Assembly (NCBI GenBank): GCA_018402455.1
Contig: JAGYIG010000007.1
Span: forward strand, 51,328 to 115,327
Direction: 5' to 3'
Origin: Opitutaceae bacterium
Lineage (GTDB): Bacteria > Verrucomicrobiota > Verrucomicrobiia > Opitutales > Opitutaceae
DNA length: 64,000 nucleotides
The position numbers and the translations under genes are program-made. Positions 1-64,000 of this stretch are shown piece by piece; positions within the stretch are counted from its first letter, which is position 1, and each line of letters begins with the position of its first letter. The notes below the pieces were generated by a model. That model was not told the origin of the DNA and searched no databases. It saw only the letters and a program-made list of their open reading frames with translations.

Positions 1-933
1 CTGGAGCAGCTCACCGGAAACCTCGAGGAAACGATCTCCACGATCCTGACCCTCAACACCATCGCCAACACCCTGGGCTCGATCACCATCGGCGGACTGG
101 CCATCGAACTCTATGGGCAAACCGCCCTCGGCATCGTTTCCGCGCTCATGACCCTGGGGATTTTGTTTTTCTCGGAGGTCATTCCCAAAAACCTCGGCGT
201 CGTTTATCGGATCAGTCTGCAGCCCCACGTGGTGTATCCGCTCCTGTGGATGCGCAACGCCCTGCGGCCCGTTACTTATCTTTGCAACGTTCTGGTGCGG
301 ATCGTCATCACCTCCCCGCCCGAGAAAACGGATTCGGACGAGGAGATCATCCTGCTGGCCGAGCGCGGCACTCTGGATGGCTCCATTTCCAAAAACGAAT
401 CCAGTATCATCGCCAACGCGCTCTCGCTCGATGATGTGCGGGTGCATGAGATCATGACCCCCCGGACGGTGGTCACCTCGTTTAGTTGCTCGTCGACGGT
501 CGGCGAGGTCTTCGACGCCTATCCCAACATCCCCTTTGCGCGCATCCCGGTCTACGAAGACAGCCTCGACCACGTGGTGGGCATGGTCCGCCGCCGCGAT
601 TTATTGAAAGCGGTGGCCAACGACCTCGAACAAGATCCGATCACGGCGCACATGCAGGAAATCCATTTCGTGCCCGAGACCGCCACCGCCGCCCAAGCCT
701 TGCAGGAGTTTTTGCGCATCCACCAACAACTCTTTGTGGTAGTGGATGAGTTTGGCTCCACCGCCGGCGTGCTCACGATTGAAGACGTGATGGAGCATTT
801 GATCGGGCGGGAGATTTTTGAAAAAGACGACCTGGCGGTGGACATGCGGGAGTTGGCGCGTGCCCGCCTTAAGAAAACCTTGCGCACCCGCCGACCGAAT
901 CCACCCGCCCCCACTTCTCCTCCGGAAAAGTAG
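1..933 (+). CDS. CNNM/DUF21 membrane protein with CBS pair (5' end outside window)
   Basis: The reading frame is open from base 1, so the true start lies upstream; 310 residues are visible. The first ~100 residues are hydrophobic and end in the DUF21-type segment FFSEVIPKNLGVVYR. A tandem CBS pair follows, from VHEIMTPR to DEFGSTAGVLTIEDVMEHL. Members of this CNNM/CorC-like family are membrane proteins linked to Mg2+ or Co2+ transport or efflux, with adenosyl nucleotides sensed by the CBS pair. The protein ends about 35 residues after CBS2, in a basic, proline-rich tail, so the CorC_HlyC C-terminal domain of longer relatives is absent. lgt starts 12 bases downstream, so the two are probably co-transcribed. 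The substrate is not determined by the sequence. Confidence 0.85.
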   Translation: MEQLTGNLEETISTILTLNTIANTLGSITIGGLAIELYGQTALGIVSALMTLGILFFSEVIPKNLGVVYRISLQPHVVYPLLWMRNALRPVTYLCNVLVRIVITSPPEKTDSDEEIILLAERGTLDGSISKNESSIIANALSLDDVRVHEIMTPRTVVTSFSCSSTVGEVFDAYPNIPFARIPVYEDSLDHVVGMVRRRDLLKAVANDLEQDPITAHMQEIHFVPETATAAQALQEFLRIHQQLFVVVDEFGSTAGVLTIEDVMEHLIGREIFEKDDLAVDMRELARARLKKTLRTRRPNPPAPTSPPEK

Positions 934-945
934 GCGGCCGCCGCT

Positions 946-1773
946 ATGTCCGACCCCGCCACCCCCTCCCATTGGGTGCACGATCTGAGTCCGTTTTTGA
1001 TTCAATTCAATGAGAGCTTCGGGCTGCGCTACTACGGGCTTTCCTACCTGCTGGGTTTCGCGCTCGGAGGTTGGATCCTCTGGGTGGCCGCCCTGCGCGG
1101 GCGCCTCGCCCTGAAGCCCGAAGCCGTGGCCGACCTGATGACCGCCCTCGTGATCGGCGTTATGGTGGGCGGCCGCTTGGGTTATTTCGCACTCTACGAG
1201 CCCCGGACCGTGTTGGAGGACCCGATCCAGTTGATCCGGGTATGGGACGGCGGCATGGCCTCTCACGGCGGTTTCGTGGGCGTGGGCGTAGCGATCGCCT
1301 GGTTCGTGCGAAAGCACCCCATTCGCTTCTTCGCGCTCGCCGATGCCGTGATCGCGGTCGCCCCGCTGGGCGTAGGCCTCGGGCGCGTGGCCAACTTCAT
1401 CAACGGTGAACTCTGGGGCCGCGTCACCGACGTCTCATGGGCGGTGATCTTTCCCGCCAGCGCGATTCCCGGCACGCCTCTGGCGGAAATCCCGGCGCGG
1501 CATCCCTCCCAAATCTACGCCGCGGCGTTGGAGGGATTTCTGATCTTCGCCTACCTGCAATGGCGCTTTTGGAAAACGGCAGCCCCCCTCCGTCAGCCGG
1601 GCCGCATTACCGGAGAGTTTTTGATCATTTATGGTATCGCCCGGGTGATCACCGAAATGTTTCGCGAACCCGACGCGAGTCTGCTGCTGGGCCTCACCCG
1701 GGGCACCCTCTACTCCCTGTTGATGGTCATCGCGGGCACCATCGTGCTGCGACGGACCAAGCCTCTAGGGTGA
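946..1773 (+). CDS. lgt: Prolipoprotein diacylglyceryl transferase Lgt
   Basis: Transfers diacylglycerol from phosphatidylglycerol to the lipobox cysteine of prolipoproteins in the inner membrane. It is 275 aa, normal for the family, with several membrane segments. The Lgt signature GRVANFINGELWG lies at about residues 146-158, and the conserved segments GGRLGYFALYEP (about 75-86) and WDGGMASHGG (about 100-109) are intact. RHPSQIYAAALEG, another family landmark, follows. The ATG at 946 comes 12 bases after the upstream stop. Several lipobox proteins in this window would be its substrates. Confidence 0.97.
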   Translation: MSDPATPSHWVHDLSPFLIQFNESFGLRYYGLSYLLGFALGGWILWVAALRGRLALKPEAVADLMTALVIGVMVGGRLGYFALYEPRTVLEDPIQLIRVWDGGMASHGGFVGVGVAIAWFVRKHPIRFFALADAVIAVAPLGVGLGRVANFINGELWGRVTDVSWAVIFPASAIPGTPLAEIPARHPSQIYAAALEGFLIFAYLQWRFWKTAAPLRQPGRITGEFLIIYGIARVITEMFREPDASLLLGLTRGTLYSLLMVIAGTIVLRRTKPLG

Positions 1774-1852
1774 TTCCTCAGGGCGATCTAGGCAATCAAC
1801 CCTAGAGCAAAAAGTTTGGATTCCGAGCAAGGCCCCGCAGCCTTTGGGGGCA

Positions 1853-2347
1853 ATGCGGCACGCGAGGCGAACATTGATCGGAATCCTACTCCTGTGGGTC
1901 AGTGGTCTTCCGCTCGCTGCCAGCACCGATTCGACCCGCAATCCCGTGCAATGGGTGCGTGGTGTATATGTCGCCGAGTCCCCCGCGGCGGCACCGGTGC
2001 CCGCGAGTATTGCCGAATCGGTCGCCCGGACCCGGGCTCGGGAATTGGGCGGGGTGGCCGTCCCCGCGACCGGTCGATCCATGCTGCCGTTGTATCAAAG
2101 CGGCACGATCATGGTCATCGCTCCGGTCGATTATGATGACCTCAAGCGGGGCCAAACCGTCATTTACCAAAACCGCGAAGGCCGTCACGTGGCTCACATT
2201 CTGGTGGCCAAGTGCCGCACCGGCTGGCGCGTGACCGGCCTGAACAACCGACTGCACGACGGCCAAGGCGTCAACCCCTCCAACTTGCGGGGAGTCGTGG
2301 TCGAGGCCTTCCAACCCGTTCGCGGACTGTCCGTCGCCTCCCGCTAA
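1853..2347 (+). CDS. S26-like signal peptidase family protein (Ser-His type)
   Basis: A 164-aa protein with an N-terminal hydrophobic segment that may be a signal peptide or anchor. GRSMLP places a candidate nucleophile at Ser76. RHVAHILVAK follows, with His115 where bacterial signal peptidase I would have its catalytic lysine, and then TGLNNRLHD, which resembles the GDNN..D box of signal peptidases. Ser plus His is the arrangement of archaeal and ER-type S26B enzymes, although Lys120 is nearby. No second membrane segment is seen. The ATG at 1853 is preferred over a TTG three codons upstream. The family assignment is fair; the substrate is unknown. Confidence 0.7.
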   Translation: MRHARRTLIGILLLWVSGLPLAASTDSTRNPVQWVRGVYVAESPAAAPVPASIAESVARTRARELGGVAVPATGRSMLPLYQSGTIMVIAPVDYDDLKRGQTVIYQNREGRHVAHILVAKCRTGWRVTGLNNRLHDGQGVNPSNLRGVVVEAFQPVRGLSVASR

Positions 2348-2418
2348 GCGCGATCCGTCGCGTCCTTTACTTGGCTGGTGCGGGTGGTTTGATGGGGTGC
2401 TGATTACCCTGCCCCACC

Positions 2419-3771
2419 ATGAAATCATTCCCCGCTTGTTTTGCGGCCGTTTTTTGCGGCCTAAGTCTTTTTTGCTCCGCGGAAACCACCTCGAACTACG
2501 ATCGCGCGGCCGATGATCATGACTTCACCGTATTCATGCGCGAAAGCGGTTGGTGCTGGTTTCAAGATCCCCGCGCCATCATCGCCGGCGATCACCTGCT
2601 GATCGGTGCGGTGCAGGGCAACGGATCCGGCGCCGCCCACGTCGGGGTCTTTGATCTCAACCAAGGCCAACCCCTCGGCACGGCATTGATGCGCGACGAC
2701 TTCGGGCACGACGACCACAACTCACCGGTATTCTACCGCCGCCCCGACGGCCAGGTCCTCGCGATGTATGCCCTGCACCACGAGGACCTCCTGCACCGCT
2801 GGCGTCTCTCGGATCCGTCTGATCCGCTGCGTTGGTCCCCCGAACGAACCTATACCCACGACTACGCCAACGCGGGCAAGATCACCTACATGAATCTGTT
2901 CGCGTTGGCGGATGAGGGACTGCTCTACAACTTCCATCGCGGCATCGAATTCAATCCCGCGTTCATCATCTCCCGCGATCACGGCGACACCTGGAGCGAC
3001 CCCACCCACTTCATCGCCAGCGAGCTGGACGGCCGTCATCGCCCCTACGCCCGCTACGCGAGCAATGGCACGGATTCCATTCACGTGGGATTCACCGACG
3101 GTCACCCCCGACGCTTTGGCAACAGCATCTACTACACGCGGTTCAGCGATGGCCAATTTCATCGCGCCGACGGCACCGTCATCAAATCCCTCGCCGCCGA
3201 GGGACCCCTCCGTCCCAGCGAGGCGGAACGGGTCTACCAAGGCAGCGAAACCGTCAACGACGACTGGGACTTGAGCGCAGTCGGGGCCGCTTGGACCAGC
3301 GAAACGGCCATCGACGCGGCGGGAAACCCCCACCTCGCCTACACCCTCTACCACGCCAATACCGACAACCGCTACCGACTGGCCTCGTGGGACGGATCGC
3401 GCTGGATCGATCGCGAGGTCGCCTACGCCGGGCACTGCCTGTATGACCGTGAAGCCAGCTACACGGGATTGATCAGCCTGGACCCCATTGATCCCGAAGT
3501 GGTGTTTATTTCCACCAACGTGCACCCCACCACCGGCGAAGATACGGGCGGCTATCATGAGATTTATCGGGCTCGCATCGGTCCCGCGGATGACATCACC
3601 ACCCTCGTATGGACACCAGTGACCACCGACTCTCCGGTGCGAAACCTGCGCCCCCTCATCCTGCGGGAGGGGAGCCGGCGAGTCGTGCTGTGGAATCGGG
3701 GCGACTTCACAACCTACCTCGACTACCAACTCGATGCCGTTGGTTTCGTGGAAACGGTCGCGGCCCCCTGA
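2419..3771 (+). CDS. Exported BNR-4 repeat (beta-propeller) protein, possible polysaccharide-active enzyme
   Basis: A 450-aa protein with a clear signal peptide (about residues 1-21, ending near LFCSAETT), so it is periplasmic or secreted. The body matches the BNR-4 propeller type: WCWFQDPRAI at the start, DDHNSPVFYR with a paired His-Asn, FIISRDHGDTWSDP (an Asp-box-like turn) and HLAYTLYHAN. BNR-4 proteins include PL24/PL25-like polysaccharide lyases and many uncharacterised exported proteins of marine bacteria. The His-rich segment may be catalytic, but no substrate can be read from the sequence. It stands alone between the signal-peptidase-like gene and the convergent pcp. Confidence 0.75.
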   Translation: MKSFPACFAAVFCGLSLFCSAETTSNYDRAADDHDFTVFMRESGWCWFQDPRAIIAGDHLLIGAVQGNGSGAAHVGVFDLNQGQPLGTALMRDDFGHDDHNSPVFYRRPDGQVLAMYALHHEDLLHRWRLSDPSDPLRWSPERTYTHDYANAGKITYMNLFALADEGLLYNFHRGIEFNPAFIISRDHGDTWSDPTHFIASELDGRHRPYARYASNGTDSIHVGFTDGHPRRFGNSIYYTRFSDGQFHRADGTVIKSLAAEGPLRPSEAERVYQGSETVNDDWDLSAVGAAWTSETAIDAAGNPHLAYTLYHANTDNRYRLASWDGSRWIDREVAYAGHCLYDREASYTGLISLDPIDPEVVFISTNVHPTTGEDTGGYHEIYRARIGPADDITTLVWTPVTTDSPVRNLRPLILREGSRRVVLWNRGDFTTYLDYQLDAVGFVETVAAP

Positions 3772-3877
3772 GGACGTTTTCTGGGAAATGACGGATCAGC
3801 TAAACGGCGGGGGGGGATTGACGATCACCGGCTGCGGCGGTCGCGTGGTGGTGAGCAACCGGATGAAACCGATGGAC

Positions 3878-3920
3878 CGTCAGCCTGCAGCGGCGGTCAC
3901 GGCGAGACGCGCCCTACCTG
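3878..3920 (+). repeat. REP-like intergenic element, copy 1
   Basis: The stretch around CAGCCTG...CGGCGGTC-ACGGCGAGACG ending CGCCCTACCT recurs almost unchanged at 38866-38911. There the core is a clean palindrome, GTCTC-GGC-GAGAC; here the left arm is GTCAC, so the stem is imperfect. It fills the gap between two convergent genes. It looks like one member of a dispersed palindromic family. Confidence 0.55.
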
Positions 3921-3932
3921 TTCAATCCCATG

Positions 3933-4556
3933 CTATTCCTCTCGCCCGGCCGAAATCCGCCGATCCCGTTTGGTCCGCACGGCCGTGATGATCGCCGCGC
4001 GCAGCGCGGCCTCCATCGCATCGAGCCCAAATTCCGGTCGGGGCCGCGGCACGTGAATAAACCCACCCCGCGGGCCAGGATAACGCCGTAAATAATGTAT
4101 CAGACAATAGAATACATGATTACAAACATAGGTGCCCGCACTGGTGGACACCTCGACCGGCCACCCCGCCCGGACCAACTTCTGATACATGGCCTTGATC
4201 GGCAAGGTGGAGAGGTAGGCGGTCGCCCCGGTTTTCCGAATGGGGACGTCGACGGGTTTTTGGCCTTGATTGTCCGGGATGCGCGCATCGTCGAGATTGA
4301 GGGCAACCCGCTCCAGCGAAAGGACCTGTCGCCCCGCCGCCAGACCCAGGCAAATGACCATTTCGGGGTGGTGGCGACGAATGGCCCGTTGCAACTCCGT
4401 GGCGGCGACCCCGAAAGCCACCGGGAGATTCTGCCCTCTCACCAAGCGGCCGTGCAGTCGCGCTCCGTCCAACCGCGCCGCCAGTTGCCCGGAGGGATTT
4501 TCGACATCGCCGCCGAAGGGCTCAAACCCGGTGACCAATATTTTGCGTTCCATCAT
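3933..4556 (-). CDS. pcp: Pyroglutamyl-peptidase I
   Basis: Cytoplasmic C15 cysteine peptidase that removes N-terminal pyroglutamate (5-oxoproline) from peptides. It is 207 aa, normal for the family. The N-terminal signature ILVTGFEPFGG is intact. The catalytic triad is visible as Glu82 (SLERVALN), Cys145 (TYVCNHVFY) and His168 (FIHVP). The tandem ATGATG at 4556/4553 overlaps the TGA stop of pxpA, implying translational coupling. The longer upstream frame adds only unrelated residues. Following the 5-oxoprolinase genes, it would supply their substrate. Confidence 0.95.
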   Translation of the reverse strand: MMERKILVTGFEPFGGDVENPSGQLAARLDGARLHGRLVRGQNLPVAFGVAATELQRAIRRHHPEMVICLGLAAGRQVLSLERVALNLDDARIPDNQGQKPVDVPIRKTGATAYLSTLPIKAMYQKLVRAGWPVEVSTSAGTYVCNHVFYCLIHYLRRYPGPRGGFIHVPRPRPEFGLDAMEAALRAAIITAVRTKRDRRISAGREE

Positions 4557-5270
4557 CCCGTCCAACAGTTCGTGACCGTGACCCCAGCGGCTTTGAGCCC
4601 AGCGCGAATTCGCGTGGCGAACGCCACCGCCTGGGGATGATCCCCGTGCAGGCATATTGAGTCAGCCCGCAGGCTCACCCACGCGCCGGAGAGACTCCTG
4701 ACCTGTCCCCGCTCCATCAAATCCAACACCTGAACCAGGGCTGCTTCAGGGGTCGACCACAAGGCGCCGGGCCGTTCGCGCGAAACCAGTTGGCCGTCGG
4801 CATCGTAAGCCCGATCCGCAAACGCCTCTGTTTTGGTATTCACAGGTATTCGCCGCCAATCCCGCAGTGACCAGCGCACCGCTCGCCAACGCCAACAAGC
4901 CCAACCTGGGACGAAGGAGTCGCACCGTGGCTGCCACCACGCTGCCACGTCAGCATCCTGCGCCGCCATGTTAGAGGGTACCGTGCGGTTTGACGTAAGT
5001 GAAGGCCCCATGAGCGCGCAAGGCGGTCAGTTGGTTCCAGACTGCTGGCGCACCTGAGGGCGTCAACCGCTGTTCGTGCCGACCAAAATTCGCGCGATCC
5101 GCGAAACCCGGGATGAAGCACCACGTGATGAGCCGCGGCCAACTGCAAGGTGTGGCGTATCGTGGCATCGTCCCTGGCGCCAGGCCACACTGGCGGAGGT
5201 GACCAGGGCATCAACTGATCTCCCGTCCTCCGCCCTCTCCCACATCGCAGTTCAAATCAATGACGGTCAT
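4553..5270 (-). pseudogene. pxpA: 5-oxoprolinase subunit PxpA (LamB/YcsF family), broken by multiple apparent indels
   Basis: PxpA works with PxpB and PxpC in ATP-dependent cleavage of 5-oxoproline to glutamate. The whole family sequence is present but spread over three frames. MTVIDLNCDVGEG starts at 5270. DALVTSASVA, DDATIRHTLQLAAAHHVV, HPGFADRANFGRHEQRLTP, WNQLTALRAHGAFTYVKPHG, NMAAQDADVA, LGLLALASGALVTAGL and finally TEAFADRAYDADG through SICLHGDHPQAVAFA follow in order. About six small indels are needed to join them. The segments themselves show little decay, so base-calling or assembly error is more likely than a real pseudogene. It lies between pxpBC and pcp and overlaps both. Confidence 0.85.
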
Positions 5271-6926
5271 CGCGGACGAATCAGTCGAAGTAACCGGGCC
5301 GTAAACCCAGATCCCGGCGGCCCGGTGACGGGCTTCCTGAGCCTCGGCCAAATCCACGGCCACAAATCTCACTTCCCCTCCCAACGGAACCGATGCGAGG
5401 ACCGGAATATCGGCGGAGATCACTCCGGCGAAACGCGGGTAACCCCCCAATGATTGACGGTCCGCCATCAGCACCAACGGCTGGCCGCTGGGCGGAATCT
5501 GCACCGTGCCCAAGGCCACGGGCTGAGACACCATTTCGTCGGCAGCGAGCGGGGTGACCTTGGGACCTTCCAAACGAAATCCCATTCGATTGGAGTCCGG
5601 CGAGAGACGATACTCGGCGGCCAGAAATTCCGTCCAAGCGGCGGGACCAAACCCCGCGGCCTCCGGCCCCGGCAAGACGCGAATCTCGGTCAGGGTTTCG
5701 CGCGGCAAACCCCGTAATCCGGACGCCAGACTCCACCCGGTCCGCACCTCCGGAACCGGGCCTGAGCCGGTTGCCAGCCAATCCCCGGTCCGCAACTCGC
5801 GCCCTTGGAATCCGCCGAAACCCGCCGCCACCTGAGTGCTCGCCGAGCCCAGTTTGAGCGGCACATCAATGCCTCCGGCAACCGCCAAATAGCCCCTCCC
5901 TCCCCGCGGTAGCTTACTGAGGTCGAGGACTTCTCCCGCTTGCACGGGAAACGGTAACCCCACCGGTCGGCCGGCCACCTCCGCCCCGGTTATGGCGACC
6001 AAGGAAGCCTCGGAAAAACGGAGCACCGGCCCTTTGAGCGCCCATTCCAGCCCCGGCGCGCCCGCGGGATTGCCCACCAGTAAATTCGCCACGGCCAACG
6101 CCCTCGAATTGAGCGCCCCGCCTTCCGCCACTCCCATTGATTGAAATCCCGGCCGACCCAGATCCTGCACGAGGGTCTGCACCCCTCCGGCCAAGACTTC
6201 GAGTCGCCCGCCCGATGAGGAGGTCGCCTCGCCGGGCACCGTCGGCGCACGGACCGGATCCGAATCCGCGGTGGGCAGGGCAGTCACCGGCTTGAAGCGC
6301 ACCCGATCCCCGACCTGCAGCCAGGAGGGTTCGGCGGCATCGGGATCGAACAGCCGTTGGGCCGTGCGACCGATCAGATTCCAGCCGCCCGGGAGCTCCT
6401 GCGGATACACTCCGGTTTGGGTGCCACCAATTCCCACCGAGCCCGCTGGCACCCGCAGGCGGGGCGTTTCCCGTCGCGGACACGCCAGCACGGGGTCCAG
6501 GCCCGAGAGGTAGGGAAAACCGGGAGCAAACCCGAGGGCGCTGACTTGGTAGGTGACCTTGGCGTGGCGCTTGATGACCTCGCGTTCGGTCAATCCGAGC
6601 CGCGCGGCCATGCTCGCCAAATCCGGACCCGCTTCTCCCCCATAGACCACCGGCAATACCCGACGGCGGGACGACAGGCGCCCGGTGACCCGCTTTGAGC
6701 CGACCCCCAAGACCTCTTCAAGTCGCTCACGAGCCCTAAAAACATCGCTTTCGGGACGCAGATGCAGCGCGACCGCATTTAAGCCCGGCACCACTTCCTG
6801 GGCACCCAACTCCGGATCCCGGCTAAGGAACTGGGCGACCTGACGGACCTTCCGGAGCGTTGTCGGACCGGGAGCAGCGGCCACTTCGATTACTAAAGCC
6901 GTATCGCTGAGGACTTTGATGGTCAT
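5211..6926 (-). CDS. pxpB-pxpC: Fused 5-oxoprolinase subunits PxpB-PxpC (biotin-dependent carboxylase-like)
   Basis: One reading frame carries both partner subunits of PxpA. The PxpB (CT_C_D, allophanate hydrolase subunit 1) part is about residues 1-200, with YQVSALGFAPGFPYLSGL and PAGSVGIGGTQTGVYP. The PxpC (CT_A_B, subunit 2) part is about 240-550, with GGVQTLVQDLGRPGFQ and RGYLAVAGGIDVP. PxpC-like sequence ends near EAQEARHRAAG, and the last 19 codons are actually the start of pxpA, so a stop has probably been lost to an indel near 5275-5300. The ATG at 6926 is preferred to a TTG at 6935. Fused B-C forms are known; here the fusion itself is inside intact sequence. Confidence 0.88.
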   Translation of the reverse strand: MTIKVLSDTALVIEVAAAPGPTTLRKVRQVAQFLSRDPELGAQEVVPGLNAVALHLRPESDVFRARERLEEVLGVGSKRVTGRLSSRRRVLPVVYGGEAGPDLASMAARLGLTEREVIKRHAKVTYQVSALGFAPGFPYLSGLDPVLACPRRETPRLRVPAGSVGIGGTQTGVYPQELPGGWNLIGRTAQRLFDPDAAEPSWLQVGDRVRFKPVTALPTADSDPVRAPTVPGEATSSSGGRLEVLAGGVQTLVQDLGRPGFQSMGVAEGGALNSRALAVANLLVGNPAGAPGLEWALKGPVLRFSEASLVAITGAEVAGRPVGLPFPVQAGEVLDLSKLPRGGRGYLAVAGGIDVPLKLGSASTQVAAGFGGFQGRELRTGDWLATGSGPVPEVRTGWSLASGLRGLPRETLTEIRVLPGPEAAGFGPAAWTEFLAAEYRLSPDSNRMGFRLEGPKVTPLAADEMVSQPVALGTVQIPPSGQPLVLMADRQSLGGYPRFAGVISADIPVLASVPLGGEVRFVAVDLAEAQEARHRAAGIWVYGPVTSTDSSAMTVIDLNCDVGEGGGREIS

Positions 6927-7056
6927 TCCCCGCAACTCTCCGACGGATTGTCGTCCGAGACAAGCCCACCCCTTGGTTACTTATACCCCTTAGCCTCGAG
7001 CTGATAGTTTACCGGATAGGGTTGAGTTTAGCTCTGGAAGCCGAGTTATTCCCCGG

Positions 7057-7632
7057 ATGCCCGCCCGACCGGCTATCATTGCCATTATCGCCCTAGTGAC
7101 CCTCACCGCCTGCAGCCCGGATGAGGTGAACTCTTATCGCGTGCCCAAAGAGACCTCCCCCACCATGCCAGGGGCCGGTGGCGAGGCCCCGGTGTCAACC
7201 GGCGGAGGGGCCCTCACGTGGCAGGCGCCGGATCACTGGCTGGATCAGGGTGCCAGCGGCATGCGCCGCGGCAGCTTTCAAGTGCCCGGCGAAGGTGAGG
7301 CCGTGGCCGATCTCTCGATCATCGCCTTCCCTGGTGACGTCGGAGGACTCGCCGCCAACGTCAATCGTTGGCGAGGCCAGGTGGGGCTGCCCAACCTGTC
7401 ACCCGCGCAAATCGACGCCGAGGTCGAACACACCGACACCGCCTTTTTCCACGTTGATATCGTGACGATGACCGGAGACGCGGGCGGGATCCCCACCCGT
7501 ATCGATGGGGCGATTTTTAATCACGCCGGCGAATCTTGGTTCATCAAGTTCATGGGGCCGGCCGAGCTGGTCGCCCGGGAAAACGATAATTTCCGCGCGT
7601 TCGTAAACACCGTGGCGCCAGCCAACCGCTGA
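7057..7632 (+). CDS. Putative lipoprotein of unknown function upstream of resB
   Basis: A 191-aa protein with a lipoprotein signal peptide; the lipobox is LTAC with Cys19. A Gly/Pro/Thr-rich linker (about residues 30-52) precedes a compact domain starting LTWQAPDHWLDQG and containing DLSIIAFPGDVGG and ESWFIKFMGP. No enzyme motif is seen. It ends 11 bases before resB and may be co-transcribed with resB-ccsA, so a role in envelope redox or cytochrome maturation is possible but unproven. Confidence 0.75.
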   Translation: MPARPAIIAIIALVTLTACSPDEVNSYRVPKETSPTMPGAGGEAPVSTGGGALTWQAPDHWLDQGASGMRRGSFQVPGEGEAVADLSIIAFPGDVGGLAANVNRWRGQVGLPNLSPAQIDAEVEHTDTAFFHVDIVTMTGDAGGIPTRIDGAIFNHAGESWFIKFMGPAELVARENDNFRAFVNTVAPANR

Positions 7633-7643
7633 TTTCCTGAACC

Positions 7644-8813
7644 GTGAACGACCTGACCAAAGCCTTTATCGTCTTCTTCAGCTCCCTGCGGCTCACCGTG
7701 GTGCTGATGGCCTTTTCCATGGTGCTCGTGTTTGTGGCCACGCTCGCGCAGGTGGAGCTGGGCATCTACGGCGTGCAGGAGAAATTCTTCCGCAGCTTCT
7801 TCGTGCTGGCCAATATTCCCGGCACGCAAATTCCCTTCCCGGTCATGCCCGGCGGCTATCTGGTCGGTGGCTTCCTGATGATCAACCTCGTGGCCGCCCA
7901 TGCGACCCGGTTTAAGTTCATTTGGGCGAAGGTAGGCATTCACCTGACCCATTTCGGGCTCATGGTGCTACTGGTCGGCGAGCTCGCGATCGGCTTGTTG
8001 CAGGAGGACTTTTCGCTGCGGCTGGGCGAGGGAGAGACCCGGGGGTATTCGGAGAGTTTTCGTCGCAATGAGGTGGTCCTGATCAACAAGAGTGACCCGC
8101 AGGAGGACGAAGTCGTGGCGATTCCGGAATCTTTCATCGCCGATTTGAAGCCCGTACAGCATGGTAACATGCCGTTCCAGGTGATCACCCGCGCGTACTA
8201 TCCCAACGCCAATATCGGCCTATTGAGCTCCCTGCCCGAAGGCATGGATGCGTCGGTCTTCGCCCCAAACTTTTCCACTCATGGAATCGGCCCGCGGTTG
8301 GGCATCTCTCCCCTGCCGATCACTTACAACGATCAGGAACGTAACCTGCCTGCCGCCTTGGTGGAACTGGTGGGCACCAGCGGTTCCCTGGGCACCTGGC
8401 TGGTATCGCCCATGTTGATCGCGCCGCAGCCGTTCGAATACGAAGGCAAGTCCTGGGAAATCGCGTTCCGCTTCGAACGCGAATACAAACCGTTCGCGGT
8501 CGAGCTGATCGAGCTCCGGCACGACATTTATCCCGGCTCGAACATCCCCAAGAATTTTTCTTCGTTGGTCCGGGTGCGCGCGGATGGCAGCGAGGACCGG
8601 GAGTCGCTCATTCATGAACCACCCGCTGCGCTATCGTGGGTATACCTTCACCAATATCAGATGGACAGCCAATGGGTCTCAGCGTTTCTGCAGGTCGTGC
8701 ACAACCCGGCGCGGGCCCTGGCTCTACGTGGCCTTGCGTGCTTATGACGCTGGGGCTGACCTGGTACTTGGTTCCACCTCAGCCGCTTCGCCCAACGCCG
8801 CAAGGCCGCCTGA
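7644..8813 (+). CDS. resB: Cytochrome c biogenesis protein ResB (3' end frameshifted)
   Basis: ResB pairs with CcsA in System II haem delivery to apocytochrome c. The GTG at 7644 gives LTKAFIVFFSSLRLTVVL, the usual first membrane segment, followed by two more hydrophobic segments and a large extracytoplasmic domain. The uninterrupted frame is family-like to about 8615 (ESLIH). After that, MNHPLRYRGYTF, YQYQMDS, LQVVHNPARA and LMTLGLTWYLV lie in different frames, ending FAQRRKAA with a TGA at 8811-8813. At least three small indels are needed to restore one protein of about 390 aa. Sequence error is the likely cause, as the first 320 residues are clean. ccsA begins 13 bases later. Confidence 0.85.
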
Positions 8814-8826
8814 GCGCGCCTCTCCT

Positions 8827-10708
8827 ATGAAACGTTTTATTCCTCTTCTTGCGCTGGCCGTCGCGCTGGTGGTGGTCGTTCGCGGCGTTCAAATCCGGGC
8901 CCTGACACCCCATTTCGATCTGGTCGCCTGGCGAACTGCTCGTCCTCGCCGACGGCCGGATCGCCGCTTGATACCGTAGGCCGCACCACCCTGATTTTGC
9001 AGGAACGCCAGGCCGTCTACCTTCGAGGATGGAGCAAGCTCACGCCCAACCAATGGCTGCTCGACGCCCTGTTCCGGCCGGAACTGGCCGACACCTACCG
9101 CACGTTCAAGGTGCAGAACTCGAGGCGTTGGCCCTGATCGGCAGACCGATGAGACCTTGAAACGCACCTACGACAGCGCGTTCGCCCGGTTCATGGCCGT
9201 GTTGGGATTTTGCCTTCCGCCACAGCTGCTTCTCCTATGCGCAGCTCGAGCCCCTACTCTCCGAGAGATCGATCGTCAGGGCGAGCTCGCCGCCGAATTT
9301 GAGGCGCCGCAACGCGATCCCTTTCAACGCGCCGTGCTCAAAATCCGCAACCAGGCTGATCATCTATCAACAGCTCAAGCACAGCCTGGCGCCCCCTTAA
9401 AGGACCGGATTTCACCGTCTCCAATCCCTGCAGGACAATTACGCGGGAGGGCACGACGCCGTCCGCGCCCGGTCGCAGGGCGACCCACAACGAAGCGTCG
9501 CTACCGAGATGATCGATGCCGGCCAGCTCTTCTGCGCATGGACCAACTCGCCAGCCTTCCTGCCCTTGCCGCCTCTCGGCGAAGACACTTCGACTACCCA
9601 GTGGCAAAACCGGCGGGCGTTGTTGAGTCCTTCCAAAGTGGCATGGTCAATCCCTACGCGCTCGCCTACGCGGGACTGGACGGGCGGCGCGAGCAATCCC
9701 TCGAGACGTTCAACACCATCATCGAGCCACACGCCCAGTTGAACAGCAAGTTTTCGGAGCAAATGAGCAAAGCGCGCACGGAAAGCGTTTAACCAGCGGC
9801 CCTGTTCACGTCAGCCTCTGTTGTTCTACACCTCGTTTTCTTCCTGGCGATTGCGTCGTGGCTGGTTTGGCCGGAAGCCCTGCAACGGTCGGCCTTTGCT
9901 GTTGAGTCTGGCTTGATCATCACCACCGCCGGCGATCCTCACCCGGATGTGGTTGAGGCGGCCGCCGGTGACCAATCTGTATTCATCCGCTCTTTTTGTC
10001 GGCTGGGGGTGCGTGCTGCTGTGCATTGTGTTGGAGAAGCTCTACCCCAATGCCATCGGCGCCACCGCCGGGGGCATGACGGGCTTCGCCACGATGGTGG
10101 TCGCGCACCAACTGTCCTTGTCCGGCGACACCTTGGAGATGATGCGGGCCGTGCTCGACTCCAACTTCTGGTTGGCGACCCACGTGATCGTGATCACCAT
10201 CGGCTATTCGGCTACCTTCCTCGCCGGTTTTCTCGCCATCATTTACGTCTTCCGTGGGGTGTTCACCAAATCACTGGACCGGGACACGGCGAAAACCATG
10301 GAGCGCATGGTCTACGGTATCGTTTGTTTTGCCACCTTGTTCAGCTTGGTGGGCACGATCCTGGGCGGGATTTGGGCGGACCAGTCCTGGGGACGGTTCT
10401 GGGGCTGGGATCCCAAGGAAAACGGGGCGCTGCTGATTGTATTGTGGAACGCCATCATCCTGCACGCACGTTGGGGCGGACTGGCGCGCACCCGCGGGAT
10501 CATGGCGATGGCGATCTTCGGCAATATCGTGACCAGCTGGAGTTGGTTCGGCACCAACATGCTCGGAGTCGGCCTGCACAGCTACGGTTTCATGGACGCC
10601 GCGTTCAACGCTCTGGTCACCTTCGTGACGGTCAACCTCCTCATTATCGCCCTCGCCTATTTCCCCAGCGGCAAATGGCGCAGCGCATCGAAGCTCAGTC
10701 GGGCTTGA
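8827..10708 (+). pseudogene. ccsA: Cytochrome c biogenesis protein CcsA, first half broken by many apparent indels
   Basis: CcsA (CcmC/CcsA family) is the haem-handling partner of ResB. The second half is intact from about 9950 to 10708: PVTNLYSSALFVGWG, GGMTGFATMVVAHQLSL, the tryptophan-rich haem motif WGRFWGWDPKEN, and SWFGTNMLGVGLHSYGF. Upstream, from ATG 8827 (MKRFIPLLALAVALVVVV), protein-like pieces hop between frames, for example LTPNQWLLDALFRPELADTY, FEAPQRDPFQRAVLKIRNQ, FLPLPPLGEDT and VVESFQSGMVNPYALAYAG. This implies a long N-terminal periplasmic domain, as in some large CcsA proteins. Around ten indels in about 1 kb fit poor consensus better than gene decay. The assignment is firm for the C-terminal half. 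Confidence 0.82.
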
Positions 10709-10769
10709 CCCGCCGTTCCCCGGTCGGCTTTCGCCACGATTGAGCGGTCGCACCGCCGGCTCCGCCCGC

Positions 10770-11603
10770 TCAAGCCGATTTCGCCGTCGGGAGAATTTCT
10801 GATGAATCCACGGCGACCTCATCGGATTCTTCCTTGGTCGGCATTGGATAGGATTTCACGAACTCACTGAACTCGATGAGCTCCATGTGGCCGTCGTGGT
10901 CCTCCATGATCGCGGTCAGCGATTCCACCCAGTCACCGGAATTGAGGTAGTGCACCTGCCCCAGCATCTTGTCGGCCGGAGTATGAATGTGGCCGCACAT
11001 GACGCCGGTGCAGCCCCGTTGGTTCGCCAGTTGAGCGATGTGATCCTCGAAGTTCGAGACGTGGTTCACCGCTTCCTTTACGCGGGCTTTGATCGCCTTG
11101 CTCAGCGACCAATATTCCTTACCCCGCCAGGTCCGCCAGGCGTTGTAGACTCGGTTGAGCTTGAGCAAGGCCCGGTAACCCCAATCCCCGAGGTGGGCGA
11201 GAAACACAAAGTTCTTGGTCACGGTGTCGAACACGTCGCCATGGAGCACGAGGTAATTCCCCCGCGGGGTCTGGTGCACGTAGTCTTCCACGACGGACAA
11301 TCGGCCAAACTCCAAGGGCATGAAACTGGCGAGCACGTCGTCATGATTGCCCCGGAGATAGACGACTTCGGTATCCCGCTTCTCCAATTTTTTAAGCACG
11401 ATCCGAACAAAGCGGGTGTGGGCCTTGGTCCACTGGCCGGAACGTTTCAGTTGCCAGCCGTCGATGATGTCGCCGTTGAGGATGAGCTTTTCGCAGCGCA
11501 CCCGGCGCAGGAAGTGGTTCACCTGCTCTATTTTGCAATCCGGGGTGCCCAGGTGCACGTCGGAGATGATGACGGTGCGCACATGCAGGTTTTTTTTATC
11601 CAT
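10770..11603 (-). CDS. UDP-2,3-diacylglucosamine diphosphatase-like metallophosphoesterase
   Basis: A calcineurin-like metallophosphatase of 277 aa with all metal-site motifs: ISDVHLG, LNGDIIDGW, LRGNHDD, LHGDVFD and GHIHTPA. The arrangement is closest to LpxH-like (COG2908) enzymes, which cleave UDP-diacylglucosamine in lipid A synthesis, but related enzymes act on other phosphodiesters. The ATG at 11603 (MDKKNLHVRTVIISDVH) is chosen because it overlaps the upstream glycosyltransferase stop by 8 bases. It is the last gene of an overlapping three-gene operon with two glycosyltransferases, which supports a role in lipid or glycolipid metabolism. The C-terminal ~35 residues are acidic and not conserved-looking. 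Confidence 0.82.
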   Translation of the reverse strand: MDKKNLHVRTVIISDVHLGTPDCKIEQVNHFLRRVRCEKLILNGDIIDGWQLKRSGQWTKAHTRFVRIVLKKLEKRDTEVVYLRGNHDDVLASFMPLEFGRLSVVEDYVHQTPRGNYLVLHGDVFDTVTKNFVFLAHLGDWGYRALLKLNRVYNAWRTWRGKEYWSLSKAIKARVKEAVNHVSNFEDHIAQLANQRGCTGVMCGHIHTPADKMLGQVHYLNSGDWVESLTAIMEDHDGHMELIEFSEFVKSYPMPTKEESDEVAVDSSEILPTAKSA

Positions 11604-12756
11604 GACGGGGGATCTCGGGTTGAACGGAAGAGAGTGCGGACGAGTCCGCCGGACCATGTCGACGTAAAACGTATCCGGCAATGGCGGCCGCGGCCGCGGG
11701 TTGGGCCAACGCCTGCAGCCGTTGACGCCAGTCTCGCCAGCCGCGACCACCGTCGGCAAAGGCCGTGCGCAGAATCGCGAGAACCTCCGTCGGCGTGTCC
11801 GCCCGCCCCCCGATCCCGTGCCGACGCAACAGTTCGTAGTTGCCCTCCTCTTGGCCGGGGACGATCTGGTTGACGATCATCGGGCAATGCGCGGCGATCG
11901 CCTCCTGCGTGGTGGCCCCGCCCGCCTTGCTGATCACGGCGTGATGGGTCATCAACAATTCCGGGATGCGATCGGTCCAGCCCAACACTTGAAACGGAGC
12001 GGCGCGCCCTTGCGCCGCGTTTTCAATCCGCCGGCGCAGCGCCACATCCCGCCCCACCGCAAAGGTCAGGTCCCAGTCCGTGGCCTCCAGCAATTGGCGG
12101 GCGGTCTCCAGGGCCCGGTGAGCCCCCGAGGTGATAATGAACAGGACTTTCGGTCGCACCGCCGGACCGAGGGGCTGGGTTGACCACGGCAAATTGGTCT
12201 GGGCAAAAATCGGCGCAACCGGAAACCCTTTCACGTGCAATCGATCAGCCGGACACCCCGCCTCGCGGAGCACTTGGGCGGAGTCTTCGTTGGGCAGGAA
12301 CCAACCGTCACATTCGGCCAGCCACCACATGGAGTTAATGCTGATGGAGTCGGTGACCACGTTGTAGGAGGGCACCCGCCAGCCGCGTTCCCGCCCGAGA
12401 AACTCCAACATGAAGGCAAAGACCGGATACGTGCTGCAAATCGCCAGCGGAGACTTATCCCGCAGCACCCCTTCGAGCCACCGAATCTCCGGTTTCAGCA
12501 TCCAAAGGCAGCCGGGCAAGGGACGGGATCGATCGAGCCAGCCATAGAACGCACTCCACAAGCGGGGCGCCCGGTTGATCACCGTGTAGTAGGCCGACCG
12601 CGCCAACCGATCCCGGCGCGGGGAAAGGGTCGCCCAGGGGTCCATCAATTGGGCGGTTCCCCTCCCGCCCAACTGATCAAAAGCCGCTACCAGACTCCGG
12701 GCCGCCGCGTTGTGCCCTTCCCCGTAACTGGCCGTGAAGATCAGGACCGGCTTCAT
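11596..12756 (-). CDS. MGDG synthase/diacylglycerol glucosyltransferase-like GT28 glycosyltransferase
   Basis: A 386-aa GT-B fold enzyme. The N-terminal FTASYGEGHNAAARSL matches the MGDG-synthase-type motif, and the C-terminal donor-binding part contains GWTDRIPELL, ISKAGGATTQEAIA and PGQEEGNYELL. Relatives transfer galactose or glucose from UDP-sugars to diacylglycerol at the cytoplasmic membrane face. The start overlaps the end of the GT4 gene by four bases (ATGA), and its own stop overlaps the phosphatase gene. A glycolipid product is inferred; the sugar is unknown. Confidence 0.85.
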   Translation of the reverse strand: MKPVLIFTASYGEGHNAAARSLVAAFDQLGGRGTAQLMDPWATLSPRRDRLARSAYYTVINRAPRLWSAFYGWLDRSRPLPGCLWMLKPEIRWLEGVLRDKSPLAICSTYPVFAFMLEFLGRERGWRVPSYNVVTDSISINSMWWLAECDGWFLPNEDSAQVLREAGCPADRLHVKGFPVAPIFAQTNLPWSTQPLGPAVRPKVLFIITSGAHRALETARQLLEATDWDLTFAVGRDVALRRRIENAAQGRAAPFQVLGWTDRIPELLMTHHAVISKAGGATTQEAIAAHCPMIVNQIVPGQEEGNYELLRRHGIGGRADTPTEVLAILRTAFADGGRGWRDWRQRLQALAQPAAAAAIAGYVLRRHGPADSSALSSVQPEIPRHG

Positions 12757-13895
12757 GGTCGGGGCGCATGGCCGGCTTCGACCTTCAGATCAGATTCAAA
12801 GCGGCCGATTACTTTATCCCACGACTGTTCTTCAAATCCATGTCGGGCTTGTTTCCCGAGTTGCACCCGCAACGGATCGTTTTCCACCAGCTGCAGGCTT
12901 ACTCGCTCCAGCGTTTCGGGCTCATCGCAGGGCGCCAAGAGGCCGTTCTCCCCGTGGCGGATAAATTGCCGACCCGCCGCGTAGTCGAAACTGGCGACCG
13001 CCAAGCCGCTGGCCATGGCCTCCGTCACCACATTGCCGAAGGTCTCCGTCAGGCTCGCATGAATGTAGATGTCGGCGGAGGCGTAGTAACGTCCGATTTC
13101 CTCCCGGGAATAGAATCCAGCAAAACGGCATTCGGGGTGATCGGCGACCAGTTGTTCGCGCAGCGGGCCATCGCCCGCGAGGACAAACTTGAGCCGGGGA
13201 TCAGCCGCCCGCATGGCGGCGTAGATCTTAAAGAGCAGATCATAGTTCTTTTCCGGCGCCATCCGGCCCACGTGCAACACCACGCGGTCGCCCGGTTTCA
13301 CCCCCCACTCCGCGCGCAATCCGTCACAGCGTTTGGCCGGAGCAAAACACGCCGTATCGATCCCTCGGGAGAGCAGCGTCATGTGGTCGAATCCTTGTTT
13401 GCTCAATTCGGCGCACAGCTCGTCGGTGGGAGCGAAGGTGCGGGCGGTGCGATTGTGCACGCGCCGGAGCCACCCCAGCACTAACCGTTGGAGCGCCGCA
13501 AAACCGTAATTGCCGGTGTAAGCGTGAAAGTTGGTATGAAAACTGGAAGTCACCGGGATGGCGAGCTGACGGGCTACCGTCACCGCCGAGGCCCCCAACG
13601 GGCCTTCGGTCACCACATGGACCAGATCCGGCCGGTGTTGTCGCCACGCCCGACGCAACTTGCCCCATGCCGGCCACCCCAGGCGGAGAAGCGAATATCC
13701 GGGAATGTTCATCCCGGGCATCGGCACCTGCCGATAGTGCAGTTCCGCCTCCGGCGGCGGCAGGTCAGCCCGCTCCGGTCGGTAGATCGTGACCTCGTGC
13801 CCGCGTCGGCCGAGCTCTCGGGCGATGACTCCAAAGGTCATGGCCACTCCATTGACTTCGGGCGGAAAGGTTTCGGAGACGATGGCTATTTTCAC
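12753..13895 (-). CDS. GT4 family glycosyltransferase
   Basis: A 380-aa GT-B glycosyltransferase with the N-terminal acceptor motif VSETFPPEVNGVA, a His-containing SSFHTNFHAYTGNYG, the donor-site VGRMAPEKNYD and the E-x7-E motif ETFGNVVTE. It resembles MgtA/SQD2-type enzymes that transfer mannose, glucose or sulfoquinovose to lipid acceptors. The GTG at 13895 (VKIAIVSETF) is chosen because the family begins there and upstream codons look non-coding. It heads the operon with the GT28 enzyme and the LpxH-like phosphatase. Confidence 0.85.
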   Translation of the reverse strand: MKIAIVSETFPPEVNGVAMTFGVIARELGRRGHEVTIYRPERADLPPPEAELHYRQVPMPGMNIPGYSLLRLGWPAWGKLRRAWRQHRPDLVHVVTEGPLGASAVTVARQLAIPVTSSFHTNFHAYTGNYGFAALQRLVLGWLRRVHNRTARTFAPTDELCAELSKQGFDHMTLLSRGIDTACFAPAKRCDGLRAEWGVKPGDRVVLHVGRMAPEKNYDLLFKIYAAMRAADPRLKFVLAGDGPLREQLVADHPECRFAGFYSREEIGRYYASADIYIHASLTETFGNVVTEAMASGLAVASFDYAAGRQFIRHGENGLLAPCDEPETLERVSLQLVENDPLRVQLGKQARHGFEEQSWDKVIGRFESDLKVEAGHAPRP

Positions 13896-13897
13896 AT

Positions 13898-13916
13898 CCG
13901 TGGGTTTTCCCCACGG
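13898..13916. promoter_or_regulatory. Inverted repeat just before the GT4 start
   Basis: CCGTGGG and CCCACGG are perfect 7-base arms around a 5-base loop, ending three bases before the GTG start of the GT4 gene. In the transcript it would fold over the ribosome-binding region, where no clear Shine-Dalgarno sequence is seen. An operator or an initiation-control hairpin is possible; chance is not excluded. Confidence 0.35.
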
Positions 13917-14044
13917 GTGACAAACGAAACCCACGCGCGTTACAGTCTGACGGCAAACGGGCGACAGTTGCGTCAACTCCGTCTCCCGCGGGCCAAGGCG
14001 GCCGATAGCATACCAACCCGCGCCCACTCCTGAGCAAACCGCGC

Positions 14045-14069
14045 GGAGATTTTTGCTGCCAAAATCTCC
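14045..14069. promoter_or_regulatory. 9-bp inverted repeat upstream of the UroD-like gene
   Basis: GGAGATTTT and AAAATCTCC form perfect 9-base arms around a 7-base loop, 66 bases upstream of the ATG at 14136. It lies between the divergent GT4 and UroD-like genes. There is no U-tract suited to a terminator on the plus strand. An operator or leader hairpin for the UroD-like/G3E pair is plausible. Confidence 0.4.
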
Positions 14070-14135
14070 ACCCTGCAGTTCCCCTCCTGCCCGACTGCTG
14101 GGCCCTTCATCTTACCCTTTTACCCGCTCTCCACC

Positions 14136-15512
14136 ATGAATTCCGACAAAAGCCTGCTCCTTCGTGCCCTCCGGGGTGAACCCGTCAACCGCTCCCCGTG
14201 GGTGCCCTTTGTCGGGGTGCACGGCGGCGCCCTCGTGGGGTGTGACGCGACCACCTATCTGCAGGACGCGGATAAAATCGTGGCCGGTCTCACCGCCGCA
14301 GCGGAGCGCTACCAACCGGACGGACTGTCGGTTGTGTTTGACCTGCAGTTGGAGGCCGAGGTGCTGGGTTGCGAGTTGATGTGGGCCCAGGAAACTCCGC
14401 CATCGGTCGCCACCCATCCACTCAATGATGACTATAACCTCGCGGGTCTGCCCCCCTTTTCCGTCGCCGCCGGCAGACTCCCCATCGTGTGGGATGCGGT
14501 GCGTCGGACCAAAGCCGCGATCGGTGAATCAGTCGCCCTCTACGGTTTGCTGACCGGACCCCTCACCCTCGCCCTTCATCTGCGGGGCGACGAGGTGCTC
14601 CTCGACATGTTCGACGAGGCCGATGCGGTGCCTGAGCTGTTGGCCTATGGTGCCTCCATTGCCTGCCAGATGGTCGATGCCTACCTCGAAGCAGGAGCAG
14701 ATGTGATTGCCGTGGTGGATCCCATGATCAGTCAAATCGGCCCCCACCATTTCAATCAGTTTGTGGCCCCCGTGCTGGATCAGATTTTCGATCACATCCG
14801 CGCCCGGGGCGCGATCTCATCGCTGTTCGTTTGTGGCAATGCCAGTCGTAACCTGGAGCCGATGGCCGCCACGCATTGCGACAATATTTCCGTCGATGAA
14901 AACGTGGACCTGAGCCGACTGGCCGAAGTCGCCCGCGCCAGCAAAAAGTCCTTCGGCGGGAACCTGCAGTTGACCGTGGCCCTGTTGCGCGGAGACGCGG
15001 ACGACGTGCGCCGGGATGTCCTGCGCTGCTGGGATCAAGCCGGCGACGCCCCGGGGTTCATTCTGGCTCCGGGCTGTGACCTGCCGTTTGCCGCGCCGCC
15101 CACCAATCTCGAGACCGTGGCGTCTCTGGTCCACGATGCCTATCAACGGGACGTGGCCCGCCAGTTGCCCGACAAGCAGCATCACGACACCTACGACGAC
15201 ATCGCGATCCCTGACTATGCTCGCGCGGCCGAGGTCATCATTGATGTCGTGACGCTGGACTCCGCCGGCTGCGCCCCCTGCGCCTACTTGCTCAAGTCCG
15301 CCCAAGAAGCGGCGCGACGCTTTGACCGCCCCGTGACGGTGCGTGAGCACAAGATCACGGAGCGCGAGGGGCTCGGCTACATGACCAAACTGGGGGTGTC
15401 GGCGATCCCCAGCATCTGTGTCGATGGCCGCGAGGTGTTTGCCTCCATCATTCCCGATCGATCCGACTTGATCGAGGTGCTCAACCAGGCGGCCGACCAA
15501 AAGGTCCGCTAG
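14136..15512 (+). CDS. UroD/MtaA-family protein fused to a C-terminal thioredoxin-like domain
   Basis: A 458-aa two-domain protein. Residues about 1-345 are a uroporphyrinogen decarboxylase-type barrel of the MtaA/CmuA methyltransferase branch: LLRALRGEPVNRSPWVPF, LLTGPLTLALHL, ADVIAVVDPMISQIGP, FVCGNAS (Cys233) and LAPGCDLPFAAP (Cys314). In MtaA/MtbA enzymes the zinc ligands are HxC plus a later Cys; here the His position is Phe231. After a linker (about 345-365), a thioredoxin-like domain carries SAGCAPCAYLL (Cys379, Cys382) and the cis-Pro-like VSAIPSICVDG. A G3E GTPase gene follows after 11 bases. Methyl transfer to or from a corrinoid or thiol is a reasonable guess, but no corrinoid protein is nearby. 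Confidence 0.8.
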   Translation: MNSDKSLLLRALRGEPVNRSPWVPFVGVHGGALVGCDATTYLQDADKIVAGLTAAAERYQPDGLSVVFDLQLEAEVLGCELMWAQETPPSVATHPLNDDYNLAGLPPFSVAAGRLPIVWDAVRRTKAAIGESVALYGLLTGPLTLALHLRGDEVLLDMFDEADAVPELLAYGASIACQMVDAYLEAGADVIAVVDPMISQIGPHHFNQFVAPVLDQIFDHIRARGAISSLFVCGNASRNLEPMAATHCDNISVDENVDLSRLAEVARASKKSFGGNLQLTVALLRGDADDVRRDVLRCWDQAGDAPGFILAPGCDLPFAAPPTNLETVASLVHDAYQRDVARQLPDKQHHDTYDDIAIPDYARAAEVIIDVVTLDSAGCAPCAYLLKSAQEAARRFDRPVTVREHKITEREGLGYMTKLGVSAIPSICVDGREVFASIIPDRSDLIEVLNQAADQKVR

Positions 15513-15523
15513 GCCGGCCCGCC

Positions 15524-16450
15524 ATGCCCCCCCTCCCCCGCATTCCCGTCACGCTGGTCACCGGATTTCTCGGCAGCGGAAAAACCACCTTTCTGTTGCG
15601 CTTGGCCGAGCAGCATCCGCAGGAACAGATTCTGTTCCTCGTGAATGAATTCGCCCCGGACAACATGGATGGCCTCACGCTGAGCGCGACCGGTCGCCCG
15701 ACCCATTCCGTGGTGGGCGGCAGTCTGTTCTGTGAGTGCAAGGCCGCGGACTTTGTTCGCCTGATGCGGGAGGAGGTGTGCCAGCTCTATGCCGGACAGG
15801 CGATCACCCAAGTGGTCATCGAAACCAGCGGGATTGCCGATCCCTCCGCCATTGGCCGGTTGATGCAGGATCACGGACTCGACGCCCACTTCTCCATCCG
15901 TCGAATCGTCAACATCGTCTCGCCGCTCCGTTTCCCCCAACTTCACGCCAATCTGGCCTCGGTGCAGGCGCAGGTGCTGGCCTGCGATACGATCATCATC
16001 AATCAAACTGACCTGGCTTCAGTGGCCCAAATTGAGCACTGCCGCCAGCTGTTGGCGGCCGCCAATCCCGCGGCGCGCCTGCTCCGCGCCGAACATTGTC
16101 ACCTGCCATTTGCCTTGAACGAGGCGCCGACGCGCCCACCGTTGCCCGACGCTCCGCTCGCCACCGGCGACTCCAATCCCTTCACCACCGCGACGGCGAA
16201 GTTCGATCAGGTCATTGCGACCACCGCCCTGCAGGCGTGGCTGAATCAGCTCCCGACGACGGTCTTGCGGGTGAAAGGCCACGTGGAGACTTCCGAGGGC
16301 TGGCGCGAGGTGCAGCGCACGGTCGGCGGATCCGCCATCACCCCGACGAATCCTCAATCAGAATCGCGGTTGGTCGTGATCACCCATGAGCGGGATCAAG
16401 CCACCCTCGATCAGGAGGTGCGGCAACTCGCGGCGCTGGGGGTGGCGTAA
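15524..16450 (+). CDS. CobW/COG0523-like G3E family GTPase
   Basis: A 308-aa G3E GTPase, the class of metal-cofactor chaperones and cobalamin-linked proteins. Walker A is GFLGSGKTT (about 14-22), the Walker B region is VVIETSGIADPS, and NQTD stands at the guanine-specificity position. The usual metal-binding CxCC appears as a shortened FCECK, with Cys70 and Cys72 only. The C-terminal CobW_C-like part (about 215-308) includes LRVKGHVETSEGWREVQ. It lies 11 bases after the UroD-thioredoxin gene, so the two almost certainly form one transcript; delivering a metal or activating that enzyme is the natural hypothesis. Confidence 0.85.
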   Translation: MPPLPRIPVTLVTGFLGSGKTTFLLRLAEQHPQEQILFLVNEFAPDNMDGLTLSATGRPTHSVVGGSLFCECKAADFVRLMREEVCQLYAGQAITQVVIETSGIADPSAIGRLMQDHGLDAHFSIRRIVNIVSPLRFPQLHANLASVQAQVLACDTIIINQTDLASVAQIEHCRQLLAAANPAARLLRAEHCHLPFALNEAPTRPPLPDAPLATGDSNPFTTATAKFDQVIATTALQAWLNQLPTTVLRVKGHVETSEGWREVQRTVGGSAITPTNPQSESRLVVITHERDQATLDQEVRQLAALGVA

Positions 16451-16477
16451 TATTGCCCTGCGATCAAGGCAATCGCC

Positions 16478-17395
16478 CTATCGATCACGCGGCGGCGGCA
16501 TCATATCGCCCTCGGGCGTGACGGCCCACAGGTTGGCCGGAATCGCGGCATCCACTCGGCGGCCGGTCCAACGAATGCCGCCGGCGAGCATCGCCTGAAA
16601 ATAATCCGCATCCCACACATCCTCCCGGTGGCCCATGGCGTTATACCACACCCGGCCCTTACCGTAGGGCCGCGCCCAAGCCAAGGGGTAGTTGGGACGA
16701 TCGTAGTCACTGCCTTTCATCCCGGCGGTCTCCATGACCAGCAGAACGTGATTGTCGGCCCCAAACTCTTTGAGGGAATACCATTCCTCCATCACTTCGA
16801 GGTGATCACCCCGCCCCCTCATGCCCGGGAAGTCCGGATTGATGATCCGAGCCTTGGCCACCTGCTGGGGCCCATGATTGATGAACTCGCCGCCCAGCAT
16901 CTTGATGTAGGGATCAGAGGCTTCACCCAGCAGCCGGTAACGGTTGCCGCGTTGGTCCTTCGGCGGATTCCCGTCAAAGGCCTCGTAAGTGTGGAAACAA
17001 TCACTGCCCGCATGCACCGCCACGAAGCCCCCGCCCTGCGCGACCCAATCCAGCAGCGCAGCTTTGCCCGCGGCGGACATCGTGGGGTTCCCGTCGGTTC
17101 CCGGCATCTGAAGGTTGCCGCTGGTGTAAAAGAAAACGACGTCGAAGTCGGTCAGATACCTCGCTGAAAATCTGCTGCCATCCTTGCTGAAAGTGAAGGC
17201 CAGGTCGTGCCCTGTGCCCAACCGCGCCAACACCTTCTCCGCATAGCTCATGCCCCCGTCTTCCGCTCGCTTGATCACGTCGTGCTCCCACCCCGATGAC
17301 TTGCTAAAAAACAGCACCCGCAGCGGGGTGGCCCCCATGGCGGCAGCGAGAGCACTAAAAACGAATCCGGCTGCAATCGGTTTCCAAAACTTCAT
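16478..17395 (-). CDS. Exported ThuA-domain protein
   Basis: A 305-aa protein with a signal peptide (about 1-21). The ThuA fold, related to class I glutamine amidotransferases, is shown by VLFFSKSSGWEHDVI, YTSGNLQMPG, GGGFVAVHAGSDCFHTY, YNAMGHREDVW and MLAGGIRWTGR. The name comes from trehalose utilisation, but the activity of most members is unknown. The exported form is common in Planctomycetes and Verrucomicrobia, often near sugar-degradation genes. An RraA-like exported protein is encoded just upstream on the same strand. Confidence 0.85.
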   Translation of the reverse strand: MKFWKPIAAGFVFSALAAAMGATPLRVLFFSKSSGWEHDVIKRAEDGGMSYAEKVLARLGTGHDLAFTFSKDGSRFSARYLTDFDVVFFYTSGNLQMPGTDGNPTMSAAGKAALLDWVAQGGGFVAVHAGSDCFHTYEAFDGNPPKDQRGNRYRLLGEASDPYIKMLGGEFINHGPQQVAKARIINPDFPGMRGRGDHLEVMEEWYSLKEFGADNHVLLVMETAGMKGSDYDRPNYPLAWARPYGKGRVWYNAMGHREDVWDADYFQAMLAGGIRWTGRRVDAAIPANLWAVTPEGDMMPPPRDR

Positions 17396-17467
17396 CCGCT
17401 GAAACGTGAGGTCACTCCCGGACGCGGCAAGGTCGAAACCGCGGTGCGCCGCTGCGCGACCGGCCGA

Positions 17468-18307
17468 CTAGCGCACCGAAGCATCGTCGGGCAGCCCCAT
17501 GTTTTCGTAGAGGTCGCGCCGCGCCGCCTTGTCGCCGGCGATTATCTTGTGAGCGTAGGCCGCCACCGCGAAAGCGACTTCCCGCGGGACCACCACCACG
17601 CCATCACCATCGGCGACAACGACATCCCCGGGCCGCACCTGCACGTCGCCCAAAACGATCGGCCGGTTGACGGATTCGATTTCATTGCGCCCCGGGCGGA
17701 TGCCCCGACCCGGCCCTTTGTAATAAAGGGGAACCTGTTGGGTAATGATCTCATCCGTATCTCGCGACGTGCTGTCCGTGATCACGCCCACTGCGCCCGC
17801 CCGTTTCCAGATCAGGATATTGGCCGAACCGATCGACCCGACATCGGTGTCCGCGTCATCAATCACCAGCACGCTGCCCTCCCGCAGAAGCTCCAAGAAC
17901 GGCTCGGACGATTTTTCGTTATAGAAGTTTCCCACCCAGGAATCGAACTCCGCCTCCGGCAACACGCCCGGCAGGGGCTCATTGCTGGGGACATAACGCG
18001 CCGTGACCGCTATCCCAATGATGCGATGCCGATACTCCTTGGGGTCCTTCCACAGGGGGTGAATGGCGGGATCCACCAACATGTTGCCCATCATCCCCAC
18101 GGCATCCAAACCATCGCTGACATCCGCTACCCGCAGGCCCGCAAAGGCCGCCAACACCTCGCGATCCTGCTCCAGTGAATAGACTTCCGTCGGAATGAAA
18201 TTCCGGCCCCGCCGCAGGTCTTCGTCTCCCGGTTCGGCTGGCAAACTCACGGCCAGCCCCAATCCACTCAACAACCCATAGCCTAACGCGCGACGCAGTG
18301 TTTTCAT
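17468..18307 (-). CDS. Exported RraA-like family protein
   Basis: A 279-aa protein with an apparent signal peptide (about 1-24, ending near SLPAEP). The remainder matches the RraA / HMG-aldolase fold: LRVADVSDGLDAVGMMG, VLVIDDADTDVGSIGSANIL, AGAVGVITDSTSRD (the G..R-D aldolase site) and DVVVADGDGVVVVPRE. Family members include RNase E regulators and divalent-metal 4-hydroxy-4-methyl-2-oxoglutarate aldolases; neither usually has a signal peptide. An extracytoplasmic lyase or a non-enzymatic protein are both possible. Confidence 0.78.
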   Translation of the reverse strand: MKTLRRALGYGLLSGLGLAVSLPAEPGDEDLRRGRNFIPTEVYSLEQDREVLAAFAGLRVADVSDGLDAVGMMGNMLVDPAIHPLWKDPKEYRHRIIGIAVTARYVPSNEPLPGVLPEAEFDSWVGNFYNEKSSEPFLELLREGSVLVIDDADTDVGSIGSANILIWKRAGAVGVITDSTSRDTDEIITQQVPLYYKGPGRGIRPGRNEIESVNRPIVLGDVQVRPGDVVVADGDGVVVVPREVAFAVAAYAHKIIAGDKAARRDLYENMGLPDDASVR

Positions 18308-18380
18308 AAGACTCGCAGCCTAGCGCGACCCGGTCACCTACGGAATCGAAAAGCGCCCGCGTGGAATTGAACGTGAAACG

Positions 18381-20060
18381 TCACGCCTCCGCCACCGGGC
18401 TCGACTCCAGCAGTTCCGTCGCGTGCGCCCGGGCACTGGTCGCTTTGCGATCCCCCAACATGCGGGCGAGCTCGTCCACCCGGAGCTCGGGTTGATCATG
18501 GATGCCCCGGATCGTGACTTCCACCCGATCTTTGGACTGGTCTTTTTCGACCACCAAATGACCGACCCCCTGCGCGGCCACCTGTGGCAAATGCGTCACG
18601 CAAATGACTTGGTGATTGCGCCCGATTGCCGCCATTTTTTCTCCGACCACCCGACCAATTTCGCCCCCGACGTTGGCGTCAACTTCATCAAACACCAACA
18701 CCGGCACGGCATCGATTTCGGCCAGCACGGTCTTGAGTGCCAACATCACTCGCGCCAGCTCGCCACTGGAGGCAATGCGGTTCAGGGGTTGCACGTCCTC
18801 GCCGACATTGGGGGAGAACATGAACTCCACCGTGCAATCTCCCGTCGGTCCCAATTCCGCCAAGGAGTGCAATTCGATGAGGAACTCCGCCTTTTTGAAG
18901 CCTAACTGGGCAATGGAGGTGGCGGTAACCTTGGCCAGCGATTTGGCCGCCTGCTCCCGGGCCTGACGCAGCGCGGCTGCCGCCGTCGCCGCTTTGGCGT
19001 GGGCAGTTTGAATCCGATGATCCAGCTTGGCCAGGGTGCCTTCAATGTCACCTTGCGCGGACAGGCGCAATCGCAGTTCCTCCCGCTCCCGCGCCACCAC
19101 CACCGGGTCCCGGCCAAAACTGCGCTTGGCGTCCATCCACGCATCCATCCGTTGCGAGAGAGACTCCACCTCCTCGGGCTCAAATTGCAGGTCACTCCCG
19201 AGGGTCGCGTATTCCGCGGCCAGATCCGCCACTTCAATGCCCAAGGCGCGCAGGCGCTCCGCCAGCCCCTGCGCCTCTCCGTCGAGTTCCCCCAACTCGC
19301 GCCCACTCCGCAGTAAAAGCGCCAGCTGTTCTCCGACCCCGCCCTCCCCGTTCAATCCCTGCTCCAACTCCGTCGCAAGGCTCAGCATCTCCTGCGCCCG
19401 GCTGATGCGATTGAAGTCCCGCTCCAACGCTTCAATGGCCTCCGGCGTCAGGTCCAACGCATCGAGCTCCGCCAATTGTTGGGTCAGGAAATCAATCTGG
19501 TCCGGCGATAAACGATCCTGGGCCACCAACCGCTCCCGCTCCCGGCCCAGCTCCCGCCACTCCGCATAAGCCCGATCGTAGGCCTCCCGCTCCGCATCGG
19601 ACTGGGCATAGAGGTCCAACAACTCCAATTGACAGGCCGACTTGAGCAACCGCCGCGGTTCGCTGGGGCCATGAAAATCGATCCATTCTTCCCCGATCTG
19701 CTGTAGGGTCGTCAGGGTCGTCAGACTCCCATTCACGCTGATTCGCGGCGCGCGAGTCCGCGACAGTCGGCGCTTCAGCACCATCAAGCCGTCCTCACAC
19801 GGCGGCAGATCGAGTTCATCCAGGAGCCGGTCAACTCGAGTGCTGTCCTTGAACCAGAGCGCCGCCTCAACCTCACAGGCGTCTTCCTTTTGCCGGATGA
19901 TCGTCTTGTCGACCCGGGCTCCCGCCAGCAAACTCAGCGCCCCCAACAACACGCTCTTGCCGGCCCCCGTTTCGCCGGTGACCGCCGTGAATCCGGCCTC
20001 GAACTCCAACGACACCGACTCCAACAGCGCAAGATTTCGAATGGCCAGGGTTTGCAGCAT
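18381..20060 (-). CDS. recN: DNA repair protein RecN
   Basis: SMC-like ATPase for double-strand break repair, 559 aa, as expected. Walker A is TGETGAGKS (about 30-38) after the family start MLQTLAIRNLALLESV. A long coiled-coil arm spans about 150-380. The C-terminal ATPase half has SSGELARVMLALK (signature motif), VLVFDEVDANVGG (Walker B) and VICVTHLPQVAAQG. It appears to be a single-gene unit. Confidence 0.96.
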   Translation of the reverse strand: MLQTLAIRNLALLESVSLEFEAGFTAVTGETGAGKSVLLGALSLLAGARVDKTIIRQKEDACEVEAALWFKDSTRVDRLLDELDLPPCEDGLMVLKRRLSRTRAPRISVNGSLTTLTTLQQIGEEWIDFHGPSEPRRLLKSACQLELLDLYAQSDAEREAYDRAYAEWRELGRERERLVAQDRLSPDQIDFLTQQLAELDALDLTPEAIEALERDFNRISRAQEMLSLATELEQGLNGEGGVGEQLALLLRSGRELGELDGEAQGLAERLRALGIEVADLAAEYATLGSDLQFEPEEVESLSQRMDAWMDAKRSFGRDPVVVAREREELRLRLSAQGDIEGTLAKLDHRIQTAHAKAATAAAALRQAREQAAKSLAKVTATSIAQLGFKKAEFLIELHSLAELGPTGDCTVEFMFSPNVGEDVQPLNRIASSGELARVMLALKTVLAEIDAVPVLVFDEVDANVGGEIGRVVGEKMAAIGRNHQVICVTHLPQVAAQGVGHLVVEKDQSKDRVEVTIRGIHDQPELRVDELARMLGDRKATSARAHATELLESSPVAEA

Positions 20061-20217
20061 AGGTTGGCGACAGTGAGCGCCAGCGCTGCGACGGGATCAA
20101 GCTGGTTTCAATTTCAATGGAGCCAAAAACCGAACACCAATCCGCCTAAATTCCGCCGTAAATTTTTGTTGCCCCCCCGACAACCGATTCTGCTTACTCT
20201 CCGGCTCTGGTTATTAC

Positions 20218-20294
20218 GGACCCTTAGCTCAGTTGGTTAGAGCGCTTCCTTGACATGGAAGAGGTCACAGATTCGAGTTCTGTAGGGTCCACCA
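20218..20294 (+). tRNA. tRNA-Val (GAC)
   Basis: A complete 77-base cloverleaf. The acceptor GGACCCT pairs with AGGGTCC, the D arm is GCTC...GAGC, the anticodon stem CTTCC/GGAAG encloses loop TTGACAT with anticodon GAC, the T arm contains TTCGAGT, and the CCA end is encoded. It is on the plus strand, convergent with ribF. Confidence 0.97.
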
Positions 20295-20394
20295 GTTTTC
20301 CCCAAGGGCATGGCTTACAATCCATTGCGTTGGAGCAGACCGACAAACCCGCCCCGCCCCCAGCACAACGCACGGCAGGGCCGACGGTGAAGCC

Positions 20395-21343
20395 TCACCC
20401 GTCAAACCATAACCGGGCGGCACCCCGGTCCACCGTAATTTGGTCGCGGAGGGCGTCCACCGAATCAAAACGCTTCTCGCTGCGCAGATAGGTGCACCAA
20501 TCCACGTCCAACTCGGCCCCGGCGGTGAAGGTCGGGGTCTCAAACAGGTGCACTTCCAACTGCGGATGAGCGCCGCTTTCCGTTTCCACGGTCGGACGGA
20601 CTCCGTAGTTGGCCACGCCTTCCCATGCTTGGTCCTGTCCTCGCTCCCAAGCCCGCACGGCGTAGACGCCAAACTTCGGCGGACACTCGGGAGCCCACGG
20701 CAGATTGAGCGTCGGAAACCCGAACTGCCGGCCCAAACGCCGACCCGCGACGACCTCGCCCGAGCTCCGGTAGGGGTACCCAACAACGCGTTGGCCCGCT
20801 CAATTTCCCTGCCCGCTCCAGGGTTCCGTCGCTGCTGATTGGTTCCCCGTCCAAATTCACCCGGGGTGCGCTGAACACCTGCAGACCGGCCCGGTGGGCG
20901 CGCTGCATAAGCAGAGCGACATCCCCGCGGCGGCCGCGGCCGAAGCGCCAGTTCTCACCGACGTAAATCGCCGTGAGATTGGGAAGGAAGCCGCGCAGGT
21001 GATCCACAAAGTCATCCGCTTCCACCGCCGCAAATTCCCGGGTAAAAGCTTCGGTGATCACTCCGTCCAAACCCGCCATCAACAACCGCTCCACTTTAGT
21101 GTCGACGGGCTGGATCAAGTTCACCGCTCGCGCGGGATTGAGCAAGCGGCTCGGGTGGGGATCAAAGGTCAGCGCTGCCGCCGCGCCCCCACTCCGCCGG
21201 GCCGATGCGACCGCGGCTTCCAGCACCGCACGATGGCCGAGATGCACGCCATCAAACATGCCCACCGCCAGGTGCAGGGGCCCGCCCGGCAGGTGCTGCG
21301 CGGCAACGGCCAGCTGCGGAAGGTGCTTTCCCGATACCTTCAC
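20395..21343 (-). pseudogene. ribF: Bifunctional riboflavin kinase/FAD synthetase RibF, frameshifted
   Basis: Makes FMN and FAD from riboflavin. The FAD-synthetase part is intact from 21343: LAVGMFDGVHLGHRAVL, LTFDPHPSRLL, AIYVGENWRFGRGRRGD and GEPISS. The riboflavin kinase part is also intact, from RRLGRQFGFPTLNL (GxPT motif) through PKFGVYAVR and GVANYGVRPTVE to LRDQITVD. They lie in different frames. Between about 20760 and 20835 the joining residues EIERANALLGTP appear in a third frame, so at least two small indels are present. The gene is normally essential and no second copy is seen here, so sequence error is favoured. Its start overlaps truB by four bases. Confidence 0.88.
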
Positions 21344-22065
21344 AGCGCGATCCGAGGCGCCACCTGATGCACCGGCAGGAGCTTGGCGTGGAGCTCCGGC
21401 AACGGCAGACTTAACAACTCTTCCAAGGTCGTGGCTTGTTCAATGCGCAGGTCGCCCGCGGCCGTCCGCCGCAGTTGTTTTAGGTGAGCTCCACAACCCA
21501 GTTTGGTCCCCAAATCGTGCGCGAGGGTGCGCACGTAGGTGCCCTTGCTGCTGCGTACCAAAAAATCCAACTCCGGTGATTCCCATCGGGTCACGTCATA
21601 TTGCATGACCCGAATAAACCGGGGTTCGCGTTCCACCTCCTCGCCTTGGCGGGCCTTTTTGTAGAGGGGCACGCCGTCGATCTTCACCGCCGAATACATC
21701 GGCGGAATTTGATACTGGTCCCCCTTGAATCCCAGCACAGCCTCCTCGATCTGGTCGCGGGAAAGCGGCGGCACCGGTCGGGTTTCCAGCACCTCGCCAT
21801 CGGCATCCTGGGTGTTGGTGACCTCGCCCAGTTTGATGGTGCCCGTATATTCCTTTTCGGTGCTCATCAGGTATTGCGACACCTTGGTGGCCTTGCCGAC
21901 GAGCATGACGAGCAGCCCGGTGGCCGAGGGATCCAGCGTGCCGGCATGGCCGATCCGCTTCATCTTCAGTTTGCCCCGCAACCGCGCGACCACGTCGTGC
22001 GAGGTGTGATCGGTGGGTTTGTCCACCAACAGGACGCCCTCTACTTCCTTACGTTGTGCCAGCAT
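21340..22065 (-). CDS. truB: tRNA pseudouridine-55 synthase TruB
   Basis: Converts U55 in the T loop of tRNAs to pseudouridine. It is 241 aa, a short form without an extended C-terminal PUA domain. Motifs are [17 protein letters not shown], the catalytic loop [45 protein letters not shown] and [16 protein letters not shown]. It ends overlapping ribF and starts three bases after the nrnA stop, as part of the nusA-infB operon. Confidence 0.97.
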
Positions 22066-22068
22066 GAT

Positions 22069-23082
22069 TCAACTTTTCCGGACGGCATCGACTTCGGCCA
22101 GCCGCTGCTCCAGCGCCTGCACCAGTTTGCACCGGAACTCACTCGCGGCCATTCCCGGAACATTCAAGCCCGCCGCACAGGCGTGCCCCCCGCCCCCGAA
22201 CTGAGCGGCCAATTGGTCCACCCGAAAAACCGGATCATTGGAACGGAGACTCGCCTTGATCCCACCCGGCAGTTCCTCGATCAACCCGCCGATTTCCACG
22301 CCATCGATGGCCCGGGCATAATCGACCAATCCCTCGGTGTCCTCATGCGAAGTTCCCGTTTCGGCAAACACCCCGTCGGCCAGTGTGCCGATGCAGATGC
22401 GGTTGTCGGCGTGCATTTCAAACGAGGCCAGAAAGCGCTGCAGCAGCTGCATCTTCCCCAAGGGCTCCCGCTCGTAGAGCTGAAACCCCGCATCGACCGG
22501 ATTGGCCCCCCGGGCCATCAATTCGGCCGTGATTTGAAAGGTCACTCGTGTGGTCGAGGCAAAGCGGAATTGTCCCGTGTCAGTCACAATGCCCGCATAC
22601 AAGGCCTGCGCAGTGAGCGCATCGATGGGGAGATCTTCATCGAGGAACAGGGCGCCCAGAATTTCGCAGGTGGCAGCCGCGCTGGAGGAGACGCAATTGT
22701 GCCTCGCATAAAGGGAATTGGATACGTGGTGATCAATGTTCCCCAACACGGTGGGAAATCGCTCCCGGAGGCGCGGACCCGGCCGGTCGTGATCCGCGCA
22801 ATCGACGTAAATCGCCACGCCCTCAAATTCCGCCAGACCATCGACCGTGGTGAAGTCCTCCTCCACGGCCGCAAAGCCCAACCGCCGGGGCACGGGATCA
22901 GCATTCACACAGCGGGCGGTGAAACCTTGCGTGCGGAGCACCCGGGCCAAGGCAACTTGCGAACCGATGCAATCTCCGTCGGGTCGGGCGTGCCCCACCA
23001 CCGCCACGGGCCGCCCGGCGATGGCTTCCAGCAGGCCCCGAAACCCCGCCACCATGGTCGGCGCCGAAAACCGCTCGCTCAC
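22069..23082 (-). CDS. nrnA: DHH/DHHA1 phosphoesterase, NrnA-like nanoRNase/pAp phosphatase
   Basis: Degrades short oligoribonucleotides and 3'-phosphoadenosine 5'-phosphate. It is 337 aa. The DHH metal motifs are GHARPDGDCIGSQVAL, YVDCADHDRPG and GNIDHHVSN, and the DHHA1 domain ends in FGGGGHACAAG. Its position between rbfA and truB matches the common NusA-operon order. The start overlaps the rbfA stop by four bases. Confidence 0.93.
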   Translation of the reverse strand: MSERFSAPTMVAGFRGLLEAIAGRPVAVVGHARPDGDCIGSQVALARVLRTQGFTARCVNADPVPRRLGFAAVEEDFTTVDGLAEFEGVAIYVDCADHDRPGPRLRERFPTVLGNIDHHVSNSLYARHNCVSSSAAATCEILGALFLDEDLPIDALTAQALYAGIVTDTGQFRFASTTRVTFQITAELMARGANPVDAGFQLYEREPLGKMQLLQRFLASFEMHADNRICIGTLADGVFAETGTSHEDTEGLVDYARAIDGVEIGGLIEELPGGIKASLRSNDPVFRVDQLAAQFGGGGHACAAGLNVPGMAASEFRCKLVQALEQRLAEVDAVRKS

Positions 23083-23453
23083 TTGGAGGCCTCCTCCGCC
23101 CCACCGGAGGAACCGGACTCCTGATCAATGCGGTCAAGAATATCCAACACCCGGTTCCCTCGATCCACGGTCTCGTCCATCAAGAACACCCAGTCGGGGG
23201 CGTGTTTGATCTGAATGCGTTGGGCCAACTCGCGGCGGATCTCCCCGCGTTTGCGGCGCAGCCACTGAAAACGATCCTGCACCGTCTCTTCCGGGCCCAA
23301 AATGGAAAAAAAGATTTTACCCGTCTTAAGATCCGGGGCGACGCGCACCCCCGCCACCGTGATGGCCACCGCCTCCTGCTGGTAGCGGGTATGCAGGTAG
23401 GCACCCAGCTCGCGCTGGACCAACTCAGCGATGCGGATCGTGCGGTTTGACAT
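23079..23453 (-). CDS. rbfA: Ribosome-binding factor A
   Basis: Binds the 30S precursor and aids 16S rRNA 5'-end maturation. It is 124 aa with the KH-like fold: RTIRIAELVQRELGAYL, VAITVAGVRVAPDLKTGKIF and a late HAPDWVFLMDETVDRGNRVLDIL. It lies downstream of infB and overlaps nrnA, as usual for this operon. Confidence 0.94.
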   Translation of the reverse strand: MSNRTIRIAELVQRELGAYLHTRYQQEAVAITVAGVRVAPDLKTGKIFFSILGPEETVQDRFQWLRRKRGEIRRELAQRIQIKHAPDWVFLMDETVDRGNRVLDILDRIDQESGSSGGAEEASK

Positions 23454-23473
23454 AGGTCTCCGTCGCGACGCGA

Positions 23474-25876
23474 TCAGAGCGACGCGCGAACTTGTTGCAG
23501 TTCGAAGATCTCGATCACGTCGCCCTTTTCGTAGCCGTTGAAATCATCGATCTTGATGCCGCATTCCAATCCGGCACGGATCTCGTTGGCGTCGTCCTTG
23601 AACCGCTTGAGCGTGTTGACCTTGCCTTCGTAAACCGAGTCCTTGCCGCGCCGCACCCGGGCGGCGGCGTTGCGGATGATCTTGCCTTCGGTGACCAGAC
23701 AGCCGGCGACAAAGCCTTTGGCCAGCGGGAAAACTTCCCGCACCTCAGCGGCGCCGAGTTTAACCTCCTTGGTATCCGGATCGAGCAGGTCGGCCATCAT
23801 CTCCTTCACCCGATCGGTGAGTTGGTAAATGATGGAAAAGGATTCAATATTGACCCCGTGGTGCTTGGCGAGCGGGTTGACCCCGTTTTCCAGCTTGCTG
23901 TTGAAGGCGAGAATGGTGGCACCGGCCGCACTGGCCCGTTGCACGTCGTTCTTGGTCACCAAACCCACATCGTTGGCGACAATCTCCGTGGAAACCTTTT
24001 CGCTCTTGATCCCTTCAATCATGCCGCGCACTGCCTCGGCGGAACCATATACGTCACTCTTGATGATGAGCTTGAGGGTCTTTGCTTGGGTGGCGGCGAT
24101 ATTGGCGAAGAGGGCCTCGACCGAGACCTCCTTGGGTTCAGCCGCTTGGGTCGAAATGGTCTTTTTGAGGGTGTCGGCAACCTCTTCGGCCAGGGTCTCC
24201 GCCTCGCGGGCATTCTTGACTGCTTTGAAGGTCGCACCGCTGTCGGGCGGCCCCGACCAGCCGATCACGCGGACCGGGGTCGACGGCGGCGCCGATTTCA
24301 CGTTCTTGCCTTGGTCATCGAACATGGCGCGGACCTTGGCCCATTGCCTGCCACACACGATGGCGTCGCCGACTTTCAGGGTGCCTCGTTGGACGATAAC
24401 CGTAGCCATCGCTCCGCGCCCCACTTCCATCTGCGACTCGACCACCACGCCGGAGGCCTCGGCCTTGGCATTGGCTTTGAGCTCCAGCACCTCGGACTGC
24501 AACGCGATCATTTCGAGCAACTCATCGATGCCGTCGCCCTTGATGGCTGACACCGGGACGGTGATGGTCTCGCCCCCCCAGTCTTCCGAGGCGATGTCGC
24601 GCTGTTGCATCTGGGTTTTGACCTGATCGAGGTTGGCGCCCGGCACGTCCATCTTGTTGACCGCCACAATCAGGGTGACTCCCGCCTCCTTGATGTATTT
24701 GAGGGCTTCGTCGGTCTGCGGCATGAACCCGTCATCTGCCGCGACCACCAGAATGGCGACGTCGGTGACCTGCGCGCCCCGGGCGCGCATTTTATTGAAG
24801 GCGGAATGACCGGGTGTATCTAGAAACGTGATACGTTGCGCGCCCGACGTGACCTGGTAGGCCCCGATGTGCTGGGTGATGCCCCCCGCTTCGCCGGAGA
24901 CCACATTGGCCTTGCGAATGGTATCGAGCAGGGAGGTTTTACCGTGGTCGACGTGGCCGAGGATACAGACCACCGGCGGGCGCGACTCCAGATTGCGCTC
25001 CTCTTCCTCCGCATCGTGCAGCTCGGCTTCGGCCTTGCGGTCTTCGACCGACTTCACCGCCACCGGTTGAGGGTCCCCCCGGTGTTTGATGTCGAGAATG
25101 ATGTTGTGCTTGGCCGCCAGATCAGAGGCCACCTGCTCTTCGATGGTTTGATTCATCGAAGCAAAGATCCCTTGCTCCATCAGCTCGGAGATGAGCTTGA
25201 AGGGCTTGAGCCCCAGCAGAACCGCGAATTCACGCACGATGATCGGGGGTTTGATTTGGATGGTCCGAATGTCGCCGGTATCCGCCGGGGGAGAGATCGG
25301 AGCCGGAGTCTCCGGGACCGCGGTCGGTCGAGCCGGTCCTTTGGAGGGAGGCGGCGGGGGGGGAGGACTCGAGGGTGGCCGCGGAGCCGGAGCGGGCGCG
25401 GGGCGGAAGCCGGAGGGTTGACGGCATGGTGACCGGCGCGGGAGAGGAACTGGCCGCCGGGGCGGTGGGGCGGCGCGGCGGCGGGAGGCGGTGGCGGCGG
25501 GGCGGAGCCGAGGCCGCCTTGTCGGCGGTGGCGGCGGCGGCTTTTGGGCCGCCAGAGCTGCGGCTTTTTCCGCTTTCTCGCGTTCCAGATCCTGCGTGCT
25601 CTTCACAAAGACTCCCGCCGGCAGATTGACTTGGGGAGGCGTGCCCGGTGCCGCCGGCGGGGCCGGAGCCACCGATTTTTCCGCGGCGACCGGTGCCGCG
25701 GGCTCGACCGGCGCCGGGTCCGGTTGGGCGAACTCATCCTGCAGGGCCTCGGCCGATATGTTATCGATCGTGCTGGACGCCGTCTTCACGTCAAAGTTCC
25801 GCTCCTTGAGGAGGGTGAGCAGGGACTTGTTGTCCATGCCGATTTTCTTGGCGAGTTCGTGAATGCGGATGCTCAT
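23474..25876 (-). CDS. infB: Translation initiation factor IF-2
   Basis: GTPase that places initiator tRNA on the 30S subunit. It is 800 aa. An N-terminal IF2_N-like domain ([20 protein letters not shown]) is followed by a Pro/Ala-rich linker (about 60-200). The G domain carries [20 protein letters not shown] and NKMD, and the C-terminal domains follow in order to [10 protein letters not shown]. Within the linker, about 25420-25560, the residues turn Arg/Pro/Cys-rich, whereas the adjacent frame reads [11 protein letters not shown] and [11 protein letters not shown], more typical for IF-2. Two compensating indels may lie there. The rest is clean. Confidence 0.96.
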
Positions 25877-25926
25877 CAGGCAGTATTAAGGCAGGCGGTC
25901 AGGTGGCGGGCTGGGCGAATCAGAGG

Positions 25927-27159
25927 TTAGCCGCGAGCGGCAGAAACTTTGGCGAGAATGGCGGCTGACTCCTCCGGCGTAAACCCGGAGTCGACCAAAT
26001 CGTCGGCTTCGACGCCCTCGAAGATCTCGAGAGAAACAAAACCGGCGGTGATCAAACGGCCCGCGAGGGCATCGTCGATCTGCAGCGAGGCCACCAGCCG
26101 CTTGGTGGCTTCGTCTTGGGCGTCCACCGTCTGTTCCTTCCACTCCTCGATGTCGATTTTCCAACCGATAAGGCGGGAGGTGAGGCGCGCGTTTTGCCCT
26201 TTGCGACCAATGGCGATGGCGAGGTCATCCTCGGCCACCAACAGCTGGATACGACGGTTGCGCTGGTCGATGATAACCTCGCGCGGCACGGCCGGCTTGA
26301 GCGCCTCGTAGATCATCTGTTCGGGATCGGCAAAATAGTTGATGATGTCGATTTTTTCGCCGTTGAGTTCCCGCACGATCGACTTTACCCGGGCGCCCCG
26401 GGCGCCGACGCAGGCTCCCACAGGATCAACCTTGGGATCTTTGGAAATCACCGCCATCTTGGTTCGGTAACCCGGCTCCCGCGCGAACGCCTCAATCTGC
26501 ACTGTACCGTCCGCGATTTCCGTCACCTCGAGTTCAAATAACCGGCGCACGAAACGGGGGCTGGATCGGGTCAACAGCAATTCAGGTCCCCGGGGCGTGC
26601 TGGCAATCTCGGACAACAGACAGCGGATGCGATCACCCGGTTGGTATTCCTCTCCCGGGACTTGCTCGCGGCCCATCAGCAGCGCCTCGGCCTTGCCGAT
26701 GTCGACGTAGATGTCGTTACGTTCCCGGCGACGCACCGTGCCGGTCACGATGTTGCCGACCATGTCCTTGAAGTCGTCGTAGATCCGATCCTTCTCGAAC
26801 TGCCGCAATTTTTGCATGATCGCCTGACGGGCGGTTTGCGCGGCGATGCGGCCCAGATAGGCCGGATCAATTTCCTTCTCGATGAACTCACCGAGCATGA
26901 TCCCCGGCTGGAGGACGCCGGCCTTTTCGATGTGGATCTCGGTCTTGGGGTCGCTGACCGAGTCCACCACCTTTAGCAATGACCAGGCGTGGAGTTTCCC
27001 GTTTTTGGGATCGATCTCGATCTTGAGTTCCTGCCCGGAATTCACGCCTTTTTGGGCGGCGGTCTTGATGGCATTGACGATGGTCGAGATCATGTCGGCG
27101 CGTTCAATGCCCTTCTCCTTCTCCATGTATTCGAGGACGGTAAGAATTTCGCTGCTCAT
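25927..27159 (-). CDS. nusA: Transcription termination/antitermination protein NusA
   Basis: Binds RNA polymerase and nascent RNA to control pausing, termination and antitermination. It is 410 aa. It has an N-terminal domain (about 1-130), an S1 domain ([19 protein letters not shown]), two KH domains ([33 protein letters not shown]) and a short helical C-terminal repeat ([20 protein letters not shown]). It is the first gene of the operon; no rimP gene precedes it, which is the usual neighbour in many bacteria. A terminator separates it from the upstream DUF2851 gene. Confidence 0.96.
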
Positions 27160-27189
27160 AGGTGGGGGACGGTGCGGAAAAATAGTGGT

Positions 27190-27215
27190 AAAAAAAGGCG
27201 GGCCATAGGCCCACC
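27190..27215 (-). terminator. Rho-independent terminator between the DUF2851 gene and nusA
   Basis: Read on the minus strand, GGTGGGCC-TAT-GGCCCGCC forms an 8-base stem with one G-U pair, directly followed by seven T residues. It lies after the DUF2851 stop (27274) and 31 bases before the nusA start, so it would end the NYN/DUF2851 transcript or act as a leader attenuator of nusA. Confidence 0.7.
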
Positions 27216-27273
27216 TTCAGACGTGTGAACTGAAAATGTGAAGGGAGACGTTATCGTTCCGCCAAAACCCTTG

Positions 27274-28497
27274 TCAAGTCCCCCTCCCCGACCCGTCTTC
27301 GGCGGCGAGTTGTTGGCCGATCAGGCCCTGCACATGCCCCCACGCCAAGGGATTTTTTCGACCATCCGCGATTCCCGCGACCCGCGCCGCTCGGGACAAA
27401 TTCGCCGCCTGATCCCCCGGCCAACTGCTAAACCACCATAAAAAGGCGGTGGCCTCATCCTCGGTCCCACCGCTGGCCAACAGCGGCAACAACCCGTCGC
27501 CCCAAAGGTTATCGGCCCGCGGTTGCGGCACGGCTCCCACCACCCCCAGCGCTGCCATCACCCGTTGCCAATGAGTTTTCAGGCCGAGACTTCGGCGCAG
27601 GTCGGCGATATCTGACTGCGGAGACAGCCCCGCGGGGAGCGCCGGCCAGGCCCGAGCCACCGCCTCCAGTGTCGTGGGCCAATCGCCACCACGCTGCACC
27701 CACCGGGCGTAGGCCGCCAACCGCCGGCGGGGATGGTCTGCTGGCTGTGCCCTGCCGAGTTGCCACTGCTCGGACTACCTGACTCAGACTGCGTCCAGGC
27801 TGGTGCCGTCCTGTTCCGCCACCTCCGCCAAAGGCCAATGCGTCGCCACCGCCAACATGGGAACACGATTGAACCGGTAGCCCAGAATCTCGAGGGCGGT
27901 GTGGTGGCAGGCAGCCGACCAACCCAATTTTTTGATCCGCTGGGCCGCGTAATAAACCTTGAGCTGCCACCGGCGACGGGCCTCCTCCCCAATCTTTTGC
28001 CGCACCTGTGCGCCACTAAGCTCCCGCCAAATCTGGGCCAAACGATCGGCCGGCCGCTGCGCGATGGACGAGACGGCGGCATCGGCCGCATACTCCTCAA
28101 GGTCATACCATAAGTGAGGGAGCAGCGTCAGCACCGGGATCGGACGGCGCCCGGCTCCCGACGAGGTCGGGCGGGAAGGGGGGAAGAGCACCACGTGCAG
28201 CACCACCCCGTTGAACGCCGGATCCTGGGCGTGCTGGTGCGCCGTCCAATCGGGTTCTCGGAGATGCAACTCGATGTCTCCCTGCCGGAGCTTGCCCCCT
28301 ATCTCCACCGCCGCTTCGCGGAAATCGGGTCCGCCCTGGCGGTTCCAGCGCCCGGGTCGGCTGATCTTGATCCGCTCCCCCTGCTCCGTCCGCAAATCGG
28401 TTCGGCTGAAGGACTGCTCCGCCCAGATCCGTTGCAAGAGCAGCTCGGGGAACTGAAAGGGCCCATAAAGCCCCTGCACTTCTTCAACCTGTGGCAT
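27274..28497 (-). pseudogene. DUF2851 family protein, frameshifted
   Basis: A cytoplasmic protein of unknown function, about 405 aa if repaired. Family landmarks are FPELLLQRIWAEQ near the start, KISRPGRWNRQGGPDF, DIELHLREPDWTAHQH, LHVVLFPPS, LAQIWRELSGAQVRQK and ACHHTALEILGYRFNRVPML. This frame closes at 27784 after DGTSLDAV. The rest, LAAYARWVQRGGDW to the C-terminus at 27274, continues in another frame, with QLGRAQPADHP in between. One or two indels at about 27725-27790 explain this. The ATG at 28497 fits the family start and lies 23 bases after the NYN gene. Confidence 0.75.
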
Positions 28498-28519
28498 GCG
28501 GATTGACACGCCGACCGGT

Positions 28520-28972
28520 CTAGGGGTTCGCCCGCAACCTTTCAATCCTGCGTTGAGCACTGTCTTCCGCCCGCTGAATCCACTCCCGTAGCGTCTGCGA
28601 GCCAATGGTCTCGGCGCCCATCGCACTCACGGTGTCGCGAAGCGCCCGGTCCGCGGTGACTACGACGCAGTCACCCGCGTTTCGGGAATGACTCACCCAC
28701 TGCTCAATCACGGTGTCCGCCGTCACCCCCGAAGGCGAGTAAGCCACCAGAAAAGTGCTCTCGCCGGCGGGCTTGGAAATACTCAACTCCGCCCCCCGCC
28801 CATCAAACACCACCGAGACCCGCCATGCCATTGCATCATGCCAGATACGGGTGCGTTCCACCACCAAGGCGCGAGCCGCGTCGGCATTCTTACGCCAGAG
28901 TTTGCCCGTGTCGCCCCACGCGCGGCCCACGTTGTTTCCATCGACAATCAGGTGCTTGAGCGAAGTTTCCAT
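28520..28972 (-). CDS. NYN domain protein (YacP-like putative RNase)
   Basis: A 150-aa protein with the NYN/PIN-like nuclease fold: LIVDGNNVGRAWGD with the first acidic residue, VSVVFDGRGAEL, ADTVIEQWVSH and VVVTADRALRDTV with the late Asp. YacP/Rae1 relatives are ribosome-linked endoribonucleases, but that role is only an inference here. It is co-directional with the DUF2851 gene downstream. Confidence 0.82.
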   Translation of the reverse strand: METSLKHLIVDGNNVGRAWGDTGKLWRKNADAARALVVERTRIWHDAMAWRVSVVFDGRGAELSISKPAGESTFLVAYSPSGVTADTVIEQWVSHSRNAGDCVVVTADRALRDTVSAMGAETIGSQTLREWIQRAEDSAQRRIERLRANP

Positions 28973-29285
28973 TCTGCGCTAGCACGGGTGGAACGGTGGA
29001 CTGCGGCAATTTCTTTCCGCCCGGTTGGAACGGACACCACATCCGCCGATACCCGCCGCCTCGTCCCTCGATCCGACTATGGGGTGCGTCGTCGGTCGGC
29101 CGATGATCGTCCGCTACTGGCTTAAGTTAGAACACGAACCAATTTGTTCGCCCGGGACATCCCCTGAATTTTGACTCCCGTCTTCGCCTGATCTTCGGAT
29201 GCCCTCCCCTGCGGCGACCCGATCGGGTCGTCCCCCCGCCCGCTGCCTCCCATTCAGGACGTCAGCCCAAAAAACCCACTCCATC
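28973..29285. other. Intergenic region between divergent NYN and GH95 genes
   Basis: No convincing gene is seen in these 313 bases. A near-palindrome, CGAACCAATTTGTTCG (29135-29150, one mismatch), lies about 135 bases before the GH95 start and could be an operator. Overlapping frames here are short and lack protein-like composition. Confidence 0.4.
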
Positions 29286-31607
29286 ATGCGCCTTCGCCTC
29301 ATTCCCTTTTTCAGCCTGTTGGTTGGTTCAGCCGTTCTTTCGGCCACCGAGCCCCCGGTGCTCCACTATGATCGTCCCGCCGCCGAGTGGGTGGAGGCCC
29401 TCCCGGTAGGGAACGGTCGTCTCGGGGCCATGGTCTTCGGCGGGATCCATCAGGAACGCCTGCAACTCAATGAGGACACCCTCTGGGCCGGCGGTCCCTA
29501 TGATCCGGCCAATCCCGATGCCCTCACCCACCTGCCCGAGGTCCGCGCCCTGATCGCGCAAGGCGACTTCGCTGCTGCCCAAAAACTAGCCGACACGACC
29601 CTGCTGGGGCAACCGCGCATCCAGATGCCTTATCAGACGATCGGCGATCTTCTGTTCTCTTTTTCCGGCGGCGACGCCGCCACCGGTTATCGCCGCGAAC
29701 TCAACCTCGATACCGCCGTCGCCACGACCACATACACCATCGGCGGTGGCGACTGGGCCACCCACTACACCCGGGAGGTTTTTGCCAGTCCAGTCGACGA
29801 AGTCATCGTCGTGCGCCTCACCGCCCGTAGCGGAAACAACCCCGGAGAACTCAATTTTGCCCTCGGTTTTCAAAGCCCCCAGATGGCCCCCAGCCACACC
29901 GTCGATGGCCATACGTTGACTTTGACCGGGCGCAATGGCGGCTTCGCCGGGATCCCGGGAGCGCTCACTTTTCAGGCCCGGGCCCGCGTGATGCTGGAAG
30001 GCGGCACCTTGGACGATGACGGTCAGCACCTGCACATCCGCGGCGCGAGTTCGGCCCTCATCCTCATCTCCGCCGCCACGAGCTTCAACCACTACGACGA
30101 CGTGAGTGGGGACCCCGTCGCGCGCAGTGCCGCCACCTTGGACGATGCTTCCGCCAAATCCTACGCCGACCTCCTCGCCGCTCACACGGCCGAACACCAG
30201 CGTCTGTTTCGGCGCGTTTCGATCGACCTCGGCCGCACGCCCGCCGCCGACCTGACCACCGACGAACGCGTGCGGCGCTTCGCCTCCGGCAACGATCCCG
30301 CCCTGGCCGCCCTGTACCTTCAATACGGTCGTTATCTGCTCATCAGCAGTTCCCGTCCCCACAGCCAGCCCGCCAACCTGCAAGGGATCTGGAACGACAG
30401 CCTCAACCCGCCGTGGCAGAGCAAATACACCCTCAACATCAATGCGCAGATGAACTACTGGCCGGCTGAGCTCACTCACCTGCCCGAACTGAGTGAGCCC
30501 TTGTTCGACCTGATCGAAGACCTCAGTGTCACGGGCGCCAAGATGGCTGGTGATCACTACGGCGCCTCCGGTTGGGTGGTCCACCACAACACCGATCTTT
30601 GGCGCGCCACCGCGCCCGTCGACGGTGCGCATTGGGGCATGTGGCCCACCGCCGGGGCGTGGCTTTGCCAACACCTGTGGGAACACTACCAGTACTCGCT
30701 CGACCGCGACTTCCTCGCCCGCGCCTATCCACTGATGCGGGGCTCCGCCCAGTTTTTCCTCGATACCCTGGTCGAAGAGCCCACCCACGGCTGGTTGGTC
30801 ACCAGTCCCTCGATCTCACCCGAAAACGCCCACCAGCCCGGCGTCTCCATCGTCGCCGGTCCGGCCATGGACACGCAATTACTCCGCGACCTCTTCGACG
30901 CCTGCATCGCTGCGGCCGAGATTCTGGAGCAAGACGCGGACCTTCGCGACCGACTCGCCGCCGCGCGTGATCGCCTGCCTCCCCACCAAATTGGGGCGCA
31001 AGGCCAATTGCAGGAATGGCTGGAGGACTGGGACGATCAGGCCCCCGAACCCCATCATCGCCATGTTTCCCACCTCTATGGACTTTACCCCAGCGACCAA
31101 ATCGACGTGCTCACCACCCCCGACCTTGCCCAGGCCGCCGGCCGTTCGCTGGAACTGCGCGGGGACGACGCCACCGGCTGGGCCATCGGATGGCGCCTGA
31201 ACCTCTGGGCCCGCCTGCACGAGCCCGAGCGCGCCATGGACATCCTCAAACTGCTGCTCCGACCGGAGCGCTCGTATCCAAATCTTTTTGACGCCCACCC
31301 TCCTTTTCAAATCGACGGCAACTTCGGCGGCACGGCCGGTATTGCCGAAATGCTGCTGCAATCCCATGGAGGTCGCATCCAACTCCTGCCCGCCCTTCCC
31401 GCCGCCTGGCCGACCGGCTCGGTCCGCGGGCTGCGCGCTCGCGGCGGCCTCACCGTCGATCTGACCTGGCAGGACGGTCGCCTCACCCAAGCATGGTTCA
31501 CCGCGATTCGCAGCGGTCAGTTCGTGGTTCGCACGCCCGACGGCCGCACCACCGAACTCACGCTCAGTGCCGGGCAACGCACGGCGTTTCCCACCCCCTC
31601 AAACTAA
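29286..31607 (+). CDS. GH95 family glycoside hydrolase (alpha-L-fucosidase-like)
   Basis: A 773-aa secreted enzyme with a signal peptide (about 1-20). GH95 landmarks are PAAEWVEALPVGNGRLGAMV, ERLQLNEDTLWAGGP, RYLLISSSRP, NLQGIWNDSLNPPWQSKY, NINAQMNYWPAELTHL, HHNTDLWRATAP, SHLYGLYPSDQI and QIDGNFGGTAGIAEML. Known members cleave alpha-1,2-L-fucosyl or L-galactosyl linkages in glycans. The ATG at 29286 fits the signal peptide; the frame upstream is spurious. A CE1-like esterase follows after 30 bases, suggesting joint attack on a decorated polysaccharide. Confidence 0.93.
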   Translation: MRLRLIPFFSLLVGSAVLSATEPPVLHYDRPAAEWVEALPVGNGRLGAMVFGGIHQERLQLNEDTLWAGGPYDPANPDALTHLPEVRALIAQGDFAAAQKLADTTLLGQPRIQMPYQTIGDLLFSFSGGDAATGYRRELNLDTAVATTTYTIGGGDWATHYTREVFASPVDEVIVVRLTARSGNNPGELNFALGFQSPQMAPSHTVDGHTLTLTGRNGGFAGIPGALTFQARARVMLEGGTLDDDGQHLHIRGASSALILISAATSFNHYDDVSGDPVARSAATLDDASAKSYADLLAAHTAEHQRLFRRVSIDLGRTPAADLTTDERVRRFASGNDPALAALYLQYGRYLLISSSRPHSQPANLQGIWNDSLNPPWQSKYTLNINAQMNYWPAELTHLPELSEPLFDLIEDLSVTGAKMAGDHYGASGWVVHHNTDLWRATAPVDGAHWGMWPTAGAWLCQHLWEHYQYSLDRDFLARAYPLMRGSAQFFLDTLVEEPTHGWLVTSPSISPENAHQPGVSIVAGPAMDTQLLRDLFDACIAAAEILEQDADLRDRLAAARDRLPPHQIGAQGQLQEWLEDWDDQAPEPHHRHVSHLYGLYPSDQIDVLTTPDLAQAAGRSLELRGDDATGWAIGWRLNLWARLHEPERAMDILKLLLRPERSYPNLFDAHPPFQIDGNFGGTAGIAEMLLQSHGGRIQLLPALPAAWPTGSVRGLRARGGLTVDLTWQDGRLTQAWFTAIRSGQFVVRTPDGRTTELTLSAGQRTAFPTPSN

Positions 31608-31637
31608 ACCCCCGTCGGTGCACAGTCTCCTCATAAG

Positions 31638-32549
31638 ATGACCCCATCCCGCTTCACGCTCACCCTCTTCGCCTTGCTCACCGCCGCGTTGCCCGCCCAA
31701 GAGGATCCCGCCGACGTCACCCCCGAGCGCGCCCGCGCCAACTTTGCCCGCCCCATCGAGTTGGCCCCTGACGACGTGCGCGCATTTCCTGAGCCCCCGC
31801 CCGGCTACCGCGAGTTGCCCGCGACCGGACTGCGCGGCACGCTCGAACTATTCGAATACGATTCCAACATCACTGGCACCACCCGATCGGCCCACGTTTA
31901 CCTGCCGCCCGGTTACCCCACCGATCAGACCTACCCGGTCACTTACATTCTGCACGGTATCGGCGGCGATCATCATGAATGGACCGGCTACGTGAAGGGA
32001 CACGTCATTCTCGACAACCTCATCGCGGCCGGCGACGCCGTGCCGATGATTGCGGTCTTCCCCAACGGTCGCGCCATGGCCGATGACTCCATCCCGGACA
32101 ACCCCTTCAATCCGACGGCTGCGGCCGCGTTTGCCGCCTTCGAATACGACCTCATCTACCACCTGATTCCCGCCATCGAGGACCACTACGCGGCGCGACG
32201 CGACGCCCCCCATCGAGCCCTCGTCGGCTTGTCGATGGGAGGAGGCCAGACGCTCAACTTCGGTCTCGCCCACCTCGATATTTTCCCGTGGATCGGCGCC
32301 TTCTCCTCCGCTCCGAACACCAAGGCTCCCGCTGACCTGGTGCCCGACCCTGCGGCCACCCGGGAGCAACTCAAGTTGCTCTACCTCTCCTGTGGCAATC
32401 AGGATGGCCTCATTAACGTCTCGCAGCGCGTCCACCGCTACCTGCAGGAAAACGGAGTGCCGCACATTTGGAATATCGATGACCACGGCCACGACGGCGA
32501 CACTTGGGGCAGTAACCTCTACCACTTCGCCCAACGCGTCTTTCGCTGA
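31638..32549 (+). CDS. Secreted CE1-like esterase
   Basis: A 303-aa alpha/beta hydrolase with a signal peptide (about 1-20). The esterase-D/CE1 pattern is clear: YLPPGYPTDQTYPVTYILHG, PMIAVFPNGRA, the nucleophile elbow VGLSMGGGQ, LLYLSCGNQDGL (Asp region) and IDDHGHDGDTW (His region). Relatives remove feruloyl or acetyl groups from plant or algal polysaccharides. It is 30 bases downstream of the GH95 gene, so probably co-expressed. Confidence 0.88.
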   Translation: MTPSRFTLTLFALLTAALPAQEDPADVTPERARANFARPIELAPDDVRAFPEPPPGYRELPATGLRGTLELFEYDSNITGTTRSAHVYLPPGYPTDQTYPVTYILHGIGGDHHEWTGYVKGHVILDNLIAAGDAVPMIAVFPNGRAMADDSIPDNPFNPTAAAAFAAFEYDLIYHLIPAIEDHYAARRDAPHRALVGLSMGGGQTLNFGLAHLDIFPWIGAFSSAPNTKAPADLVPDPAATREQLKLLYLSCGNQDGLINVSQRVHRYLQENGVPHIWNIDDHGHDGDTWGSNLYHFAQRVFR

Positions 32550-32711
32550 CCCGGCTTCCCCCCCCTGAGCCGAAGCCCCGCCCCGCCCCTCTCAGGCACC
32601 GCGTCCCATACATCAGCCGGGACTTCGAAGACCCCGGCATTCTTTTCCGGAGTAACGCCGACTTAAACCACACCGCCCAAAAATCCACGCTAACTTTCGC
32701 CTGGGCCGCTT

Positions 32712-32744
32712 AAGCCAAAGTAACCTAATAGGTTACTTTGGCTT
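32712..32744. promoter_or_regulatory. Perfect 14-bp inverted repeat
   Basis: AAGCCAAAGTAACC and GGTTACTTTGGCTT are exact inverse complements around TAATA. No T-run follows on either strand, so it is not a standard intrinsic terminator. It lies 163 bases after the esterase stop and 113 bases before tRNA-Ser. It could be an operator, an mRNA 3' stabilising stem, or part of a small RNA. The surrounding 32550-32857 holds no supported gene. Confidence 0.6.
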
Positions 32745-32857
32745 CAACTGCTCACCGGGCGCTGTCGGCGGACGCAATTTCCTGTCAGCCCTACCGGCAC
32801 CCTCACAGAAATACTCGACAAGCTCTGTGGAGGCCGAAAGGTGGGACGCCTGCAACC

Positions 32858-32945
32858 GGAGAGGTGGCAGAGTGGTCGATTGCGGCGGTCTTGAAAACCG
32901 CTGAGCCGCAAGGTTCCGGGGGTTCGAATCCCTCCCTCTCCGCCA
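32858..32945 (+). tRNA. tRNA-Ser (TGA)
   Basis: A complete 88-base class II tRNA. The acceptor GGAGAGG pairs with CCTCTCC, the anticodon loop is CTTGAAA with anticodon TGA, a long variable arm (GAGCCGCAAGGTTC region) is present, the T loop is TTCGAAT, and CCA is encoded. Its 3' end is duplicated about 180 bases downstream. Confidence 0.97.
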
Positions 32946-33193
32946 GTTCGAATTCAGAATCACGATTTACGAATTACGATTGGGGTTGAGAAAACAGATG
33001 GCGCGGGCGTACAGAGGGATGAGAACCCTCAGGGTTCGACGAAGCGAAGCGAAGAAGGGGCGCCTGCAGGGCGAGTGCGCAGCACTGGACCGCCAGGTCC
33101 ACCAACTCCCTCCCTCTCCGCCAGTTCGAATTCAGAATCACGATTTACGATTGGGGTTGAGAAAACAGATGGCGCGGGCGCACCGAGGGATGA
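32929..33193 (+). repeat. Direct duplication of the tRNA-Ser 3' end plus flank
   Basis: The last 17 bases of tRNA-Ser and about 75 bases of following sequence (32929-33022) recur at 33107-33193. The copies differ by a 7-base GAATTAC insertion and a few substitutions. Between them is about 85 bases of unrelated sequence. A 93-codon frame across this region simply reads both copies and is not a gene. The layout resembles att-site duplication or tandem slippage at a tRNA 3' end. Confidence 0.75.
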
Positions 33194-33264
33194 AGCGAGC
33201 TCGAAACCGGTCCCGCGCGGGAAGTTTTTTTAGCGTTTCAGATTGGGAAGGGAGGGGCTAGGGT

Positions 33265-34125
33265 TTGTCGTTTATGCCCTACGTCGGTGAAACCAATCTC
33301 CTAACCATCCTCCACAAGGCTTCGCCTGGCATTTATCTCGATGGCGAAGATATGGGCCAAATCCTTCTGCCCAACCAATACTGCACGCCCCTCATGGTGC
33401 CGGGCGGCGTGATTGATGCCTTCGTCTATCGCGACTCGGAGGATCGTTTGGTCGCCACCACCAAACGGCCGTTGGCCCAGGTGGGCGATTTCGCAGCGTT
33501 GGAGGTGGTGAGCATCAATCCGCGCATGGGGGCGTTTTTGGACTGGGGGCTGGACAAAGACTTGCTGCTCCCCAACCGCGAGTGGGCTGGCGAGGTTGCC
33601 GTGGGGGCGAAGGTGGTGGTGCTGGTGCGGCTCGACGAGCGCACGGACCGGGTCGTGGCCACCGCCCGTATCGATCGCCACCTCGACGGCACCGAGCCGG
33701 AGTTTGCTTCCGGGCAGGCCGTGAATTTGCTGGTTTTTGGGGAAACTCCGCTGGGTTACAAAGCGATCGTCGATCAAACCCACACGGGCCTGCTCTACCG
33801 TTCCGATCTGCCGGAGCCGCTCACCATCGGCGATCAACTACGAGGTTTCATCGGTCGGGAGCGTTTCGATGGAAAGATTGATCTGACCGTGCACGAGGCG
33901 GGCTACCAGCGCATCGAACCGCTCGCCGATCGGATCCACCAATTGCTCAAACGCAGCGCCGATGGCTTCCTGCCCTATCATGACAAGAGCCCGCCCGCCG
34001 AGATTCAGCGGGAATTCGGAGTCAGCAAAAAGGCGTTCAAACAGGCCATCGGCGGCCTATTTCGCGAACGCAAAATCCGCATTGAGGCCGACGGGATTCG
34101 ACTCAGCAGTCGTCAGGCCGACTAG
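33265..34125 (+). CDS. CvfB-like S1 RNA-binding protein
   Basis: A 286-aa protein of the CvfB/YitL family: several S1-like beta-barrel modules (YLDGEDMGQILLPNQY; VVSINPRMGAFLDWGLDKDLLLPNREW) and a C-terminal winged helix (QREFGVSKKAFKQAIGGLFRERKI). Relatives bind RNA and affect virulence-gene expression in Firmicutes; the general role is unclear. GGAGGGG at 33251-33257 is 8 bases before the TTG at 33265 and 16 before the ATG at 33274, so TTG is slightly favoured although the family usually starts near MPYVGETN. It stands alone. Confidence 0.88.
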   Translation: MSFMPYVGETNLLTILHKASPGIYLDGEDMGQILLPNQYCTPLMVPGGVIDAFVYRDSEDRLVATTKRPLAQVGDFAALEVVSINPRMGAFLDWGLDKDLLLPNREWAGEVAVGAKVVVLVRLDERTDRVVATARIDRHLDGTEPEFASGQAVNLLVFGETPLGYKAIVDQTHTGLLYRSDLPEPLTIGDQLRGFIGRERFDGKIDLTVHEAGYQRIEPLADRIHQLLKRSADGFLPYHDKSPPAEIQREFGVSKKAFKQAIGGLFRERKIRIEADGIRLSSRQAD

Positions 34126-34186
34126 GTTGGATTTCCCAGACGGCGCCGAACGGGTTGAGCCTGTAGGTGAAGGACGTTGGCCAGGT

Positions 34187-34219
34187 AGGGGCTTCGCTCG
34201 ACATAGCCCGGTTTCATCC
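34187..34219 (+). repeat. Solo relative of the 38-kb array unit
   Basis: AGGGGCTTCGCTCGAC followed by ATAGCCCGGTTTCATCC closely resembles the start of the array unit at 38327 (AGGGGCTTCGCTTGAC, then GAAGCCTGTTTCAGCC). The inverted arms are degraded here. It lies between convergent genes. Confidence 0.45.
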
Positions 34220-34283
34220 TACCGGCGACTGACCTCGAACCCCACACAGGGTCTGCCGGGTCCTATTCTTTCCCCAACCCTTC

Positions 34284-34949
34284 CTAGCGATCGAACATGC
34301 CTTTGACGTTGTTGATGACTTCCGTCGCCTTGGCGTCGATGCCGTAGTTCGCCAGCACCCCGTTGATCAACTCCACTTGCTGGTCGGTGAGATTGCCGGT
34401 GCCAATGAGCGCGGAGGCCTGCGCGGCCAGTCGCCCGAAGTCGGCCGCCTGCAGCGAGCCCAGCAGCGGGCCGATGGTGGCGGGATCAAATCCTTGTTTC
34501 AGCGCCCAGGCCGTGACCATCTGTTGGGTGGAAGCGACGGCCGCATCCGCCCCGGGGATTTGCCGGGCCGCCGCGGTAAGAGTCTTCAACTGCGCAAGGG
34601 CGGCCAAGGCATTTCCCTTGGTGAGCGAGCTTTTCAAGGCGGCGAGTTGCGGGTCGAGGGACACGTCGGAACTCGACGCCATCGCGCCGAGTTGGGTGAG
34701 CGCACCGGTGCTGATGTCGGCCAACTTCTCGGGCGAAATCTCGATCAAATCGGGCACTTGAATGGGCGTCGCCGCAAGTTTCGCCATGGCTGGAGCGGCG
34801 GTAGGCGTTTCCGGAGCGGCCACGGTGGTCGCCACCGCGGACGGGGCAGCCGCCGGGGTTGGCTGCGCCGGTTGCGGTTCTGATTTGGAGCAGCCGGACA
34901 GCCACCCTATTGCCAGAGCTAGAATAAGAAATGCGGATCGGAATGTCAT
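34284..34949 (-). CDS. Putative lipoprotein, helical, unknown function
   Basis: A 221-aa protein with lipobox LSGC (Cys near residue 20) and an Ala/Pro/Thr-rich linker (about 25-60), typical of an outer-membrane-anchored periplasmic protein. The remainder is a run of helices, such as ALAALAQLKTLTAAARQI and VINNVKGMFDR. No known domain is recognised. The ATG at 34949 is the only start giving a signal peptide. It lies 82 bases downstream of the Nramp-like gene on the same strand. Confidence 0.72.
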   Translation of the reverse strand: MTFRSAFLILALAIGWLSGCSKSEPQPAQPTPAAAPSAVATTVAAPETPTAAPAMAKLAATPIQVPDLIEISPEKLADISTGALTQLGAMASSSDVSLDPQLAALKSSLTKGNALAALAQLKTLTAAARQIPGADAAVASTQQMVTAWALKQGFDPATIGPLLGSLQAADFGRLAAQASALIGTGNLTDQQVELINGVLANYGIDAKATEVINNVKGMFDR

Positions 34950-35031
34950 GAGGCCATACTTTGGGCCGGATGGTCGCGGAATGCAACGGCCACGGGACGG
35001 CGAGGCCGCCAAACCAGGCTGGTCGATTGAG

Positions 35032-36699
35032 CTAAGTGGTCGCGTCGCGATTGCGGTTCCGCACGTAGCCCACGAGTCCGATCAGGGCCAGAAGCACGAG
35101 GCCACCCATCCCAATGCTGCCCCAAGGCGCGGGCTTGGAGGTCAGAGCCCAAATGCTGGCGAGGGTGGCCAGCGCGGTGGCGATGAGCAGGAGGACATTC
35201 CAGATCAACCGGGCCACGCCTTCCGGGCGATTTGCGCCCAGGGCACCCTTGCTGTTGATCAAGAGCAGGAACGTGAAGTAGGCGATGGGCCCGAGCGTCA
35301 CCGCCGTGACACTGGCGGGAATCGCGAGCGCTGCCCGCGACGCACCGGTCCAGATCACCGGCGCAAAGATGCCGGTAATAAGCGGCATCATCGCACCGAT
35401 CAGGAAGATCTTGGGGTCCTCCAGACGTTTCAACAACGCGCCGAGCGCCGCGGCATTCATCAGGGCCAGCATAATGATGGTCGAGACCGCCATGGCAAAA
35501 ACGCCGATGCCAAAGATCAGGTTGGCCCCCGCCGCACCCAGCACCGGTTGCAAGGTGCGGGCGAGTTGGCCCGCGTCGCGGGACGACAGCATGGCGGCCA
35601 ACTGGCGGTCGGGTTCGGCCAAGGTCTCGACCGTGAGCGGGGTCGCCTCCTCGCCCATCAGGGCCGCGCGCTGAGCGACAAACCCACCGGCTGACGCCCG
35701 ATAGGATCCGGCCATGTTGGCGATGACCGTGCCGTCTTTGGCGAGCACATCATCGGTACGGTTGTAGAACTGACTTCCGGCTGCGATCACCAGGCAGCTT
35801 GTCGCGATCACGAACGGAATGAGCAAACCGAGCGAAAGGTCAAAAATCGCCACCCCCCGGTGCCGCCGTCCCCACTTCCGTTTGAGCAGGGTGTAAGGCA
35901 GGAGGAAGGTCATGTTGATCCCCACCGCCGCTCCGGCGGCGGCCAACATGCGATCGCGTTGTTGGTCGGCGATGATCGCCCGCCAAATTCTCTCGTGTTC
36001 CCCCGTCGCGGCGGCGGCGGCCGCCAGCGCCGAGGTGGGTTCGGTGAACTGTGAGATGCTGGGCACAAATCCGGCCAGCACGGCCTTCAGGTTGAGTTGA
36101 CCACTGGTGAGCAACAAAACCACGACCGCCAGAAACGAGAGCACGACCACCCCCACCAGTATTTTGAGCACCAACTCAAACAGGTGAATCCCCTTGCTGC
36201 CGGCGCCGTAACTCCGGACCACGATGAAACCCACGATAGCGAGGACCACGCCAATGCCCCACGGCGCGGAGGTGCTCGTATGCAGTGAGGGGATGAGGTT
36301 CTGCGTCACGGTCGCCGTCGCCAACGCAAACTGCGGCACGCAGAACACGATATTGGCGACCATGGTGCCGAGGATCCAGGCGTAGGCGAGCACGGGACTG
36401 AGGTTCTGACTGATCGTCGCCACCGGCTGCCGTTCCGTTGACAGGGTCACGTAGGTGATCGCCGCCAACAAGGTGATGCCACAGGCCACCGCCAAGGGTT
36501 GTAACCACAAGAGATGCGGGCCGGCCAGCACCCCGAGAAACAGCGCCCCCGCCAGACTGCCGCCCCCCAAGGTGACGGCCCCCTGCAACCAGCCGGGACC
36601 GGACAACTTGGCATAGATGGCAAAACGGCGGCCTAGGCCGCTGGATTCCGCTTCAGCGAGAAGCGCATCTTCCGTGCGCACTTGAGGGGCTTGGGGCAT
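35032..36699 (-). CDS. Divergent Nramp-like membrane transporter
   Basis: A 555-aa polytopic membrane protein with about 11-12 segments, in an arrangement like the Nramp/SLC11 family. TM1 is SGPGWLQGAVTLGGGSLAG, where classical Nramp proteins have DPGN; the TM6-like segment is VGINMTFLLPYTLL, where they have MPHN. The metal-binding Asp, Asn and Met are therefore missing. A long loop (about 310-380, with QFYNRTDDVLAKDG) separates later segments. It is probably a secondary transporter of an unknown substrate; Mn2+/Fe2+ transport should not be assumed. Confidence 0.75.
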   Translation of the reverse strand: MPQAPQVRTEDALLAEAESSGLGRRFAIYAKLSGPGWLQGAVTLGGGSLAGALFLGVLAGPHLLWLQPLAVACGITLLAAITYVTLSTERQPVATISQNLSPVLAYAWILGTMVANIVFCVPQFALATATVTQNLIPSLHTSTSAPWGIGVVLAIVGFIVVRSYGAGSKGIHLFELVLKILVGVVVLSFLAVVVLLLTSGQLNLKAVLAGFVPSISQFTEPTSALAAAAAATGEHERIWRAIIADQQRDRMLAAAGAAVGINMTFLLPYTLLKRKWGRRHRGVAIFDLSLGLLIPFVIATSCLVIAAGSQFYNRTDDVLAKDGTVIANMAGSYRASAGGFVAQRAALMGEEATPLTVETLAEPDRQLAAMLSSRDAGQLARTLQPVLGAAGANLIFGIGVFAMAVSTIIMLALMNAAALGALLKRLEDPKIFLIGAMMPLITGIFAPVIWTGASRAALAIPASVTAVTLGPIAYFTFLLLINSKGALGANRPEGVARLIWNVLLLIATALATLASIWALTSKPAPWGSIGMGGLVLLALIGLVGYVRNRNRDATT

Positions 36700-36924
36700 T
36701 GGATGAGGAGGGGGTGGAGGTGGAAACCAAGAAACCTGCGGATAATTGGGCTGTCGCCGGAGGGCGCAAGCCTGTTGCTCACGTCAACGCCGGCGGCCCG
36801 CGCAACCAACAACTTCGCAGGGGGCTCCTAGCCCCGGGTAGCTGGCGCGGGTGACGCTAATAATTGAGATCCCGTCAATCTTAGGCTTGGCGCGGATGCC
36901 GCAGCCCCTAGTTGAACACTGCAT

Positions 36925-38190
36925 ATGAATGATTCGCGCTCCCCCCGTCCGCCCCGCGCCATCGTGGTGCCCGTTTCGTGGCGAGCGTTTGGACTTATCG
37001 GCCTGATTTGGGCGATGCCGTGGCTGGTATTTTTCTGGGGCAGCCGTCCGCCGGCTGATCCGTCTCCCGTCGTCCCCGCTGAGCCGAAGGCCGCTCCCCC
37101 CGCCCCCGTCGATTCGCAATCGGGACCTTGGGGCACGCTGGAGACCACCACGGTGGTGATCGAACCGCCGGACGATCTGCTGTCACTCGATGCCTCGCCC
37201 GTGACCCACAGTGTCTGGCGTTTCGTAAACCACGACCGCCAGCAGCTCAGCGAACTCCTCGCCGCGGTCGACTTGAACCCGACCGCGGCTGCCTTCCTGG
37301 GAGACGTAAGCAAGTGGACCTTCGCCCCGAGGTGGATTGAGCTGCGCGTGCCGAAAAACGTGGTGCTGGAGCTGTCGCCCGAGACCCGTCGATCGCTGTA
37401 TCGCGTGATGGCGGGCTACAGTGAAAACACCCAACACTTTGCCCCGTTCAGTTTTCGGGCGGAGACGACGGCCGAGTGGTTTGGCGAATCCGACCTGACG
37501 CCCGAAACCATCGCCCTTGTCGAACCCTTGCTCTACCGTCGTGGCGAGTCCCTCCTGTTTTCCGATTTACCTCTCATTTTGTCCGACGTGAGACCGGCGC
37601 AACAGCGTTTGGAACTACTGCGGGCACTGTCCCGCTCCAGCACGCAATTGGTCAAGCTCCGCATCACCCCCGACAGTGACATCAAAGCCATCGCCGCCTA
37701 TTGGTCACCGGGGCAACGCAAGCGGGACATCGAACCCCTGTTGCGGTCCCTGCCCCTGACGGAAGCGGGAGTCACGATTGATGTCATTCATCTGCTGCCG
37801 CGACTCGCCCGGCGTCTGCTTTACACGTTCCCTGCGCCGGCCAAACCGGGAGAGAGCTTGTTTCGGGACTGCCACTGGACGTCATTGAATTTCCACAAGG
37901 ACGAGATCGACGACAGCTTTGCGGACCTCGACTTGGTGCGGGAGGCCTATCAGCGCGATTTCCGCGAAGTGGCCGGCGAACCGCAGTTCGGCGATATCAT
38001 CATCTTCGTCCGCCAAGACGGAACCGCCCTGCACGCCTGCATCTATGTGGCTGGCGACATCGTGTTCACCAAAAATGGAGTCGGTGCTTCTTCACCTTGG
38101 ATTCTGATGAAGATGCCGCATTTGCAGGAACGCTATCCGGCCGATATCCCGCTCGAAATCATGGTGCGACGGCCGCGGACCGCGCCCTAG
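36925..38190 (+). CDS. Membrane-anchored protein with NlpC/P60-like C-terminal motif
   Basis: A 421-aa protein. A short cytoplasmic N-terminus and one membrane segment (about 20-38) are followed by a Pro/Ala-rich linker (41-68), so most of it is periplasmic. The middle (about 90-300) matches nothing recognised. Near the C-terminus, FRDCHWTSLNF (Cys316), PQFGDIIIFVRQDG and LHACIYVAGDIVFTKNG (His370) follow the order of NlpC/P60 cysteine peptidases: Cys, GD..F, then His in a glycine-flanked strand. Peptidoglycan hydrolysis is a guess. The ATG at 36925 begins the clean signal-anchor. Confidence 0.65.
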   Translation: MNDSRSPRPPRAIVVPVSWRAFGLIGLIWAMPWLVFFWGSRPPADPSPVVPAEPKAAPPAPVDSQSGPWGTLETTTVVIEPPDDLLSLDASPVTHSVWRFVNHDRQQLSELLAAVDLNPTAAAFLGDVSKWTFAPRWIELRVPKNVVLELSPETRRSLYRVMAGYSENTQHFAPFSFRAETTAEWFGESDLTPETIALVEPLLYRRGESLLFSDLPLILSDVRPAQQRLELLRALSRSSTQLVKLRITPDSDIKAIAAYWSPGQRKRDIEPLLRSLPLTEAGVTIDVIHLLPRLARRLLYTFPAPAKPGESLFRDCHWTSLNFHKDEIDDSFADLDLVREAYQRDFREVAGEPQFGDIIIFVRQDGTALHACIYVAGDIVFTKNGVGASSPWILMKMPHLQERYPADIPLEIMVRRPRTAP

Positions 38191-38221
38191 GCGGGCGGAG
38201 AATAAACAGAGCAGGCGAAAT

Positions 38222-38820
38222 GGCTTTGCTTGACGAAGCCCGTTTCAGCCCTGTCCGACACTCCCACCGCAACGGGCGGCGTGCGGCGCCGCCCTACACC
38301 TCCGCCGCAGCTCGGCACGCCGGAGGGGCTTCGCTTGACGAAGCCTGTTTCAGCCTGTCCGGCCCACTCCGCCGCAACGGGCGGCGTCAAGCACCGCCCC
38401 TACCCACGCCACCGCAGCTCGGCACGCCATAGGGGCTTCGCTTGACGAAGCCTGTTTCAGCCTGTCCGGCCCACCGCCGCAACGGGCGGCGTCAAGCGCC
38501 GCCCTACCCATACGCAGCTCGGCACGCCGTAGGGCAGGTATGTAACCGGCCCGTTGGCCTGTCCGGCCCACTCCGCCGCAGCGGGCGGCGTCAAGCACCG
38601 CTACCGCACGCAGCTCGACACGCCGTAGGGGCGGGGCTTCACTTTACGAAGCCCGTTTCAGTCTGTCCGGCCCACTCCACCGCAACGGGCGGCGTCAAGC
38701 ATCGCCCCTACCCACGCAACCGCAGCTCGGCACACCGGAGGGGCTTCGCTTGACGAAGCCTGTTTCAGTCTGTCCGGCCCACTCCACCGCAACGGGCGGC
38801 GTCAAGCATCGCCCCTACCC
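38222..38820 (+). repeat. Six-unit tandem array of palindromic ~105-bp repeats
   Basis: Units begin near 38222, 38327, 38434, 38537 (degenerate), 38635 and 38742. Each carries two stem-loops: GGCTTCG-CTTGA-CGAAGCC, and GGGCGGCG-loop-CGCCGCCC, with loops TGCGG or TCAAG. GTTTCAGCCTGTCCGGCCCAC and CGCAGCTCGGCACGCC lie in between. In the first unit the loop is changed while both arms are kept. Frames in all phases give repetitive peptides such as TKPVSACPAH, an artefact of the repeats. No gene is supported between 38191 and 38933. Confidence 0.9.
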
Positions 38821-38865
38821 ACGCAACCGCCGGTGGGGCCGCCGAGACCGAGGACGCAGACAGTG

Positions 38866-38911
38866 GGCCATCAGCCTGAAACGGCGGTCTCGGCGAGACG
38901 CGCCCTACCTT
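38866..38911 (+). repeat. REP-like intergenic element, copy 2
   Basis: This is the second copy of the element at 3878-3920, with an intact palindrome GTCTC-GGC-GAGAC followed by GCGCCCTACCT. It closes the 38-kb repeat region, 23 bases before the priA stop. Confidence 0.6.
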
Positions 38912-38933
38912 GCCGGTGCCGATCCCGCGCGAC

Positions 38934-41174
38934 CTACCCGAGATTCACGGGGTCCACGTCCAGCACCTGAATCATGTCGTCGGGCCAAGCGAACGCGTTG
39001 CGCAGTTGGTTGAGTTCACCAATCACCCGCGTGACCCCGGAGGTGAAATACCAAACCTGATACCGGTAATGATCCTTCACCTTTTCGATGGGTGAAGGAG
39101 CGGGACCGCGCACTTCGATCCGGTCGCCAAATACGGCTTCGACTTTCCGCGCCCATTGCTCGGCGAAGAAGGCCAGTTTCTCCGGGTTTGGTCCGCGAAA
39201 CTGGTGGTGAATGAGGTGCCGATAAGGCGGGTAACGAAAGTCTCGGCGCGACTTTAGTTCGGCGGCCGCGAAACCGTCGAAATCGGCTTGGCGGGAAAAC
39301 TGGATCGCCTCGGCCTGCGGGGTGAAGGTCTGCACAACCACGACGCCGGAGCGGTCGCCCCGCCCCGCCCGACCCGCCACTTGCACCAGGAGTTGAAACG
39401 TGCGCTCATGGGCCCGGAAGTCCGGCATGTGCATTGAGAGGTCGGCGTCGACCAAACCCACCAAGGTCACGTTGGGGAAATCAAGTCCCTTGCCGATCAT
39501 CTGGGTGCCCACGAGCACATCGATCTTGCCGGCGCGAAACTCGCTGAGCACCTGCCGGAACCGGTTTTTTTTGGACATGGTGTCGGCATCCATCCGTTCG
39601 ATCCGCGCCCGGGGGAGCACTCGCCGCACCGCCTCTTCGACCCGTTGGGTGCCGGTGCCTTTCCAGCGAATGTCCGGTGCTTCACATTTGGGACAACGCA
39701 CGGGGGCCGTCCGCTCGTGGCCGCACAGGTGGCACCGCAGCGACTCATCGGTGCGATGGTAGGTCATCGTGATACTGCAATGCGGGCATTCCTCCACGTG
39801 ACCACAGCTGCGGCACAGCATGGAGGAGGAGTAACCCCGCCGATTGAGGAACAGGATGGTCTGTTCGCGTTTCTCGAAACGGTCCCGCATCTCTCCAACC
39901 AATTTTTGGGACAGGGTGGTCAATCCGCGGGCGCGCATGATCTCGACCCGCATGTCCACGACATCGATGAACGGAAGTTGGCGGTCGTCGATGCGCTGAC
40001 GCATGTGGAGGTGTTGGTAGCGGCCGGCCTGCGCGTTGGCGTAGCTTTCCAGCGAAGGCGTGGCCGACCCCAGCAGACAATGCGCGTGGTTGAGTTTGGC
40101 GCGCATCACCGCCACGTCCCGGCCGTGGTAGCGCGGGGTTTCATCCTGTTTGTAGGCCGGCTCGTGTTCCTCATCGACCACCACCAGGCGCAAGTTTTGC
40201 ACCGGGGCAAAGATGGCGGAACGCGCCCCCACCACGATGCGGGCCGCGCCCGTGGCCAGTTCATGCCAGCCATCGACCCGTTCGCCCTCACTCAAATGAC
40301 TGTGCCACACCACCGCGGCGTGGTCCGGCGCGATGGCTTCCAAGCGGCTGCGCAGACGGGCCACGGTCTGCGGGGTCAAAGCCACTTCGGGCACCAGAAA
40401 CACCACTCCGCCGCCCCCATCCAACGCCTCCTGAATGGCGCGCAGATAAACTTCCGTTTTGCCGGAACCCGTCACGCCCTGCAACAGCGTGACGCCAAAT
40501 TCGCGCCGTTGCACCGCGGTTTTGATCTCGGCAAAAACGGCCGCCTGCTCGGCATTGAGTTCGTGAGGCAGTGCCGCCACCAATTCACCCGCGGCGAAGT
40601 CATCCGCATACGCGACGCGCCGGACCCGCTGACTCACCTCGCGCACCGCTCCCCGCTTGATCAGGGACACCGCCGAAGACGGTCCGACCCCCAGTCGCTT
40701 CAGCACCAATCCTTTCGGCACGGGCTGAAATTGGCTCAGGAGAAACTCGTAAAGCTTGGCCTGCTGCGGGGCTCGTTTGCGCAGCGCCGCGAGGTCCGGT
40801 TCGCTCAGGCGATCGGCGACCGCCAGCAGTTTCTCCGACTTCAGGCCGGCGGCCCGACGGACCGCGGTGGGCAGCATGGTTTCGATGATGCCATCCAGCG
40901 GGGCGGCATAATAAACCGCCATCCACTTGGCCAAAGCCAACAGATCGGGCGGAAGCGCCGTGAAATCATAGACCACCTCGGCCAGCTGTTTGAGCCGCTC
41001 CACCGGAAAGTCATCCGGGGCCCCTTCGACGCCGACGATGCCCAGGACGTAGCGGCGTCCGATGGGGATCCGCACCAGCGATCCCACCCCCACCTTGTCC
41101 GCATGCACCGCCGGCACCTTATAGTGCAGCAGTTTGTCGAAACCAGCCAGCGGATGGACACCTACGATCTTCAA
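38934..41174 (-). CDS. priA: Primosomal protein N' (replication restart helicase PriA)
   Basis: Superfamily 2 helicase that reloads the replisome at stalled forks. Motifs are LLQGVTGSGKTEVYLRA (Walker A), VVVDEEHEPAYKQDETPRYHGRD (motif II), LLGSATPSLES (III), FLNRRGYSSSMLC, and eight zinc-binding cysteines from CRSCGHVEECPHC to CPKCEAPD. VGTQMIGKGLDFPNVTLVG and VAGRAGRG complete the helicase core. A TTG at 41174 (KIVGVHPLAGFDKLLHYKVP) fits the family start and has AAAGG five bases upstream. An ATG at 41255 is in frame but leaves only 8 bases to the divergent fur start. The start is therefore uncertain. Confidence 0.95.
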   Translation of the reverse strand: MKIVGVHPLAGFDKLLHYKVPAVHADKVGVGSLVRIPIGRRYVLGIVGVEGAPDDFPVERLKQLAEVVYDFTALPPDLLALAKWMAVYYAAPLDGIIETMLPTAVRRAAGLKSEKLLAVADRLSEPDLAALRKRAPQQAKLYEFLLSQFQPVPKGLVLKRLGVGPSSAVSLIKRGAVREVSQRVRRVAYADDFAAGELVAALPHELNAEQAAVFAEIKTAVQRREFGVTLLQGVTGSGKTEVYLRAIQEALDGGGGVVFLVPEVALTPQTVARLRSRLEAIAPDHAAVVWHSHLSEGERVDGWHELATGAARIVVGARSAIFAPVQNLRLVVVDEEHEPAYKQDETPRYHGRDVAVMRAKLNHAHCLLGSATPSLESYANAQAGRYQHLHMRQRIDDRQLPFIDVVDMRVEIMRARGLTTLSQKLVGEMRDRFEKREQTILFLNRRGYSSSMLCRSCGHVEECPHCSITMTYHRTDESLRCHLCGHERTAPVRCPKCEAPDIRWKGTGTQRVEEAVRRVLPRARIERMDADTMSKKNRFRQVLSEFRAGKIDVLVGTQMIGKGLDFPNVTLVGLVDADLSMHMPDFRAHERTFQLLVQVAGRAGRGDRSGVVVVQTFTPQAEAIQFSRQADFDGFAAAELKSRRDFRYPPYRHLIHHQFRGPNPEKLAFFAEQWARKVEAVFGDRIEVRGPAPSPIEKVKDHYRYQVWYFTSGVTRVIGELNQLRNAFAWPDDMIQVLDVDPVNLG

Positions 41175-41263
41175 GCCGACCTTTGTGCAAGGCCGAAAGC
41201 CCGGGGGCAAGTGCGCCGACGAACGATTGACAGCACGAGCCTCGCCCGCCGACATTCGACAAC

Positions 41264-41728
41264 GTGAGCAACGACGCCGCGCGCGAAAAATTCAAATCCT
41301 ACCTTGGCACCAAGGGCCACCGAGTCACCAACCAGCGCTTGGCGATATTTGAAGCCGCCTTTGCCCAGCAAGAACACTTTACGGCCGAAGACCTGCTCGA
41401 TCTGGCGCGGGAAATCGACGACTCGGTGTCCCGCGCCACGGTTTACCGCACCCTGCCCATCATGGTGGAGAGCGCCCTGCTGCGCGAAATCGATATCGGC
41501 AAGAATCTCAAATACTACCTCCCCAACGTGGAGGGCGGCACGGAGGTGGCCCAGGTGATCTGCCTCGACTGCGATCATATTTTCGAAATCGATGCGCCGT
41601 TCATGGAGTGGTATGGCAACTCCGTGGCTTCCAAGGTCGGCCTGCGCCCCGTTTCCCAACGCCTGCAGGTCTCCGCCCGTTGCAACCGGTTACGGGACGA
41701 GGGCGTTTGCAAACATCGCTCGGCGTGA
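41264..41728 (+). CDS. Fur family transcriptional regulator
   Basis: A 154-aa metal-responsive repressor. The winged helix contains [14 protein letters not shown] and [14 protein letters not shown], and the dimerisation domain has [11 protein letters not shown] with the structural CxxC pair and DAPFMEWYG. The C-terminal [12 protein letters not shown] may give a second metal site. Which metal (Fe, Zn, Mn or peroxide sensing) cannot be decided. A GTG at 41264 is the start. It is divergent from priA and 12 bases upstream of the TPR gene. Confidence 0.9.
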
Positions 41729-41740
41729 GAAGGTTGTCCC

Positions 41741-42106
41741 GTGGCACGTAAAACAGACCCGGAGTGGGAAATCGGATTTTTTGAATCCATCTACCGGCGC
41801 GACCCTCACTATGAGGATGTGGTGGCCATCCTCGGTGGGCTCTACACCAGGACGGGGCGCATCGCGGATGGCCTCAAAATGGACCGGCGGATGGTGCGGA
41901 TTTGCCCGCGAGACGCGACCGCCCATTACAATCTGGCCTGCTCGTTGGCGCTGAGTGAGCGTTACCGGGATGCCCTCAAATCCCTGCATCAGGCGGTCGA
42001 GTTAGGTTATGCCGACTACGATTGGATGGAGAATGACCCCGATCTCAATTGCCTGCATGACTATCCCGAGTTTAGCGATTTGGTGCAGACGATGCAGCAT
42101 CCCTAG
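41741..42106 (+). CDS. Small TPR-repeat protein
   Basis: A 121-aa soluble protein with a GTG start. Helical TPR-like repeats are seen in YEDVVAILGGLYTRTGRIADGL and ATAHYNLACSLALSERYRDAL, followed by HQAVELGYADYDWMENDPDL. TPR-like proteins of this type serve as protein-binding scaffolds; the partner is unknown. It lies 12 bases after fur and 48 before nadA, so a common transcript is likely. Confidence 0.8.
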   Translation: MARKTDPEWEIGFFESIYRRDPHYEDVVAILGGLYTRTGRIADGLKMDRRMVRICPRDATAHYNLACSLALSERYRDALKSLHQAVELGYADYDWMENDPDLNCLHDYPEFSDLVQTMQHP

Positions 42107-42154
42107 CTCCCTTCCCGGCCCCACCGTTGCCTGCCGCCTTCGTCGCCTGATTTC

Positions 42155-43138
42155 ATGCCCGCCGTCCTCAATTACGAACCCTTCATCGTCGCCCCCCGCG
42201 CCGAGCCCGCGGTCCTGACGCCGATGCAGGAGGAAATCCTTGCGTTAAAGCAGGAGCGCAACGCCGTCATTCTGGCCCATAATTACCAGATTGAATCCAT
42301 TCAGCAGGTGGCCGATTTCGTGGGTGATTCGCTCGGGTTGTCTTATCAGGCTCAGGCGGCCCAAGCCGACGTCATTTTGTTTTGCGGCGTCCACTTCATG
42401 GCCGAGACGGCCAAAATCGTGAACCCGCAACGCACGGTGCTCCTGCCGGACATGGCCGCCGGCTGTTCCTTGTCGGATTCGTGCCCCGCGGACCGACTGG
42501 CTGCCTACAAGGCGCAGCACCCCGACATTTACGTCGTCGCCTACATCAACTGTTCAGCCGGGGTCAAGGCGCTGAGCGATGTGATCTGCACCAGTGGCAA
42601 CGCCAAGAAAATCGTGTCGCGGGTGCCGGCGGATCGCGAGATTCTCTTCGTGCCCGACCAGAATCTGGGGCAGTGGGTGAGCCAGCAGACGGGTCGCGAA
42701 ATGAAACTGTGGCCGGGCAGCTGCTACGCCCACGTGCAGTTCACCACGGCCGCGATCGAAAAAATTCGGTTGGAGTTTCCCGACGCCCCAGTGGTGGCGC
42801 ATCCCGAGTGTGTGCAGGCGGTGCGGGACATCGCGGATGAAGTCTGCTCCACGGAACTCATGGTGAAGTTCGCCAAGGAGTCGCCGGCCGAGCGCATCAT
42901 TGTGGTCACGGAAAGCGGCATGCTGCATCGTCTGCACCAAGATGTGCCGCACAAAACCTTCATCGCCGGTCCCACCAACACCTGCGCCTGCAACGACTGC
43001 CGTTTCATGAAGATGAACACGATCGAGAAGGTCCGCGACGCCCTGAAGAACATGAGTCCCGCCATTGAAATGGACGAGACCGTGCGCGCGGCCGCGCTGA
43101 CCCCGCTCCAGCGCATGCTGGATTGGAGTAAGGCGTAG
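42155..43138 (+). CDS. nadA: Quinolinate synthase NadA
   Basis: Condenses iminoaspartate and dihydroxyacetone phosphate to quinolinate, the first committed intermediate of de novo NAD synthesis. It is 327 aa, normal for the family. AHNYQIESIQQVADFVGDSL, FCGVHFMAETAKI, DMAAGCSLSDSC, YINCSAGVKA, VICTSGNA, HPECVQAVRDIAD and NTCACNDCRFMKMNT include the three [4Fe-4S] ligand cysteines. No nadB or nadC is seen nearby. It is co-directional with fur and the TPR gene. Confidence 0.96.
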   Translation: MPAVLNYEPFIVAPRAEPAVLTPMQEEILALKQERNAVILAHNYQIESIQQVADFVGDSLGLSYQAQAAQADVILFCGVHFMAETAKIVNPQRTVLLPDMAAGCSLSDSCPADRLAAYKAQHPDIYVVAYINCSAGVKALSDVICTSGNAKKIVSRVPADREILFVPDQNLGQWVSQQTGREMKLWPGSCYAHVQFTTAAIEKIRLEFPDAPVVAHPECVQAVRDIADEVCSTELMVKFAKESPAERIIVVTESGMLHRLHQDVPHKTFIAGPTNTCACNDCRFMKMNTIEKVRDALKNMSPAIEMDETVRAAALTPLQRMLDWSKA

Positions 43139-43240
43139 CGGCGGATTCCAAGGCCTGAAGAGGAGACCGCCATTGGTCGGCCTCTTGCTTGAACGGCGGC
43201 CAGGACTGGCTGGTCCGATGAGGACTCGGCGCTGCCACCA

Positions 43241-43376
43241 CTCCGCCGCTCCGGGCTCAACGAGCCCGGCTACAACCCACCCCCCGCATCATTTGCTGTA
43301 GCCGGGGTCGCTGACCCCGGTTCATCTGCCTCGGAGCCTGATCCACTCCGCCGCTCCGGGCTCGGCGAGCCCGGCT
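43241..43376 (+). repeat. Three REP palindromes upstream of the RAYT gene
   Basis: Each has 8-base arms and a 3-base loop: CCGGGCTC-AAC-GAGCCCGG (43251-43269), CCGGGGTC-GCT-GACCCCGG (43302-43320) and CCGGGCTC-GGC-GAGCCCGG (43356-43374). The first and third are preceded by CACTCCGCCGCT and followed by CTACAAC; the middle one is inverted, preceded by TGTAG. This forward-reverse-forward order is like bacterial BIMEs. The stretch 43139-43454 holds no other gene. Confidence 0.85.
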
Positions 43377-43454
43377 ACAACTCATCCGCTGAAACCATTA
43401 AAATTGCAGCCAGGACCGTTGACCTGGGTGGCACCGTCAGGTGGATTGGAACTG

Positions 43455-43919
43455 ATGGCCGAATCGCATCACCTTAAGCGGCTAGAGCGCGTATGGGTTG
43501 AGAACGCGGTTTATTTCGTGACGACTTGCGTTGATGGGCGACGAGGGATTCTCGCGGAGGCTTTCGTCCACGAAATCATCATCAATGAGTTTCACAATCT
43601 GAGGGACAAACACGGCTGGGCCATCGGTCGATTCGTTATCATGCCAGATCATGTGCATTTTTTTACCAAACCGATTCCGGGACATGCAAAGTCCTTGAGC
43701 AAGGCCATGGGGCACTGGAAACAATGGACGGCTAAACGCATTTTGAAAACAACCGGTGAGCGCGCGCCCCTGTGGCAGTCCGGGTTCTTCGATCACGTCG
43801 TGAGGTCAGGTGAATCACGTGCGGAAAAATGGCGCTATATCGTTGAGAATCCCGTTCGCGCGGGGTTGGTCGAGAGCGCCCAAGACTGGCCCTTCGCGGG
43901 CCACGTTGATTTTAGGTAA
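43455..43919 (+). CDS. REP-associated tyrosine transposase (RAYT), Y1_Tnp family
   Basis: A 154-aa IS200/IS605-like single-strand transposase. HLKRLERVWVENAVYFVTTC starts the domain, IMPDHVHFF is the HUH metal-binding motif, and EKWRYIVENPVRAG includes the candidate nucleophilic Tyr. RAYTs process REP palindromes rather than mobilise a classical IS. REP-type palindromes flank it on both sides. The ATG at 43455 fits the family; 17 codons upstream are open but not family-like. The gene appears intact. Confidence 0.9.
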   Translation: MAESHHLKRLERVWVENAVYFVTTCVDGRRGILAEAFVHEIIINEFHNLRDKHGWAIGRFVIMPDHVHFFTKPIPGHAKSLSKAMGHWKQWTAKRILKTTGERAPLWQSGFFDHVVRSGESRAEKWRYIVENPVRAGLVESAQDWPFAGHVDFR

Positions 43920-43954
43920 GAGGGAGAGCTGTCTGGGCGCGTTTAAGTCCTCCA

Positions 43955-43990
43955 CTCCACCGGACCGGGGTCAACGACCCCGGCTTCAGC
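43955..43990 (+). repeat. REP palindrome downstream of the RAYT gene
   Basis: CCGGGGTC-AAC-GACCCCGG (43965-43983) sits 46 bases after the RAYT stop, preceded by CACTCCACCGGA and followed by CTTCAGCCAC. Its architecture is the same as the upstream copies. It lies between convergent RAYT and M23 genes. Confidence 0.8.
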
Positions 43991-44023
43991 CACTACGTCG
44001 CTCCGGCGTCGGGGTGAGCACTT

Positions 44024-45046
44024 CTACTTCCGCAGGCCAAACAGTAATTGGAGATTCGTCTGCAGGTCGCTGCCCGGCACTTCACGACCGGCGCTGCCCT
44101 TGACCAAATCCTTGCAGGTGGTCTGAGCCTCGCGGTCAAACCGCACCACGCGCACCTCGTTGCGTTGGTAGTCCTCGACTGCATCGGACAACAACGGGCG
44201 CCATTCGATGGGCACGCCGTAGGGGTCGAAGTCCACCTCCCATCCCGCGAGCCCGCGCAACGGCATCGGCGCCGGCCGCAACGCCGGATAGCGTTTCAAA
44301 AAATCCGGAATCTTGGTGGTGGCAATTCGCACGGTGACCGCCGGTTGCAGTCGTTGCCAAAAATCCAGAAAAGAGTCCACCTCTTCGGCCCGAAACGCAT
44401 CATAGAAAGCCAGCGGATCGACCCCCACCAAGTTCATGCCATTCCAGACGCCGTGGGTGTTTTTGCTGCCAAACCCCTTCCACCGATACCAGGACGCAAA
44501 ACTATCCGTCAGCCGCAGTCCAATCTCGAGGTGCAGGTGGGCGCGTTCCGGCGGCAGGGCCCGGGCGCCGGCGCTCCGTCCCATGATGCCCAACGTCTCA
44601 CCAATCTGCACCCGGGTGCCGGAGCGGATCCCCGGCGCGATGCTGGCCAGGTGCGCATACAAGGTCATGACCGGCAACGCCGCGTCGACATGTTCCACCA
44701 CCACGTAGCGGCCATAACTGCTCGCGCCGGGCTGGCGGCTGACGTGCCGCACGATGCCGTCGGCGATCGCGAACACCTCGTCGAGTGGCTCTCCCTGGGC
44801 ATCCCGCGAGATCGGGAACAAGTCCAAGGCTTCATGGAACTGCCTCCCGCTCGAACGCACGCAACCGAACAATCCCGACTCCACCCGCCCGGAAACCGTC
44901 GGTTGAATGAACGCCTCCACCGGCTCACCCCGAGCATAGGCGGGGTTGGGGGTTGGCCAGGCCAAACGCATGCGTTCGGCCGCGAGCGGTAGCGCCGCGG
45001 CGGAGCCCACGAGGAGGAGGAGCAATCGACTGGAACTTAAAAGCAT
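44024..45046 (-). CDS. M23 family metallopeptidase
   Basis: A 340-aa exported protein with a signal peptide (about 1-23). The LytM-type zinc site is seen as GRQFHEALDLF (HxxxD) and AHLHLEIGLRL (HxH), with VFAIADGIVRHV and YVVVEHVDAALPVMTLYAHL between them. M23 enzymes cleave peptidoglycan cross-bridges; some are inactive activators. About 150 extra C-terminal residues follow the domain and match nothing recognised. The ATG at 45046 gives the proper signal peptide. Confidence 0.88.
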   Translation of the reverse strand: MLLSSSRLLLLLVGSAAALPLAAERMRLAWPTPNPAYARGEPVEAFIQPTVSGRVESGLFGCVRSSGRQFHEALDLFPISRDAQGEPLDEVFAIADGIVRHVSRQPGASSYGRYVVVEHVDAALPVMTLYAHLASIAPGIRSGTRVQIGETLGIMGRSAGARALPPERAHLHLEIGLRLTDSFASWYRWKGFGSKNTHGVWNGMNLVGVDPLAFYDAFRAEEVDSFLDFWQRLQPAVTVRIATTKIPDFLKRYPALRPAPMPLRGLAGWEVDFDPYGVPIEWRPLLSDAVEDYQRNEVRVVRFDREAQTTCKDLVKGSAGREVPGSDLQTNLQLLFGLRK

Positions 45047-45182
45047 GCGCGGTGGACCCAAACCCAGTCGCGCAAACGGCTCAACTCCAGACCGCATATC
45101 GTTGACCGGGCTCGCGCTTGCCAAAGCCGCCGGAGTGCCTCATCCCCGCTTCGCCTCACTCGAAGCCGTCTCCTCCTACCCT

Positions 45183-46496
45183 ATGTCTTCTACCCCCTCC
45201 CCCCAGATTCCTCACCCGGTAGTCTGGGTCCCCTCCCTCTACTTCGCCATGGGCATCCCGTTTGCGATCGTCGCCTGGGTGGCGGGGACCATGTTCAAGG
45301 ACCTCGGTCATTCCGACGGCCAGATTACGGTGGCGACAGCCTCCATCGGCATCATGTGGTCGCTTAAACCCCTGTGGGCCGCGTTTCTCGACATGTATCG
45401 CACCAAGCGGTTTTGGGTGCTGTCGATGGAAGTCGCCCTCACCGGCATGCTCATTCTCATCGCGCTGGCCCTGCCCTTGCCCAACTACTTCCAGGTCATC
45501 ATCGCGTTGATGTGGGTGTTGGCGTTCTGCTCGTCGACGCAGGACATCACGGCCGATGGCATCTACATCACTTCGCTGGACCGGAAAAAGCAGGCGGCGT
45601 TCATTGGCGTGCAAGGGGTGTTTTGGAACGTCGGGCGGCTCTTCGCCGTGGCCGCCATTGTCTGGTTTGCCGGCAACCTGCAGGAGTCCCACGGCCACGA
45701 CCCGAAATCCGCCTGGGCCTGGGCGATCGGCCTCAGCGGCGCCACCATGGCCCTGTTGGCCCTCTACCATTGGTTCGTGCTGCCGCAGGGCTCTACCGGG
45801 ACCCGGGCCACTTCCGCCGCCAACGCCCTCCAGACGTTTTGGACCTCGCTGGTGGCCTTTTTCCAAAAGGAAAAAATCTGGGGAATGCTCGCCTTTGTCT
45901 TTCTGTTTCGCAGCGCGGAGGGGCTGCTCCTGATGGAGGCGCCGTTGTTCATGCAGGCGGATCTCGCGGAGGGTGGCCTCGGGTTGACCCTCAAACAAAA
46001 GGGCGTGATCGACGGCCTCATCAGCATCACGGTGAGCCTGGCGGGAGGCCTGCTCGGCGGGGTGTTCATCGCCAGATTTGGGCTCAAAAAATCCCTTTTC
46101 TTCATGGCCCTGTGCGTGAACGTGCCCAACTTGTGCTTCGTGTATCTGAGCCAGGCCGTGAGCCCCGAGGCGCCGCTCTCGCTCTACACCATCGGCACTC
46201 TGGTCACGATCGAGAAGTTTGGCTACAGCTTCGGCTTCGTGGCCAACATGCTCTACATGATGCAGCAGATGTCGCCCGGGAAGTATCACATGACGCACTA
46301 CGCGTTTTGCACGGCCATCATGAATCTGGTGATCGTGCCGCTGCAGGCCGTTTCCGGCCCCCTCGCCGACCATGTGGGCTACAAGCTGTTTTTCATCATC
46401 GTCTGCTTCGCCGCCATTCCGTCGCTGATCGCCGCTTGGCTGGCACCGTTCCCGCAAGGGGATCAAAATCGGGCACCCGACCCAAAATCGACGTAA
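45183..46496 (+). CDS. AmpG-like MFS transporter
   Basis: A 437-aa inner-membrane permease with about 12 segments. VVWVPSLYFAMGIPFAIVAW, IGIMWSLKPLWAAFLD and AFCSSTQDITADGIYI are typical of AmpG-type muropeptide permeases and related sugar-phosphate carriers. A muropeptide role would suit the M23 peptidase encoded divergently, but the substrate is inferred only. The ATG at 45183 follows non-family residues in the longer open frame. Confidence 0.85.
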   Translation: MSSTPSPQIPHPVVWVPSLYFAMGIPFAIVAWVAGTMFKDLGHSDGQITVATASIGIMWSLKPLWAAFLDMYRTKRFWVLSMEVALTGMLILIALALPLPNYFQVIIALMWVLAFCSSTQDITADGIYITSLDRKKQAAFIGVQGVFWNVGRLFAVAAIVWFAGNLQESHGHDPKSAWAWAIGLSGATMALLALYHWFVLPQGSTGTRATSAANALQTFWTSLVAFFQKEKIWGMLAFVFLFRSAEGLLLMEAPLFMQADLAEGGLGLTLKQKGVIDGLISITVSLAGGLLGGVFIARFGLKKSLFFMALCVNVPNLCFVYLSQAVSPEAPLSLYTIGTLVTIEKFGYSFGFVANMLYMMQQMSPGKYHMTHYAFCTAIMNLVIVPLQAVSGPLADHVGYKLFFIIVCFAAIPSLIAAWLAPFPQGDQNRAPDPKST

Positions 46497-46536
46497 TATT
46501 TGCAACCTTGGTCCGATCCGTTTGTCTCCGTTTGCC

Positions 46537-47088
46537 ATGAAACCAACTCGTTTTCTTTCCGTCCTTGCCAGCCTCGGCGTCGTGGCGCTGTGCACTCAAC
46601 CGGTCGCCGCTGACCAACCCATCCCGATCGACCCCAACGAGACCCTCCAGGTGGTCGTCCACGACAATGTCATGCGCAAGTCGCGGGACTACTGGACGAG
46701 CGACCGCATGGAAACCGAGCGGTATAACATCATGCGTGATGCCCTCCACCGCGCGGCCAAGAAAATCGACTACCCGGGCGAAATCAAAGTTGAGCGCTTC
46801 GCCGGCGGCCTGAAAGAGACCCCGCAACGCCTCGCCCTCTACGTCTACCGTTGGGAAGAGGGACTCGAGTCGTTCGGCCAGTCCATCACGGTGGAATTCG
46901 CCATGGATGCCGTGCTCACGATCGGCGAGGAGGAGTGGGACATGGGGGCGTTCACCGCCCGTAGCTCCCACTTTGCGGTCGGAGGGCCTTCCAGTGAGGA
47001 TTTCCGCCCCGCCGCCGAGCGAGCCCTCGAGCAGATGATCGAGCTCTACCGCTCGGCCATCAAAGCGGCCGCCAGCACGGGGAATTAA
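46537..47088 (+). CDS. Exported protein of unknown function
   Basis: A 183-aa protein with a signal peptide ending near VAADQP (about residue 25). The mature part starts PIDPNETLQVVVHDNVMRKS and contains ETPQRLALYVYRWEEG and FRPAAERALEQMIELYRSAI. No family is recognised. The pattern is that of a small periplasmic domain. It follows the AmpG-like gene by 40 bases and ends before a terminator. Confidence 0.75.
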   Translation: MKPTRFLSVLASLGVVALCTQPVAADQPIPIDPNETLQVVVHDNVMRKSRDYWTSDRMETERYNIMRDALHRAAKKIDYPGEIKVERFAGGLKETPQRLALYVYRWEEGLESFGQSITVEFAMDAVLTIGEEEWDMGAFTARSSHFAVGGPSSEDFRPAAERALEQMIELYRSAIKAAASTGN

Positions 47089-47110
47089 CCTCCCCCTTAC
47101 TTTAGTAACG

Positions 47111-47140
47111 ACGGCGCTCATCCGAGCGCCGTTTTCTTTT
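47111..47140 (+). terminator. Rho-independent terminator
   Basis: ACGGCGCTC-ATCC-GAGCGCCGT is a perfect 9-base stem directly followed by TTTCTTTT. It ends the transcript of the AmpG-like and exported-protein genes, just before the convergent hemW stop. Confidence 0.9.
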
Positions 47141-47149
47141 AAGGGGGCA

Positions 47150-48331
47150 TCAACCCGGATCCATGGCGGTCAGAATCGCCTCCCCCACTGCGTCGGCCAG
47201 CAGGCGTCCCGCTGTGGTGAGTCGGAAAAGGGGCCCGGATTTTTCCGCCCAGCCTTCGGCCTCTAAATCGGCGAGCACGCCGCGGGCCCGGTCCCATTGC
47301 GCCGAGGGAAACCGCCGCGCCAGCGCCACCGGATTCACTCCTGCCGTGAGCCGTAGCCCAAAAATCAGCGCATCCTGCGCCAGCAGCTCAGGGGTCAGCT
47401 CCACTCGATCCTCCGTGACCCGGCGGCCTTGACCGACGTTTTCGAACCACTGGTTGAGATCGGCGGTGTTGGCGGCGCGCAGCCCGGCATACTGCGAGGC
47501 CGCGGCCGGGCCCAAACCGATCCACTCGTGCATGTGCCACGTATTGAGATTGTGGAGGCACGGGTGCCCCGGCCGCGCGAAGTTGGCTACCTCGTATTGC
47601 GGATACCCTGCTGCCGTCAAATGCTCCCACGTGCGCTCGTAGAGGCGGTCCTCGTTTTCGGGGTCGAGCTTGACCCGTCCCTCCGAGAGCTTCACCCAAA
47701 GCTTTGTATCTTCCTCGAAGGTCAAACAATAGGTTGATAAATGGTCCGGAGCCAGCGCCACCGCTTGATCGAGGTCGGACATCCACTCCGCTTCAGTCTG
47801 CCCCGGCAGCGCGAACATCAGATCCAGATTGACGCTGGGAAACTCCGCCGCCCGCACCCGATCGTAGGCGCGCAGCACCTGCTCCCGGGTGTGTTGTCGA
47901 CCCAAGGCAGCGAGCAGTTCGGGCGAAAAACTCTGCGCTCCCATCGAAATTCGCGTCACCCCGACGTCCCGCAACGCCTCGAGTCGTGCCCTGGTCACCG
48001 AGGCCGGGGCCATCTCCACCGTCCATTCCACCAACTGGTCCCCCACGTAGGCCCGCACCAGCTCGCCGAGTCGCCGCAGCGCCGAGGGCGCCAGCAATCC
48101 GGGAGTGCCCCCGCCCCAAAAAACCGTCGTGACGGGACGGTCAGGGGGAAACAGACGCATCTCCGCCGCAATGCCCTCCAGGTAACGGGCGATTCCCTCC
48201 GCGGTGGGACGGGTTTGGTAGAAGGCGCAGAAATCACAGGTGGTCGCACAAAACGGGACATGCACATACAAACCCAAGGGCCCGGGAACGGGCTCAGCGG
48301 GAGCGGAGGACATCGGAAGCATTTCGCTCAT
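47150..48331 (-). CDS. hemW: Radical SAM haem chaperone HemW-like
   Basis: A 393-aa radical SAM protein. The cluster motif CATTCDFC (CxxxCxxC) follows GLYVHVPF; VFWGGGTPGLL, RISMGAQSFSPELLAALGR and LDLMFALPGQTEAEW are HemW/HemN-like landmarks. The haem-binding HNxxYW motif appears as HNLNTW, with Thr in place of Tyr. HemW inserts haem into respiratory enzymes rather than oxidising coproporphyrinogen. Several in-frame ATGs lie at 48313-48367 with no clear ribosome-binding site; 48331 is a choice. It is divergent from the IPT/TIG lipoprotein. Confidence 0.9.
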   Translation of the reverse strand: MSEMLPMSSAPAEPVPGPLGLYVHVPFCATTCDFCAFYQTRPTAEGIARYLEGIAAEMRLFPPDRPVTTVFWGGGTPGLLAPSALRRLGELVRAYVGDQLVEWTVEMAPASVTRARLEALRDVGVTRISMGAQSFSPELLAALGRQHTREQVLRAYDRVRAAEFPSVNLDLMFALPGQTEAEWMSDLDQAVALAPDHLSTYCLTFEEDTKLWVKLSEGRVKLDPENEDRLYERTWEHLTAAGYPQYEVANFARPGHPCLHNLNTWHMHEWIGLGPAAASQYAGLRAANTADLNQWFENVGQGRRVTEDRVELTPELLAQDALIFGLRLTAGVNPVALARRFPSAQWDRARGVLADLEAEGWAEKSGPLFRLTTAGRLLADAVGEAILTAMDPG

Positions 48332-48374
48332 TGCCAACATCCAGTGATTGTGTTGCGTTCCGACCACGATCTAA

Positions 48375-49304
48375 ATGCGAAAGCTCATGGAAAAGAACCG
48401 CATCCTTCACGCGAGACGAATCTGGCTCTGGTTGGCCGCCGCCTTGGCGATCACGCTCTTCACCGGCTGTGACGACGTCAAAATCACCAACCTCACCCCG
48501 TCCTCGCTCCCGGCCAACCCCTCCCAAATCTACACGTTCTCGGCCAAATTCGACGTCAAGTCGCGTGGCTACGTCGAAGGCTCCCTGCAACCGCAGATCG
48601 TGATCGACGGGCGGATTCACAACCTGGCTCCCAGTCCGGTGGGCCCGAATATCTATGAATTTGATTACCAAATTCCGGGCAATCGCTCCGAGGTGACCTA
48701 CTACTTCCTCGCCACGTTCGATGTCTCGTTCAGCGGCAAGAGCAGCCTGCGTGAAGCCTATTCGCCCGTCACTTCGGCCACCTTGACCAGCCGTCAGGTG
48801 CTTTCGATGATCTCCAATCGAGGCCCCGTAGGGGCCCGCATCGGCATCGTCGGCCAAGGCTTCACCGATCAGGACGTGGTGAACCTCAACGGGCAACCGA
48901 CCCGCACCGTCTTCGAGTCGAGCAACTCCCTCAGCTTTTTTGTCCCCGCCGTGCCGCCGGCCCGCAATTACCAAGTCAGGGTGGAGGGTCCCAATGGCGC
49001 TCAGGTCGTAGGCGCCTTCCGGGTCGACCCCTTGGGCATCGATGTCTTCCCTAGCTCGCTCAACCTGTCTGAAGGTCAGACCCAACAGGTTACGTTCACC
49101 CTGCCCCAGAACGCACCCAGCGGAGGATTGCTGTTGGACATCACCACCGATGCGCCCGACAGCGTGATCATGCCGGAGGTCGTGATCCCCGCGGGCAGCA
49201 ATGCGGTCACGGTGCCCGTGACCGGCGGACTCCCGGGCAGTGGCAACCTTTATCTGACCGGATTCGGCGGCGGCGAGGTCGTCATTCCGATTTCGGTCCG
49301 CTAA
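48375..49304 (+). CDS. IPT/TIG-domain lipoprotein
   Basis: A 309-aa surface or periplasmic lipoprotein; the lipobox is LFTGC (Cys about 32). The mature protein is all-beta: an Ig-like part (about 40-130) and an IPT/TIG domain (about 140-215: MISNRGPVGARIGIVGQGFT, YQVRVEGPNGAQVVG). A further beta-sandwich (about 220-309) follows. Such proteins bind partners or carbohydrate, but no ligand is indicated. A strong terminator follows. Confidence 0.85.
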   Translation: MRKLMEKNRILHARRIWLWLAAALAITLFTGCDDVKITNLTPSSLPANPSQIYTFSAKFDVKSRGYVEGSLQPQIVIDGRIHNLAPSPVGPNIYEFDYQIPGNRSEVTYYFLATFDVSFSGKSSLREAYSPVTSATLTSRQVLSMISNRGPVGARIGIVGQGFTDQDVVNLNGQPTRTVFESSNSLSFFVPAVPPARNYQVRVEGPNGAQVVGAFRVDPLGIDVFPSSLNLSEGQTQQVTFTLPQNAPSGGLLLDITTDAPDSVIMPEVVIPAGSNAVTVPVTGGLPGSGNLYLTGFGGGEVVIPISVR

Positions 49305-49334
49305 TCCCCCCGCGGCTCCGGCCCGCCCTTTGCC

Positions 49335-49365
49335 CGCCGACCCCTCAAGGGTCGGCGTTATTTTT
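49335..49365 (+). terminator. Rho-independent terminator
   Basis: CGCCGACCC-CTCAA-GGGTCGGCG is a perfect 9-base stem followed by TTATTTTT. It lies 30 bases after the IPT/TIG lipoprotein stop and ahead of the convergent heparinase-like gene. Confidence 0.9.
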
Positions 49366-49396
49366 GGCCAGCTGGCCGCTCACGCCCAAACGCTGC

Positions 49397-51427
49397 CTAG
49401 CCGAACTGAATTTCCTCGCCTTCGATGCGGACGCGCTGACCGCCAATGGTGACGGTAAAGCCGGCGTCCTCAGCTCCTCCCGTCACGCGCGGCAGATCCC
49501 CCCGGTTGGCGGCCAAGGCCATGATCGTCACCAACGTGAGGTCGGTGGTGGGCTCGCTCTTGACGTCCACAAACGGGTGGATCCTCGCTTGCTCGCCGAG
49601 AACATCCATTTCACCGGTTTTGCAGGTGATCGGAGTTGAGGAAAAAACCCGTGCCTGGAGCACGGCCCCCGGCCGTCGGATCATGAATCCCCCCTCATCG
49701 GCGGACAAGTCGAGGGCACCGTCCCAATTGTAACCGAAGAACCGCGCTTGCACCGTGGAAGCGCCCTGCCACTTGGTCACCCGATCAACGACGATCACCG
49801 CGGGCAGGTGGTAGAGCACGCCGACCGAGCGGCGTACCAGTTCAATATCCGTGTCAACCAGTCGGTAGGGTTGGGTGGCGTCACTCACCACCCGGGCAAA
49901 CGTGTCGTTGCTCTCGTGCGACACGACGCGGGCAAATGAGCGCGAAGCGTTGGTGCCCTCTACGCCGTTGTGATGTTCGTGACCGCGGCCATCGATTAAC
50001 ACGGCGCTATGCCCCTCGGTGAGCCGCATGCGCCACGCCGGATCACTGTAACTGTAGGCCGGGCGCAGCGGGTCGGTGATGAGCTCCTGGCCATAACACT
50101 TGACGATGAGGCTGTTGCGGTCGGCGTGTTCGTGGTTGGCCGGGGGACCGCTGCGCAGCGCGACCACCAGATGCTCGGCTTCGTAACCCGTCCGCGCCAC
50201 CACCCGATCGAGATCGGAAACCCACAGCTCGTGGCGATTGGGCGGCAACTCAGCTGGCACCCGCTCATCAAACCACATGGCAGACCAAAGATCGCGTTGG
50301 CCGCCATGCTTCCGGGCAAATCCTTGGGCGAGGACATTGCCCGTTTCACCGGCAATCCAGGTGGCCAAGCCCGTGCGCTTTGCGGTGTGGACCGTATCGG
50401 GAGTCAACCCACTGTCGCCCCAGTTGATGACGCCATACGGATCCGCCTCGGTCCGCATGGTCATGTGGTAGAGGAAGTCGGTGAAGGCGTCCCAGTCGAT
50501 CAGATCAGTCAGATCCGTATCGCTGTGCCGTCGCATCGCAATGACCGCCTGCACCAAATGGGTGGCGGTGTAGTTCGCGTAGTTCACTTCCTCCTCGTAG
50601 GAACCATCGTCTTGGAAGAAATCCCGGAAGGCGTCCATGCCCCAAACCCCCATCTCGCGGTAGCGCCGAGTGGTCTCATTGGCGCCAAACTCCAATTCAT
50701 AGGCAAGGGTGCCAATCATCAAGGCCGACGCCGGCACGGCGCGCAGATTGGTGTTAAAGGTGATCTCGGGGCGGCGGTTTTGGTCCGTGCGACTACCCGG
50801 ACGATACTCGAAGAACGTGCTCTCGGGATCGAAGCGCCAACCCTTCACCGTTTGGGGGTGGCGGATGTCTTCGACGGTGCGGAAGCAGGGGGTCGTCCCT
50901 CGCTCCCACATGATTTTGATCCACTGGCGGCGTTCATCGGCGGAAACCCGATCGCCCAATAAATCGATGACCAGCGCGACGGAGACCGTGGCATGGGAGG
51001 CCCGTTGGACCGCGATGGGATCGTCGCCATCGAGAAAAAAATCCCACCGGTCGAACTTCATGATCTCCCGCACGGCCCGTTTGGCGAGGCGCTCCGCCTG
51101 CGGTTCACCGGTCATCAACGCGATGAACGCGAGGTCCTCGGCCAACATCCGCAGGGGTCGCATCGTCATCAGTTGGTCGTTATGACGAATCGTATCCATC
51201 CACGCCGCTTGCCCGGCATAATCGAACTCGACGTGCGACTGACGAAACTCCGCGAATTCGGGATGGTGCTGGTAGTTGTGCCGGATCCGGGCCAAGTCGG
51301 CCGGATCGAAAAACAATCCGGGCCCCATGCCGTCGCCTGGGGGCGCCATGGCCCGCAGTGCGCGGGGCAGCAGAGCGGTGGAGGCGGAGGAAGCGAGAAC
51401 CAAGGATAACCAACTACGGCGATTCAT
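49397..51427 (-). CDS. Heparinase II/III-like polysaccharide lyase family protein
   Basis: A 676-aa exported protein; MNRRSWLSLVLASSA is a possible twin-arginine or Sec signal. The N-terminal helical toroid (about 40-380) contains DDGSYEEEVNYANYTATHL. The C-terminal beta domain has GPPANHEHADRNSLIV with the typical H-x-H-A-D, and RLTEGHSAVLIDGRGHEHH. Relatives cleave uronic-acid polysaccharides such as heparin, alginate or other acidic glycans. The ATG at 51427 is preferred to a TTG three codons upstream. Substrate unknown. Confidence 0.85.
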   Translation of the reverse strand: MNRRSWLSLVLASSASTALLPRALRAMAPPGDGMGPGLFFDPADLARIRHNYQHHPEFAEFRQSHVEFDYAGQAAWMDTIRHNDQLMTMRPLRMLAEDLAFIALMTGEPQAERLAKRAVREIMKFDRWDFFLDGDDPIAVQRASHATVSVALVIDLLGDRVSADERRQWIKIMWERGTTPCFRTVEDIRHPQTVKGWRFDPESTFFEYRPGSRTDQNRRPEITFNTNLRAVPASALMIGTLAYELEFGANETTRRYREMGVWGMDAFRDFFQDDGSYEEEVNYANYTATHLVQAVIAMRRHSDTDLTDLIDWDAFTDFLYHMTMRTEADPYGVINWGDSGLTPDTVHTAKRTGLATWIAGETGNVLAQGFARKHGGQRDLWSAMWFDERVPAELPPNRHELWVSDLDRVVARTGYEAEHLVVALRSGPPANHEHADRNSLIVKCYGQELITDPLRPAYSYSDPAWRMRLTEGHSAVLIDGRGHEHHNGVEGTNASRSFARVVSHESNDTFARVVSDATQPYRLVDTDIELVRRSVGVLYHLPAVIVVDRVTKWQGASTVQARFFGYNWDGALDLSADEGGFMIRRPGAVLQARVFSSTPITCKTGEMDVLGEQARIHPFVDVKSEPTTDLTLVTIMALAANRGDLPRVTGGAEDAGFTVTIGGQRVRIEGEEIQFG

Positions 51428-51528
51428 GGTCCGCAACGTGAGTGAACCTCAGCAAAATTCAACGCTCGGTGTTCGATTGACCAGGAAATGATAACGTCCG
51501 GTTGCCAGTTCGATGAAATTTCAGCTCG

Positions 51529-52092
51529 ATGCTTCCCATGCCTTCCACTGTTCCTTCGGCGGGCCGCCGCGGTGCCTCCGCGCGCTTGCGCTTCGAACCA
51601 CTGGCCGCGGCACACATCCCGCGCCTGATCGATGCGCTGCTCGATCCTGCCGTTTACGCGTGGATCGCTCCCCACCGGGACGAGCCATCGTTTCGCGCGT
51701 TCTGCGCCGCGGTCATCGCCGGTCCCGGCGACCGCTTTCCCGATCAAACCTGGTGGAATCACGCCATTTGGGAGCGCTCGACCGGAGAGGGGGTCGGTCG
51801 ATTGGAAACCACCTTCATCGGCCGCCAAGTGGAGATTGCCTACCTCCTCGGTTCGCTCTGGTGGCATCGGGGACTCGGCAGTGAAGCCCTCCAATGGCTG
51901 GTTTCAGAAATCCAAACCGCGGTGCCTGACGCGGTAATCTGGGCGACGGTTCACCCCCAAAACCTCCCCTCTCAACGGGGGTTGCTGCGCAATGGCTTCG
52001 GCCGGACCATTGCCTTCCCGGAAACCTTGCGGAGCTACGATTCCGGGGATTTCGTTTATCGGCTGCTCGAGAACTCCGACGCCCAAACTTAA
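51529..52092 (+). CDS. GNAT family N-acetyltransferase
   Basis: A 187-aa acyl-CoA-dependent acetyltransferase of the RimJ/RimL-like type. RLRFEPLAAAHIPRLIDALL begins the fold, VEIAYLLGSLWWHRGLGSEAL is the acetyl-CoA-binding region, and IWATVHPQNLPSQRGLLRNGF is the beta5/alpha4 part. Acceptor unknown. ABM-domain gene 20 bases downstream. Confidence 0.85.
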   Translation: MLPMPSTVPSAGRRGASARLRFEPLAAAHIPRLIDALLDPAVYAWIAPHRDEPSFRAFCAAVIAGPGDRFPDQTWWNHAIWERSTGEGVGRLETTFIGRQVEIAYLLGSLWWHRGLGSEALQWLVSEIQTAVPDAVIWATVHPQNLPSQRGLLRNGFGRTIAFPETLRSYDSGDFVYRLLENSDAQT

Positions 52093-52112
52093 CCCTCCTC
52101 CCCCCCATCCTG

Positions 52113-52478
52113 ATGTCTTCCTCCGATACTGTTGTTTCCATCCACCCCTATTTTCGCGTTCCCGCCGCTCTGATCGAACAAACCCGCGCGGGCTGCGCAA
52201 AATTCATCGAGCAGACTCAGGTGGAGCCCGGTTGCCTCTACTACGGGTTTAGTTTCGCCGACGAGGTGATGCATTGCCGGGAAGGGTATGCCGATGCCGA
52301 AGCGCTCCTGACGCATCTGCAAAATGTCGGTGGCCTGATTGAAGCACTGCTGGGCACCGGCGTGACGATCGAACGGCTGGAAGTTCACGGCCCCGCCGAG
52401 GAGTTGGAAAAGCTCCGCGGTCCCATGGCCGATTTATCCCCCCAGTTCTTCGTTTTGGACAGCGGCTTCCGGCGCTAG
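52113..52478 (+). CDS. ABM-domain (antibiotic biosynthesis monooxygenase-like) protein
   Basis: A 121-aa dimeric alpha/beta-barrel type protein. YFRVPAALIEQTRAGCAKFI, VEPGCLYYGFSFADEVMHCR and EGYADAEALLTHLQNVGG are typical of the ABM fold found in quinol monooxygenases and in many small proteins without enzyme activity. No cofactor site can be read. It is 20 bases after the GNAT gene. Confidence 0.78.
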   Translation: MSSSDTVVSIHPYFRVPAALIEQTRAGCAKFIEQTQVEPGCLYYGFSFADEVMHCREGYADAEALLTHLQNVGGLIEALLGTGVTIERLEVHGPAEELEKLRGPMADLSPQFFVLDSGFRR

Positions 52479-52526
52479 CCCGGGTTGGCGGAATAGCCCG
52501 CGGCGAAGGAAACACGGCGAGGCCGG

Positions 52527-53285
52527 TCAAAGGTCTCTGAAGGTGTTCGCCGCGTCCGCGAGGGCGTTTTTCCAACTCCGGAACTCGCCGGCAATCACCA
52601 TCATTTGCGCGCCCTGCACTTTGCGCTTGGCGGCTTCCGCCGGCGTGAAGGTGGGGCCACCGAAGGCTTTGCCGTGACGCTGACACGCCTCGGCGACCCG
52701 CTGCCACGCGTCGTCGAGCGACAGGTCGGTGCGGTCCCTCAGGCGGAGCCCCAAGTCGCCCGGGCCCACGAAGACCAGGTCCACCCCGGGCACGGCCGCA
52801 ATAGCGTCGATGTTATCAATGGCCTCCGGGGTTTCGACCTGCACTGCCAGAAAGGTCTCGCGCTGCGCCCACGCGATGTAGTCCTCGATCGCGTGTCCGC
52901 CAAAGTCGGAATCAAAACCCACCCCATCCAATCCGCGATTCCCTGCAGGCGGGAATTTTACCGCTTGGACCAGTCGGGCGGCCTCGCCCGCCGTATCGAC
53001 AAACGGCACCAGCACACCGGCGGCCCCGTCCTCTAAAAATCGGTAAAGCCCCGTGGCTTCCCGCGTAGGCGGTCGCACCATGATGTCGATATCGTAGACG
53101 TGGCCAAGTGCCAACATCGCCTGCACTTCCCGGGGGGGCATCGCGCGATGCTCCAGATCCAACCAGATGCAGTCGTAGCCGCTCCGCGCGGCGTTCGCCA
53201 CGAAGCCGGGAATGAAATGCCCGCAGTTGCAGGTCCGAATCACTTCACCGGCGCGGATCCTGGCCAAGGTCTTGCTGTTTCTCAT
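52527..53285 (-). CDS. HpcH/HpaI aldolase family protein
   Basis: A 252-aa metal-dependent class II aldolase related to 2-keto-3-deoxy acid aldolases. CIWLDLEHRAMPPREVQAML, IMVRPPTREATGLYRFLEDG, GVLVPFVDTAGEAARLV, FLAVQVETPEAIDNIDAIA (metal Glu) and DLVFVGPGDLGLRLR (metal Asp) are conserved. It probably cleaves a keto-deoxy sugar acid. The ATG overlaps the stop of a small upstream gene by four bases, and a sodium symporter lies before that, which suggests a sugar-acid uptake and cleavage operon. Confidence 0.9.
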   Translation of the reverse strand: MRNSKTLARIRAGEVIRTCNCGHFIPGFVANAARSGYDCIWLDLEHRAMPPREVQAMLALGHVYDIDIMVRPPTREATGLYRFLEDGAAGVLVPFVDTAGEAARLVQAVKFPPAGNRGLDGVGFDSDFGGHAIEDYIAWAQRETFLAVQVETPEAIDNIDAIAAVPGVDLVFVGPGDLGLRLRDRTDLSLDDAWQRVAEACQRHGKAFGGPTFTPAEAAKRKVQGAQMMVIAGEFRSWKNALADAANTFRDL

Positions 53286-53542
53286 AAATTCACGGCTCCC
53301 AGATTGATCAAGGCGTCAGCGGGACGGTCAGATGCTTGCTGCTTGGCTTCACCGGCAAACACCGCAGCGTAAATTCGCTCCGGGACATCGGGGAATTGGA
53401 GATCCTCCAGCAGGGCCTTCCGGCACGGCTCGCGCGCCAATCGCGCCATCGCGTGCGTGAAAAAAAGCCGCGGACGCTCCCGTTCCCACCGCGCATCTCG
53501 CACCGCCAAACGGTCAATATCCGAGCCACCGCCAACCCCCAT
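53282..53542 (-). CDS. Small ORF of unknown function between symporter and aldolase
   Basis: An 86-residue frame starting at ATG 53542, with GSDIDRLAVRDARWERERP, LFFTHAMARLAREPCRKALL and FPDVPERIYAAVFAGEAKQQ, which looks like genuine helical protein. Its TGA overlaps the aldolase ATG (ATGA), and it begins 17 bases after the symporter stop, so it sits properly in the operon. No family is recognised. It may be the C-terminal remnant of a larger enzyme, as the frame is open further upstream. Confidence 0.5.
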   Translation of the reverse strand: MGVGGGSDIDRLAVRDARWERERPRLFFTHAMARLAREPCRKALLEDLQFPDVPERIYAAVFAGEAKQQASDRPADALINLGAVNL

Positions 53543-53558
53543 ATTAATCCCAGGCGCT

Positions 53559-55052
53559 TCATGATTTTTCCCGCGGGCTAAAAATCCAACACGCCACCAA
53601 CCCCACCGATGCCCCACTCACCAACGCGGCCGGCGAGATCCATTGGAAGCTCACCGGATCCAATCCGGTAACGGGATCCACCCCGAACAAGACGCCCGAA
53701 AAGGAAACCGAACCCGCCGTCGCCACACTCGCCAGAGTTCCCCACCAGACTCCGCGGGCATTCGCAAAGGGCACAAACAACGCAAAGAAGAACAGCAGCG
53801 CGATGGGCACGGTGAACAGATTCACAATCTTGTTGGTGACGGCCATGAAATTACCGGGAATCTGATCCATCACCCCACTGCCCAGCACCACGATAACACC
53901 GATGATTACCGCCATCCAGCGCGCGAAATAAACTTGCCGCGTTGCCTCGAGATTACGCCCCTTCACCCGGCCCACCAACTCGGCCGTGACGACGGCCGTG
54001 ATGGAATTCACGCCCGAATCGATACTCGACATCGCCGCCGCAAACAGTCCTGCCACCACCAAACCGGCAATCACCGGCGGCAATTCAAACGCGATGAAAT
54101 GGGGGAACAGGGCGTCCGCCTGCCCCGCCACCCCACCCGGCTGCGGCAACAACGCGGGAAAGGCCTCGAAATAGCCCAGCAACGCGAGCCCCACCAGCCC
54201 CAGGGTCACCCCCACGATACAGCTGACCGAGAGCTGCATGGCCAGGGCCCGACGGGCCGTCCCGGCATCCTTGGTGGCCATGAACCGCTGCACCGAAACC
54301 TGATCCCCCGCCATGGTGGCGATCATCCACAGGAAGACCGACAGCATGGAACCGAATACGGTGACGCGCGTGGAGGGGTCCAAACTAAACAGGGGCTGTT
54401 CATCCCAATTGGTCGGCCAACTCGTGGGAAACCAACCGAAGCCCCCCATCTTCCAAGTGATCGTGCCGATCACCAACAGGGCGCCGCCATAGAGCAAAAG
54501 GGTCTGCATCAAATCGGTGATGACCACCGCCCGCAGCCCCCCCAGCGAGGTGTAAATAACCGCAAAAAAACCGGTGACGATGACAATCAACGGAATGGCG
54601 CCTTCATCCGCGCCGATCATGATGGCGATGGCCTTGGCGGTCAGATAGACAAGGAGCGCCATCCAAACCAGGCGCAGCATTAAAAACATGGTGGCCCCCA
54701 GCAGGCGCACGCTGACCCCCAGTTTTTCCTCCAGCAACTCATAGGCACTGGTGACCCGCTGGCGCATGTAGACCGGCAGGATGACAAACCCGAGGATCAG
54801 AAAGACCAGCGGATAGGACAGGTAATTCGTCAGGTAAATCGGGCCCTTGCCCGAGATCTCCCCCGGGATCGCCAAGTAGGTAATGGTGCTCAACAAAGTG
54901 GCGAACAACGACACCCCGATCAGCAACGGGTTCATTGCGCCCGAACCAATGAAATAGTCCTTGGTGGACTGCGATTGCCTCCCGCAATAGGCCCCCAGTG
55001 CCAGGGTGGAAAACGCATAAATCGCGACAATAATCCAGTCGATGACAGCCAT
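53559..55052 (-). CDS. Sodium:solute symporter (SSS family)
   Basis: A 497-aa membrane protein with about 13 segments in the LeuT-like SSS arrangement. STKDYFIGSGAMNPLLIGVS, FATLLSTITYLAIPGEI, GGLRAVVITDLMQTLLLYGG, AAMSSIDSGVNSITAVVTAE (Na+-site serines) and CWIFSPREKS at the end are characteristic. The likely substrate is a sugar or sugar acid, inferred from the aldolase downstream. It starts its operon. Confidence 0.92.
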   Translation of the reverse strand: MAVIDWIIVAIYAFSTLALGAYCGRQSQSTKDYFIGSGAMNPLLIGVSLFATLLSTITYLAIPGEISGKGPIYLTNYLSYPLVFLILGFVILPVYMRQRVTSAYELLEEKLGVSVRLLGATMFLMLRLVWMALLVYLTAKAIAIMIGADEGAIPLIVIVTGFFAVIYTSLGGLRAVVITDLMQTLLLYGGALLVIGTITWKMGGFGWFPTSWPTNWDEQPLFSLDPSTRVTVFGSMLSVFLWMIATMAGDQVSVQRFMATKDAGTARRALAMQLSVSCIVGVTLGLVGLALLGYFEAFPALLPQPGGVAGQADALFPHFIAFELPPVIAGLVVAGLFAAAMSSIDSGVNSITAVVTAELVGRVKGRNLEATRQVYFARWMAVIIGVIVVLGSGVMDQIPGNFMAVTNKIVNLFTVPIALLFFFALFVPFANARGVWWGTLASVATAGSVSFSGVLFGVDPVTGLDPVSFQWISPAALVSGASVGLVACWIFSPREKS

Positions 55053-55114
55053 GTTTGGCCGCCAACGTGAGCGCGCCCCCCTCTCCTGTCTAGCTCACAT
55101 CGCAGGCTGAAATT

Positions 55115-56029
55115 TCATTCCGGCGGAGCAGTCAAGGCCGGCACGTCGAACGTGACCACCACCGGCCGATGATCGCTGGCCCGCCGCACCAGCGGTCCAT
55201 CGGGAATGTGGCCGCGCCCGGCCCGCACCCATGGGATCAACGGAGCCGATACCATGACAAAATCCACCCGCGAATATTCATCATTGCGGCGGTAATGGTA
55301 CGTCCAGGTTTCACCGCGGGAATCTGCGGCGGGCACCAAGGCGCTGATGGCGCGCTCGCCGATGCGGGAAAAGGCGCGGACGGGGCGGTGCAGTGGACCT
55401 TCGTTGAAATCACCCGCAATGATAAACCGGGCCTCCGCTGGGTCGGGGAACAAAGCCAGCACGCGCCCCCGCGCGGCCGTGGCCTCGCGGCCGCGGCGTT
55501 CCCGGGCTTCCGGATCGTCCCGCCGTTCGGTCCAGCGGCTTTTGAGATGCACCACAAAAAGCGCCACCTCACCGGCCCGGGTATCGAAACGCACCTCCAG
55601 CATGCCTCGTTTCACCGACTCACGTCCGGTGAAGTATTTGAAATCCAGGTCGGTATGCCGGCCCACGTGGGTGAGCGGCCGCCGACTGAGGACGCCAATT
55701 TTGCGGTGGGGATCGACCGCATCGAGCACCACCGCCTCCGCATAGACCAACCCCTCCCGCCGCAGGTCGCGTTGCAACTCACGAAGGAATTCGTCACCGC
55801 CGATTTCCTGCAGGGCCAAGATATCGGCATCGAGGTCATGTAGCACCCGTCGCAAGGCGGTTTTTTCGTTCTCCGGCTTCGGGTAGGCGGCGAGAAACGC
55901 GCCCTCAATCTGGCGGTTCGTCAGGGTGTAATTGGCCAGATTATAGGTCGCCAGCGTGAAGCTCTCGGCGCCGAGCCCGCCGACGCCCAGCACCAGCCCC
56001 AAGCTCAAGCTCAGACGCCTCAACTTCAT
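55115..56029 (-). CDS. Exported endonuclease/exonuclease/phosphatase family protein
   Basis: A 304-aa protein with a signal peptide (about 1-22). EEP-fold motifs are TLATYNLANYTL, DADILALQEIGGDEFL (catalytic Glu), IIAGDFNEGPLHRPV, SRVDFVMVSAPLI and RASDHRPVVVTFD (catalytic Asp-His). Members hydrolyse nucleic acid or phospholipid phosphodiesters; export suggests an extracellular or periplasmic nuclease. The ATG overlaps the M48 protease stop by four bases. Confidence 0.88.
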   Translation of the reverse strand: MKLRRLSLSLGLVLGVGGLGAESFTLATYNLANYTLTNRQIEGAFLAAYPKPENEKTALRRVLHDLDADILALQEIGGDEFLRELQRDLRREGLVYAEAVVLDAVDPHRKIGVLSRRPLTHVGRHTDLDFKYFTGRESVKRGMLEVRFDTRAGEVALFVVHLKSRWTERRDDPEARERRGREATAARGRVLALFPDPAEARFIIAGDFNEGPLHRPVRAFSRIGERAISALVPAADSRGETWTYHYRRNDEYSRVDFVMVSAPLIPWVRAGRGHIPDGPLVRRASDHRPVVVTFDVPALTAPPE

Positions 56030-57276
56030 CCGGTCGCCGCATCGGTTGCCCGCATGGCGCGCTCGCGCTCCACCAGCGTGGGATGGGAGTAATACACCCC
56101 GCTGAACCAGGGATGCGGGGTCATATTGCTGAGGTTCTTGCTCGCAAGCTTGCGTAAGGCGCCCACCAGCGGGGTGGACCCGCCCATGGCCGCCCGGGCA
56201 AATTCGTCGGCCTCGTATTCGTGTTTGCGCGACATCACGTTGCTCAAGGGCGAGAACCAGAAAGTCACCAGTCCGCTGAGCAGACCGAACAGGAGTAAGG
56301 CCGGGGCGAGTTGACCGGCGGGGAACCCAAAGCCGCCCAGAAACCAGTCCGCCTGCAGCAGCCAGGCGATCGCCGCCAACGCGCCCAACTGCATCGTCGC
56401 CGCCACCGCAAGCATCTTGGGAATGTGGCCCTTTTGGTAGTGCCCCACCTCGTGGGCCAATACCGCCTCGAGCTCCTCCTCCGTCAACTGTTCGATCAAC
56501 GTATCAAACAAAACGATACGCCGCCACCGGCCAAACCCGGTGAAAAAGGCGTTGGAGTGGCCGGACCGCTTGCTCCCGTCGATTACCTCGATAGTCGCCG
56601 CCTTGAACCCGGTTCGCTCCCCCAGCGCCATCAGTCGGTCGCGCAGCGGTCCGGCCGGCAAAGGGGTCAGCTTGTTGAAGAGCGGCAGGATTAGCTTCGG
56701 GTAAAGCACCATCATCATCAGTTGAAAGCCAAACAGCAGTCCAAAGGCCCAGAGCCACCATCCGGGGCCGACCCAACTCACCAGCGCCAGCAGCCCCCAC
56801 AGCAACGGGAAGCCGATCACAAAGGTCAGCGCCAGCCCCTTGAGTTTGTCCGCAATCCACAACCCCGGAGTGCTTTTGTTGAAACCAAACTGTGCCTCCA
56901 AGCGAAACTGGGACCACCAGTCAAACGGCAGGCCCGGGATCGAAAGCAAGACGCCCACGGAGAGGATGAACAGCGCGTCATCCCAGTTCGCGGCGGGCGC
57001 CCAGGCCGCGATGTCCGCAAACAGCTGCGGCAGGATGCCACTGATCAACACCAGGGCCAGCACCCCGGCATCAAAGATCAAGTTCAGTCGACTGAACCGA
57101 ATCTTGGCCAACGTGTAGGCCACCGATCGTTGGTAGGTGGCGTCATCCATCATCACGGCGACCGCAGCGGGCGCTTTCGTGGCATGGCGGCAGACTTCCC
57201 GCCGGTTGAGTTCGGCCAGCAGCCACTCGGCCAGGAGCCGCGCGGCGATCAGTGCCAGTGCAATCGTGATTACCAT
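56026..57276 (-). CDS. M48 family metallopeptidase, Ste24/CAAX protease-like
   Basis: A 416-aa integral membrane zinc protease. The N-terminal M48_N region is hydrophobic (about 1-200), AVLAHEVGHYQKGH carries HExxH, and SRKHEYEADEFAR supplies the third zinc ligand. SNAFFTGFGRWRRIVLFDTL precedes the active site as in Ste24. In bacteria this class acts in membrane protein quality control rather than prenyl processing. The EEP gene overlaps its 3' end, so the pair is an operon. Confidence 0.94.
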   Translation of the reverse strand: MVITIALALIAARLLAEWLLAELNRREVCRHATKAPAAVAVMMDDATYQRSVAYTLAKIRFSRLNLIFDAGVLALVLISGILPQLFADIAAWAPAANWDDALFILSVGVLLSIPGLPFDWWSQFRLEAQFGFNKSTPGLWIADKLKGLALTFVIGFPLLWGLLALVSWVGPGWWLWAFGLLFGFQLMMMVLYPKLILPLFNKLTPLPAGPLRDRLMALGERTGFKAATIEVIDGSKRSGHSNAFFTGFGRWRRIVLFDTLIEQLTEEELEAVLAHEVGHYQKGHIPKMLAVAATMQLGALAAIAWLLQADWFLGGFGFPAGQLAPALLLFGLLSGLVTFWFSPLSNVMSRKHEYEADEFARAAMGGSTPLVGALRKLASKNLSNMTPHPWFSGVYYSHPTLVERERAMRATDAATG

Positions 57277-57768
57277 AGGCCCACTGAACCCAGCCTAGCC
57301 CCCGGGGAAACCAAAATCGGAGATTCGATGAGCCGCCCCCGGGGTAACGAGAGTAAATCAGCCGCACTGCCCTCGACGGACCAGGCCGCCGCCAAAGCTT
57401 GCATCACCTTCAATCTTTAACATCCCGCATATTTGTGGCTCTGCCACCGGTCCGGCAGATTATGTTTGAGTGGTGCAGGCGCATTGTCACCCGCGTTGCC
57501 CAAAATCATGAACCAATGGACTGGCAGCGGTAGCAAGCCCATCGGGGGCTCCTTTTGCGGCAAAGGGGATCCCCTGCGCGGCATGAGACAGGTGAAGGGA
57601 AAGGGATGGAGGCATCCGAAAATCGGAAAAATAGGCCCAGTTGTATCGATTTCATGACGATTTAAACACATTCCAATCAGCGAATTATATAATATCTTAA
57701 TCTGATATTGAGACTCTATCTCGTATTTATGCTTGAATTGCGAACAGGTCTCATTCAATTTGGACGTT
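57277..57768. other. AT-richer intergenic region upstream of the TonB receptor
   Basis: The last ~110 bases before the receptor are markedly AT-rich compared with the rest of the window. A TATAAT at 57688-57693 could be a -10 box, without a good -35 at 17 bases. A minus-strand frame across 57417-57875 ends in PVHWFMILGNAGDNAPAPL but overlaps the receptor start and has no family match. Nothing else is supported. Confidence 0.4.
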
Positions 57769-59970
57769 ATGTCCTTCGACCGTTCTCGTCTTTTTCTTGT
57801 TAAACAGCGGGTCGCCTGCGCGCTGCTAGCCATCGTTACGAGCGGCCTACCAGCCACACTCGCAGCGCAAGGCACTCTCGCCGCAACTCCGGTTGACCCA
57901 GTCGGTGAAACCGCCGGCGATGTCGTTACGTTACCGCCGCTAAACGTGCAGGGAGAAACTCAGGGCGACCGCTTGATCCAAGGGCCTTTCCTGCCCGAGG
58001 TCGTCGGTACCGCGATCCATGCAGGTAAGAAAACTTCTGTGGTGGACTTCGACGCGATGCCCCAGATCCAGACCGACAATTATCGACAGGCGTTTGCCAA
58101 GACTCCAGGTCTGTTGACCAGCGAGCTGAGTAATTCCTCCCTACTCTCGCTGAGTTACCGCGGCATCGGAGATCCGCATGAATCGCAGAATCTCATGGTG
58201 CTCAAGGACGGCATCCCTTTCGTGCTGGATCCGCTCGGCTATTCAACGGTGTATTTCGCCCCGCCCTTTGAAGGTCTCGATCGTTTGGAATTCGTCTCGG
58301 GTGGAGCTGCGTTGCTTCACGGCGCTCAGCCTTCCGGTGCCTTAAATTACATCACCCATGTGCCCGACCGCACGCAGCAGTGGGGAATTCATACGCAACA
58401 CGTCGTGGGAAGCGACGGTCTTTATTCGACTTTCAGCACGCTGGAGGGCGGCGATCATCGCGTAGGCTATCTGGCCAACTTCGACCATCGGTCGGGCGAT
58501 TCATTTCGCACGCGCAACAGCGACTTTGACCTTAATGGTGGTGAGGTTGCCCTCTTCCTCGACCGCGACTCCAACCGACGCGTCATTGTCCGGGTCGAGT
58601 CTTACCGCGCCGATCACGGCGAGCCCGGCGGGCGCAGCCCGACCGATTACGTCTTGGATCGGGACCGCAATCTCGTGGATAACGACCGCATACGTCTAGA
58701 TCGCGACTTTGGCTTGGTGGGATACGATGTCGTTGGTGATGATTTTCTTTGGCAGACTCGTCTATGGGGTTCTGAGGTGGTCCGTTTCAGTAAGCGCCAG
58801 ACGGGCCAAGGCTTCGGCACGGTGAACGGAAACCAGCTCGCGATCAACCAGCACACCTACGAGACAGTCGCGATCGATAGTCGGCTCCGGGTGGACTACG
58901 ATTTTGCCGGCAGCACCTCGACTGTCACGTTTGGCCTCACGGGCATGGATATCCGGTCGCCGATCTTTACCGAGCGCACTGCGCCAGGAGATCTCGTTTC
59001 CGATCGTGGTGCCAGCCTGCGCTTCGACGCGTTACGCACCTCCCGCTACGCCGCCATATTTGCGGAGAATCTCTTCCGGTTTGATCGTCTCATCCTCGCC
59101 CCGGCCGCCCGTCTCGAACTCAACGAGCAATCGATGATTGAGCGCGTCAACGTCGCCAAACCTCTCGCCAATTTGATTCGCAACGACCGCTCCGAACTCG
59201 TACCTCTCGGCGGTCTCGGCGCGACCTATGCCGTCACGCGCGCCACCGAGGCCTACACCAATATCTCTACGTCCTACAAGCCGCCCACTTATGGTGATGC
59301 ATTCCCTAGCGGCGGGGCGGACAGCGTGAGCTCCAATCTCGAAGCAGGTCGCGCGATGAGTTTCGAACTTGGCTTTCGCGGCCACCCGACTACGTGGGCG
59401 TCCTTTGACGCGAGTCTCTTCCGCGTCGATTACGATGATCGTTTCGGTCGCGTTGGTTCCAATATTCAGAATGTTGGCCGCTCGGTAAACCAGGGCCTCA
59501 GTCTCGCCGGCGAGCTTGATCTCTACGACTTGATCAACGGCCCTGCCGAACTCTCCGTGACGTGGTATGGCGCGTATCAATACCTTGACGCCGAATTTGT
59601 GCGCGGTCCCTTGCGGGGCAAGGCCCCTCAATACGCACCGAGGCACATGCTGCGCACCGGGTTGGTGATGCGACATGGGCGGGAGTGGAAATTTGCCGCC
59701 CTCTTCACCCATCTTTCCAATCATTGGGCCGATGATGCCAACACTTTGACGGCGACCCAGGATTGGCGTATTCCCGAATACATCGTGCTCGATCTCACGG
59801 CCGAGGGACGGGTTTGGGCTGGCCAGGTCGCCGGGCGCGATGCCGAGCTTTGGCTGCTGGCAGGCATTAACAACGCCCTGGACGAAACCTATTATAGCCG
59901 AGTCCGATCCAACGGCATCGACCCTGCCGCCGGTCGCAATTCCTACTTCGGCGTGCGGGTCGAGTTTTGA
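57769..59970 (+). CDS. TonB-dependent siderophore-type receptor
   Basis: A 733-aa outer-membrane receptor with a signal peptide (about 1-30). A possible TonB box (VVTLPPLNVQGE) precedes the plug, which has NYRQAFAKTPGLLTSELS, SLSYRGIGDPHESQNLMVLK and GAALLHGAQPSGALNYITHV. A 22-strand-type barrel follows and ends in Phe (FGVRVEF). The plug is closest to FecA-like ferric-siderophore receptors. The ATG at 57769 suits the signal peptide. Its codon use and upstream DNA are less GC-biased than the neighbours, a hint of transfer. No TonB/ExbBD genes are nearby. Confidence 0.92.
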   Translation: MSFDRSRLFLVKQRVACALLAIVTSGLPATLAAQGTLAATPVDPVGETAGDVVTLPPLNVQGETQGDRLIQGPFLPEVVGTAIHAGKKTSVVDFDAMPQIQTDNYRQAFAKTPGLLTSELSNSSLLSLSYRGIGDPHESQNLMVLKDGIPFVLDPLGYSTVYFAPPFEGLDRLEFVSGGAALLHGAQPSGALNYITHVPDRTQQWGIHTQHVVGSDGLYSTFSTLEGGDHRVGYLANFDHRSGDSFRTRNSDFDLNGGEVALFLDRDSNRRVIVRVESYRADHGEPGGRSPTDYVLDRDRNLVDNDRIRLDRDFGLVGYDVVGDDFLWQTRLWGSEVVRFSKRQTGQGFGTVNGNQLAINQHTYETVAIDSRLRVDYDFAGSTSTVTFGLTGMDIRSPIFTERTAPGDLVSDRGASLRFDALRTSRYAAIFAENLFRFDRLILAPAARLELNEQSMIERVNVAKPLANLIRNDRSELVPLGGLGATYAVTRATEAYTNISTSYKPPTYGDAFPSGGADSVSSNLEAGRAMSFELGFRGHPTTWASFDASLFRVDYDDRFGRVGSNIQNVGRSVNQGLSLAGELDLYDLINGPAELSVTWYGAYQYLDAEFVRGPLRGKAPQYAPRHMLRTGLVMRHGREWKFAALFTHLSNHWADDANTLTATQDWRIPEYIVLDLTAEGRVWAGQVAGRDAELWLLAGINNALDETYYSRVRSNGIDPAAGRNSYFGVRVEF

Positions 59971-60261
59971 CCCTCACAAGCGACGTCCCTTGGACCGAAT
60001 GAGTGAGGCGCCATCCGATGGGGCTTACTTCGCGCCGTCCGCATTTGGCTCAGGCTTCTTCGGACGGGGTTAACCAACACGTTCCGGGCGACGGGTCAGG
60101 CACGGTTTGGCCGAAGTGCTGACCGAATCTTGAATAACCGGGGAGCAGTCCCCCTCGGACTGCTTCGCAGTAAGGTCGGCGGTCGGTGCTGGTGCAACAA
60201 ACCCCCAGTCGAGACTTTCCATTCGACGGTGGTCTTGTCTTTCTTAGCGCTCCTTACACCT

Positions 60262-61581
60262 GTGACCGGACCCAAACCCAAGCGCCCACTCTCACTGGGG
60301 GTCATCTTTTTGACCCTATACATCGATTTGATCGGTTTCTCGATCATCTTCCCGCTGGTTCCGGATATTCTGGACCACTACCTGACCACGGAAGGCGGCG
60401 GTGGACTGCTTGGCGGCTTGATGACCGTGACGAACGGGCTGGCCACGGTCTTTGGTAAGGATTCCAATTTCGCGGCCGTATTGCTCGGGGGTTTCCTGAG
60501 CAGCCTCTATGCGCTGCTCCAGTTTGTCTTCGCGCCGTTTTGGGGCGCCACCAGCGATCAACGCGGACGCCGACACGTGCTCACCCTCACCGTAGCGGGC
60601 ACGGCCTTCAGCTACCTGCTGTGGGTCCTGAGCGGATCTTTCTGGCTGTTCGTGGCCGCCCGCCTCCTCGGCGGAGTTTTCGGGGGCAATATTTCCGTAG
60701 CCACGGCCGCGGTAGCGGATGTGACGAGCCGGACGGAGCGCGCCAAGGCCATGGGGCTGGTGGGAGCCGCTTTCGGACTGGGCTTGGTGACCGGACCGGG
60801 CATCGGCGCGCTGACTGCCCAGATCAATTTGCTCGAGACCCACCCCGATTGGGCGGCCTGGGGAATTCATCCCTTTTCGGTTCCGGCGTTGGTCGCGCTG
60901 CTCATGAGCGTGATCAACCTGATTTGGATCCGGGTGCGATTCGACGAAACGCTGGCGGAGGAAAATCGCACCGACGGCAGGGAGCGCCTGCGCTTGCGAC
61001 ATCCGCTGCGCGCGGCCCGCGAGATCTCCTCACCCACCATTCAGCTGGTGAACTTAATCGGGTTCTGCTTCGCCCTGGCTTTCTGTGCCATGGAGTTCTC
61101 GCTCACGTTTCTGGGGCAGGATCGGTTCGGGTTCAGCGCCAAAGAAAACGGTATCATGCTGGCCTATCTGGGGGTCTGTTCGATCCTGACCCAAGGCTTG
61201 ATTGTGCGTCGGGTATTACGAAAGCGCAGTGAAATCAGTGTACTCCTCACCGGGCTGTTGGCGGCCACGGCAGGGTTCATCCTCATCGGGATCGCGCCCA
61301 ACGTAGCCACCCTCTACGTCGGCTTGGGGGTCCTGGCGTTGGGGGCGGGCTTCGTCAACCCCGCCACTTCCGGCCTCATTTCGCTCTACGCTGGCGACCA
61401 CGAACAGGGACGTATTCTGGGGGTATTCCGCTCGCTCGGGTCGCTGGCCCGCGCCATTACCCCGATTATGGCGGGAGTGGTCTTTTGGATGATGGGCGGG
61501 CCGACGGTGTTTGCTGCCGCGGCGGCCTTGAGTCTGGGTAGTTGGTGGATGGCCCGAAAACTCCCGCCCCCGGAAAAATAA
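60262..61581 (+). CDS. MFS transporter, TCR/Tet-like
   Basis: A 439-aa permease with 12 predicted segments. LYIDLIGFSIIFPLVPDIL (TM1) and GATSDQRGRRHVLTLTVAG (loop 2-3 GxxxDRxGRR-like motif) are family hallmarks; RLLGGVFGGNISVATAAVAD and GLVGAAFGLGLVTGPGIGAL (motif C-like) follow. Drug or metabolite efflux is the usual role. The GTG at 60262 is chosen; the frame is open upstream but not protein-like, and no strong ribosome-binding site is seen. Its stop overlaps the next ATG (TAATG). Confidence 0.88.
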   Translation: MTGPKPKRPLSLGVIFLTLYIDLIGFSIIFPLVPDILDHYLTTEGGGGLLGGLMTVTNGLATVFGKDSNFAAVLLGGFLSSLYALLQFVFAPFWGATSDQRGRRHVLTLTVAGTAFSYLLWVLSGSFWLFVAARLLGGVFGGNISVATAAVADVTSRTERAKAMGLVGAAFGLGLVTGPGIGALTAQINLLETHPDWAAWGIHPFSVPALVALLMSVINLIWIRVRFDETLAEENRTDGRERLRLRHPLRAAREISSPTIQLVNLIGFCFALAFCAMEFSLTFLGQDRFGFSAKENGIMLAYLGVCSILTQGLIVRRVLRKRSEISVLLTGLLAATAGFILIGIAPNVATLYVGLGVLALGAGFVNPATSGLISLYAGDHEQGRILGVFRSLGSLARAITPIMAGVVFWMMGGPTVFAAAAALSLGSWWMARKLPPPEK

Positions 61582-62813
61582 TGACCCTGCCTCGCCTACT
61601 CCCGGTTTGTTTGATCGGCGCCCTGGGGATGCTGATGGGAGGGGGGTGTCAGTCCGTGGTTCCCCCGGGCAGCGAGCACGACGAGTCGACCATTTACCTC
61701 TCCCCGCTTCCGGTGGTGGCCGAACCGGAGCAGGCTCGGCCCACGCGGGCCGAGTTTCCCATGAAACGGATTGGCGGGTTGGTTGTGGTGCAGGCGAATG
61801 ATGCCGGTGGGCCTTGGAATTTCCTGATCGATACCGGTTCTTCCGCCACCCTGGTCTCGCCCGAGTTTGCCATCCGCCGGCGCAGTCGGCGGGCCAACCC
61901 AGATCCCGGTACCGTTTGGCTGCGGGATGCCGCTGGGATCGCCATCCCGGTGGAGTCGGTCTTTCTGGACAAGGTCGATTTTGGTCCGGCCCACTTCCGC
62001 GACGTCCGGGCACTCGTCTTCGATTGCAGTGTGATTTCCGATCACCTCGGTATCCGCATTGACGGCGTGTTGGGCTTCAACCTGTTCGCCAATGCCCGGC
62101 TGACGCTGGACTATCCCGGCCGCCGGATTGTGATGTCCGCGATGAACGATGAAGCCCCGCTGCGCGGGAATGTGCTGCCGTTCACCACGCAAAACGGCGT
62201 GCCGTTTGTCGAAGCCACCCTCGGGGACCAATCCCTGCTGGCGCTGATCGACAGCGGCAGCGATGGCAGCCTGAACCTGGACCCCGCCGGGTTGGACCTG
62301 CGCTTCGCCGTGCCGCCCCGCCGCGGCACCATGATCGGCACGTTGCATGGAAACCATCGCCAAATTCTGGGCCGACTTTCCGATCCCTTGCAGCTGGGTG
62401 AATTTCGGATTGAACAACCCATTATCGACTTGAGCGGCCAATTGACCGCGCTGGGAGGGGAGATCCTCCACCATTTCGAAATCACCTTCGATCAATCCAC
62501 CAATGAGGTCGCGTTTTACCGGCCCGAGGGCGCCGCCGCCATCCCCTCCCCTGCCAAGATGAGCTCGGGGGTCAGCTTCAGCAAGGTTCGGGCCTATTGG
62601 CGCATCACGGCGGTGGCACCGGAATCCCCCGCCGCGCAGGCGAGATTTCAAGAGGGCGATCTCGTGATCCGCATCAACGGGGAGGCGGTGGAAGGATGGG
62701 ACCTCAACCGCTTTAACGAGCTGATCGAGAGTGGGGGGCTGGTGGACTACACCTTTCTCCAAGGCCGCGATGAGGTGACCAAAAGCGCCGAGGCCTTTGC
62801 GCTCGTGCCTTGA
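61581..62813 (+). CDS. Lipoprotein with two-lobed aspartyl protease and PDZ domain
   Basis: A 410-aa lipoprotein (lipobox GGGC, Cys23). Two retropepsin-like half-sites are present in one chain: WNFLIDTGSSATLV (Asp84) and LLALIDSGSDGSLN (Asp224). Each is followed later by a hydrophobic-Gly segment, such as IDGVLGFNLF. A PDZ domain (about 335-405: ITAVAPESPAAQARFQEGD, VIRINGEAVEGW) ends the protein. Pepsin-like bilobal use of both Asp residues is plausible. Periplasmic protein or peptide processing is inferred. It is translationally coupled to the MFS gene. Confidence 0.85.
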   Translation: MTLPRLLPVCLIGALGMLMGGGCQSVVPPGSEHDESTIYLSPLPVVAEPEQARPTRAEFPMKRIGGLVVVQANDAGGPWNFLIDTGSSATLVSPEFAIRRRSRRANPDPGTVWLRDAAGIAIPVESVFLDKVDFGPAHFRDVRALVFDCSVISDHLGIRIDGVLGFNLFANARLTLDYPGRRIVMSAMNDEAPLRGNVLPFTTQNGVPFVEATLGDQSLLALIDSGSDGSLNLDPAGLDLRFAVPPRRGTMIGTLHGNHRQILGRLSDPLQLGEFRIEQPIIDLSGQLTALGGEILHHFEITFDQSTNEVAFYRPEGAAAIPSPAKMSSGVSFSKVRAYWRITAVAPESPAAQARFQEGDLVIRINGEAVEGWDLNRFNELIESGGLVDYTFLQGRDEVTKSAEAFALVP

Positions 62814-62826
62814 AGGGTCGGGCAAC

Positions 62827-64000
62827 TCACGGGGACGGCAAACGTCGCAGTAGAAATGCGGCCGCGCCGTCCTGACCAGTTTCCCACGGCAGACTGAGCC
62901 GCGAATCCTCCAAGGCAAACGCGCCCCTTTGGCGCCGGATAAACGCTTTCACAATCGGTTTGTTTTCCTCCCGATCGACACTGCACGTGCTGTAGACCAG
63001 CCGCCCGCCCGGGGCAACCCGATCCGCCGCCGCCATCAACAGGTCGAGCTGCTGCCGGGCGTGCTGGCGAAAACTACCCAAATCCAAACGCCATTTGACA
63101 TCCACCCGGTGGCGCATGACGCCGGTGTTGGAACAGGGAACATCCACCAGCACTCCGGGGTAGACGTCCGGCAAATTCCGGGCGGCGAGCGCGCGTCCCA
63201 AGCCGTGCCGCAAATCGGCCGCCACCGCGATTCCCTCGACCCCTGCCGGTAGTTGCGCCAGATTCTCGTGCAGTCGGGGCTCGCGGCGGCCGGGCAAATC
63301 CACTGCCACAATTTTTCCCGCCTGCAGACGATCCCCCATCGCCAGCGTCTTACCGCCCGGGGCCGCACACAGGTCCAGCAACGTTTCGCCGGAAACCGGG
63401 GCCAGCAGATCGAGCGCATGACGGGTCGCCGCGTCCTGCACATGAACCCGCCCACCCGCAATCAGTTCGCGCAACTCCGGGCCATGCCCTTTCGCCACGA
63501 TAAAAAACCCCGGCGTGTCCGCCACCGGCGTCAACCAGTCGAGGTGACCGGGCGCTGCGGACGCGTCCCGCCACCGCACCACCACGGAAGCCGCGGTTTG
63601 ATTCCATTCAAGCCAGCGCCGGGCGGTGGCCTGCCCCCAGTGTTCCCAAGCCCGCGCGATGAACCATTCGGGATGAGAATAGTAAAGAGCCCAATCCTTC
63701 AGCGGCGCCCCTTCGACCGGTTCGGCCAGCGGAGCCTGCAGGCAGCGGGCCAGCTTTCGACCCACCGCGTTGGCAAACGCCGCCTCTTTCGCGCTGGCCA
63801 AACGGCGCACCTGCGCAACGAGGTGGTGGCAAACTTTGGCCGCCTGCCCCGGGTCCTCCGTCGGGGTCAGCATCTCAAAGCCCGCCACGCGCAGCGCCGC
63901 CCGCACCACCGGCCGGGGGGGGCGAACGACCAGGGCATTGATCGCGGCATCGATGCGGCCCAAGTGGCGCAGCGAGCCCAACAGCAAGGCCTGCACCCGC
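62827..64000 (-). CDS. rsmB: 16S rRNA m5C methyltransferase RsmB-like (5' end outside window)
   Basis: SAM-dependent RNA cytosine-5 methyltransferase. The N-terminal NusB-like region (about 150 visible residues) is followed by the Rossmann core: LLDLCAAPGGKTLAMGD (SAM site), VAVDLPGRREPRLHENL, LVDVPCSNTGVMRHRVDVKW (PC motif) and YSTCSVDREENKPIVKAF (catalytic TC motif). The frame remains open to base 64000 and the family normally has about 40 more residues, so the start lies outside. It is convergent with the protease gene. Confidence 0.92.
   Translation of the reverse strand, partial: RVQALLLGSLRHLGRIDAAINALVVRPPRPVVRAALRVAGFEMLTPTEDPGQAAKVCHHLVAQVRRLASAKEAAFANAVGRKLARCLQAPLAEPVEGAPLKDWALYYSHPEWFIARAWEHWGQATARRWLEWNQTAASVVVRWRDASAAPGHLDWLTPVADTPGFFIVAKGHGPELRELIAGGRVHVQDAATRHALDLLAPVSGETLLDLCAAPGGKTLAMGDRLQAGKIVAVDLPGRREPRLHENLAQLPAGVEGIAVAADLRHGLGRALAARNLPDVYPGVLVDVPCSNTGVMRHRVDVKWRLDLGSFRQHARQQLDLLMAAADRVAPGGRLVYSTCSVDREENKPIVKAFIRRQRGAFALEDSRLSLPWETGQDGAAAFLLRRLPSP

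Follow-up and report, generated by a model that had tools for sequence, protein, structure and literature searches.

RAYTs are HUH tyrosine transposases that act on single-stranded hairpins next to a tag. They have been described as flanked by inverted REPs (PMC2817692), and both REPINs and tandem REP arrays are known in Pseudomonas (PMC3116915). The REPs closest to those reported here belong to the GTAG superfamily. An article on this superfamily (PMC3733652) describes GTAG REPs, their HH dimers, heterodimers whose stems differ, and the tandem reiteration of dimers together with flanking DNA. According to the same article, Opitutus terrae, a Verrucomicrobium, is highly enriched in several GTAG REP families, and REPtrons can be lost with the REPs remaining (PMC3733652).

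We analyzed a stretch of 64,000 nucleotides from an Opitutaceae bacterium (the window) and found a tandem array that is very probably a reiterated REP doublet of the GTAG superfamily (an HH heterodimer of the BIME/REPIN type), scattered by a RAYT, multiplied locally and now persisting as near-neutral debris. Tandem Repeats Finder placed the strongest tandem array of the window at 38222–38830 (period 107, 5.8 copies, 80% matches, 9% indels, score 701). The other tandem array in the window scored only 59. Direct repeats and a unit alignment resulted in unit spacings of 96–112 bp. The six-copy tandem array described in an earlier, sequence-only reading of this DNA is therefore real, but its unit does not have the fixed length of ~105 bp given there. 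Units 2, 3, 5 and 6 are best preserved and mutually 85–92% identical, whereas units 1 and 4 are divergent. For the coordinates of all features see Table 1.

The array takes up most of a 743-bp gap between the end of a 421-residue open reading frame (38190, + strand) and the end of priA (38934, − strand), and is thus located between two convergent stop codons. The sequence-only reading had put it between an NlpC/P60-like gene and priA. The assignment of priA, predicted from its sequence, is solid. The NlpC/P60 label is weak, as the top Pfam match of this frame (E = 0.061, 13.7 bits) lies below the cut-off of 23.

Table 1. Features of the array and its surroundings (positions in the window).
Feature	Coordinates	Strand	Evidence
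Whole tandem array, ~six REP-doublet units, period ~107 bp	38217..38840	.	Tandem Repeats Finder, direct repeats, unit alignment
REP-B unit 1, tag lost (GAAA)	38217..38259	+	edit-distance scan; R1 30.1 bits
REP-A unit 1, tag GTAG, loop changed	38259..38297	−	edit-distance scan; R1 17.5 bits
REP-B unit 2, tag GGAG	38322..38364	+	edit-distance scan; R1 37.4 bits
REP-A unit 2, tag GTAG	38364..38403	−	edit-distance scan; R1 41.7 bits
REP-B unit 3, tag ATAG	38429..38471	+	edit-distance scan; R1 35.9 bits
REP-A unit 3, tag GTAG	38471..38507	−	edit-distance scan; R1 32.8 bits
Unit 4, REP-B replaced or destroyed	38526..38567	+	no R1 match; unit alignment
REP-A unit 4, 3 bp deleted in stem	38568..38604	−	edit-distance scan; R1 28.2 bits
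REP-B unit 5	38630..38672	+	edit-distance scan; R1 29.4 bits
REP-A unit 5, tag GTAG	38672..38711	−	edit-distance scan; R1 39.4 bits
REP-B unit 6, tag GGAG	38737..38779	+	edit-distance scan; R1 37.4 bits
REP-A unit 6, tag GTAG	38779..38818	−	edit-distance scan; R1 39.4 bits
REP of a different, third family (GTAGGGCGcGTCTCGCCGAGACCGCCG..., GTAGGGCGCGTCTCGCCGAGACCGCCGTTTCAGGCTGATGG...), abutting the array	38880..38908 within 38837–38908	−	sequence; same REP beside broken RAYT on contig C36
421-aa ORF, weakly NlpC/P60-like, convergent with priA	36925..38190	+	ORF list, Pfam
priA, primosomal helicase (predicted)	38934..41255	−	Pfam PriA domains
RAYT of another clade, intact, ~4.6 kb downstream of array	43404..43919	+	NF047646 117.4 bits; flanks
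REPs of the window RAYT (GTAGCCGGGCTCnnnGAGCCCGG / GTAGCCGGGGTCnnnGACCCCGG)	43238–43273 (−), 43298–43320 (+), 43343–43378 (−); diverged copy 43952–43987 (−)		

Each unit is an inverted pair of facing REPs, termed REP-B and REP-A, with their tags pointing outward (an HH dimer) and a span of ~81 bp. Read from the tag, REP-B (+ strand) is GTAG-GGGCTTCG-CTTGA-CGAAGCCC, and REP-A (− strand) is GTAG-GGGCGGCG-CTTGA-CGCCGCCC, followed by GCTGCGGTGGAGTGG. A spacer of ~25 bp (CCCACGCCACCGCAGCTCGGCACGCC and variants) after each doublet fills out the period of ~107 bp; its sequence is also present before REP-B at other genomic loci. A covariance model of the hairpin (25 positions) recovered 11 of the 12 expected hairpins, six REP-A and five REP-B, with scores of 17.5–41.7 bits. 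The two stem-loops per unit noted earlier were thus confirmed except in unit 4, which is without a REP-B. The tags of REP-B are degenerate within the array (GGAG, ATAG, GAAA, GGCG), those of REP-A are GTAG, and the hairpin copies of unit 1 are degenerate. The stems had been called perfect palindromes, a description that does not hold for the REP-A copies of units 2, 5 and 6 with their mismatches or wobbles.

The claim of preserved stems and changing loops turned out to be reversed. Loop and tag are constant, with CTTGA in 40 of 51 well-paired genomic copies, and two neighboring stem pairs vary with compensation: subfamilies A and B differ by GG/CC versus TT/AA at these positions. Among 25 distinct cores, 93% of the stem cells were paired compared to 83% in shuffles, and 15 cells were changed on both sides compared to 4.9 in shuffles, a number reached in none of 500 shuffles. 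Slid versions of the hairpin structure showed far poorer pairing for the same cores. These observations support selection on the hairpin across the family and imply nothing special for the array locus. There, shuffling a single unit worsens its fold only slightly (z about −1.5), a search for terminator-like and promoter-like sites yielded neither, and the array has no Rfam match. Neither the terminator and promoter search nor a comparison of same-genus sites provided evidence for a locally selected folded RNA. The earlier proposal of selection for the fold is supported for the hairpin family rather than for the array itself.

Several other identities were considered for the array and rejected. 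A CRISPR-like array is incompatible with units that are contiguous inverted hairpin pairs and with a spacer that is itself repeated. A known structured RNA was rejected on the Rfam result, and a Rho-independent terminator or promoter on the search for such sites. A coding repeat was dismissed because the array is covered by short open reading frames that are spread over several frames.

A genome-wide search for the unit, suggested in the sequence-only reading, revealed a dispersed family. With the array sequence as query, BLAST found 49 matching places in the host genome, and the covariance model gave 82 matches at E<=1, of which 67 had E<0.01. An edit-distance scan of the stretches around these matches yielded 79 copies, 56 of them A and 23 of them B, compared to 4 hits in a reversed-sequence control; 59 of the 79 start with GTAG. 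The genome holds about 67–80 copies of the element, mostly intergenic, and only one of 36 loci was called inside an open reading frame. Most REP-B copies (20 of 23) are paired head-to-head with a REP-A in doublets that span 76–87 bp, and many REP-A copies stand alone. Contigs C4, C8 and C10 hold smaller clusters of two or three units. Where an element locus was flanked by two called genes that do not overlap, these genes were convergent in 12 of 25 cases, whereas 8 of the 44 gene pairs of the window are convergent (Fisher p = 0.013). This comparison is only indicative, as it relies on a simple codon-usage gene caller. Within the window, a lone, diverged REP-B-like copy (34185–34209, 22.4 bits) lies downstream of a CvfB-like gene.

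The assembly consists of 100 contigs and is 91% complete. Contigs with an end at or near element copies include C15, C40, C51, C53, C55 and C60 among others, and the assembly appears to be broken by the repeat. Copy numbers, both within the array and genome-wide, are therefore approximate. Given these contig ends and a longest exact repeat of 69 nt inside the array, the array copy number may be misassembled.

In a genome of the same genus (G003) the same convergent gene pair is separated by 11 bp between the stop codons, compared to 743 bp here, which makes it a clean orthologous, near-empty site. In two other related genomes (loci L205 and L212), priA is followed downstream by REPs of other families, so this site seems permissive to REP landing. 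Searched with a 209-bp unit, the same-genus genomes yielded a single, short match at E<=1e-5, in G005. Exact copies of 25-mers were found in an Opitutaceae MAG, a Lacunisphaera MAG and a groundwater Verrucomicrobia MAG in a search of 84,980 named genomes. Each of these three contains 53–143 model matches, and there are several RAYT genes among them.

A link to RAYTs was observed in related Opitutaceae-type MAGs. At three loci (L155, L156 and L160) a RAYT has model-matching REPs on both sides, with scores of 31–42 bits. These REPs have the same design as those of the array, namely GTAG, GGGC..., a CTTGA or CTTGT loop and ...GCCC. No RAYT of the clade was found in the 91%-complete host assembly. 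The RAYTs that the host genome does contain, two above the NCBIfam cut-off and one broken copy, are all flanked by other REPs. The array family is therefore without an evident partner RAYT in this assembly; a partner may have been lost or may lie in the part of the genome that the assembly lacks. REPINs and BIMEs usually have a cognate RAYT in their own genome, but this is no strict requirement.

The intact RAYT of the window has its own flanking REPs, GTAGCCGGGsTCnnnGAsCCCGG, unlike those of the array, and the region 43238–43987 constitutes a second, complete REPtron in the window. A homologue with 57% identity (L125, genome G010) has the same flanking REPs, and the window RAYT is only ~28% identical to RAYTs flanked by CTTGA-type REPs. 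As a cognate of the array it was ruled out, because the REPs flanking it and its homologue are of another type. Further transposase genes were observed elsewhere. The third REP family that abuts the array (GTAGGGCGCGTCTCGCCGAGACCGCCGTTTCAGGCTGATGG...) is also present on contig C36 (11500–15500, L154), where it flanks a RAYT that contains internal stops. On contig C29 (8700–11500, L067) a RAYT is adjoined by near-perfect AAGCACGGCGC/GTGCCGTGCTT inverted repeats, a further REP type. Larger Y1 transposase-like proteins of ~330 residues occur in several copies (L070, L071, L073 and L068, on C46, C51, C6 and C68 at 35.6 kb); their Y1-model match is split in two, and a hairpin scan beside these genes found no GTAG-tagged hairpins.

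Based on these results we propose the following history of the array. A RAYT acting on single-stranded hairpins would have scattered the doublets through the genome, as expected from established knowledge of these enzymes. Since no RAYT of the clade with these REPs was found in the assembly, we infer this mobilization for the host strain. One doublet with its ~25-bp spacer would then have landed in the convergent gap next to priA, where the 107-bp unit was probably multiplied through slippage or unequal recombination. The loss of tags and of one hairpin suggests that the array is now decaying. The REP-type copying process suggested by the sequence-only reading is borne out by the tag, the hairpin, the inverted pairing, the dispersal, the intergenic bias and the RAYTs with REPs of the same kind in relatives. 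At the priA locus, the array most likely persists as near-neutral debris of a mobile element that is tolerated because it lies between gene ends. Any influence on supercoiling or on mRNA 3' ends, though possible, is unsupported and would be a by-product.

A functional role of the array itself, either as a locally selected structured RNA or as a bidirectional 3'-end processing or termination element for the convergent gene pair, would agree with its position exactly between two stop codons, with the compensated changes in the hairpin stems and with the location of REPs mostly downstream of genes, as reported in PMC3733652. The same gene pair in G003, however, has only the 11-bp spacer, the array showed neither a terminator-like site nor an Rfam match, and the compensated changes divide the genome-wide subfamilies A and B rather than alleles at the array locus. 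We consider such a role very unlikely. The head-to-tail units, with neighbors up to 92% identical, could also have resulted from a simple local tandem duplication, i.e. a minisatellite, with no mobile-element background. The about 67–80 copies in the genome, many of them lone REP-A or single doublets, and the 53–143 matches in each of the three other MAGs render this reading extremely improbable.

The array could also be an orphan REP set that is now mobilized in trans by the non-cognate RAYT at 43404–43919. That RAYT is intact, and a 3' box, GCGGCGGAGTGG, is common to REP-A and one of the REPs flanking it and is enriched in the genome (62 sites versus 14 in the control). Its own REPs differ from those of the array in stem and loop, though, and their recurrence at the G010 homologue indicates a conserved, different specificity. 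Its identity to RAYTs with CTTGA-type REPs is also low. We regard mobilization in trans as unlikely. The more specific idea that orphan doublets, after loss of their own RAYT, were kept moving or were tandemly amplified by a RAYT of different specificity, with the shared GCGGCGGAGTGG box as the recognition element, has a very low probability in our view.

The interpretation as a RAYT-scattered and locally multiplied doublet places one more REP/REPIN family, and RAYT genes that have flanking REPs of the same kind, in Opitutaceae-type Verrucomicrobia. It also reveals a natural contrast within one bacterial family between two RAYT specificity classes, one with loop-conserved CTTGA REPs and the other with GTAGCCGGG REPs. 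In practical terms, it is a warning that these REP repeats cause contig breaks in assemblies of such genomes.

With the GTAG superfamily (Di Nocera et al. 2013, PMC3733652), the array family shares the unpaired GTAG tag at one end, the 8-bp stem and the short loop, HH and TT dimers, heterodimers with different stems, tandem reiteration with flanking DNA, the intergenic location and the presence of several families per genome. In the host genome we found the corresponding short stem-loop with a GTAG-type tag in many dispersed, mainly intergenic copies. As in REPINs (Bertels and Rainey 2011, PMC3116915), the repeated unit is an inverted REP pair with the intervening sequence. Its span of ~81 bp compares to doublet spacings of 71 and 110 bp in P. 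fluorescens SBW25, which also contains tandem REP arrays (PMC3116915). In contrast to REPINs, many REP-A copies are single here and the two arms belong to different subtypes (A and B). The inverted REPs stand at a preferred spacing, and within the lineage a REP is present on both sides of a RAYT, in keeping with REPINs and BIMEs. The BIME-2 elements of enterobacteria (PMC2817692) likewise consist of several tandem units of two oppositely oriented REPs, but the REP sequence and the phylum are different here. Compared by description rather than by consensus sequence with the 24 families of PMC3733652, the array family appears to be unlisted but may coincide with one of them, for example one from O. 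terrae; it represents a known REP kind and not a new system.
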